Part shown: positions 1 to 34,642 of the stretch, in pieces
Numbering within the stretch: position 1 is the first letter of the stretch
How the letters are laid out: every line of letters starts with the position of its first letter
Assembly (NCBI GenBank): GCA_902763655.1
Contig: CACWSW010000046.1
Span: forward strand, 1 to 34,642
Direction of reading: 5' to 3'
Length of the DNA stretch: 34,642 nt
Source of the DNA: an uncultured bacterium
Lineage (GTDB): Bacteria; Verrucomicrobiota; Kiritimatiellia; RFP12; UBA1067
Notes under the pieces: model-generated
Databases searched by the model: none
What the model was told of the DNA's origin: nothing
The model's input: only the letters and a program-made list of their open reading frames with translations
Program-made: the position numbers and the translations under genes

Positions 1-1463
1 GTCTTGCGCGAGTTGCGGTCCTTGTTCGGGTCGCGGGCGAGCTTGTGGCCCACGAACCAGCGGAACGCGCCGTCATTCTCGTTGTTGCCGCTCCAGAGGG
101 CGAGGGACGGATGGTTGCGGTGGCGGATGACGATCGAAAGGACCTCCTCGCGCGTCGCGCGGGCGTAGTCGTCGTCCTGCGGGAACACGCCGCAGCCGGT
201 CATGAAGTCCTGCCACACCATCACGCCGTTCGCGTCGCACCAGTCGAAGAACGCGTCGGGCTCGTACACGCCGCCACCCCACACGCGCACCATGTTGCAG
301 TTGAGGTCGGCCCACATCTCGAGCGTGGGGATGAGATGCTGCATGTCGCGCCCGTGGAAGGAGTCGAGCGGCACCCAGTTGGAGCCGCGGATGTAGATCG
401 GCTCGCCGTTCACCTTGAAGAGGAACTGGCCGGGGCGGTCTGGGCCGTACACGTCGTCCCGCACGAGCTCGATGGTGCGCACACCTATCTTGCGCGCGTC
501 GCGCGCGAGCACCGCGCCGTCCGGCCCCACGATCTCGGCCACCGCATCGTAGAGCGCCGCCTCGCCGCTGCCGCGCGGCCACCAGAGATCGGCGTTCGAG
601 AGCGTGAAGTCCACCATCGGGTGGTAGGTCACGACAGGACGCTCCTCCTTCGCGCGCACCTGGCCGCCGCGCGAGAGCGTGCAGCGCAGGCGCGCCTTGT
701 CGAGGACGGAGAACGGCGCCTCAAGGCGCGAGCGGAACTTGAAGTCGGCGCGGCGTTTCGCCACGTCGAGGTTCTTGATCATCCACACGCACTCGCGGAG
801 GCGCACGGGATCCTCGATCTCCAGCGAGACGCTCCGCCACAGGCCCTGAACGAACACGCGCGGGAAGATGTCCCAGCCGCCCATGTGCGCCGCCTTGCGG
901 TAGCGCTCGCCGTCCGCGCCCGGCTCGCTCGCGCCGCCCATCTCGCCCACGGTCGCGTACTGCGCGTCGAGAAGCACGGGACGTAGCAGCACCTGCACGG
1001 TGTTCTCGCCCTCCTTCAGGCGGCGCGTCACGTCGAAGCGGCGCTCGATGAGCATGTTGGCGGACTCGCCGATCTTCTCGCCGTTGAGGAACACGTCGGC
1101 GAGCGTGTCGATGCCGCCGAACACCAGCACGGCGCGCGCGCCGCTCTCCACGTCCACCGCCGGCGCGTCAAAGGACTTCGTGTAGAGCCACTGGCAGGCC
1201 TCGTACGGACGCAGCTTCAGGACGTTGAGGCCCACCTCCATCGGCGGCAGGATGCCCGCGTTCACCAGGTCGAGCTCGCAGTTGCCGGGCACCGTCGCCT
1301 TCACCGTCTTGAACGGCACCTTGAGCGGCACCGAGCGCACCGCACCAGCGTCAGGCTGCGGAAAGTAGTCCAGCTTCCATTCGCCGTCAAGCGACACCCT
1401 TGCCGCTGCGCTTGCGCAAAGGGCCAGCATCGCGGTCACGGCCGTGATCATCGTCGTCTTCAT
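1..1463 (-). CDS. GH2 beta-mannosidase-like glycoside hydrolase, secreted (3' end outside window)
   Basis: Reading from the ATG at 1463, the frame stays open to the window edge, giving 487 residues with no stop. It starts with a signal peptide (MKTTMITAVTAMLALCASAAA), then the family GH2 N-terminal sandwich (VSLDGEWKLDYF), the jelly-roll residues around FGGIDTLADVFLNG, an Ig-like domain, and the start of the TIM barrel (RGSNWVPLDSF, WGGGVYEPDAFFDWCD, GVMVWQDFM). The SGNNEN motif near residue 460 holds the acid/base Glu. SGNNEN together with the WQDFM strand fits beta-mannosidases better than beta-galactosidases. The nucleophile Glu lies beyond the window. AAAGGA sits 11 nt before the ATG. The gene follows nifS on the same strand after 45 nt. 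It probably removes terminal beta-mannose from oligosaccharides in the periplasm. Family call firm, exact substrate inferred. Confidence 0.9.
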   Translation of the reverse strand, partial: MKTTMITAVTAMLALCASAAARVSLDGEWKLDYFPQPDAGAVRSVPLKVPFKTVKATVPGNCELDLVNAGILPPMEVGLNVLKLRPYEACQWLYTKSFDAPAVDVESGARAVLVFGGIDTLADVFLNGEKIGESANMLIERRFDVTRRLKEGENTVQVLLRPVLLDAQYATVGEMGGASEPGADGERYRKAAHMGGWDIFPRVFVQGLWRSVSLEIEDPVRLRECVWMIKNLDVAKRRADFKFRSRLEAPFSVLDKARLRCTLSRGGQVRAKEERPVVTYHPMVDFTLSNADLWWPRGSGEAALYDAVAEIVGPDGAVLARDARKIGVRTIELVRDDVYGPDRPGQFLFKVNGEPIYIRGSNWVPLDSFHGRDMQHLIPTLEMWADLNCNMVRVWGGGVYEPDAFFDWCDANGVMVWQDFMTGCGVFPQDDDYARATREEVLSIVIRHRNHPSLALWSGNNENDGAFRWFVGHKLARDPNKDRNSRK

Positions 1464-1508
1464 TGGTCTTGAGTCCTTTCCGTGGATGTTGAAGTATGCA
1501 AAAGGCGG

Positions 1509-2693
1509 CTAGCGGTAGGTGGTCGGGTCCTTGTCCGGGCCGAACGGGGAGAGATCGCGCAGGTTCCTGATGATCGGCGGCAGCTTCTCCAGCACGTAGT
1601 CCACCTCGTCCATCGTGTTGTAGCGCGAGAGCGAGAAGCGGATCGAGCCGTGGACCGCTATGAACGGCACGCCCATCGCGCGGATCACGTGCGACGGGTC
1701 GAGCGAGCCGGAGGCGCACGCGGAGCCTGTGGAGATGCAGATGCCCTCGTCGGAGAGATGGTAGGCGATCGCCTCGCCCTCGATGTACTCGAAGCTGAGG
1801 TTCAGCGTGTTGGGCAGGCGGTGTGCCTGGTCGCCGTTGACGCGCACGTTCGGGCAGGCGGCGAGTATCCCGGCCTGCAGCCTGTCGCGCATCGCCGCAA
1901 GCTGCGTCGCCTCCGCCTCCATGTTCGCGGTGGCGAGCTCGCATGCCTTGGCGAGGCCCACGATGTACGGCACGTTCTCGGTGCCGGCCCGGCGTCCGCT
2001 CTCCTGGTGGCCGCCGAGCATGAACGGCTTCAGCTTCGTGCCGCGCCGCACGTAGAGGATGCCCACGCCCTTCGGCGCGTGGAACTTGTGCCCGGAGATT
2101 GAAAGCATGTCCACGGGCGTCCGCTTCATGTCGAGCGGCACCTTCCCGGCCGCCTGCACCGCGTCGGTGTGGACGACTGCCCCGCACTCCTTGGCGATCT
2201 CGGCGATCTCGCGGATCGGGAACACCGTGCCCGTCTCGTTGTTAGCCCACATGGCGGAGACGAGCGCGCGCTTCGCGCCCTTCAGCTCGGCGCGCAGGCG
2301 CTCGAGGTCGATCTGCCCCACGCCGTCCACCGGCAACTCCACCACCTCGTGGCCCTGCGCCTTCAGGCGGCGCGCGGGCTGCAGGATGGCGGGATGCTCC
2401 ACGGCGGTGGTGATCACCTTCAGGTCCTTGCCGTACCAGTCGGCCGTGCCGCGCAGCGCCGTGTTGTCGCTCTCCGTGGCGCAGGAGGTGAAAAGCACCT
2501 CGTCCGGCTCGCAGTTCAGGAACGCGGCCACCTGCTCGCGCGCCTTCGCTATGTGTGCCGCCACCTGCCCGCCGAACGCATGCATGGACGACGGGTTGCC
2601 GTACAGCTCGCCGAAGAATGGCATCATCGCCTCGCGCACCTCAGGAGCGACCTGCGTGGTGGCGTTGTTGTCGAAATAGACAGTCTTGCTCAT
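1509..2693 (-). CDS. nifS: Cysteine desulfurase, NifS/IscS class (PLP)
   Basis: 394 residues, normal length for group I cysteine desulfurases, which take sulfur from L-cysteine as a persulfide for Fe-S clusters, thiamine and tRNA thiolation. The PLP-binding motif SGHKFHAPKG places the Schiff-base Lys at residue 203. His100 (AVEHPA), Asn152 (NNETG) and Asp177 (HTDAVQ) fit the cofactor pocket. The mobile-loop Cys326 in STGSACASGS is the persulfide carrier. The N-terminus FDNNATT and the FHAPKG variant match NifS more than IscS (HKIYGPKG). No iscU, nifU or iscR is next to it, so the symbol marks the sequence class and does not imply nitrogen fixation. An extended -10 at 2715-2723 implies a leader of about 15 nt. 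GH2 lies downstream on the same strand, and corA upstream ends 79 nt before the start. Confidence 0.95.
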   Translation of the reverse strand: MSKTVYFDNNATTQVAPEVREAMMPFFGELYGNPSSMHAFGGQVAAHIAKAREQVAAFLNCEPDEVLFTSCATESDNTALRGTADWYGKDLKVITTAVEHPAILQPARRLKAQGHEVVELPVDGVGQIDLERLRAELKGAKRALVSAMWANNETGTVFPIREIAEIAKECGAVVHTDAVQAAGKVPLDMKRTPVDMLSISGHKFHAPKGVGILYVRRGTKLKPFMLGGHQESGRRAGTENVPYIVGLAKACELATANMEAEATQLAAMRDRLQAGILAACPNVRVNGDQAHRLPNTLNLSFEYIEGEAIAYHLSDEGICISTGSACASGSLDPSHVIRAMGVPFIAVHGSIRFSLSRYNTMDEVDYVLEKLPPIIRNLRDLSPFGPDKDPTTYR

Positions 2694-2714
2694 CTCTGAA
2701 ACCTCAAAGCGGAT

Positions 2715-2723
2715 ATTTTACCA
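2715..2723 (-). promoter_or_regulatory. Extended -10 promoter element for nifS
   Basis: On the minus strand this reads TGGTAAAAT, an extended -10 (TG-N-TAAAAT) 21 nt before the nifS ATG. No good -35 hexamer is visible. Direct repeats of CGCATATTCT lie just upstream and could be activator sites. Confidence 0.5.
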
Positions 2724-2745
2724 CATTCAGCCCCGCACGGCGTCC

Positions 2746-2784
2746 AGAATATGCGACACCAGAATATGCGCCTTAGAATATGCG
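2746..2784. repeat. Three direct copies of AGAATATGCG between corA and nifS
   Basis: Perfect 10-bp copies occur at 2746-2755, 2761-2770 and 2775-2784, with start-to-start distances of 15 and 14 bp. Read on the minus strand they are CGCATATTCT. The third copy overlaps the last codons and stop of corA (Arg-Ile-Phe-stop). The array lies roughly 40-75 bp upstream of the predicted nifS transcription start, a place where activator sites are often found. Confidence 0.8.
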
Positions 2785-3726
2785 CTTCTTGTAGAGATAG
2801 AAGAGCAGGCCGACGATTCCCGCAGCGAGGATGCACGAGAGCGCCGCCAGGACGGCGAACGCGTGCTCGTAGCCCTGCAGCGGCAAGGCGACGTTCATGC
2901 CGTACGCGCTCGTGATGACAGTGGGCACGGCAAGCAGGATCGTCGCCGCAGTCATGTACTTCATCACGTTCGACAGGTTGTTGTTGATGAGCGAGGCGAA
3001 GGTGTCGAGAGTGCCGTTCAGGATGTTCGCGTGGATGGTAGCCGTCTCGAGCGCCTGCTGGTATTCGACCTGCGCGTCGTCAAGCACGTCCGTGTCGTCC
3101 TCGGTGAGGTTCAGCTGGCGCGCGTGGTCCAGGCGGTTGATGAGGATGTTGTCCGCCTTGAGCGACGTGGAGAAGTAGACGAGCGACTTTTGGTAGGTGA
3201 GCAGCTTCAGCAGCACCTCGTTGGAGATGGACTCGTGGAGCGAATCCTCGAGGTCCTCCGTCTTCGCGTGGATGTCGCGCAGGTACCGCAGGAAAAGGAC
3301 CGCCGCGTGCCACAGGAGGCGGAACGCGAAGCGGTTCTGCTCGCACGGCGGGCAGACGCGACGGATCTGGTCGAGGAACGCGTTGGTCACCGGCGTGGCG
3401 GCGGAGCAGATGGTTATGACGCTCGTCCCGAAGAGGACGATGCCCAACGGGACCGTGGCGTACGGCAGGACGCTCTCGTCGTCCTCCTCGCCGCGCACGG
3501 GGTACGGCACATGGACGATGATGAGGGAAAAGCCGTCCTCGCTCTCGAAACGCGGCCGTTCCTCGCGGTCGAGAGGGTCGGTGAGGAAGTCTCTGGGCAC
3601 CTGGGAGAACGACAGCACCTGCTCAAGCTCGGCCGTCGTGGGTTCCGCCAGGTTGATCCAGCAAGAATCGGCGAGCTCGGTGGCCTCTTTCAGGCCACCG
3701 TTCTCCCATCTGTATATCGTCATCAT
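2773..3726 (-). CDS. corA: CorA-family Mg2+/divalent cation transporter
   Basis: 317 residues from the ATG at 3726. This start is chosen because AGGAGG lies 8 nt upstream; a longer in-frame ATG at 3783 falls inside a terminator-like hairpin and has no ribosome site. The long cytoplasmic N-terminal domain with an extended helical region (about residues 130-255) leads to two C-terminal membrane segments. The signature Gly-Met-Asn is in TSAYGMN, at the end of TM1, and a second hydrophobic stretch and a basic tail (LYKKRIF) follow. This is the CorA fold, a homopentameric channel for Mg2+ (some members carry Co2+, Ni2+ or Zn2+). The gene is divergent from the glycosidase at 3837, and the 5' leader contains a possible attenuator at 3759-3792. 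Confidence 0.92.
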   Translation of the reverse strand: MMTIYRWENGGLKEATELADSCWINLAEPTTAELEQVLSFSQVPRDFLTDPLDREERPRFESEDGFSLIIVHVPYPVRGEEDDESVLPYATVPLGIVLFGTSVITICSAATPVTNAFLDQIRRVCPPCEQNRFAFRLLWHAAVLFLRYLRDIHAKTEDLEDSLHESISNEVLLKLLTYQKSLVYFSTSLKADNILINRLDHARQLNLTEDDTDVLDDAQVEYQQALETATIHANILNGTLDTFASLINNNLSNVMKYMTAATILLAVPTVITSAYGMNVALPLQGYEHAFAVLAALSCILAAGIVGLLFYLYKKRIF

Positions 3727-3758
3727 GCCGGTAGCCTCCTTCCTGTTAGGGTCGTGCG

Positions 3759-3792
3759 AAAAAAAGCGCCAATAGTTTCTCACTATCTGCGC
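3759..3792 (-). terminator. Intrinsic-terminator-like hairpin in the corA leader (possible attenuator)
   Basis: On the minus strand GCGC-AG-ATAGT, loop GAGAA, ACTAT-TG-GCGC form an 11-position stem with one A-G mismatch and one G-U pair. Seven T residues follow directly (3765-3759). It points towards corA and ends 32 nt before its start codon. No minus-strand gene lies upstream, because the neighbour at 3837 is divergent, so the hairpin can only end transcripts that begin in the corA leader or stray antisense RNA. That makes attenuation a reasonable hypothesis. No known Mg2+ riboswitch fold was recognised. Confidence 0.6.
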
Positions 3793-3821
3793 CGAATTGC
3801 AACCCCAAAATTCAAGAAAAA

Positions 3822-3830
3822 TGCTATACT
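3822..3830 (+). promoter_or_regulatory. Extended -10 promoter, nearly leaderless
   Basis: TGCTATACT, with the hexamer TATACT at 3825-3830. Only 6 nt separate it from the ATG at 3837, so the transcript should start at or next to the start codon, and no ribosome site is visible. The nearest -35-like TTGCAA (3797-3802) is 22 bp away, too far for normal use. Confidence 0.5.
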
Positions 3831-3836
3831 CTCGCC

Positions 3837-6254
3837 ATGAAAAACTTGCTCGCCTGCTGTGCGGCCTTTGCCGCCCTCTCGCTTCCGGCCGCGATCAGCC
3901 TAGACGCGACCGGCCATGTGTACACCGACAAGGAGACGCCTTTCGCCCGCGGCGGCGCCCCCGGAGCGTCCTGGACGCTCACCGACTGGCGCGGAAATCC
4001 CGTCGGCGAATCCGGCACCTGGCGCGCGGACGGCACTACGCCCCTTCCCAAGCTGCCCACGGGCTACTACCACCTGAAGAGCGGCGCAGACGACGCCACG
4101 TTCGCCGTCGTGCCCGTCCCCGAAAGCCGCACCTTCGACCACAACTCCTTCTACGGCATCGACTCGGCGCAGAGCTGGGTGTCGCGCCAGGGCAGCTTCG
4201 TGTGCCCCTGGAACGGCGGCGACACCTACCGCACCGTGAGCGACCTCCTCTGGCGTAGCGGCCTTCCACACGTGCGCGACCGCCTGAGCTGGAGCGAGGT
4301 CAACAGGCAGCCGGATTCGCTCGACTACTCCTACTACATGTACAACGCCGACCTGCTCCGCGCACGCGGCATCCTCGTCTCGGGCATGTTCCACGACTGT
4401 CCCCCGTGGGCAGGCAAGCTGAAGAAGCTCCCCTCCGACCTCAACGCCGTCTACACCTTCTGCTCCCGCACGGCCGCCGCGTTCGGCGAACGCATGGGCG
4501 ACTGGGAGTTCTGGAACGAGCAGGACATCGGCTTCGCCCCGGAGCCGGTGTGGGACTACGCCGCCGCGCTCAAGGCCGCATACCTCGGCTTCAAGGCCGG
4601 CCGCCCCGGCACCGTCGTGCTGCCGGGCGCGCTCTGCCAACGCCCCGACAGCGCCTACGCCCGCGCCCTCTTCGACAACGACGCCGGCAAGTTCGGCGAC
4701 GTGTTCAACTACCATACCTACGACGCGCCCGTCAGCTATCCACGGAAATTCGCCACGCTCCGCGCGTTCATGAAGCGCTACGGCATCGGCGACAGGGCGA
4801 TCTGGATGACCGAGGCCGGAACGAACCTGGAGGGCCACTCCGAAAAGCAGGGCGCGAAGAAGGGCCTGATGGCCCACTCGCCCGAGCAAGAGCTCATCAA
4901 AGCCGAGTTCTATCCGAAGTCGCAGATCGCCTTCCAGATGGAGGGCGTGGCGCGCAACTACTATTTCGTGTTCGGCGCGTACAACGAGCGCGCCGGCGCG
5001 AAGGACTGGGGCGTGATGCGGCGCGACGGCACCGTCAAGCCCGAGTACGCCGCCATCAGCACGATGACGCGCGAGCTCGTCTCCGCGCGCCTCGCTGGCG
5101 CGATGGACGTGGGCGAAGGCCTGCGCGCCTACCTATTCGAGCAGCCCGACGGTTCGCAGACCGTCGCGTACTGGTCTGCGTCGCCCATGGACACCCGTCC
5201 GGGCGGTTCCATGCGCATCAAGGAGGATTTCGCGAAGGAGCTGACCCTCCCCGTCGCGAACGGCACCTACCGCCTTTCCGATCTCTGCGGCACGCGCTCG
5301 TCCGTCACCGTCACGAACGGCGTCCTCGCGCTCGCGGCCACGCGCTTCCCGTCCTACGTGGCGGGCCTGCACGGCCTCAAGGCGGCCACGCCGCCCCAGC
5401 CGACGGGAAAGGTGAAGCCCTACGTGCCGACGGCAGACGAGGACCTGACGGTCATCATCCGCGTCGACCTCAACACGAACGACTTCGAGATCGCCAGCCA
5501 GAAGACGCGCGCCATCCTGAAGGGCGATACGGGGCGCCTTCGTGTGCAGGTGTGGAACATGGGCGACTGCACAAAGACGGGCTTTGTCAAGGTCGATGGC
5601 GGCACGTTCAAGGGACTGCCGACCGAGATCACCCTCGGTGCGCGCGGCACGCCGCCCGCCACGTTCGACTGCACGTTCGTGCCGGACGAGGGGAGCGACT
5701 TCATCCGTCCGATTGTCCTCACGGGCGCATTTGGCGGCAAGCGGTCGAGCCGGCTCGTCTTGTCCGTGCGCCTCGAGAAGCAGTTCCTCGCTTCTTGCGA
5801 GAAGGTGCCGCTCGCCTGGCAGGACCCGAAAGACTGGGAAAGGAACACGTCCGCGCAGTCGTTCAGCGCCACGTGGGACGAGGCGGAGAAGGCCGTGCGG
5901 TTCGACGTCGCCTGGACGAAACCCGCCGACCGCTGGTTCTACCCCGTCTACAGGCTCAAGCTCCCGCATGAGAGCTTCGCGGGCGCGCAGCTATTCGAGT
6001 TCGAGGTGAAGAGCGCGCAAGACAAGGTGGAGAACGATTTCTCCACCCAGAACCTGATGTTGCTTTACGGCGGGAAGCATCCCGACCGCTTCATCTCCTA
6101 CCAGGCGCCTCTCGGTTCGTGGGAGAAGCGTTACGTGGAACTTTCCGACGGCGACTTGCTCTCCGATGTCATGGGCTTCCGCCTCGGCGCGAACCCGAAG
6201 GGCACGAAGTGCACATTCTGGATCCGCAACCTCAAGATCCTGCGGAAGCGCTAG
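3837..6254 (+). CDS. Secreted clan GH-A glycoside hydrolase with C-terminal beta domains
   Basis: 805 residues. Signal peptide MKNLLACCAAFAALSLPAA, a beta-rich domain to about residue 95, a TIM barrel at about 105-410, then two or more beta-sandwich regions to the end. The acid/base Glu228 is in DWEFWNEQD and the likely nucleophile Glu326 in IWMTEAG. About 98 residues separate them, as expected for strands 4 and 7 of clan GH-A; Asn227 before the acid/base is also typical. Overall it resembles GH39-like or unclassified barrel enzymes, but I could not assign a family or substrate. The C-terminal part (about 520-805) may be carbohydrate-binding or structural. The 3' end overlaps the convergent recD2 by 23 bp. 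The promoter is at 3822-3830. Probably a periplasmic or outer-surface polysaccharide-degrading enzyme. Confidence 0.85.
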   Translation: MKNLLACCAAFAALSLPAAISLDATGHVYTDKETPFARGGAPGASWTLTDWRGNPVGESGTWRADGTTPLPKLPTGYYHLKSGADDATFAVVPVPESRTFDHNSFYGIDSAQSWVSRQGSFVCPWNGGDTYRTVSDLLWRSGLPHVRDRLSWSEVNRQPDSLDYSYYMYNADLLRARGILVSGMFHDCPPWAGKLKKLPSDLNAVYTFCSRTAAAFGERMGDWEFWNEQDIGFAPEPVWDYAAALKAAYLGFKAGRPGTVVLPGALCQRPDSAYARALFDNDAGKFGDVFNYHTYDAPVSYPRKFATLRAFMKRYGIGDRAIWMTEAGTNLEGHSEKQGAKKGLMAHSPEQELIKAEFYPKSQIAFQMEGVARNYYFVFGAYNERAGAKDWGVMRRDGTVKPEYAAISTMTRELVSARLAGAMDVGEGLRAYLFEQPDGSQTVAYWSASPMDTRPGGSMRIKEDFAKELTLPVANGTYRLSDLCGTRSSVTVTNGVLALAATRFPSYVAGLHGLKAATPPQPTGKVKPYVPTADEDLTVIIRVDLNTNDFEIASQKTRAILKGDTGRLRVQVWNMGDCTKTGFVKVDGGTFKGLPTEITLGARGTPPATFDCTFVPDEGSDFIRPIVLTGAFGGKRSSRLVLSVRLEKQFLASCEKVPLAWQDPKDWERNTSAQSFSATWDEAEKAVRFDVAWTKPADRWFYPVYRLKLPHESFAGAQLFEFEVKSAQDKVENDFSTQNLMLLYGGKHPDRFISYQAPLGSWEKRYVELSDGDLLSDVMGFRLGANPKGTKCTFWIRNLKILRKR

Positions 6255-8463
6255 CGCCGTTTCCTTTCAGCCTGTCCGCGAGCGAGGTGCGCCGCTCGCG
6301 CACCGTGTTCGTCTCGATCGCCTTCTTCACGGCGTAGTGCGAGCCGATCACGAGCACGAGCTTCTTGCCGCGCGTGATCGCCGTGTAGAGCAGATTGCGC
6401 TGCAGCATCATGTAGTGCTGGTTGTGGAGCAGCACGATCACGGCGGGATACTCGCTACCCTGCGACTTGTGGATGGTCGTGGCGTAAGCAAGCACGAGCT
6501 CGTCAAGGTCTCCAGACCTGTACTCCACGGGCCGCCCGTCGAACAGTACCACGAGCGTACGCGCGGACGGGTCCACCGACTGCACGAAGCCGATGTCGCC
6601 GTTGAACACGTCCTTGTCGTAGTTGTTCCTCAGCTGCATCACGCGGTCGCCTGCACGGAAGAACGTCGAGCCGCGCTGGAGCGCGGCGCCGCCGCCGTTG
6701 AGGCGCGCCTGCAGGACGGCGTTCAGGTTCTCGGAGCCCAGCAGGTTGCGGCGCATAGGCGTAAGCACCTGCACGTCCTGCATCGGCTCAAGATGGAAAT
6801 GGCGCGGGATACGCACGGTCATGAAATCGAGCGCGTAGGAGAGCGCCTTCGCGGGGTCCTCCTGCGCGATGAAGTAGAAGTCGCTCTCGCCGGTGCGCGT
6901 CTCGAAAGGCTCGCCCGCGTTCACGTGGTGCGCGTTGCGCACGATGAGCCCGCTGCTGTCCTGACGGAAAATCTCCGTTAGGCGCGAGGCAGGAATCTCC
7001 CCGGAATTGATGAGGTCGTGAAGCACGTTGCCGGGGCCGACAGACGGCAGCTGGTCGGTGTCGCCGACGATGACCAACGTGGCGGAAGCGGGCAGGGCCG
7101 CGACGAGATCCGCCATGAGGCGTATGTCCACCATCGACGTCTCGTCGAACACGAACACGTCTCCCGGCAGCGGATGGTCCTCGTTGTAGCTGAACTCGTT
7201 CGTCTGCGGGTTGTACTTGAGGAGGCGATGGAGCGTCTGCGCCGGCGCGCTGGTGGACTCGGACATCCTCTTCGCCGCACGTCCAGTCGGCGCGCCGAGC
7301 AGCACGTGTATCCGGTGCTCGCCGCCTCGCGCGCGGTAGATGTCCACCAGCGCGCGGATGATCGTAGTCTTGCCCACGCCCGGTCCGCCTGTGATGATGC
7401 TGACCTTGGAGCGGAGCGAGGTCCGCACCGCGTTAAGCTGCGCGGGCGCGAGCGTGAAGCCCGTGCGCTTCTCCCACCAGCCGATGGCGCGCTCGGGGTC
7501 GATCGGTGGGAAAGACTGCGGCGCGTCGAGCATGCGGCGCAGCTTCGCCGCCGTCCTCCGCTCGGCGAACCAGAGATCCTTCAGGTAGAGCCGGTCTTCC
7601 TCCTTCACGACGCGGCCGTCGGCGATCTCCGCCTTCAGCGCCTCGGCGAGTATCTCCACGGAGATGCCCACCAGCTCCTGCGCGTGGAGGAGGAGGTCAG
7701 GCTCGGACGTCCAGCAGTGCCCGGCCTCGTCCGCCTCGGTCTGGAGCGTGTGCACGATCGACGCGCGCGCCCTGAGCGGCGAATCCTTCGGCAGTCCGAC
7801 TGCTGTCGCTATGCGGTCTGCCGTCGCGAAGCCGATGCCCCAGATGTCGCGGCAGAGCCGGTACGGATCCGCCTTGATGACGGCGATGGAGTCGGGGCCG
7901 TAGCGGCGGTATATCTTCGCCGTCTTCGCCACGGAGATGCCGTACGTCTGGGTGAAGATCATCAGTTCGCGAGTGCCGCGCTCCGCCGCCCACGACCGGC
8001 GGATCGTCTCGATGCGCCCCTTGCCGATGCCGCGCACCTCGCGCAGGCGGCCGGAGTGATGGTCGAGGATGTCTATCGTGTCCGCGCCGAACGCGTCCAC
8101 GATCCGGCTCGCGTACGTTGGGCCGATGCCCCTGATGAGGCCGGAGGCGAGGTAGCGGCGGATGCCCTCGACTGACTTCGGCGCCACGCACGTGATCGTC
8201 CGCGCCTTGAACTGCCGCCCGCGCGCGGGATCGTCCACCCACTCTCCCTCCGCATGCAGCATCTCCCCTTCCCACACGGCCGCGCACGTGCCTAGGACCA
8301 TCGCCTCCTTCTCCCCGAGGCGAAACGCGCCGTCGCCATCCATGGTCACGCGCAGCACGGAGAAGCCAGTCTCGTCGTTGCGGAACACGACGGACTTGAC
8401 GGTCCCGTCCACCGTCCCGCCACCTGATTCCGTGGACAAGCCTGTCGCCCGATTCTTCGTCAC
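6232..8463 (-). CDS. recD2: RecD2-type SF1 DNA helicase
   Basis: 743 residues, the usual RecD2 length. N-terminal OB-like region (about 15-95), helix-hairpin-helix motifs (RGIGPTYASRIV near 111; VRGIGKGRIETI near 143; WGIGFATADRIA near 208), then the helicase core: Walker A GGPGVGKTT (Lys365), Walker B FDETSMVD (Asp440, Glu441), GDTDQLPSVG, a UvrD-like segment TTIHKSQGSEYPAV and motif VI YTAITRGKK. RecD2 is a 5'-3' helicase involved in repair and replication-fork processing in bacteria without RecBCD. The GTG start at 8463 overlaps the stop of the TPR gene as GTGA, which indicates translational coupling. The stop overlaps the convergent glycosidase. Confidence 0.95.
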   Translation of the reverse strand: MTKNRATGLSTESGGGTVDGTVKSVVFRNDETGFSVLRVTMDGDGAFRLGEKEAMVLGTCAAVWEGEMLHAEGEWVDDPARGRQFKARTITCVAPKSVEGIRRYLASGLIRGIGPTYASRIVDAFGADTIDILDHHSGRLREVRGIGKGRIETIRRSWAAERGTRELMIFTQTYGISVAKTAKIYRRYGPDSIAVIKADPYRLCRDIWGIGFATADRIATAVGLPKDSPLRARASIVHTLQTEADEAGHCWTSEPDLLLHAQELVGISVEILAEALKAEIADGRVVKEEDRLYLKDLWFAERRTAAKLRRMLDAPQSFPPIDPERAIGWWEKRTGFTLAPAQLNAVRTSLRSKVSIITGGPGVGKTTIIRALVDIYRARGGEHRIHVLLGAPTGRAAKRMSESTSAPAQTLHRLLKYNPQTNEFSYNEDHPLPGDVFVFDETSMVDIRLMADLVAALPASATLVIVGDTDQLPSVGPGNVLHDLINSGEIPASRLTEIFRQDSSGLIVRNAHHVNAGEPFETRTGESDFYFIAQEDPAKALSYALDFMTVRIPRHFHLEPMQDVQVLTPMRRNLLGSENLNAVLQARLNGGGAALQRGSTFFRAGDRVMQLRNNYDKDVFNGDIGFVQSVDPSARTLVVLFDGRPVEYRSGDLDELVLAYATTIHKSQGSEYPAVIVLLHNQHYMMLQRNLLYTAITRGKKLVLVIGSHYAVKKAIETNTVRERRTSLADRLKGNGASASAGS

Positions 8464-10133
8464 CGCGCAAATTCTTTCTTCAGCTCCGCATCAGAAGGGA
8501 CCAATTCAAGGTAGGCCTGCGCGGCCTTGCTGGCATCGTCCTTCCGCCCGAGCCTCTTGAGAAGGAGCGCCTCCTTGCGCCATGCATCGGACATGCGAGG
8601 CGCGAGCGTCCGTGCGCGGACATAGCAGTCGACCGACTCCGCGTCGCGACCTGCCGCCTCCAAGACAGAGCCCTTCTGGAGCCAGAAGCGTTCCGGCTTG
8701 TATGTCGACACCTTGATCGCGAGATCGATCGCGGCAAGGGCTTCGTCTACCCTCTTCAGCTTGAGGAGCAGCATCGCCTTGCGCGCGTAGGCATCGTCGT
8801 ACTTGGCGTCTGCCGCGATGGCCTTGTCATAGCAGGCGAGCGCCTTTTCTGCGTTGTCGGCCTTGGCGTAGACGTCGCCAAGATACATCAGCGTCCGCTT
8901 GGCGGTCGGGTCCTGCTCGGAAGCGAACAGCAGATCCCTCAGTGCTTCGTCGCTTCTGCCGAGGGCACTGGACATCTTTGCGCGGCGGACGTAGAGGTCG
9001 GCATTCATCGGGTCGAGACGTATGGCCGCGTCAAAACTCCTGATCGCCTCCTCGTATTGCGCCATCTCGCCACAGATAACCCCGCGCCACTTGTGCGCCA
9101 GCAGGAAGCCGGCATCCATGTCCACGGCCTTTTCCATCCACACCTTTGCAACGGGATAGTTGTCCTCGTAGCCGTAGAACATGCCGATTGCGTAGCAGGC
9201 TTCCTTGTAGCCGGGATTGACGGCAAGGGCCTTCTTCATCTCCCCGCGCGCAAGGTCATAGCGCTTTGCCTTGCCCATCGCGAACGTCCAGCCCCTGTTG
9301 TAGTACGCAAGGTCGAACTTCGGGTCCAGCGCTAGAGCCTTGTCGTAGCAGGCGCGAGCGGCCTCCGGGTCCTTGGCGAAGTCCATCGCCACGACCCCCT
9401 TCCAGAGCCACGCCCACTTGGATTTCCCATTCAGCTCAAGCGCGCGGGAGAGCGACTTCTCTGCCCCCGCGACGTCCTTCTCGTCCAGCTGCACCATTGC
9501 CAGGCGGATGTATGCGAAGTCGTTCTCGGGATCGAGCTCCACGGCCTTCCCTATGGCGTCCCTGGCGCGCGCCGTCTCCTTGAGCGCAGCCAATATCTGG
9601 CCCTGCAGGATATACGGTTCCGGACGCTTCGAATCAAGGCCCTGAAGGAATAGCGCCTCTGCGTAGGCCTGATGGGCACGATCCAGCTCTTCTTTGTTGA
9701 AAGGCCTGCCAAGGTTAAGAAGGTCTCGCGTAGCGGACATTCCTTTTATGTACGCGCGGAAAAAGATGTATTCCGGACTCTCCTTCTCGATATCGATGGC
9801 CTTGTCGACGAAAGGGAGAGCGACCTCAGGATTGTTTTCGGAATAGTAGAGCTGTCGAGCGACCTCGGCATATCTGTCAGCCATCGTGTGAAGATGCCGC
9901 TTGTTCAGGTACCACCCGCCAACCTTCACGAGGATCACGATCACCACACCAAGCTTGGCAAGAGTCCTGAACTTGATCACGAGGGACGTCCACTTCTCCG
10001 GGACCTTCTCCGCCAGACCGTATATCGGTTCGAAATGGTCCCTTATCTCGCGGATGTACTTCACCAACCTGCCGATGGCCGCAGTGTTGGCAGCAATCCG
10101 CTTGTCCTGTTCCTTGTCGTAATCCGTCTTCAT
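8460..10133 (-). CDS. Membrane-anchored TPR-repeat protein
   Basis: 557 residues from the ATG at 10133, chosen because GGAGG lies 7 nt upstream; an ATG at 10154 lies before this ribosome site. The N-terminus is short and charged, followed by a single hydrophobic segment (LGVVIVILVKVGGWYL, about residues 62-77). The rest is tandem tetratricopeptide repeats with the typical spacing (for example AYYNRGWTFA, AIRSFDAAIRLDP, ALACYDKAIAAD), at least ten units. TPR arrays are protein-protein scaffolds. The gene is 27 nt downstream of the M48 protease and overlaps recD2 by 4 nt, so the three are probably one transcript. A role with the protease in envelope protein quality control is inference; in other bacteria M48 proteins of the BepA type carry their own TPRs. 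Confidence 0.85.
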   Translation of the reverse strand: MKTDYDKEQDKRIAANTAAIGRLVKYIREIRDHFEPIYGLAEKVPEKWTSLVIKFRTLAKLGVVIVILVKVGGWYLNKRHLHTMADRYAEVARQLYYSENNPEVALPFVDKAIDIEKESPEYIFFRAYIKGMSATRDLLNLGRPFNKEELDRAHQAYAEALFLQGLDSKRPEPYILQGQILAALKETARARDAIGKAVELDPENDFAYIRLAMVQLDEKDVAGAEKSLSRALELNGKSKWAWLWKGVVAMDFAKDPEAARACYDKALALDPKFDLAYYNRGWTFAMGKAKRYDLARGEMKKALAVNPGYKEACYAIGMFYGYEDNYPVAKVWMEKAVDMDAGFLLAHKWRGVICGEMAQYEEAIRSFDAAIRLDPMNADLYVRRAKMSSALGRSDEALRDLLFASEQDPTAKRTLMYLGDVYAKADNAEKALACYDKAIAADAKYDDAYARKAMLLLKLKRVDEALAAIDLAIKVSTYKPERFWLQKGSVLEAAGRDAESVDCYVRARTLAPRMSDAWRKEALLLKRLGRKDDASKAAQAYLELVPSDAELKKEFAR

Positions 10134-10160
10134 ATGCAATCCTCCCGTTGGCACAGACCG

Positions 10161-11714
10161 CTACAGGTTTCCGCATGCGGCCTTGTATCTGGCCAGGCGG
10201 GCCGGACGCCCAGACGACTCGCTGTCTCGGCACCCGAATCCCTCTCGGTACTTGAGCACATCCGCACCGCGCTCTGCAGGGTAGCTCGCACCGCCATACG
10301 ACCCCTTCTCTGCCTTGAAACGCTCCAAGACGTCATGAAACGCTTTCGTGTCGTAGCCGAGCGCGGCGGAGAACTGGATAGACCGCCAGTCGGCCTGGCT
10401 TTCCATCTCAATTCCGTAACCGTTCCGGATAGACGTCGTGAGCTTGCCGAACAGCTCGTCGGCCAATGCCGTCAGTTGCTTGAGCGTAGCGTCCTGGCTT
10501 TGGCCGCCAGATTGGCCTTGGCCGCCGGATATCGAGGACGTTCCCACCTCCTTCATGAGCGAGAACAGCTTGAGGACACTCTCCTTGCCAACGGACTTCA
10601 TGCCGTGGCGAAGCTCCATGTGCCCCATCTCGTGCCCCAGGATTGCCGCCAGCTCGTCCTCGTCCTTTAGGAACTTGAGCATGCCGGTGGTAACGAACAC
10701 GAAGCCGCCTGGCACGGCAAAGGCGTTCACCTCGTCCGACTTCACCACGAGGAACATATAGCCATGGTATGGCATCGGGTCGTTCGACGCCGCCGCGAGC
10801 GTCATGCCTAGCGTGCGCACGTAAACGGACGCAGGATCATCAGGCGGCATAACCGGATAGAGCGGCAGGATGCGCGAGGAGACCACGCAACCGAGCTGGA
10901 ACTCCTGCACGGGGCCGATCTCGCTGTAGAGCATGCCGGACGTTATCTTGCCAGCGGATGCCGCCACCCCGGCCAGCTGGTTGTCGCTGCCGGAGTTCCC
11001 GACAAGCTTGGAAGCGAAGCCCAGTCCGCTCGCCCCGGCCTTTCGCGACTTCTTCATGAATCCGCCAAAGAAGCCCTCCTCCTCCACTGCCTCCTCCTTC
11101 AGCTTCCGCGTCTCGCCACGCGCCAGCTGACCCGCAGCGATGAAAGCATTTATCTCCTCGTCGGAGACATCCTTACGGGCGGCCAAGACACGAGTGACCG
11201 CGGCCGGATCGGCTTTCGTGGCGGCACGGCCGCTGCCGGCCGCGCCGCGCATGGCCGCCAACTCGCCGTTCTCAGACTCGGAGAACCCGCGCATCGAGGC
11301 GAGCGCCGCATCGTTCTCGGATTCCGAGAACCCGCGTTTGGCAACCAGCGTCCCGTCCGCAGACACGACCTCGTTCGGGTCCTGGTTGCCGATCAGCCAT
11401 TCGCTGGCGAGAGACGTGAACGGCAGATAGCCTGTCTTCCCGTCCGCCTTGACCTTTATCCATAGCGGCATCAGCGTCTCAGGGAACTTCTCGCGGTCGC
11501 CGTCGAAAGGCAACGCCAGGCGGCATGTGGTCACAACCTCGGCCGAATCCTTGTACTTGAGCGCACAGAGCGCCGGAGAGAGTCCGTCCGGCTTCTCTCG
11601 CATCACGAGCTTCTCTGTGGAGACATACCACGTCTCGCCCGCCTTCGGGTCGTCTGCCAACATCGCTGATGTGGCACACAGTGCGGTCAACACCAAGGCA
11701 TTTCTTCTATTCAT
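10161..11714 (-). CDS. Secreted M48-family metalloprotease with N-terminal SH3-like domain
   Basis: 517 residues from the ATG at 11714 (GAAGG 8 nt upstream; an upstream ATG at 11744 would add ten residues before the signal peptide). Signal peptide MNRRNALVLTALCATSAMLA. A bacterial SH3-like domain spans about 28-105 (WYVSTEKLVMREKPDG to WIKVKADGKTGYLPF). A linker contains RGFSESEN twice (127-134 and 142-149). The M48 catalytic domain covers about 290-500, with the zinc motif HEMGH (His361, Glu362, His365) and the third ligand Glu438 in ESQAD. M48 enzymes degrade misfolded envelope proteins. The C-terminus is Cys-containing and basic. It heads a likely operon with the TPR protein and recD2, and its promoter is at 11810-11839. 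Confidence 0.9.
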   Translation of the reverse strand: MNRRNALVLTALCATSAMLADDPKAGETWYVSTEKLVMREKPDGLSPALCALKYKDSAEVVTTCRLALPFDGDREKFPETLMPLWIKVKADGKTGYLPFTSLASEWLIGNQDPNEVVSADGTLVAKRGFSESENDAALASMRGFSESENGELAAMRGAAGSGRAATKADPAAVTRVLAARKDVSDEEINAFIAAGQLARGETRKLKEEAVEEEGFFGGFMKKSRKAGASGLGFASKLVGNSGSDNQLAGVAASAGKITSGMLYSEIGPVQEFQLGCVVSSRILPLYPVMPPDDPASVYVRTLGMTLAAASNDPMPYHGYMFLVVKSDEVNAFAVPGGFVFVTTGMLKFLKDEDELAAILGHEMGHMELRHGMKSVGKESVLKLFSLMKEVGTSSISGGQGQSGGQSQDATLKQLTALADELFGKLTTSIRNGYGIEMESQADWRSIQFSAALGYDTKAFHDVLERFKAEKGSYGGASYPAERGADVLKYREGFGCRDSESSGRPARLARYKAACGNL

Positions 11715-11809
11715 CTTTTCAACCTTCAGAATTCGTTTCCACATGTCTCTCTACTGCGAAAGCGCCAAACGACATGAGAATTGGCGTTCCTTGTCAGACA
11801 ATCTGGTAA

Positions 11810-11839
11810 AGTCTAGCACATCCCCTCGCTGGGATGCAA
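11810..11839 (-). promoter_or_regulatory. Promoter of the M48-TPR-recD2 operon
   Basis: On the minus strand TTGCAT (11839-11834), an 18-bp spacer, then TAGACT (11815-11810) preceded by TGC, giving the extended form TGCTAGACT. The predicted start leaves a leader of about 90 nt before the M48 ATG. Confidence 0.55.
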
Positions 11840-11864
11840 GGGTCTTTTGACTTGCACAAAACAC

Positions 11865-11891
11865 GAAAGCCTCCGCTTCCGCAGAGGTTTC
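11865..11891 (-). terminator. Hairpin terminator after tRNA-Cys
   Basis: On the minus strand GAAACCTCTGC, tetraloop GGAA (GNRA type), GCGGAGG-C-TTTC, with one G-U pair and one bulged C, followed by GTGTTTTG. It starts 15 nt after the tRNA 3' CCA, so it probably ends the tRNA-Cys transcript. The U tract is short and interrupted. Confidence 0.6.
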
Positions 11892-11905
11892 GCTGGTTTT
11901 TAAGT

Positions 11906-11979
11906 TGGAGGTGGGAAGCGGAGTTGAACCGCTGTACGTGGATTTGCAGTCCACTACCTAACCGCTCGGCCATCCCACC
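11906..11979 (-). tRNA. tRNA-Cys (anticodon GCA)
   Basis: 74 nt with an encoded CCA end. The acceptor stem GGTGGGA pairs with TCCCACC, the discriminator is U, the anticodon stem GTGGA/TCCAC encloses CTGCAAA (anticodon GCA), and the T arm is AGCGG-TTCAACT-CCGCT. The D loop contains GCGGTTAGG. The 5' end lies 3 nt after the stop codon of a 31-codon ORF on the same strand, and a hairpin terminator follows. Confidence 0.97.
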
Positions 11980-11982
11980 AAA

Positions 11983-12078
11983 TTACTTCTTCTTCGCCGC
12001 GAGAAGCCGAGCGTTGGCGCGCTTGTCGTGCGCCTTCCGCCGTGCCCTCTTGGCCCGTTTTCTCAATTGCTGTCCCAT
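11983..12078 (-). CDS. 31-residue highly basic protein encoded just before tRNA-Cys
   Basis: ATG at 12078, TAA at 11985-11983. The product starts MGQQLRKRAKRARRKAHDKR and ends LLAAKKK, with 14 Arg/Lys in 31 residues. It is too short for ordinary gene calling. Support comes from a clean extended -10 (TGGTAAACT) ending 8 nt before the ATG, a position between clpB and tRNA-Cys where nothing else explains the sequence, and a composition typical of RNA- or ribosome-associated peptides. No ribosome site is seen, consistent with a nearly leaderless message. The stop codon is 3 nt before the tRNA, so the mRNA and tRNA are very likely on one primary transcript. I do not recognise a named family; it is not the usual bTHX sequence. 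Confidence 0.7.
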   Translation of the reverse strand: MGQQLRKRAKRARRKAHDKRANARLLAAKKK

Positions 12079-12086
12079 GGCCGAGT

Positions 12087-12095
12087 AGTTTACCA
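12087..12095 (-). promoter_or_regulatory. Extended -10 promoter for the small basic ORF and tRNA-Cys
   Basis: TGGTAAACT on the minus strand, with TAAACT at 12092-12087, 8 nt before the ATG. A strong GC hairpin (12098-12120) occupies the place of the spacer and -35 region. Confidence 0.5.
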
Positions 12096-12097
12096 TA

Positions 12098-12120
12098 CCC
12101 CCTTGCGTTGCGCAAGGGGG
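12098..12120. terminator. Perfect 10-bp hairpin between clpB and the small ORF
   Basis: CCCCCTTGCG, loop TTG, CGCAAGGGGG: a 10-bp perfect stem starting 24 nt after the clpB stop. It may end or stabilise the clpB mRNA, but no T run follows on the minus strand. It also overlaps the upstream part of the next promoter, so an operator role is possible. Confidence 0.5.
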
Positions 12121-12143
12121 AATTTGGAGGATTTTTCGTGCCG

Positions 12144-14669
12144 TCAAACCAGCGTCAAGGAGCCTGCGTCGGCGGACACCTTCACGGTGCTCTGCGGCGG
12201 GTACTTCCCGGCAATGATCGCGCGGGCTACCGGCGTCTCGAGCTCGCGCTGGATGGCACGCTTCACGGGACGCGCGCCGTAGGCCGGATCATAGCCGTCC
12301 TTCGCGAGCACCGCAAGGGCCGCGTCGTCGATCTCGAAGCCGATCTCCTGCTCCGACAGACGCTTCGCGAAGTCCTTGAGCTGCAGCTTCACGATGGCCT
12401 TGATCTGGTCCTCGGTGAGCGACTTGAACTCCAGTATCTCGTCGAGCCGGTTCAGGAACTCCGGACGGAAGATGCCCTTCAGCGCCTCGCGAGGCGCGTT
12501 GGACGTCATGATCACGACCGTGTTCTTGAAGCTGACCGTGCGCCCGTGCGAGTCCGTGAGCCGCCCGTCGTCCAACACCTGCAGGAGGATGTTGAACACG
12601 TCAGGATGCGCCTTCTCGATCTCGTCGAGCAGCACCACGGAGTACGGCTTGCGCCGCACGGCCTCCGTGAGCTGGCCGCCCTCCTCGTAGCCGATGTAGC
12701 CGGGGGGCGCGCCCACGAGCCGCGACACGTTGTGCTTCTCCATGTACTCGCTCATGTCGATGCGCACCATTGCAGACTCGTCGTCGAACAGCTCAGCTGC
12801 AAGGGTCTTGGCGAGCTCCGTCTTGCCCACGCCGGTGGGACCGAGGAAGAGGAACGCGCCAGACGGACGCTGGCGGTTGCCCACGCCTGCACGCGCCCTC
12901 AGCACGGCGTCAGCCACGGCGTCCACAGCCTCGTCCTGGCCGATCACGCGCTCGTGCAGCTTGTCTGCGAGCTTCAGCAGCTTCTCGCGCTCTCCTTCGA
13001 GGAGCTTCGTCACGGGGATGCCTGCCCAGCGGCTGACGACCTCGGCGATCTCGTCGGCCGTAACCTCCTCGCGCAGCAGCTGACCTCCGCCGTCCTTGCG
13101 GATGTCCTCCTCGTGCGCCTTGAGCTTCTTCTCCAGCTCGTACATCTCTCCGTACTTGATGCGGCTCGCCTCGGCCACGTCGCCGGACGCCACCGCCTGG
13201 TCGTACTTCAGGCGGGCGGCGTCCAAGTTCGCGCGCACGCGCTTGACGTCCTCCAGCACGGCCTTCTCGTTCTTCCACCGCGCAGTCATGGCGTCGGCCT
13301 TGGCCTTCAGCTCGGAGAGCTCCTTGCGAAGCTCCTCAAGACGCTTCTTAGACGCCTCGTCCGTCTCCTTCGCGAGCGCGATCTCCTCGATCTCCAGCCG
13401 CCGCACATGGCGCGTCGCCTCGTCCAGCTCCGCCGGACACGAGTCCATCTCCGTGCGGATCGAGGCGCACGCCTCGTCGAGGAGGTCGATTGCCTTGTCC
13501 GGCAGGAAGCGGTCCTGGATGTAACGCGCGGACAACGTCACCGCGCTGACTATGGCGGCGTCCTGTATGTGGACGTTGTGGTACTTCTCAAAACGTTCCT
13601 TCAACCCGCGCAGGATCGATACAGCGTCCTCCTCGCTAGGCGGATCGACCGTCACGGGCTGGAAACGACGCTCCAGCGCGGCGTCCTTCTCCATGTACTT
13701 GCGGTACTCGGCAAGCGTCGTCGCGCCCACGCAGTGCAGCTCGCCGCGCGCGAGCATCGGCTTCAGCATGTTGCCCGCGTCAGTGGATCCTTCCGTCCGT
13801 CCGGCGCCCACGATAGTGTGGATCTCGTCGATGAAGAGGATGATTCGCCCGTTCGCCGCCTTGATCTCGTTCAGGACGGCCTTCAGGCGCTCCTCGAACT
13901 GTCCGCGGTACTGCGCGCCCGCCATGAGCGCCGTCATGTCTAGCGAGAACACCGTGCGGTCCTTAAGGCCCTCGGGCACGTCGCCACGCACTATTCGCTG
14001 GGCCAGACCCTCAACGATGGCCGTCTTACCCACGCCCGGCTCGCCTACAAGAACCGGATTGTTCTTTGTCTTGCGCGAGAGGATGCGGATCACGTGGCGG
14101 ATTTCCGTGTCACGCCCGATCACGGGATCAAGCTTGCCTTGACGCGCCATCTCCACAAGGTCCGTACCGTACTTCTTAAGAGCCTCGTACTGACCTTCGG
14201 GATTGTCGGAAGTTACGCGCTGGTTGCCGCGCACCTCGCGGAGGGCCGCGAGGAAGTTCTTCTCCGTGATGCCAGCTTTCTTTATCGCCTTCGCGGCGTC
14301 CGTCGCGCCGTTGCGCATGATTCCGAGGATTAGGTGCTCCACCGAGACGTACTCGTCCTTCATCTCCTTTGCGGCGTCCTCCGCCCGCATGAGTATGTTC
14401 GCGAGGTCGTTCGAGATGTAGAACTTGTCCGCCTCGATCGAACCCGTGATGCGCGGCTTGCGGTTGATGGCCTCTTCCATCTGCGCCGTCAGCGTAGGCA
14501 GGCTTGCGCCTATCTTCGAGAAAAGATTGGGAATAAGACCCTGCGAATCCTTCAGGAGCGCAAAAAGGACATGCTCGGCGTCAAACTGCTGCTGGCCGTG
14601 GTGCTGGGCAACGTTCTGCGCCGCCCCCAGCGCCTCGCGTACTTTAGTCGTGTATTTATCTGCATTCAT
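12144..14669 (-). CDS. clpB: ClpB protein disaggregase (AAA+ Hsp100)
   Basis: 841 residues from the ATG at 14669 (AGGAGG 9 nt upstream; an in-frame ATG at 14735 precedes this ribosome site and is rejected). Clp N domain at about 1-145, first AAA+ module with Walker A GEPGVGKT near residue 200 and [12 protein letters not shown], a coiled-coil middle domain at about 400-525 rich in Glu/Lys/Arg, a second AAA+ module with GPTGVGKTE near 600 and [14 protein letters not shown], and the C-terminal D2-small domain. ClpB works with DnaK-DnaJ-GrpE to dissolve protein aggregates; grpE and dnaJ are at 23159-24974 in this window. No CIRCE element or sigma-32-type promoter is visible upstream. Confidence 0.97.
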
Positions 14670-14930
14670 GTGTCGGTTCCTCCTGGCGATTCCATTCCTG
14701 AACCGCCATCGACAATGCAGCAACTCCCATGCCACCCTCTCGCATCAACACTCTCGGCCCCAAAACCATGCCATTCCGGCACACATGTGGCACAATGGCA
14801 CGACACTTGAGATGTGAAATTCCAATCTACCCGTCTTGATTCCAAATGTGATATATCAAAGACCTGATGCGTCAGATTTGGCGGGGGAAACCAATTATGC
14901 TATACTACCTATTCCAAAGAGAGTAGGCTT
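14670..14930. other. Intergenic region between divergent clpB and the DUF2341 remnant
   Basis: 261 bp without a gene. On the clpB side, three GGCAC copies (14778-14782, 14789-14793, 14797-14801) lie about 110-130 bp before its start. CTGA-TGCG-TCAG, a short palindrome, lies near 14864-14875. On the other side an extended -10 TGCTATACT sits at 14898-14906. No convincing clpB -10 was found. Confidence 0.5.
14898..14906 (+). promoter_or_regulatory. Extended -10 promoter for the DUF2341/LamG gene
   Basis: TGCTATACT, identical to the nine bases before the glycosidase at 3837. It lies 24 nt before the ATG at 14931, with AAGAGAGTAGG as a possible ribosome site. Confidence 0.5.
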
Positions 14931-15419
14931 ATGAGAAACTTCTTCAGAGTCTTGCCGGCGGCAAGCTTCGCCTGCGGCGCGTTTTGCGCGTTCGCCGGCA
15001 CGGCCACGTATTCGTTTTCGTGGTACCGCAACGCGGCGCAGGCGGATTTCCAGGTGCCGGTTGCGCTTGAGGAGGGTGTCAACGGCTTCAGCTACGCCGA
15101 CGCGGCGGCGGACGGCAAGGACTCGTCCACCTACAACGCCGCGTTCGTGCGCGGAGGAGATGATGCGACCGAGGACGGCCCCGTGGGCACGGCGAACACG
15201 TTTGGCACCGAGGCGCGCAAGTACAACTGCGCGTCGATACAAAACGGCCAGGTCGCCAACCTCGGGAACAAATTCACGATCTCCTTCTGGCTCAATTCCG
15301 CGAATCTGGGCAAGACCGCGTTGGGTGCCGCCGTCAGCGAGTATCTGTTTGTCGGCATGGTGCCGAGCGGGCAGTTCGCCATCCTGCACGGCTACAAGGT
15401 GATTGGCCCGAACGAATAA
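14931..15419 (+). CDS. Truncated DUF2341/LamG-type secreted protein
   Basis: 162 residues with a signal peptide (MRNFFRVLPAASFACGAFCAFAG). The start of the mature part (YSFSWYRNAAQADFQVPVAL, then FSYADAA) matches the first strands of DUF2341, which usually lies next to a concanavalin A/LamG-like sandwich; NKFTISFWLNSANLG is the LamG strand that normally follows. The protein then stops at TAA, well short of a complete LamG fold or of the long, repetitive surface proteins that carry this domain in PVC bacteria. It is therefore probably the 5' remnant of a larger gene. The promoter and signal peptide look intact, so a short secreted product could still be made. Confidence 0.6.
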   Translation: MRNFFRVLPAASFACGAFCAFAGTATYSFSWYRNAAQADFQVPVALEEGVNGFSYADAAADGKDSSTYNAAFVRGGDDATEDGPVGTANTFGTEARKYNCASIQNGQVANLGNKFTISFWLNSANLGKTALGAAVSEYLFVGMVPSGQFAILHGYKVIGPNE

Positions 15420-15430
15420 ATAGAAAAAAT

Positions 15431-15451
15431 GAGAAAATCGCAAATTTTCTC
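15431..15451. repeat. AT-rich inverted repeat
   Basis: GAGAAAAT, loop CGCAA, ATTTTCTC: an 8-bp perfect stem 11 nt after the truncated DUF2341 gene. A T-rich tail exists only on the minus strand, where no gene is upstream. It may mark a transcript end or a deletion border. Confidence 0.4.
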
Positions 15452-15504
15452 CTTGGAAAAATGACAGAAAAAGTGTAATATACGCGCCGACCAAAGGAGA
15501 AAAA

Positions 15505-16884
15505 ATGTTAAAGCGCAAAATCGATCAAGAATTCCTTGGTTTTTTACAAGGTCCGACGAAGGAAGCGCTCCTTGTTACGGGGGCGCGTCAGGTTGGGAAA
15601 ACCTTCAGCGTCCGTCAGTTTGCGCATCGGCATTTTCAAGATTTCGTAGAGATCAACTTTATCGAGCACCCCGAAGCAAAAGCGCTGTTCGACTCCGTAC
15701 ATGGAACGAAGGATTTCTTCAACCGATTCTCGGCATACGTTGGCAGGTCGCTCACAAAGGGCAAGACGCTTGTGTTCTTTGACGAGGTTCAGGAATGTCC
15801 GGAGATTGTCACTTTCATCAAGTTCCTCGGCGATGACGGGCGGTATCGGTACGCGCTCAGCGGATCGTTGCTTGGAGTGAAGATAAAAGACGTGCGTTCG
15901 GTGCCTGTCGGGTACCTTCGTGAGGTGGACATGTTCCCGCTTGATTTTGAGGAGTTTGTCATGGCGAACGGCATGCCGACGGAGGTCATGGACAACTTGA
16001 AGGAGGCATGTCAGGCGAATCGTCCGATCGACAAGGTCGTCGATGTCAAGATGATGGATCTGCTGCGTCTTTATCTCGTAGTCGGCGGGATGCCGGCCGC
16101 CGTTCAGGTCTACGTTGACACGAACGACATACAGGCCGTCATACGCGAACAGCAGGCCATCTTGGTGCAGTACCGAAAGGATGCGGCAAAATACGATGCG
16201 CGCGACAAGCTGGAGATCGTCAGGACGCTCGATTTGATTCCCAGCGAATTGAACGTGCAGAACAAACGGTTTTATGCGACCGCGCTGAGGCCCGGAGAGC
16301 GCTTTGATCGGATCGGGGACAATTTCCTGTGGTTGAAAAGCGCCGGGATCGCCATCCCGGTCTACAACGTGGACCAGCCGAAGGCTCCGCTCGAACTCTC
16401 GAAGAAGGCCAATCTCTTCAAGCTCTTCCTCAACGACGTCGGACTGCTGTCCTGCATGTACATGGACGGAATCCAGCTCAAGATACTCAGCGGCGACATC
16501 GGCATCAATTTCGGATCGGTCTACGAGAACTTCGTCGCCCAGGAACTGCGCGCGCACGGCTTTGAGCACATCTACTACTACAACTCGAAAAAGCATGGCG
16601 AAGTTGATTTCGTGGTGGAGCATGACGGGGCGGCGTTGCTGATCGAGGCGAAATCCGGGCGCGACTATGATCGCCATACGGCGCTGGACAACGTGATGGC
16701 CGTGCGTGACTTCGGAATTGAATCCGCCTGGGTACTCAACGGGTTTGGAGATTCGTCTTCCGATGGAAGAGTTGCCTATCGCCCGGTCTATTCGCTCATG
16801 TGCCTGCACCACAACCCCCTCCCCGACAAGATGCTGTACAAGGTAGACCTGTCCTCATTGACAGACGAAAGCCCAAACCACTAG
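15505..16884 (+). CDS. AAA ATPase with C-terminal DUF4143 domain
   Basis: 459 residues. An AAA_14-type N-terminal ATPase with Walker A TGARQVGKTF (about 25-34), Walker B LVFFDEVQECP (about 89-99) and sensor region YALSGSLLGV. The C-terminal DUF4143 part has the PD-(D/E)XK-like signature HGEVDFVVEHDG...LLIEAKSG (about 366-390). These proteins are common, often in several copies, in gut anaerobes and archaea; their role is unknown, with proposals ranging from toxin-like to mobile. Ribosome site AAAGGAG. A TAATAT -10 at 15476-15481 is plausible. The stop codon TAG is part of the first unit of a heptamer array. Third-position GC is lower than in the flanking genes, which fits recent acquisition. 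Confidence 0.9.
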   Translation: MLKRKIDQEFLGFLQGPTKEALLVTGARQVGKTFSVRQFAHRHFQDFVEINFIEHPEAKALFDSVHGTKDFFNRFSAYVGRSLTKGKTLVFFDEVQECPEIVTFIKFLGDDGRYRYALSGSLLGVKIKDVRSVPVGYLREVDMFPLDFEEFVMANGMPTEVMDNLKEACQANRPIDKVVDVKMMDLLRLYLVVGGMPAAVQVYVDTNDIQAVIREQQAILVQYRKDAAKYDARDKLEIVRTLDLIPSELNVQNKRFYATALRPGERFDRIGDNFLWLKSAGIAIPVYNVDQPKAPLELSKKANLFKLFLNDVGLLSCMYMDGIQLKILSGDIGINFGSVYENFVAQELRAHGFEHIYYYNSKKHGEVDFVVEHDGAALLIEAKSGRDYDRHTALDNVMAVRDFGIESAWVLNGFGDSSSDGRVAYRPVYSLMCLHHNPLPDKMLYKVDLSSLTDESPNH

Positions 16885-16954
16885 CCACTAACCACTAGCC
16901 ACTAACCACTAGCAACTAGCAACTAACCACTAACCACTAGCAACTAACAACTAA
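16878..16954. repeat. Eleven tandem heptamers CMACTAR
   Basis: Eleven consecutive 7-bp units: CCACTAG or CCACTAA (seven), CAACTAG or CAACTAA (four). The first unit contains the TAG stop of the upstream ATPase and the last ends 1 nt before the nagB ATG. Every unit carries TAG or TAA and the period is 7, so stops occur in all three forward frames. The design resembles the short tandem repeats known in cyanobacteria, not a CRISPR. Confidence 0.95.
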
Positions 16955-16955
16955 A

Positions 16956-17602
16956 ATGATAACAGAAACAGTCAAAGATTATGCCGCGATGAGCTCCGTC
17001 GGCGCATCGATCATCTACGACGCCGTGATGCGGAAGCTCGCGAAGGGCGAGCGCTTCAACCTCGGCCTCGCCACCGGCAACACGATGATCACGCTCTACG
17101 ACGAGCTGGCGGACAAGTTCAACCGCGCGCGCGCCGACCTCTCGCTCCTCTCCACCTGGAACCTGGACGAGTACGCGTCGACGATCCCGCGATCGCCGCC
17201 GCGGGCGGACTCGACCTCCAGCTTCTCGGCATCGGCTTCAACGGACACATCGCGTTCAACGAGCCGATGCGCGAGGACGAGATCTCCGTCGAGGCGTTCG
17301 GCGCGCTCCCCACGCGCGTGCTGCCGCTCTCGAAGGAGACGATCGAGCAGAACACCGCGGTCACGGCCGGCGGCGATTCGTCGCTCGTGCCGCGCTACGC
17401 CGCCACGATGGGTATGGCACCCATCCTCGCCGCGAAGAAGTGCCTCCTCCTCGCCTGCTTCAAGGAACAGACCGCGCCGCTCACAGCCATCTTCGCGCGC
17501 GGCGGCGAACCGACGCCGTTCCTGCCCGCCTCCTACCTCTGGCGCCACCACGACTACCATCTCATCTACACCACCGACAAGATTGCGATAGAGAGCGAGT
17601 AA
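16956..17602 (+). pseudogene. nagB: Glucosamine-6-phosphate deaminase, disrupted by internal deletion
   Basis: The 5' part (16956 to about 17178) encodes the NagB N-terminus up to LLSTWNLDEYAS (about residue 73), with the phosphate-binding stretch GLATGNT. From about 17199 a different frame continues the family sequence: GGLDLQLLGIGFNGHIAFNEP, then VTAGG, and the C-terminus to TAA at 17600-17602. Compared with normal NagB (about 260 residues) some 50 residues between DEY and GGLDL are missing and the frame shifts, so no functional deaminase is made. The enzyme turns GlcN-6-P into Fru-6-P and ammonia. There is no ribosome site; the heptamer array abuts the ATG. A real deletion or an assembly error are both possible. 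Confidence 0.85.
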
Positions 17603-17641
17603 TGTGATAGTTGCGGCATCTTTGGGCGTCGATATTTTAAG

Positions 17642-17653
17642 TACCGAACGGTA
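17642..17653. promoter_or_regulatory. Palindromic operator O1 of hipBA
   Basis: TACCGAACGGTA, a perfect dyad apart from the central AA, lying 10 bp upstream of the -35. Its partner O2 has the same half sites, with the centres 51 bp apart, about five helical turns. It is probably bound by HipB. Confidence 0.65.
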
Positions 17654-17663
17654 GTATTTGGCA

Positions 17664-17693
17664 TTGACTTGGTGTTGGGGGACGTGATATAAT
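17664..17693 (+). promoter_or_regulatory. hipBA promoter
   Basis: TTGACT (17664-17669), an 18-bp spacer, TATAAT (17688-17693) preceded by TGA (extended -10). It is the best sigma-70 match in the window and lies between the two operators; O2 begins at the last base of the -10. Confidence 0.75.
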
Positions 17694-17704
17694 ACCGTTC
17701 GGTA
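17693..17704. promoter_or_regulatory. Palindromic operator O2 of hipBA
   Basis: TACCGTTCGGTA, overlapping the 3' end of the -10 and the transcription start. A repressor here would block initiation directly. Confidence 0.65.
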
Positions 17705-17713
17705 ATTGAAATC

Positions 17714-17962
17714 ATGAACAAACTCAGAGACATATCGGCAATCGGTGCCAAGATTCGCTCAATCCGCAAGGCACAAGGCGTTTCGCAGGAAACGCTTGCG
17801 GGACTTGCCGGGACAGGGCAGCGCTACATCTCAGAACTTGAACGCGGCAAAGAGACGGCTCGCATACGCGAGATGCTCAAAGTCCTCGATGCCCTTGGCG
17901 CGGGTCTTTACATAGCCGACCAGAAGGAGGCGGTTGAATGGAATCCCTCGACGTCTACCTGA
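17714..17962 (+). CDS. hipB: HipB-like antitoxin, XRE-family repressor
   Basis: 82 residues. A single helix-turn-helix at about 8-65 (IGAKIRSIRKAQGVSQETLA, then RYISELERGKETARI) and a short tail. In HipBA systems HipB dimers bind operators in their own promoter and, together with HipA, repress it while holding the kinase inactive. The two palindromes around this promoter agree with that. The gene overlaps hipA by 25 nt, which forces co-translation. Confidence 0.9.
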   Translation: MNKLRDISAIGAKIRSIRKAQGVSQETLAGLAGTGQRYISELERGKETARIREMLKVLDALGAGLYIADQKEAVEWNPSTST

Positions 17963-19176
17963 ACGACCGGAAAGTCGGTCGTCTTGACGACGAGAACGGG
18001 TCGTTGTCCTTCGCGTACGATGCCGGCTATCTGTCGTCCGGTGCTCGCGAACCGCTTTCCCATGCGCTCGCATTGCGCCCCGAACCTTACTCGCACAAGG
18101 ATGTGGAGCCTGTCCTCTCCAATCTTCTTCCAGACGACATCATCCGAACGCGTCTCGGGGACATCCTGCAGATTCCGCGCGAGAACACCTTCGCGTTCCT
18201 CAAGGCGATAGGCGGCGACTGCGCCGGGGCCGTATCCTTCTTTCCGTCCGGGCAACTGCCCGCCGCGGATGTCGACGGCGCATTCCGCGAGCTGTCTGAC
18301 GAAGAGGCCGGAAACATCCTTGACAATCTGGAGAAGCGTCCCCTCGACATCGGGGAGGAAGGTTTTCGCATTTCCGGTGCGGGAGCGCAGGACAAGCTGA
18401 TTGCGTGCGTCAAGGACGGGCGTGTCGTGCTGCCGTTGAACGGAACGCCTTCGACGCACATCATCAAGACCGAGATGCGCAGCTATCCCGGAAGCGTGGA
18501 GAACGAGTGGTATGCGATGAAGCTGGCCTCAGCCTGCGGACTGTCCGCCGCGGAGTCGGACATCGCGGTCATCGGCGGCAAGCGACGCTTCGTCTCCACG
18601 CGCTACGACCGGGCGCTGGCGGACGGGCGCGTGACGCGTCTGCATCAGGAGGACTTCTGCCAGATGCTCGGCATCGACCCCAAGCGCAAGTACGAGGCGC
18701 TCGGCGGCCCTGGCATTGTCGCGTCGTTTCGGCTTCTGGGCGAGCTTTCGGTTTCTGCTGCCGACAGGCTTGAGTTCATCGACCGCCTGATCTTCAACTT
18801 CCTCGTCGGGAACGGCGATGCCCACGGGAAGAACTTCTCAGTTCTCTATCTGGAGGGCGTGGCGACGCTTGCCCCGATGTACGACGTGATGAGCACCGCC
18901 GTCTATCCCGACGTCGGGAGGCGCATGGCGATGAAGATCGACGGCGAATATGCGTTCAAGTGGATTACCATCGGAAAGTTCACCCGCATGGCGGCGAAAG
19001 TCGGCGTGTCCGAGAAGATGATGCTCCGCGAGATTGCGAAGGTCTCGCGCAGGGTCCGGCGGGAGGCGCCTCTCGTGGCGCGGCGTTGTCAGCGCAAATG
19101 GCCATCCATGGTGTATTCGGAGATTGAAGCCGGCATCGCCAGTCGACTTGGCCAGCTGTCCAAGGAGGTGGCGTAG
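17938..19176 (+). CDS. hipA: HipA-like Ser/Thr kinase toxin
   Basis: 412 residues, full length for HipA. N-terminal subdomain to about 105, then the kinase: FRISGAGAQDK (Ser146 corresponds in position to the autophosphorylated Ser150 of E. coli), THIIKTE, VENEW, RYDRA, LHQEDFCQ, catalytic loop NGDAHGKNF (Asp294) and the Mg2+-binding APMYDVMS (Asp316). All key residues are present, so the toxin is probably active. HipA phosphorylates glutamyl-tRNA synthetase in E. coli and other aminoacyl-tRNA synthetases in relatives, causing growth arrest. The target here is unknown. The C-terminal 60 residues are unusually basic (RRVRREAPLVARRCQRKW). Confidence 0.93.
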   Translation: MESLDVYLNDRKVGRLDDENGSLSFAYDAGYLSSGAREPLSHALALRPEPYSHKDVEPVLSNLLPDDIIRTRLGDILQIPRENTFAFLKAIGGDCAGAVSFFPSGQLPAADVDGAFRELSDEEAGNILDNLEKRPLDIGEEGFRISGAGAQDKLIACVKDGRVVLPLNGTPSTHIIKTEMRSYPGSVENEWYAMKLASACGLSAAESDIAVIGGKRRFVSTRYDRALADGRVTRLHQEDFCQMLGIDPKRKYEALGGPGIVASFRLLGELSVSAADRLEFIDRLIFNFLVGNGDAHGKNFSVLYLEGVATLAPMYDVMSTAVYPDVGRRMAMKIDGEYAFKWITIGKFTRMAAKVGVSEKMMLREIAKVSRRVRREAPLVARRCQRKWPSMVYSEIEAGIASRLGQLSKEVA

Positions 19177-19276
19177 CGATGTCCGCCGGCTGAAATTCCT
19201 GACCTGTCAGGCGTTCCAGTGGGACTGTTTTTTTAGTATCATATTGGCGTTGCCCAAACAAGGAGACAGAAGAGAG

Positions 19277-19969
19277 ATGAAGAAGATTGAAGTTTTCGCG
19301 TTGGCGGGAATATGCGCCGCACTTAACGCGTGGGCGCTGCCGGCCGACGGCCTGCACCCGAATTCGGACGCGTGGGCCGAACTGTTCGCGCGGGACCTGT
19401 CCAACGCCGAGGACACAAAAGGCGTGTGGTTCCGCGACGCCGACGGCAACCTTACCGCGTCGAAGGACGTGTTGCTCTTCTCGAAGGCGGAGTACGGTCC
19501 GTTCGTGCTCGACCTCGAGTTCAAGTTCGATCCTGGCGCGAACAGCGGCGTGTACATCTACGCGAGCGACCTCAAGGACCTCGTGCCGAACAAGATCGAG
19601 GTGCAGCTGATGGACGATCCCGCGCCATGCTGGAAGAACTGCACGCCCTACCAGCGCACGGCCGCGCTCTACGGCCACTGCAAGCCGAAGACGGAGGCGC
19701 TCAAGCCCACCGGCGAATGGAACCGCATGACCATCTTCGCGTTGGGGCAGAAGATCCGCATCGTGTTGAACGGCGTGGAGGTGATCGACGAGAACCTCTC
19801 GGCGCACGCGAGCAACAAGGTGAACCCCGACGGCTCCAAGGTGCCGCCGCTCCACACGAAGCCGTGGGCGGAGATCGCCACGCGCGGGCGCATCGGCCTG
19901 CAGGGCAAGCATCAGGGCGCGTCCACGTATTTCCGCAACATCCGCGTGAGGGAAGGAGCCTGGGAATGA
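19277..19969 (+). CDS. Secreted DUF1080 protein (3-keto-disaccharide hydrolase-like)
   Basis: 230 residues with signal peptide MKKIEVFALAGICAALNAWALP. The start at 19277 follows AAGGAGACAGAAGAGAG; the frame is open further upstream but lacks a signal peptide there. The body is a concanavalin A-like sandwich typical of DUF1080: YGPFVLDLEFKFDPGANSGV, LMDDP, GEWNRMTIFA, GRIGLQGKH. Members in Bacteroidetes and PVC bacteria hydrolyse 3-keto-glycosides made by Gfo/Idh/MocA oxidoreductases. The next gene is such an oxidoreductase and overlaps it as ATGA, so the two probably act in one step series on sugars in the periplasm. A -10-like TATCAT lies at 19237-19242. Confidence 0.9.
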   Translation: MKKIEVFALAGICAALNAWALPADGLHPNSDAWAELFARDLSNAEDTKGVWFRDADGNLTASKDVLLFSKAEYGPFVLDLEFKFDPGANSGVYIYASDLKDLVPNKIEVQLMDDPAPCWKNCTPYQRTAALYGHCKPKTEALKPTGEWNRMTIFALGQKIRIVLNGVEVIDENLSAHASNKVNPDGSKVPPLHTKPWAEIATRGRIGLQGKHQGASTYFRNIRVREGAWE

Positions 19970-21357
19970 AGACGACACGCAGAACGTTCATCGGCGGCGC
20001 GGCCGTCCTCGGCATCGGCTTTCCGGCGCTCGTGCGCGGGCAGAACCTCAACTCTCGCCTCGCGCACGCCTGCATCGGCACGGGCGGCAAGGGCGACAGC
20101 GACTGGCAGAATTTCATCAAGCACCCGAAGGTGGACATCGTGGCGGGATGCGATGTGGACACCGCGCGCATGGCGGGCCTCAAGAAGGCCGTGCCCGGCC
20201 TCCGCGCCTACCAGGACTGGCGCGAGCTCTTCGAGAAGGAGGGCGACAAGATCGACTCCGTGAACGTCTCGACGCCCGACCACATGCATACGCTCATCGC
20301 CGTCACCGCGATGCGGCGCGGCAAGCACGTCTACTGCCAGAAGCCGCTCTGCCGCGGCCTCAACGAGAGCAAGCTGCTCTTCGAGGTGGCGAAGAAGTCC
20401 GGCGTGGTGACCGAGATCGGCGCGCAGGTGACGGGCGACACGGGCGACCGCGCGGCGGTGCAGTGGATGAAGGAGGGCGTGATCGGCGACATCGAGCGCA
20501 TCTACATGTACCTCAACATCAAGGGCTACTACCGCCTCCCGCGCCGCGAGGTGCCGACGGGCGCCGACCCCGTGCCCGCCACGCTCGACTGGGAGAAGTG
20601 GCTCGGCACCGCGCCGCGCCGCGACTTCAAGAAGGACATCTACCACCCCGGACGCTGGCGGTCGTGGCGCGACTTCGGCTCCAGCTCGATGGGCGACAAC
20701 GGCCTCCATCTGATGAGCGCCGTGTGGCTCGGCATGGAGCTCGGGCCGGACGTGGCGCCGGTCAGCGTGGTCGGCGAGTCCGACCCCGAGTGGATGAAGT
20801 TCGACGCGGCGCGCAAGCGCCAGATCTGGCCCGTGGGCAACCACGTGACGTGGAAGTTCCCCGGCGTGAAGGCGAGCGGCGGCAAGCCGTTCACGATGGA
20901 GTGGTGCGACGGCATCCCCGAGGAGAATCCTCCGGCGGCCGTGCTGCCCACGCCCGACGCCGTGGCGGCCGCGCAGAAGATGCGCATGAAGACCGTTCCC
21001 GCGATCGGCAAGATGATCCGCGGCTCGAAGGGCTGGATGATGCTCTCGCACGGCAGCATGCCTGTGGTGCTGCTCGACGACGGCACGCGCCTGAAGGCGC
21101 CAAAGATCGCGCGCGGGCCCGGACACTACCTCGACTTCCTCAACCACTGCCTCGACGGCTCGCGCGGCGCGCTCGACTTCGTGCTGCGCGGCACGGCGAT
21201 GCAGGACGCGCTCCTCCTCGGCAACGCCGCGCAGGTGGTGCCCGACGTGGAGCTCGTGTGGGACGCGAAGAAGCGCGTGATCGCCAATTCCGCCGAGGCC
21301 ACGCAGACGCTCTACCCGAAGTACCGCGACGGTTGGACGCTCGACGGCCTCGCCTGA
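19966..21357 (+). CDS. Tat-exported Gfo/Idh/MocA-family oxidoreductase
   Basis: 463 residues starting at the ATG that overlaps the previous stop; AAGGAG lies 8 nt upstream. The twin-arginine signal is TTRRTFIGGAAVLGIGFPAL. The Rossmann fold begins LAHACIGTGGKG, followed by IVAGCDVD and NVSTPDHMH. The usual EKP motif is QKP (YCQKPLCRGL). The C-terminal alpha/beta domain includes SSMGDNGLHLMSAVW. The Tat signal implies folding with NAD(P) in the cytoplasm before export. Such exported enzymes accompany DUF1080 proteins in glycoside breakdown through 3-keto intermediates. Exact substrate unknown. Confidence 0.92.
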   Translation: MKTTRRTFIGGAAVLGIGFPALVRGQNLNSRLAHACIGTGGKGDSDWQNFIKHPKVDIVAGCDVDTARMAGLKKAVPGLRAYQDWRELFEKEGDKIDSVNVSTPDHMHTLIAVTAMRRGKHVYCQKPLCRGLNESKLLFEVAKKSGVVTEIGAQVTGDTGDRAAVQWMKEGVIGDIERIYMYLNIKGYYRLPRREVPTGADPVPATLDWEKWLGTAPRRDFKKDIYHPGRWRSWRDFGSSSMGDNGLHLMSAVWLGMELGPDVAPVSVVGESDPEWMKFDAARKRQIWPVGNHVTWKFPGVKASGGKPFTMEWCDGIPEENPPAAVLPTPDAVAAAQKMRMKTVPAIGKMIRGSKGWMMLSHGSMPVVLLDDGTRLKAPKIARGPGHYLDFLNHCLDGSRGALDFVLRGTAMQDALLLGNAAQVVPDVELVWDAKKRVIANSAEATQTLYPKYRDGWTLDGLA

Positions 21358-21390
21358 CGGGAACGAACCCGCCCGCCTTCGGCGAAGATT

Positions 21391-21399
21391 TGGTATAAT
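21391..21399 (+). promoter_or_regulatory. Extended -10 promoter for the Na/Pi cotransporter
   Basis: TGGTATAAT, with a perfect hexamer TATAAT at 21394-21399. It ends 11 nt before the ATG, so the leader is only a few nucleotides and no ribosome site is present. Confidence 0.6.
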
Positions 21400-21410
21400 A
21401 CGCGCCACGC

Positions 21411-23096
21411 ATGAAAGATATTTTTCTCGTTCTTGTCACCGTTTTGGGCGGCCTCGGCGTATTTCTCCTGGGCATGAAGCACCTTTCCGAGGGTCTGCAG
21501 GCCGTCGCGGGGCGCGAGCTGCGCCGGTTCATGGCGCTGGCCACGACCCATCGCGCGGCGGGCGTGGGCACGGGCATCGCCTCGACCATCCTCGTGCAGT
21601 CGTCGTCCATCATCACCGTCATGCTCGTGGGCTTCGTCTCTTCCGGGCTCATGACGCTCCAGCAGGCAATCAACGTGATCATCGGCGCGAACGTGGGCAC
21701 GACGGCGACGGTGTGGATCGTGGCGTTTGCGCCCGACCCGCAGATACTCGGCCTGGTGGGACTCGGCCTAGGCGGGATGATGTACTTTTTCCTGCGCGGG
21801 GAGCGCGTGCACAACCTCGGCCTCGCCGTCCTCGGGCTCGGGCTCGTCTTCCTCGGCATGTACTTCATGTCGAAGGGCGTGCTGCCCATCCGCCAGAACC
21901 CGTCGATCCAGGAGGCATTCACGAAGATGGACGCCAACACGCTCGGCGGGGTGGCGCTCGTCGCCCTCGTCGCGGCGCTCTTCACGGCGGTCATCCAGAG
22001 TTCGGCGGCGTCCATCGCCATCGCGATGACGCTCGCCGCGCAGCAGCTCATAACCTACGAGATGGCGATAGCCGTGCTCTTCGGCGCGAACGTGGGAACC
22101 ACCATGACGGCATGGCTGGCGGCGATCGGCGGCTCGGCGGCGGCCAAGCGCACCGCGCTCGCGCACACGCTCTCGAACGTCCTCGGCTCGCTCATCTTCC
22201 TGCCGTTCGTGTTGCCCGTGCTGGTGCCGATGGGCAAGGCGCTCTTTCCCGGCTGGGACGCCGTCACGGAGACCGCGAGGGGGCCGGTGCTGGCAGGTGT
22301 CATGGCCCCCATCGCCGTCACCGACACCGTCTTCTCCGTCCTGCGCGGCGTGATTACGTTCCCCTTCGTGAAACCCTTCGCGCGGCTCATCGAGCGGCTG
22401 ATACCGCAGAGCGAGAACGAGAAGCCGCACCTCAGCCCGCTCAAGGTCAGCGCCGGGCTCTCGCCGGTCATCGCATGCGACCAGGCGCTCATGGAGGTGA
22501 CGTTCATGCGCGACAGCGATCTCGACCTCCTGAATTGCGTGCGCCAGGTGCTGACGGGCGAGGCCGACCAGAAGATGGAGGACCACATCACCCACCGGGA
22601 GAACATCCTCGACAACGTGCAACGCGAGGTGACGGAGTTCCTCGGACACGTGATGGTGAAGCGCCTCCCTGCCGACGTTGCCGCGCGCGCACGGCGCCTA
22701 TTGCGTCTCACCGACGAGCTGGAGTCCGTCTCCGACGAGGCCTCCACCGTCCTGAAGGTGACGCGCCGCCTGCGCCGCGAGGGGCAGGTGTTCTCGGACG
22801 TGTCGCGCAACGTGCTGCTGGAGGTGCACGACAAGGTGTTCGCCTTCGCGATGGAGGTCTCGGCCTACCTCATGTCGCCGCGCCCCGCATTTGACCTCGA
22901 ACTGGTGCAGACGGAATCGAAGGACATCCACGAGTTCGTGCGCACCTGCCGCCAGGGCCAGCTGAGCCGCGTGGGACCGGAGGATCCGGCCTCGTCAATG
23001 CGCGTGCTGGTGGAGCTGGACATCCTCAACGCGTACGAGCGCACGCGCGCGTATTACCTCAACATCGCAGAGACGCTCGCCGGCGGCAAAAGGTAG
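21411..23096 (+). CDS. Na+/phosphate cotransporter with C-terminal PhoU-like domain
   Basis: 561 residues. The membrane part (about 1-330) has two inverted PNaS repeats, each with a QSSS/QSSA motif (VQSSSIITVM near 62; IQSSAASIAI near 200) and a GANVGTT motif (near 92 and 225), which form the Na+ and phosphate sites. The C-terminal 200 residues are helical and PhoU-like (RENILDNVQREVTEFL; LTDELESVSDEASTV). This fusion is a common bacterial low-affinity phosphate importer. The start follows the promoter by 11 nt; other in-frame Met codons are further inside TM1. Confidence 0.93.
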   Translation: MKDIFLVLVTVLGGLGVFLLGMKHLSEGLQAVAGRELRRFMALATTHRAAGVGTGIASTILVQSSSIITVMLVGFVSSGLMTLQQAINVIIGANVGTTATVWIVAFAPDPQILGLVGLGLGGMMYFFLRGERVHNLGLAVLGLGLVFLGMYFMSKGVLPIRQNPSIQEAFTKMDANTLGGVALVALVAALFTAVIQSSAASIAIAMTLAAQQLITYEMAIAVLFGANVGTTMTAWLAAIGGSAAAKRTALAHTLSNVLGSLIFLPFVLPVLVPMGKALFPGWDAVTETARGPVLAGVMAPIAVTDTVFSVLRGVITFPFVKPFARLIERLIPQSENEKPHLSPLKVSAGLSPVIACDQALMEVTFMRDSDLDLLNCVRQVLTGEADQKMEDHITHRENILDNVQREVTEFLGHVMVKRLPADVAARARRLLRLTDELESVSDEASTVLKVTRRLRREGQVFSDVSRNVLLEVHDKVFAFAMEVSAYLMSPRPAFDLELVQTESKDIHEFVRTCRQGQLSRVGPEDPASSMRVLVELDILNAYERTRAYYLNIAETLAGGKR

Positions 23097-23100
23097 CGAT

Positions 23101-23129
23101 TTGACGAAATGGGGAATGTGTGATTAAAT
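23101..23129 (+). promoter_or_regulatory. Promoter of the grpE-dnaJ operon
   Basis: TTGACG (23101-23106), a 17-bp spacer, TTAAAT (23124-23129) preceded by TGA. Optimal spacing for a housekeeping sigma factor. The -35 begins 4 nt after the stop of the transporter gene. Confidence 0.65.
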
Positions 23130-23158
23130 AGTTGGCCTTCCCGAAAGGACTTTCCAAA

Positions 23159-23788
23159 ATGGAAGAAGAAGAAAAACAGACAAAAACAGAAGATTTAGAG
23201 GATCCTAAATGTCCTGATGACCTTAAGGACGGCGACGGCCTTAAGGAAACTAGCAACACGGAACCTGCCAATGAGACTCCCGTCGAGGAGCCTCCCGCCG
23301 AGGAGTCACCCGCCGAGGAGCCTCCCGCCAAGGAACAACCTGCCGAGTCGCCACCACCGGAACCCGACTGGAAGGATCGTTACGCGCGCGCGATGGCGGA
23401 CTTCGACAACTTCCGTAAGCGCACTGCGCGCGACCGCGAGGATCTCGTGAAGTTCGCGGCCTCTGACGTGCTGAAGGACATCCTGCCGACCGTAGACAAC
23501 CTTGCCCGTGCGCTCGAAGAGGCGAAAGACAAGGCGGACGACCCGTTCGTAACCGGCGTCAAGCTCGTGTACGACGGACTACTGAAGGCGCTCGCCGAGC
23601 ACGGAGCGACCCCGCTCGATTCGGTGGGCGAGCCGTTCGACGCGAACTTCCACGAGGCACTGGCACAGCTGCCTTCGGAAGACGTGGAGGAAGGCCACGT
23701 CATAAGCGAGGTGAAGCGCGGATGGATGCTTAACGGCAAGCTCCTGCGCGCCGCCCAGGTCGTCGTTTCAGCCGGAAAGAAGGCTTGA
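23159..23788 (+). CDS. grpE: GrpE nucleotide-exchange factor
   Basis: 209 residues from the ATG at 23159 (AAAGGA upstream; an in-frame ATG at 23132 overlaps the promoter exit and lacks a site). The first 80 residues are acidic and Pro-rich with imperfect EEPPAEESPAEEPPAKE repeats. Then come the GrpE coiled coil (YARAMADFDNFRKRTARDRED) and the beta wing (GEPFDANFHEAL, EVKRGWMLNGKLLRAAQVVV). GrpE dimers release ADP from DnaK. dnaJ follows after 1 nt; dnaK is not in the window. Confidence 0.96.
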   Translation: MEEEEKQTKTEDLEDPKCPDDLKDGDGLKETSNTEPANETPVEEPPAEESPAEEPPAKEQPAESPPPEPDWKDRYARAMADFDNFRKRTARDREDLVKFAASDVLKDILPTVDNLARALEEAKDKADDPFVTGVKLVYDGLLKALAEHGATPLDSVGEPFDANFHEALAQLPSEDVEEGHVISEVKRGWMLNGKLLRAAQVVVSAGKKA

Positions 23789-23789
23789 C

Positions 23790-24974
23790 ATGGCTGACAA
23801 GCGCGACTATTACGAGGTCTTGGGCGTAGCCAAGACGGCAAGCGCGGACGAGATCAAGAGCGCTTACCGCAAGCTCGCGATGAAGTGGCATCCAGACCGC
23901 AACCCGGACAACCCGGAAGCCAAGGCAAAGTTCCAGGAGGCTTCGGAGGCTTACGAGGTGCTGTCGAATCCCGAAAAGCGCCAGCGCTACGACCAGTTCG
24001 GACATCAGGGCGTGAACTTCGGGCCTGGAGGCTTCGACTTCGGGCGCGACTTCTCGCACTTCCAGGACGTGGACCTTGGAGACATCCTCGGCGCCTTCTT
24101 CGGCGGCGGCGGAAGGTTTGGCGGATTCGGAGACATGTTCGGCGGCGGCGGACGTCGGAGAACAGATCCAAACGCGCCCGAACGCGGCGACGACATGACC
24201 ATGGAGCTGGAGATTGACTTCGAGGAAGCCGTCTTCGGCAGCGAGCGTGAGCTCAGCCTAACCCTTCCAGACCAGTGTCAGGACTGTCACGGCACTGGCG
24301 CGGCGCGGGGAAGTTCCCGCAAGACGTGCCCGACATGCAATGGTCGCGGGCAGGTGATAAGTGGAGGAGGATTCTTCCAGGTTCGCCAGACGTGTCCTGC
24401 CTGTGGCGGTTCCGGAACGGTTGTCGAGAAACCATGCCCGACATGTCGCGGATCAGGACAGGTGCGCACCCCGCGCAAGTTGACGCTGCGCATCCCCAAA
24501 GGCGTAGACACTGGCGCACGTCTCCGCCTCAGCGGCAAGGGTGCAGGAGGCTTGCGGGGCGGCGAGCCAGGCGACCTGTACGTGGTCTTGCACGTCAAGC
24601 CCAGCGAAATCTTCGAGCGAGAGGACAACAACCTGTACGTCAACGTGCCGGTTTCCCCCTTCCTTGCTGCGCTCGGCGGCAGCGTGGACATTCCAACTCC
24701 AGACGGCATCGCCAACGTGAACCTGCCGGCAGGTACGCCGAACGGCAAGCTGCTCCGCTTGCGCGGCAAGGGCGTTGCAGACCTGCGGGGCGGTCCTGCC
24801 GGGGATCTGGTGGCGCGCATCGTCTTCGAGGTGCCGCAGCGTCTCACCGGAAAGCAGCGTAGCGCGATGGAGGATCTGGCGAAGTCCTTCGACGACTCCA
24901 ACTTCCCAGATGCCCAGGCCTTCGCAAAGCACCTGAAGACCTTCTACGGCCGCAAGGAGAAGCTGAACAAATGA
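23790..24974 (+). CDS. dnaJ: DnaJ chaperone (type I Hsp40)
   Basis: 394 residues. J domain at 4-70 with HPD at 34-36, a long Gly/Phe region (about 75-130, with GGGGRFGGFGDMFGGGGRR), four zinc-binding CxxCxGxG repeats (CQDCHGTG, CPTCNGRG, CPACGGSG, CPTCRGSG, about 160-220) and the two C-terminal substrate-binding domains. It stimulates DnaK ATPase and delivers unfolded clients. The stop overlaps the ATG of the tadC-like gene (ATGA). Confidence 0.97.
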   Translation: MADKRDYYEVLGVAKTASADEIKSAYRKLAMKWHPDRNPDNPEAKAKFQEASEAYEVLSNPEKRQRYDQFGHQGVNFGPGGFDFGRDFSHFQDVDLGDILGAFFGGGGRFGGFGDMFGGGGRRRTDPNAPERGDDMTMELEIDFEEAVFGSERELSLTLPDQCQDCHGTGAARGSSRKTCPTCNGRGQVISGGGFFQVRQTCPACGGSGTVVEKPCPTCRGSGQVRTPRKLTLRIPKGVDTGARLRLSGKGAGGLRGGEPGDLYVVLHVKPSEIFEREDNNLYVNVPVSPFLAALGGSVDIPTPDGIANVNLPAGTPNGKLLRLRGKGVADLRGGPAGDLVARIVFEVPQRLTGKQRSAMEDLAKSFDDSNFPDAQAFAKHLKTFYGRKEKLNK

Positions 24975-25885
24975 CGCTAATGCAGATAGCCATAATCGCT
25001 TGCTGGGCGGCTTGCGCCGCCGGCTTCGCGGCTTATGCCGTATCTGTCGCCAGCGAGATAACGTACGTCACGCTCGCAGACGGGCGCAAGACCGCGCGAA
25101 GCCTGCCGCTCGTGTTCCGCATGCTGCTGCCGTTCGTTCCAAACCTAGCGGGCTTCGCCTCGCGTCCGGGATTCGCCCGCGCACGCCAGACGGCCGACGA
25201 GATGATCGTCGCCGCCGGCATGGAGGGGCTTCTCTCCGGGACGGAGTTCGTGGCGCTGAAGTTCCTCGTGCCCATCACTTGCGGCACGGCATGGATGGCG
25301 CTGATGCTGCTTCTCGGCGCGCTGATGCCGGAATCCCCATTCGCCGGCAACGGCATTGTGTTCGGCATGGCTGGTTTCCTGCTCTTCTACGCATATCCAC
25401 TCATGTGGCTTCGCGGCACTCTTAAGCGGCGGCACCTCGCCATCATGCGCGCACTGCCGTTCGTCCTGGACCTGCTGACGCTCAGCGTAGAGGCAGGGAT
25501 GGACTTCATGGGCGCCCTGCAGCGCAACTGCGAGAGGCGCAAGCTCGACCCGCTGAACGAGGAGCTGATCCGCATGACGCGGGAGATCCAGGTGGGCACG
25601 CCTAGGCGCATAGCTCTTCGGAACATGGCAGACCGCGTGCGGCAGCCAGACCTAAAGGGCGTTGCGCATGCCCTCATCCAGGCGGACGAGCTGGGCGTGT
25701 CGATCGGCTCGATCCTGCGCATCCAGTCGGACCAGCTGCGCGGGCGGCGCTTCGACCGCGCGGAGAAGCTCGCCAACGAGGCGCCCGTCAAGATGCTTGG
25801 ACCGCTTCTGCTCTGCATTTTCCCGGCCGTACTCGTCATCCTGCTCATGCCCATCTTGATGCAGGCTGCGCACAATCTTTTCTAG
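24971..25885 (+). CDS. TadC-like type II secretion system F-family membrane protein
   Basis: 304 residues. One N-terminal TM (about 5-28), a hydrophobic pair at about 95-150, a cytoplasmic helical T2SSF domain (ALPFVLDLLTLSVEAGMDFMGAL, then LIQADELGVSIGSIL) and a C-terminal TM (MLGPLLLCIFPAVLVILLMP). That topology and the VEAGMDF and ADELG motifs fit TadC, the inner-membrane platform of Tad pili. No tadA, tadB or pilin is in the window, although an FHA protein follows as in several Tad loci. It overlaps dnaJ by 4 nt. Confidence 0.85.
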   Translation: MTLMQIAIIACWAACAAGFAAYAVSVASEITYVTLADGRKTARSLPLVFRMLLPFVPNLAGFASRPGFARARQTADEMIVAAGMEGLLSGTEFVALKFLVPITCGTAWMALMLLLGALMPESPFAGNGIVFGMAGFLLFYAYPLMWLRGTLKRRHLAIMRALPFVLDLLTLSVEAGMDFMGALQRNCERRKLDPLNEELIRMTREIQVGTPRRIALRNMADRVRQPDLKGVAHALIQADELGVSIGSILRIQSDQLRGRRFDRAEKLANEAPVKMLGPLLLCIFPAVLVILLMPILMQAAHNLF

Positions 25886-25892
25886 GAGCAAC

Positions 25893-27197
25893 ATGAGCGA
25901 GAATATTCCCGAGATCATCGTGACGAAAGGGCCGCTGAGAGGCAGCCGTTTCGCGGTGCCGGACGCCGGCCTGCGGCTCGGCCGGTCGTCCACATGCGAG
26001 ATTTCAATAGCCGATCCGGCCCTGTCGCGCAACCACTGCCTGTTCGAGGTGCGCGACGGCATGCTCTGGGTGACAGACCTGGCAAGCGCAAACGGAACAA
26101 TTGTCAACGACGATTCCCTCGGTGCAGAATCAAAGGCGCTCCATCCAGGCGACCGCGTGACGGCAGGCGACACGGTTCTGGCCATAATTGAACCAGGCGG
26201 CGACATGCCGCCGGAGCTGCCTGACGCGCCGAAGATCGATCTCGGGCTCGGCAAGCAAGATGATGAAGCCAATGGCGGCAAGAAGGCACCGCTACGGCTA
26301 ATCTTGTGGGCTGTCGCCGCTTTGGCCGTGGTCGCGGCCGCCGCGATCATACTCGCAAACCCCGGCGAAACCACTGGCACGACCAATGCTCCAAAGGAAC
26401 TGCCCGAGGCGCCGCAGACGCTCTTGGGGTTCACGTTTGAGAAGGTGGAAGCCGACACCGACGGCATCTACCGCTATGCGCTCTCGTACAGCCAAGACGG
26501 CAAGATGTCTGTGGAGATAGACGACGTCCCTAAGGAGAACCGCCACGTGAGGAAGACGGCCACCCTTTCCGCGGATGCCCAGGACCAACTGGCAAAGATG
26601 TTCGCGTCGGACGAGCTGTACCAGCTAGACCGCGAGTACACGGGCGTTCCGCTGAAGCCAAACACGCTCAAGAGCTTCTCGCTGCGCGTGCTGCGCGGAT
26701 CGCGCGTGTTCGACACGACCATCGAGAACACGCAGGAACCGGCCGTGTTCAAGGAGGTGCGCGAACGCCTCGAGACGTTCTCGAAGAACGAGCTAGGCAT
26801 ATGGGCCATCCAGTTCTCTGCAGAAAAGCTCGTGGAGATGAGCGAGGAATCCCGCCGCGCCGCAGACGCGAAGTGGGAGGAACGCGACGTCAAGCACGGC
26901 AACACCGCTGCCGCGCTTGCCTCCTACGAGGAAGCCATATTCTACCTGGAGACGGTCAACCCGAAGCCCGCAAACTACGGCAAGCTTTGCGAGCGGCGAG
27001 ACCAGGCGGCGGCGGAACTCGACAGGCGCTACAAGGACCAGCGCTTTCTCGCCGACCGCGCGATCAAGCTCCAGGACTGGGAGACGGCAAAACGCGAACT
27101 GCGCATCCTGTGCGAGCTCGTTCCGGACACCAAAGACCCGCGCCATTCGGAGGCGTCCGCAAAGCTGATGGACGTAGAGGCGCGAATGAAAAGGTGA
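25893..27197 (+). CDS. FHA-domain single-pass membrane protein
   Basis: 434 residues; AGGAG overlaps the previous stop. The FHA domain spans about 8-100 with the phosphothreonine-binding residues Gly30-Arg31-Ser, Ser45-Arg-Asn-His48 and Asn67-Gly-Thr. A linker follows, then one TM segment at about 134-155. The C-terminal region (160-434) is charged and helical, with a late segment that looks TPR-like (AALASYEEAIFYLETVNPKP). FHA in the cytoplasm and helices outside suggest a phospho-dependent adaptor for a secretion platform, possibly the TadC homologue encoded before it. The gene ends with AAAAGGTGA, and the same phrase occurs again before the next start. Confidence 0.85.
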   Translation: MSENIPEIIVTKGPLRGSRFAVPDAGLRLGRSSTCEISIADPALSRNHCLFEVRDGMLWVTDLASANGTIVNDDSLGAESKALHPGDRVTAGDTVLAIIEPGGDMPPELPDAPKIDLGLGKQDDEANGGKKAPLRLILWAVAALAVVAAAAIILANPGETTGTTNAPKELPEAPQTLLGFTFEKVEADTDGIYRYALSYSQDGKMSVEIDDVPKENRHVRKTATLSADAQDQLAKMFASDELYQLDREYTGVPLKPNTLKSFSLRVLRGSRVFDTTIENTQEPAVFKEVRERLETFSKNELGIWAIQFSAEKLVEMSEESRRAADAKWEERDVKHGNTAAALASYEEAIFYLETVNPKPANYGKLCERRDQAAAELDRRYKDQRFLADRAIKLQDWETAKRELRILCELVPDTKDPRHSEASAKLMDVEARMKR

Positions 27198-27222
27198 ATG
27201 ATGAGGGTGAAAGGTGAATGCC

Positions 27223-28569
27223 ATGTTTAAGCAGAATATTCTTCGCGTCTGCCGTCTGCCGTCTAGCGTTCTGTCGTGCGCTGCGTTGCTCCTGGCCCTG
27301 GCCGCATGGGGCGCAAAGGAGCCTCCGCCCCGCCTCGACGTGAACGCGCAGCCGGAAGGCGCGCAGGTGTTCGTTGACGGCAAGCCATGCGGTGTGGCGC
27401 CATGCCAGCTGTTCGACCTCGCCCCTGGCATGCACCACGTCCATGTGGTGGCGCCTTCGTACAGTGCGGCCGACGAGTTCGTGAAGCTGGAATCCGGCGG
27501 GTACGTGCAGAAGACGTTCGCCCTCTCCCAGGAGAAGAGCCTCATCCTCATCAAGACCAATCCGGCCGGCGCGGACGTGAAGTACAACGGCGCATCGCTC
27601 GGCACCACCCCCCTTCTCGTCACGACGCTCCCAAGCGGACAGACGCATGCCTTCGAGTTGTCGCTGAACGGATATCAGCCGAAGCGGATAGATGTTCCCG
27701 TCGAGGGACGCGCGCCAGTGGTCCGTGAAGAGATGCTGGCGCTGGACTCCGGCACGGTTGACTGCAAGACGGACCCTCCCGGCGCCACCGTCACCGTGAA
27801 CGGCGTCGAGCGCGGCACTACGCCGACAACCCTGACGCATATCCCCAAGGGCTTGGCCGCGATCACCGTGAAGCTCGCAGGATACCGCGACGAGACGCGC
27901 GAGCTGCGCCTCGCTCCAGGCGAGCAGCAGACGCTTGCCCTGACATTGAAACCGCTACCGGCGCGGCTGAACGTGGTCTCGTCGCCAGAGCAGGCCAGGG
28001 TGTTCCTGGACGACGACTACCAGGGAAAGACCCCGGTGACCATGTCGGCGACGCCTGGCAGCCACAAGCTCCGCGTGGAGCTTGCGGGACACGCTCCCGT
28101 CACGCGCTCTGTCACGCTCGCGAACGGTGCCGAGGCCACCGAGGAGTTCAATCTAGCGAGCGTGCTAGGCCGGCTGGAGGTCATCACCACGCCGCCTGGC
28201 GCAAAGATCTCCATCGACGGCAAGGCCGTCGGCACCACCAAGGCGCAGGGCGAAGCGCCTCGTTCGCAGATACTCCCGCTGGAGAACATCAACGCCGGCG
28301 AACATTCAGTGATGGCCCACCTCGACGGCTACCAGGACGTCTCCAGGCGCGTGACCGTGAAGGCGAACGACACCAGCAAGCTGTTCCTCAAGCTTCCCCG
28401 CGTGTTCACGCCGGACACGGAGGTGATAACGACGTGGAACAGGGACGGCATACGCGGCGTGCTGGTGGGCAAGGATTACCTTGGCAACCTTACGATAGAG
28501 ACCTCGCCCGGCATCTCGACGACAATCAAGGCCGAGGACATCCGCTCGGTAAAGCCGCTGATGAAGTGA
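27223..28569 (+). CDS. Secreted PEGA-repeat protein
   Basis: 448 residues from the ATG at 27223 (AAAGG 8 nt upstream; a GTG at 27214 is the alternative). Signal peptide MFKQNILRVCRLPSSVLSCA to about residue 30. Five PEGA units follow, each with a P.GA.V..DG..G.TP core (QPEGAQVFVDGKPCG, NPAGADVKYNGASLG, PPGATVTVNGVERG, EQARVFLDDDYQG, PPGAKISIDGKAVG). The last 50 residues are a separate small beta region. PEGA domains are surface or periplasmic beta folds of uncertain function. It is co-transcribed with tadC and FHA and overlaps tlyA as GTGA. Confidence 0.88.
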   Translation: MFKQNILRVCRLPSSVLSCAALLLALAAWGAKEPPPRLDVNAQPEGAQVFVDGKPCGVAPCQLFDLAPGMHHVHVVAPSYSAADEFVKLESGGYVQKTFALSQEKSLILIKTNPAGADVKYNGASLGTTPLLVTTLPSGQTHAFELSLNGYQPKRIDVPVEGRAPVVREEMLALDSGTVDCKTDPPGATVTVNGVERGTTPTTLTHIPKGLAAITVKLAGYRDETRELRLAPGEQQTLALTLKPLPARLNVVSSPEQARVFLDDDYQGKTPVTMSATPGSHKLRVELAGHAPVTRSVTLANGAEATEEFNLASVLGRLEVITTPPGAKISIDGKAVGTTKAQGEAPRSQILPLENINAGEHSVMAHLDGYQDVSRRVTVKANDTSKLFLKLPRVFTPDTEVITTWNRDGIRGVLVGKDYLGNLTIETSPGISTTIKAEDIRSVKPLMK

Positions 28570-29327
28570 AGACGCGTCTCGACCAGATGCTCGTAGCCCG
28601 CTCCCTCGCCGCATCGCGGACGGTGGCGCAGGCGCTGATACTCGAAGGCAAGGTGCGCGTGGGCGGCCAGACCGAGACAAAGGCCGGCCGCATGGTGACG
28701 GATGACGCCGAGATCGAGGTGGAGGCTCCGCCGCGCTTCGTCTCGCGCGGCGGAGAGAAGCTGGAGGGTGCGTTCGTAGCATTCCCTGGCTGGACGGTGG
28801 ACGGACTGGTCTGCCTCGACGTGGGGAGCTCCACGGGCGGCTTCACGGACTGCCTCCTGCAGCACGGCGCCATGCGCGTGATGGCAGTGGACGTCGGCAC
28901 GAACCAGCTCGCGTGGAAGCTCCGCGCAGACCCGCGCGTATGGGCGCGCGAGAACTTCAACGCGAGATACATGACCGCCGCAGACCTCCCCGAACGCCCC
29001 GCGCGCGCGGTTACGGACGTGAGCTTCATCTCGCTCACGCTCATCCTGCCGCCGATGGCGGAGGTGCTTCTGCCCGGCGGCGAGATAGTCTCCCTCATCA
29101 AGCCGCAGTTCGAGGCCGGGAGGGGACAGGCCCCTGGCGGCGTCGTGACGGATCCGGCAGTTCGCGCGCGCGTTGTGGACGACATCTCGAGATTCGGCAC
29201 GCAGAAGCTCGGACTGGACCTGCTCGGCGTGGCGGAGTCGCCATTGCGCGGACGCGACAAGGGCAACATCGAATACCTCGCCTGGTGGCGCAAGCCTCTC
29301 GCGCAAGAGACCGATAATGTGATATAA
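28566..29327 (+). CDS. tlyA: TlyA-family rRNA 2'-O-methyltransferase
   Basis: 253 residues from the GTG at 28566, which overlaps the previous stop; the product starts VKTRLDQMLVARSLA, the standard TlyA S4 domain beginning. S4 RNA-binding domain at 1-60, then a FtsJ-like Rossmann methyltransferase with SAM motif CLDVGSSTGGFTD, VDVG, TDVSFIS and IKPQFE. TlyA methylates 16S and/or 23S rRNA (C1409/C1920 in mycobacteria) and affects capreomycin sensitivity; the haemolysin name is historical. Its last codons contain the -10 element of the next gene. Confidence 0.94.
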   Translation: MKTRLDQMLVARSLAASRTVAQALILEGKVRVGGQTETKAGRMVTDDAEIEVEAPPRFVSRGGEKLEGAFVAFPGWTVDGLVCLDVGSSTGGFTDCLLQHGAMRVMAVDVGTNQLAWKLRADPRVWARENFNARYMTAADLPERPARAVTDVSFISLTLILPPMAEVLLPGGEIVSLIKPQFEAGRGQAPGGVVTDPAVRARVVDDISRFGTQKLGLDLLGVAESPLRGRDKGNIEYLAWWRKPLAQETDNVI

Positions 29328-29328
29328 T
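29320..29328 (+). promoter_or_regulatory. Extended -10 promoter inside the tlyA stop region
   Basis: TGATATAAT, with perfect TATAAT at 29323-29328 overlapping the tlyA TAA. It precedes the cytochrome gene by 32 nt; AAAGGAG serves as ribosome site. Confidence 0.55.
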
Positions 29329-29360
29329 CCTCGCATGGCACGAAAAGGAGTTCTGCTGAA

Positions 29361-31192
29361 ATGAAGAAGACGCTCGGCCTGTTGGTGGTTGTAGCCGCCG
29401 CCGCTGCAGTTTGCGGCGTGGGCAAGGCAAAGGTATCTGAGGCGCCAGCGCCCAGCTCCGGCTACGTTTCGCCGGAGTTCATCGTGGCTGCGCCTGACGG
29501 CGGCAGCGTGTACGTCACGTCTGCGACCGGCGCGCACGTGCAGAACGTCGCGCTCGACGGCAAGACATTGCGCAAGTGGAAGGTCGAATCGACCCTCGTC
29601 CCGAACACTCCCCTCAATCCGTCCGGCATCGCCCTTTCCGGCGGAAACATCTACGTCACATGCGGCGTGCAGGCTGGCGAGCTGCAGAAGTTCGCCCTTG
29701 ACGGCAAGCTCGTGAAGTCCGTCGCCGTGGGACACTCCCCCTGCTCGCCCGTCGTCTCTTCGGACGGCAAGACCGTCTTCGTGCTCAACCGTTTCGCCAA
29801 CAGGGTGAGCGTGGTCGATGCCGCAGAGATGAAGGTCGCCACCACCGTGCCCGTGCTACGCGAGCCGTTCGCCGCCGCCATTGGTGCGGGCGGCAAGCTT
29901 CTCTTCGTCGCGAACATGCTCCCGTACTGCGCCGCCACGAACGACGTTGTTGCGGCGGCCGTGAGCGTGATCGACACCGCCACGAAATCCGTGCGCAACA
30001 TGCTGCTGCCAAACGGCTCCACCGGCGTGCGCGGAGTCTGCGCATCGCCAGACGGCAAGTCGATCTACGTCACGCACACGATGGGCCGCTACCAGCTTCC
30101 GACCACGCAGCTCGAGCGCGGTTGGATGAACACCGCCGCTCTCAGCGTGTTCGACGGTGCGACGGGCGCATACGTGAACACGGTGCTGCTCGACGACGTG
30201 GACCGCGGCGGCGCCAACCCGTGGGGCGTGGCCGTGACGGCCGACGGCAAGACCCTCGTCGTCGCCCATGCCGGCACTTGCGAGCGAGCGGCATCGTCAA
30301 GAGCGCCGAGGATGTGCCGAACGATCTTGCGTTCCTCGTCTCGATCCGCCGCCGCGTCCACATGGGCGGCGATGGTCCGCGAGGCGTCGTGACCATCGGC
30401 CGCCGCGCCATCGCCGCGCTCTACTTCGCCGATGCGCTATCCATGGCCGAGCTCGACAATGCCGCCACGTCTCCCACGCTCCTGCCGGTCGGTCCAAAGA
30501 AAGACCTCGCGAAAGACCGCACACGGCGCGGCGAGATGCTCTACAACGACGGCTCCATGTGCTTCCAGCAGTGGCAGAGCTGCGCAAGCTGCCACCCGGA
30601 CGGCCGCGTGGACGGCCTCAACTGGGACCTTCTCAACGACGGGATGGGTAACCCCAAGCAGACGAAGAACGAGCTCTACACGCAGTGGACCCCCCCCACG
30701 ATGGTCACCGGCATCCGCAAGGACATGCACGAGTGCAACCGCGCCGGACTCATCCACATCCAGTTCGTCACGCGCCCAGAGGAGGACGTGCACTGCTTCG
30801 ACGCCTACGTCACGGCGATGAAGCCCGTCCCCAGCCCCTACCTCGTGAACGGCCAGCTCTCCGAACGCGCAAAGCGCGGCGAGACGCTCTTCAAGAAGGC
30901 GAAGTGCGCCGACTGCCACACCACAGACTCCAAGGGTCCGAACGGCGAGCATCTGTGGACCGACCGCAAGGCATACGACGTTGGCGTCGGCACGGGCACG
31001 GAGGCAGGAAAGAAGTTCGACACGCCCACCCTCGCCGAAGTCTGGCGTACCGCCCCATACCTCTACGACGGTCGTGCCCTCACGATGGAAGAGGTGCTTA
31101 CCGTCGCCAATCCCAAGGACGCACACGGCGAGACGAGCAAGCTCTCGCCCGAAGAGATCAAGGACCTCGCCGAGTACGTCCTCTCGCTCTGA
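29361..31192 (+). pseudogene. Beta-propeller/di-heme cytochrome c protein, interrupted by frameshift
   Basis: A signal peptide (MKKTLGLLVVVAAAAAVCG) leads into a YVTN-like beta-propeller with repeats such as PDGGSVYVTSATG, SDGKTVFVLNRFANRVSVVD, PDGKSIYVTHTMGRY and ADGKTLVVAHAGTCE, in one frame to about 30280. From about 30290 the protein continues in another frame: SGIVKSAEDVPNDLAFL, then two c-type heme sites CASCH (30581-30595) and CADCH (30905-30919), ending at TGA 31190-31192. The junction sequence GCGAGCGAGCGGC is a short tandem repeat. About 20 codons seem to be missing. Intact relatives are periplasmic MauG/cytochrome peroxidase-like proteins. The heme part alone would lack a signal peptide. 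Either a true lesion or an assembly or base-call error. Confidence 0.8.
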
Positions 31193-31220
31193 CGACAGGA
31201 GATGCAGCAGAGCGTCTCGA

Positions 31221-31241
31221 TGGAGGTGCACAAACCCTCCA
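31221..31241 (+). terminator. Weak hairpin after the cytochrome gene
   Basis: TGGAGG, 9-nt loop, CCTCCA, 28 nt after the stop. The T run (ACTTTTTTAG) starts only 14 nt later, so an intrinsic terminator is doubtful. Confidence 0.3.
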
Positions 31242-31382
31242 AAGACAGCGTATACTTTTTTAGACTATTCTACGCGTCGTGATTATACAGTATTATATTG
31301 ACACAACTCGCTCTTTAGCTTAATCGAATAACATTCTGCTCTCTTGCCGCCTTTTTGCAACTTTGGCAACTGCCGATTTCAT

Positions 31383-31398
31383 TGGCACATGTGATGCT
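31383..31398 (+). promoter_or_regulatory. Sigma-54 (-24/-12) promoter upstream of the small membrane protein and ykvA-1
   Basis: TGGCAC-ATGTG-ATGCT, with exact GG-N10-GC spacing. The longer form ATTGGCACA-N4-ATGCT is the same as at 34381-34397. The ATG at 31460 lies 62 nt downstream, so the leader is about 50 nt. Only the T to A change at the start of the -12 box departs from the consensus TTGCT. Confidence 0.8.
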
Positions 31399-31459
31399 TT
31401 CAAAGGCTCATCTCGACAATCGGCGGAACCATAGGTGACACGAAAAAGGAGAGCAAAAC

Positions 31460-31816
31460 ATGAAGAAGTTTCTCAAGCGTTGCATACTGGAAATAACGGA
31501 AACAGTTTCTGTGATGTTATCCGTGCTTGCGTACCTTGCCATTGCTTTACTCATATGCGGATTCTTCAATTGGGGGCAGGCAGGGTTTATGGTGGTGCTC
31601 ATGACGTTGTCCGGTCCGTGCATTGAGGCATTTATGTCAATCACCGACTACTTCTACAGGCTCAAGTGCAGGTGGGGCTGTTTCTATTCGTGAGCGGGCG
31701 CGATCCTATTCTTTGCCATCTACATCCTGTCGGACATCTTTGGCATACACACTCATTTAGCATTTGCGCTTCGTCATGGTGGCGAGGCAGATAATAAACC
31801 TAGAGAAAGATCATGA
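31460..31816 (+). pseudogene. Small multi-pass membrane protein with in-frame TGA
   Basis: AAAGGAG precedes the ATG at 31460. The first 77 codons encode two membrane segments (VMLSVLAYLAIALLICGFF; FMVVLMTLSGPCIEAFMSI) and end GCFYS at a TGA (31691-31693). The same frame stays open for 40 more codons, with a third hydrophobic segment (AGAILFFAIYILSDIFGI) and a charged tail, and ends at a TGA that overlaps the ykvA-1 ATG as ATGA. That overlap is a strong sign that the longer frame is the original gene. A TGG (Trp) to TGA change is the simplest explanation. TGA is a normal stop elsewhere in the window. I do not recognise the family. It lies directly after the sigma-54 promoter. Confidence 0.65.
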
Positions 31817-32223
31817 AAAAAAAGACCATCAACAAAGCGCAGGCCGAAGCGGTTCTGGGCGAATACGCCGACAAGGTCGGTACGGACGACGTCAACAACG
31901 TCTTGGGCAAGGAGGACGAGATCAAGAAGCTCTTCAAGCGGGTCAAGGTACTGGCAAAGTATTTAAACGACCTCTGCGAGATATTCGAGCTTCTGCGAGA
32001 CCGAGTTACTGGCAAATACAAGGGAACCCCATGGAGGACTATTGCGGCCCTCACGGGCGCGCTCATCTACTCGCTCTCTCCAATCGACCTCCTACTAGAC
32101 TTCATCCCAGGCATCGGATTCTTTGACGATGCGCTCGTGATCGGCCTTGCCATCAAGCTGGCCCAGCCCGATCTCGAGAAGTATCGCGAATGGAAGGCGA
32201 TCGGCAACGAGAAGGCGGCATGA
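31813..32223 (+). CDS. YkvA/DUF1232 membrane protein, copy 1
   Basis: 136 residues. The N-terminal 65 residues are charged and helical. The DUF1232 core starts near LRDRVTGKYKGTPWRTIAAL and includes a hydrophobic hairpin with the family motif Y-x-LSPIDLLLDFIPGIGFFDDA (about 90-112). The charged C-terminus is LEKYREWKAIGNEKAA. DUF1232 proteins are small inner-membrane proteins of unknown function. The start overlaps the stop of the preceding frame as ATGA, so expression should depend on the sigma-54 promoter at 31383. It ends 17 nt from the convergent copy 2. Confidence 0.88.
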   Translation: MKKKTINKAQAEAVLGEYADKVGTDDVNNVLGKEDEIKKLFKRVKVLAKYLNDLCEIFELLRDRVTGKYKGTPWRTIAALTGALIYSLSPIDLLLDFIPGIGFFDDALVIGLAIKLAQPDLEKYREWKAIGNEKAA

Positions 32224-32240
32224 AAGCCGGACGACTACGC

Positions 32241-32615
32241 CTAGGTGTCGGAATTCTTGAGGTTCTTGTACTTCTTGAACTCGTCTGCGCAACGCGCGAA
32301 TATCCAGCCGAGAACAATCGCATCGTCTACCCATCCGGCCACTGGAATCACGTCTGGCATGAGGTCGATTGGCAGGGCCAGATAGGCGAGACCGCCCGCC
32401 AGGAGCGCCAAAGTGGATCTCGACACGCCTTTGTACTTGCCGGTCACGGAGTCGGAAACCATGTCATAGGCGGTACGGATGTTGTCTAGCAGGCCGGCGA
32501 GAACCGAAACATCGTTGATTTTATTGAGAGTGGCGCCCTTCGTCTTGTCGACATCTTCCGGCTTTGCGTCCTTCACGTAGGACTGGTATGAGTTAATGAT
32601 CTTGTCGATATCCAT
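32241..32615 (-). CDS. YkvA/DUF1232 membrane protein, copy 2
   Basis: 124 residues. The N-terminus MDIDKIINSYQSYVKD is closely related to copy 3 (MNPDDIINSYKEKFKQ). The central VTGKYKGVSRSTLALLAGG and the motif YLALPIDLMPDVIPVAGWVDDA are shared with copy 1. The ribosome site is CAGGAA. It lies 31 nt downstream of the RtcR-like activator on the same strand and is probably co-transcribed with it; no separate sigma-54 promoter is visible before it. That would give a basal level of one YkvA without sigma-54. Confidence 0.88.
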   Translation of the reverse strand: MDIDKIINSYQSYVKDAKPEDVDKTKGATLNKINDVSVLAGLLDNIRTAYDMVSDSVTGKYKGVSRSTLALLAGGLAYLALPIDLMPDVIPVAGWVDDAIVLGWIFARCADEFKKYKNLKNSDT

Positions 32616-32646
32616 GGCAATTCCTGTTCATTTCCACATGACACCC

Positions 32647-34263
32647 TCAGCGGACGACCGGATTGGTTGTCTTCGGCTTCAGATGACCTGGCGCATCCAC
32701 GTCGAATATCAACCCCCATCGCGCGAGATACTTGCCAAAGGCGTCTGAATAGTTGCTCTTCGGCTCGTTCTCGTAGAACGCCCGTCCGGCATCGGCACAC
32801 GAACGCGCCCCTTGGCAGGCGTTGAACATGCGGTCGATCTGCGGGTGTTCGCGCGGAGGGGCGCCTGCCTTGATTTGCTCAGCGAGAGACGAGCCTTCCG
32901 CATCGGATATACGCTTGCCAGTGCAGAAGAAGAGCTCCAAGAGAGCCTCCTTCATGGCACGGCATGAAACCACCTTGCCGATATTCGCCTCCAGCAAGCC
33001 GACCTTCAGGTGCGCGAAGAGCCTCCTGACGTCACGGAAGTTCTCCGGCCAGGCATAGGAGTATGCGAACTGCCTGAACGCCTCGTAAGCGCTGCGCGTG
33101 AGCACCAAGTCGTGATCCGAACAGAACCACCTGACGATCCCCTCAAAGACCTGCTCCCGCTGATTCACGTTGTCCTTGCCCAGGCGTACCCGCAAGGGCG
33201 GCAATTCAATGTGACAGGAGTTGATGCGATATAGCAGATCCTTCCTGAATCCTCGCACCCCTTTCGAATCTTCCCATTCCTTCGCTGCGACGGCAATGTC
33301 GCGGTTAGTTCCAAAGACGATACGGCATTCTACCTTGTAGAGCTTTCGATTCTTCCCCGTGTCGCCAACCCGGTAGTAGACTTTCTCCTCGAGTGCCGTC
33401 AGCAGCTTGCCCTGGGTCTCGAGCGGCATGTCGCCAACCTCGTCCAGAAACAATATGCCACGCCCCGCACTCGCAATCAGACCTTCCACGTTCCCCCGTC
33501 GCCCGGTATAGGCGCCATCGACCGCGCCAAACAGCAAGACATCCGCCAGCTCTGGGGAAAGAGACGCGCAGTTCCCATGCAGATAACCATAGTCGTCGCG
33601 CATCCGTTCCGCAAGGGACGCCTCCTTGAACTCTTTCTTGCGGTCGTCGTATTCGGATGTGCAGAGTCGGGGGAGATTTCTGGCGATGAAGGATTTGCCC
33701 GTCCCTGTCTCGCCAGTGATCAGCACGTATTGCGGCACGCCTGGCTCACCCTGATGCGAGAGGATCGTCCGGACATGCTCGAGCTGTTCCTCGACAGGGT
33801 ACAGGCCCAGCAGGAAATACTTGGTCCAACGAGCCGAGCCGAGACTGATCCCAAGGTCCTCATACGACGTCCCAGCCGGCAGCGGCAACATCTCGTTGGC
33901 GTAACGATAGCACTTGGGAATCGCATCAAGGCACGTTGGCAAGGGGAACGCGTCAGGGACAATGTAAACCATGCTGTTCCCATACTGCAAAAGGACATCC
34001 TCCAGCTTCGACACATCCACCTGCCGGAAATTCTCCCCCCGTAACCGATACTCGCGTCTTTCAAGCTCGCTCCTGATCGTACCGACCGCCTCCACCGAGC
34101 GAGGGTCGCTCCCGTCATATACCGCAAGCATCCTCGTGCAGCCATAGTCATCCGCGACATCAAATACACTCTTGAAGCCACCTCCGCCCCGCAGATGAAA
34201 CTCGGAAACAGTGTCTCGGCAGAGCCAAACCAGCAAATCCTCTCCTGTCACTTCGTTGCTCAT
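32647..34263 (-). CDS. RtcR-like sigma-54-dependent transcriptional activator
   Basis: 538 residues. The N-terminal sensor (1-150) is a Rossmann-like alpha/beta domain (MLAVYDGSDPRSVEAVGTI; SMVYIVPDAF), possibly the CARF type found in RtcR. The AAA+ module has Walker A GETGTGKS (184-191), the sigma-54-contacting loop GAYTG (250-254, Phe to Tyr), Walker B FLDEVGD (Asp274, Glu275), sensor I GTNRD, arginine-finger segment FRKDLLYRI and sensor II WPENFRDVRRL. The C-terminus (RSCADAGRAFYEN, then NYSDAFGKYLARWGL) resembles the RtcR end and is not a usual Fis helix-turn-helix. RtcR in E. coli switches on rtcBA RNA repair. Here the neighbours are YkvA proteins and two sigma-54 promoters. All ATPase motifs look functional. 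The start lies directly beside a palindrome; no ribosome site. Confidence 0.85.
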   Translation of the reverse strand: MSNEVTGEDLLVWLCRDTVSEFHLRGGGGFKSVFDVADDYGCTRMLAVYDGSDPRSVEAVGTIRSELERREYRLRGENFRQVDVSKLEDVLLQYGNSMVYIVPDAFPLPTCLDAIPKCYRYANEMLPLPAGTSYEDLGISLGSARWTKYFLLGLYPVEEQLEHVRTILSHQGEPGVPQYVLITGETGTGKSFIARNLPRLCTSEYDDRKKEFKEASLAERMRDDYGYLHGNCASLSPELADVLLFGAVDGAYTGRRGNVEGLIASAGRGILFLDEVGDMPLETQGKLLTALEEKVYYRVGDTGKNRKLYKVECRIVFGTNRDIAVAAKEWEDSKGVRGFRKDLLYRINSCHIELPPLRVRLGKDNVNQREQVFEGIVRWFCSDHDLVLTRSAYEAFRQFAYSYAWPENFRDVRRLFAHLKVGLLEANIGKVVSCRAMKEALLELFFCTGKRISDAEGSSLAEQIKAGAPPREHPQIDRMFNACQGARSCADAGRAFYENEPKSNYSDAFGKYLARWGLIFDVDAPGHLKPKTTNPVVR

Positions 34264-34277
34264 ATAGAAATTTCTAT
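34264..34277. promoter_or_regulatory. 14-bp perfect palindrome touching the activator start codon
   Basis: ATAGAAATTTCTAT, directly upstream of the activator ATG (34263). It occupies the place of the ribosome site and could be an operator for autoregulation or the upstream activator site for the divergent promoter at 34382. Confidence 0.5.
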
Positions 34278-34290
34278 TTTGACCAGTCGC

Positions 34291-34307
34291 ATGCTAGAGC
34301 ATAGCAT
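34291..34307 (-). promoter_or_regulatory. Dyad ATGCTA-N5-TAGCAT overlapping a possible -10 of the activator gene
   Basis: Two 6-bp arms, ATGCTA (34291-34296) and TAGCAT (34302-34307), with 5 bp between. On the minus strand TGCTATGCT here resembles the extended -10 elements seen elsewhere, about 30 nt before the activator ATG. A repressor or activator bound here could control the activator gene. Confidence 0.4.
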
Positions 34308-34381
34308 ATCCTAATGGAGTCGCGCAACCTAAAACATGACGAGAAAGGCGAATATCAATGAGAAAACGCAATATTTCACAT

Positions 34382-34397
34382 TGGCACAGGCCATGCT
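34382..34397 (+). promoter_or_regulatory. Sigma-54 (-24/-12) promoter upstream of ykvA-3
   Basis: TGGCAC-AGGCC-ATGCT with exact GG-N10-GC spacing, in the same extended form as at 31382-31398. The ykvA-3 ATG lies 24 nt downstream. It is divergent from the RtcR-like activator, whose start is 118 bp away, a common arrangement for an activator and its target. Confidence 0.82.
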
Positions 34398-34421
34398 ACC
34401 TAAATGCGCGAGGTCCATGAA

Positions 34422-34642
34422 ATGAATCCAGACGACATCATAAACAGCTACAAAGAGAAGTTCAAGCAACCGCCTTCCTTGGAATCGGTTGAAAGCGAAC
34501 GGGAAGAGACTCTTAAGAAGATCTCCAACGCACAGGTGCTTACCACGCTCAAGGACCATATCGCTGTGGCATACCAAATCTTAGCGGACGTCTCGCGAGG
34601 AAAGCGCAAGGTGCCCGCATCAAAGGTCGCGTTGCTGGTGGG
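34422..34642 (+). CDS. YkvA/DUF1232 membrane protein, copy 3 (3' end outside window)
   Basis: The frame from the ATG at 34422 is open to the end of the window (73 complete codons). The start MNPDDIINSYKEKFKQ and the later KKISNAQVLTTLKDHIAVAYQIL align with copy 2 (MDIDKIINSYQSYVKD, NKINDVSVLAGLLDNIRTAY), and VPASKVALLVG corresponds to the beginning of the DUF1232 hydrophobic core. The PIDL/DD motif lies beyond the window. The weak ribosome site is GAGG. It follows a sigma-54 promoter by 24 nt. Confidence 0.78.
   Translation, partial: MNPDDIINSYKEKFKQPPSLESVESEREETLKKISNAQVLTTLKDHIAVAYQILADVSRGKRKVPASKVALLV

Follow-up and report, generated by a model that had tools for sequence, protein, structure and literature searches.

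Gene content of the locus

The last 3.3 kb of the window, a term used here for the whole stretch of 34,642 bases that was analysed (contig G000:C46), carry five genes named S, A, B, activator and C. These genes and the domains of the activator are the following:

31460..31693, + strand: S, encoding a hydrophobic, predicted membrane protein of 77 aa with a homologue in L025 and without Pfam match
31813..32223, + strand: A, DUF1232 gene, 136 aa (PF06803, 42.5 bits for a Pfam cut-off of 23)
32241..32615, - strand: B, DUF1232 gene, 124 aa (PF06803, 49.8 bits for a cut-off of 23)
32647..34263, - strand: activator, encoding a sigma-54 activator of 538 aa with a CARF-like N-terminal domain (predicted fold)
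33829..34263, - strand: N-terminal CARF-like sensor domain of the activator, residues 1-145 (predicted structure)
33205..33732, - strand: AAA+ sigma-54 interaction domain of the activator, residues 178-353 (PF00158, E=1.3e-34)
34422..34642, + strand: C, third DUF1232-family gene, whose product starts with MNPDDIINSY; the end of the contig precedes the DUF1232 core

B lies on the same strand as the activator gene, 31 bp downstream of it. C has no DUF1232 score in the window because the end of the contig cuts the gene before the DUF1232 core, and the C genes of 7 relatives exceed the PF06803 cut-off. The three paralogous DUF1232 genes announced in the earlier note are thus all accounted for, A and B by their own scores and C through these orthologues. 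The membrane location of the products is a prediction from hydropathy only. The possibility that S is a gene broken by an in-frame stop was rejected, its homologue in L025 having a near-equal length (79 vs 77 aa). Upstream of the five genes, positions 29361-31192 of the window hold a putative beta-propeller/cytochrome-like coding region split over two overlapping frames; in L025 this region is a single frame of 631 aa. The module has thus the same neighbour in both, which marks its chromosomal site as a shared one.

The activator and its N-terminal domain

The activator is an intact sigma-54 enhancer-binding protein that displays all the motifs previously read in it, i.e. Walker A (GETGTGKS), the L1 loop (GAYTG, a variant of the usual GAFTGA), Walker B (FLDEVGD) and the arginine fingers R340 and R346, which are invariant across 55 aligned family members. 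The sigma factor on which the earlier proposal depended is encoded by the same genome (rpoN, G000:C217, 113 bits). A protein of 396 aa (P0059), in which the AAA part of the activator is joined to a B-like DUF1232 protein, was set aside and is not used as main evidence because it is encoded by a lone 2.4-kb contig, is devoid of the C-terminus and is possibly an assembly product.

A structural search with the full-length model of the activator says nothing about the N-terminus because AAA+ domains filled it. The sensor (residues 1-145) was folded alone (AlphaFold2, pLDDT 85) and compared with the PDB by VIA-align. CARF proteins (Can2, Csm6, Csa3, Card1 and Cam1) fill the best 23 PDB rows, rows 13-23 lying less than 1 Z unit from the first non-CARF row and being therefore tied with unrelated folds. 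The predicted structure displays a six-stranded Rossmann-like core (strands 9-14, 44-49, 79-83, 98-102, 117-121 and 124-128) with a strand-5/6 hairpin, as required by the definition of the CARF core given in PMC4012209. The usual CARF residues, S/T closing strand 1 and K/R following strand 4, were not found in the sensor, which carries R16 and D104 instead; according to the same source, the strand-1 S/T is frequent in CARF domains without being universal, and the strand-4 K/R is mostly missing in RtcR (PMC4012209). R16 and K117 are invariant in the family alignment.

Sequence searches of the sensor gave no CARF match in Pfam, NCBIfam or PADLOC, and hhalign with a shallow profile gave a probability of 0.2% against eight RtcR N-termini. 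A database search with the sensor only, limited to shared words, retained 5 proteins of 886 candidates, all from the activator's own family. Foldseek found no match to the sensor model at E <=0.001, Cam1 ranking 4 and Csm6 ranking 11 among unrelated folds. No RtcR structure stands among the VIA-align rows listed, which excludes nothing. On the basis of its modelled fold, the domain is taken as a predicted nucleotide sensor of the CARF type. The N-terminus had been proposed to be related to CARF and RtcR; its CARF-like nature agrees with the predicted fold, while a relation to RtcR finds no echo at the sequence level.

Relationships with RtcR and RtcR_PspF regulators

The activator resembles RtcR in having a CARF-type N-terminus (here a predicted fold), a sigma-54 AAA+ domain and a C-terminal region, and differs from it in its likely targets, which are predicted membrane proteins. 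The NCBIfam RtcR model (NF038308) gives 160 bits for a cut-off of 650 and aligns with residues 180-520 only. No rtcB had been seen nearby, and none was matched by PF01139 in the whole genome, a MAG that is 91.6% complete. Given this score and this genome without rtcB match, the activator is not RtcR: the term 'RtcR-like' suits its ATPase and C-terminal parts and does not suit the whole protein, the N-terminus of which is unrelated by sequence. A separate RtcR homologue is encoded on another contig of the same genome (L027 5319-6950, G000:C144), divergently from a putative SPFH/band-7-like gene.

The RtcR_PspF regulators (PADLOC), which correspond to the non-Rtc CARF-AAA-HTH family described in PMC4012209, display the same domain order as the activator and provide its best PADLOC match (136 bits, limited to the AAA part, residues 180-419); the activator differs from them by its linkage to DUF1232 genes, and no restriction system stood out when its surroundings were read. 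RtcR-like CARF activators unlinked to rtc genes are documented, often with restriction-modification systems (PMC4012209), as are RtcR homologues linked to CoCoNuTs (PMC11090510).

Conservation of the module

At E <=1e-30, the activator was found in 11 of the 16 genomes of its genus (with two frames in G011) and in none of 43 relatives outside the genus; a draw from the phylum contained it in 4 of 387 genomes, all 4 of the same genus, the absences in these counts being limited by the incompleteness of the genomes, which are MAGs. All copies in the genomes examined belong to this one genus of uncultured bacteria, some of which come from ruminant guts. Five named records (L029-L033) carry a long match with at least 50% identity: two are labelled Kiritimatiellae (roe deer omasum and sheep rectum), two 'uncultured bacterium' RUG (a rumen series) and one uncultured Lentisphaerae.

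Ten orthologous loci (L017-L026) were mapped in addition to the window. B follows the 3' side of the activator gene on the same strand in all 10 testable loci, including the window (L020 ends at a contig edge), with a gap of 16-31 bp in the 9 loci measured (L026 left out). C is divergent from the activator in 8 of 11 loci including the window, being absent from L022 and L023 and off the contig in L026. A is convergent in the window, L021, L025 and L026, often with other short hydrophobic proteins, and is also found on contigs devoid of activator in two genomes that carry the activator elsewhere (L147 in G006, L148 in G004). L022 and L023 hold the activator, B and operators, with no C, A or clear sigma-54 target. 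The linkage between activator and DUF1232 genes that had been put forward is therefore conserved in relatives within the genus.

Compared locally with the window, the relatives are 27-56% identical in the sensor domain, 64-75% in the AAA+ domain, 70-80% in B, 64-77% in the segment of C present in the window and 76-81% in A (5 relatives). Divergence is thus highest in the sensor and among the lowest in the DUF1232 proteins (64-81% identity), a pattern to be expected if the signal varies while the response is kept. The activator (dN 0.23-0.26 vs dS 1.5-1.8, two pairs), B (dN 0.18 vs dS 1.1, two pairs, one of them with a saturated dS) and A (dN 0.12-0.13 vs dS 0.73-0.74, two pairs) are under purifying selection.

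These genes could be mere neighbours with unrelated roles, the DUF1232 proteins being housekeeping proteins, since an enhancer-binding gene is absent from the examined stretch at 18 of 20 other DUF1232 loci taken from the phylum as a control. The conserved gene order and the common operators described below, which extend to unlinked copies, speak against this explanation and make it highly improbable.

The remaining 2 of the 20 control loci belong to a second, different activator. This second sigma-54 activator, which has a different N-terminus, was found near another DUF1232 gene in L149 (G006), L150 (G013), L163 (G032) and L165 (G362), and matches RtcR_PspF2 of PADLOC in L149 (305 bits, residues 197-498). 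Its loci carry strong sigma-54 promoters without the 18-bp operator, and an FtsW-like gene lies close by in L149 and L150 (in L149, PF01098 is under its cut-off). A second, independent pairing of an activator with DUF1232 genes thus exists. A distant relative of the first activator (29% identity) was also observed in L034 (4560-6275, G011:C158), near a TerB-like gene whose match to PF05099 (21.1 bits) is under the cut-off of 24.4.

Sigma-54 promoters and a putative operator

The control elements recognized in the window are the following:

31249..31266, + strand: weak second operator of the S-A promoter, 5.8 bits, centre at -125, 33 bp upstream of the main one
31282..31299, + strand: main putative operator/UAS of the S-A promoter, ATTATACAGTATTATATT, centre at -92, 12.5 bits (10.1 in leave-one-out)
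31383..31398, + strand: sigma-54 -24/-12 promoter of the S-A operon, TGGCACATGTGATGCT, from a consensus scan
34261..34278, + strand: distal operator of the C promoter, CATATAGAAATTTCTATT, centre at -112, 17.5 bits, in contact with the start codon of the activator gene
34293..34310, + strand: second operator of the C promoter, GCTAGAGCATAGCATATC, 8.4 bits, 32 bp from the distal one
34382..34397, + strand: sigma-54 promoter of C, TGGCACAGGCCATGCT, from a consensus scan

Both promoters of the window, already proposed in the earlier note, display the exact -24/-12 spacing. The sigma-54 matches of the window alone are not significant because 6 were observed at a threshold of 18.5 for a shuffle mean of 4.0. 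In the own genome, 25 sites fit TGGCAYN6TGCT, fewer than the 36 that fit a reversed control pattern. The two promoters rise above chance by their position across relatives and by the operator that they share. A sigma-54 site of at least 18.5 stands before A at all 6 of its places and before C at 6 of its 8 loci, the exceptions being L019 and L024, whose C genes are devoid of both a strong sigma-54 site and an operator pair. No site of at least 18.5 points at B; weaker sites of 17.5 lie inside the activator gene.

Expectation maximization (EM) without position constraint found an 18-bp palindrome, rATATa-n6-tATATy, upstream of the module promoters. Training used the 150-200 nt upstream of 13 promoters, 5 of C, 5 of A operons and 3 of other short genes that occupy the same place in L018, L019 and L024. 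In leave-one-out runs, the centre of the best site lies at -91 to -94 from the first base of the promoter in 7 of the 8 operon-type promoters, 2 of these 7 well-placed operators standing on contigs without activator; the exception is L024, with a site at -123. The site of L019 is weak, with 1.6 bits in leave-one-out. The 5 C promoters carry a site at -104 to -114 and a second one 31-32 bp nearer. The EM log-likelihood was 57.2 (20 starts, 35 rounds) vs at most 39.1 in 40 Markov-resampled nulls, which were run with 8 starts and 25 rounds, and 7 sites fall in one 4-nt position class for a maximum of 4 in the nulls. Ungapped upstream identity between promoters is 22-51%, and the 12 best windows of an ungapped conservation profile lie at the promoter itself, so that this profile does not single out the operator.

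Outside the training set, the held-out promoter L026_4133 carries an operator at -92 (13.6 bits). Conversely, eight other sigma-54 promoters, 7 at loci of the different activator and 1 before a DUF1232 gene where no activator was seen, score at most 1.1 bits. A scan of 433,171 bases gave 24 sites of at least 10 bits, of which 3 (L028, L152 and L176) are away from module promoters and activator starts; the other 21 are mostly training sites, those in L023, L026 and a near-copy in L021 being outside the training set.

Operators are also found at the start of the activator gene itself: 8 of 11 loci carry a pair of at least 5 bits at about -6 and -38 from its ATG (in L018, -9 and -41), and the C-less loci L022 and L023 are among these 8. 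In the window, this pair overlaps the activator start and precedes the divergent C. The starts of six other activators score at best 6.6 bits (L163 and L165). Of the 25 TGGCAYN6TGCT sites of the own genome, 4 have an operator above 5 bits at a distance of up to 200 nt, the S-A and C promoters being two of them. The two further operators, each of 12.4 bits (-80 in L185, -147 in L201), have no convincing target; directly after the site in L185 (G000:C24:24607) there is only a frame of 44 aa, a possible further target. In L018, the gene that follows the operator-bearing promoter encodes a protein of 93 aa, neither A nor hydrophobic.

This palindrome, new in this analysis, is likely the DNA-binding site of the activator. 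The regulatory proposal is now stronger than in its earlier form because shared operators tie the activator to DUF1232 promoters, and the genes can be regarded, as far as their sequence goes, as a real and conserved regulatory module.

Proposed mechanism and interactions with the membrane

The most probable reading, held with fair confidence, is that of a conserved module in which a self-regulated sigma-54 activator with a predicted CARF-type sensor switches on small predicted membrane proteins via shared operators. The intact activator, the gene order, the sigma-54 promoters and the operator at fixed spacing, including the unlinked copies of the A operon, are read from the sequence. A nucleotide-type alarm would probably switch on membrane-acting proteins. 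Infection or RNA damage would lead to a ligand that binds the sensor and releases the ATPase; S, A, C and the short hydrophobic companions would then be induced and would change or protect the inner membrane. The operators at the activator start, once occupied, would limit the activator's own synthesis, in a PspF-like manner. B, expressed from the activator's transcript, may act as a partner at the membrane that holds the activator back or anchors it; to be a constitutive partner is a likelier role for B than to be an output because it forms an apparent operon with the activator and no sigma-54 site of at least 18.5 points at it. The idea that the DUF1232 membrane proteins are outputs is thus likely for A and C, which have operators and promoters, and less likely for B. 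Their effect on the membrane is a guess, as no function was found for DUF1232.

This organization recalls the phage shock system (PspF-pspA/pspG), in which a sigma-54 activator likewise acts on one target with two UAS and on another promoter elsewhere, represses itself via an enhancer (here inferred) and has products that act on the membrane (here predicted). PspF has two UAS at pspA and a single one at the promoter of pspG, which lies apart, and it uses the pspA enhancer to repress its own gene (PMC3709507). The module differs from it by the N-terminal sensor of about 145 residues and by the families of its products. It can be classed with the CARF-type enhancer-binding regulators, as a variant whose layout is psp-like and whose likely outputs are new.

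The same likeness suggests a response to envelope stress, in which B would hold the activator at the membrane, lost membrane integrity rather than a nucleotide would free it, and the CARF-like domain would be a docking platform. Such a role fits the psp-like layout, including negative self-control, the linkage of B in all testable loci with a conservation well above that of the sensor, and the binding of RtcA and RtcB to the CARF domain of RtcR (PMC9650030). However, PspF consists of AAA and HTH domains only (PMC4012209), whereas the activator has a conserved N-terminal domain with the invariant R16 and K117, and PspA has no match among the five window proteins scanned. The envelope-stress explanation is somewhat unlikely.

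Possible phage defence and source of the signal

The module could instead serve phage defence: the sensor would detect oligonucleotides made by a cyclase or by type III CRISPR, and the proteins that it induces would depolarise the membrane. The predicted CARF-type fold agrees with this, and Cam1 indicates that CARF signals can act via membrane pores (PMC10808066). Furthermore, a NERD-domain helicase (PF08378) is next to the A operon at 4 of its 6 places (L021, L026, L147 and L148); the one of L147 matches RTasNERD-Hel of PADLOC (111.7 bits), the other three being recognized by the same sequence start only, and none was seen in positions 29,000-34,642 of the window. However, neither Csm1 nor Cmr2 nor SMODS is matched in the own genome, Cmr2 and SMODS are each lacking in 9 of the 11 activator-bearing genomes, and no copy of the activator family was found on viral contigs. 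This makes the defence explanation in that form quite unlikely.

Among the 16 genomes of the genus, Csm1 gave weak matches in 8, none over the cut-off, while Cmr2 exceeds it in 3, one of which is without activator, and SMODS in 2. These counts do not support type III CRISPR or CBASS as a general source of the signal and, with no match to the three in the own genome and with Cmr2 and SMODS each lacking in most activator-bearing genomes, the signal is unlikely to consist only of their messengers, within the limits set by the gaps of the MAGs. A phage-borne module was also rejected, the sole match on a viral contig being a generic AAA part (33%).

A broader immune role, unlikely and put forward only tentatively, would be that of a CARF sensor acting through transcription: an alarm nucleotide would free a self-limiting sigma-54 switch, and paralogous DUF1232 hairpin proteins would flood the inner membrane and depolarise or seal it. 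Cam1 differs in being one fused protein directly activated by its ligand (PMC10808066), whereas the link would here run through transcription, and in being an effector of type III CRISPR, for which most activator-bearing genomes have no match over the cut-off. If true, such an immune switch would be the amplifying, two-step equivalent of Cam1, a pore made in one piece, and DUF1232 would receive a function for the first time.

Significance for the DUF1232 and CARF families

DUF1232/YkvA is widespread, with 124 positive genomes among the 387 sampled in the phylum. No functional paper on this family was found in the open-licence literature, where the mentions retrieved of DUF1232 are in plant papers and YkvA, mentioned once in each of two papers, is in one of them a name in a gene list; none of the matches listed there, in titles and abstracts, joins a CARF activator to DUF1232.

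The family thus gains a regulatory context with defined promoters and putative operators, and the module adds a CARF-like enhancer-binding family that stands apart from RNA repair and CRISPR. If the favoured reading is true, CARF signals would drive a membrane response via transcription, linking the logic of phage shock with CRISPR-type sensing.
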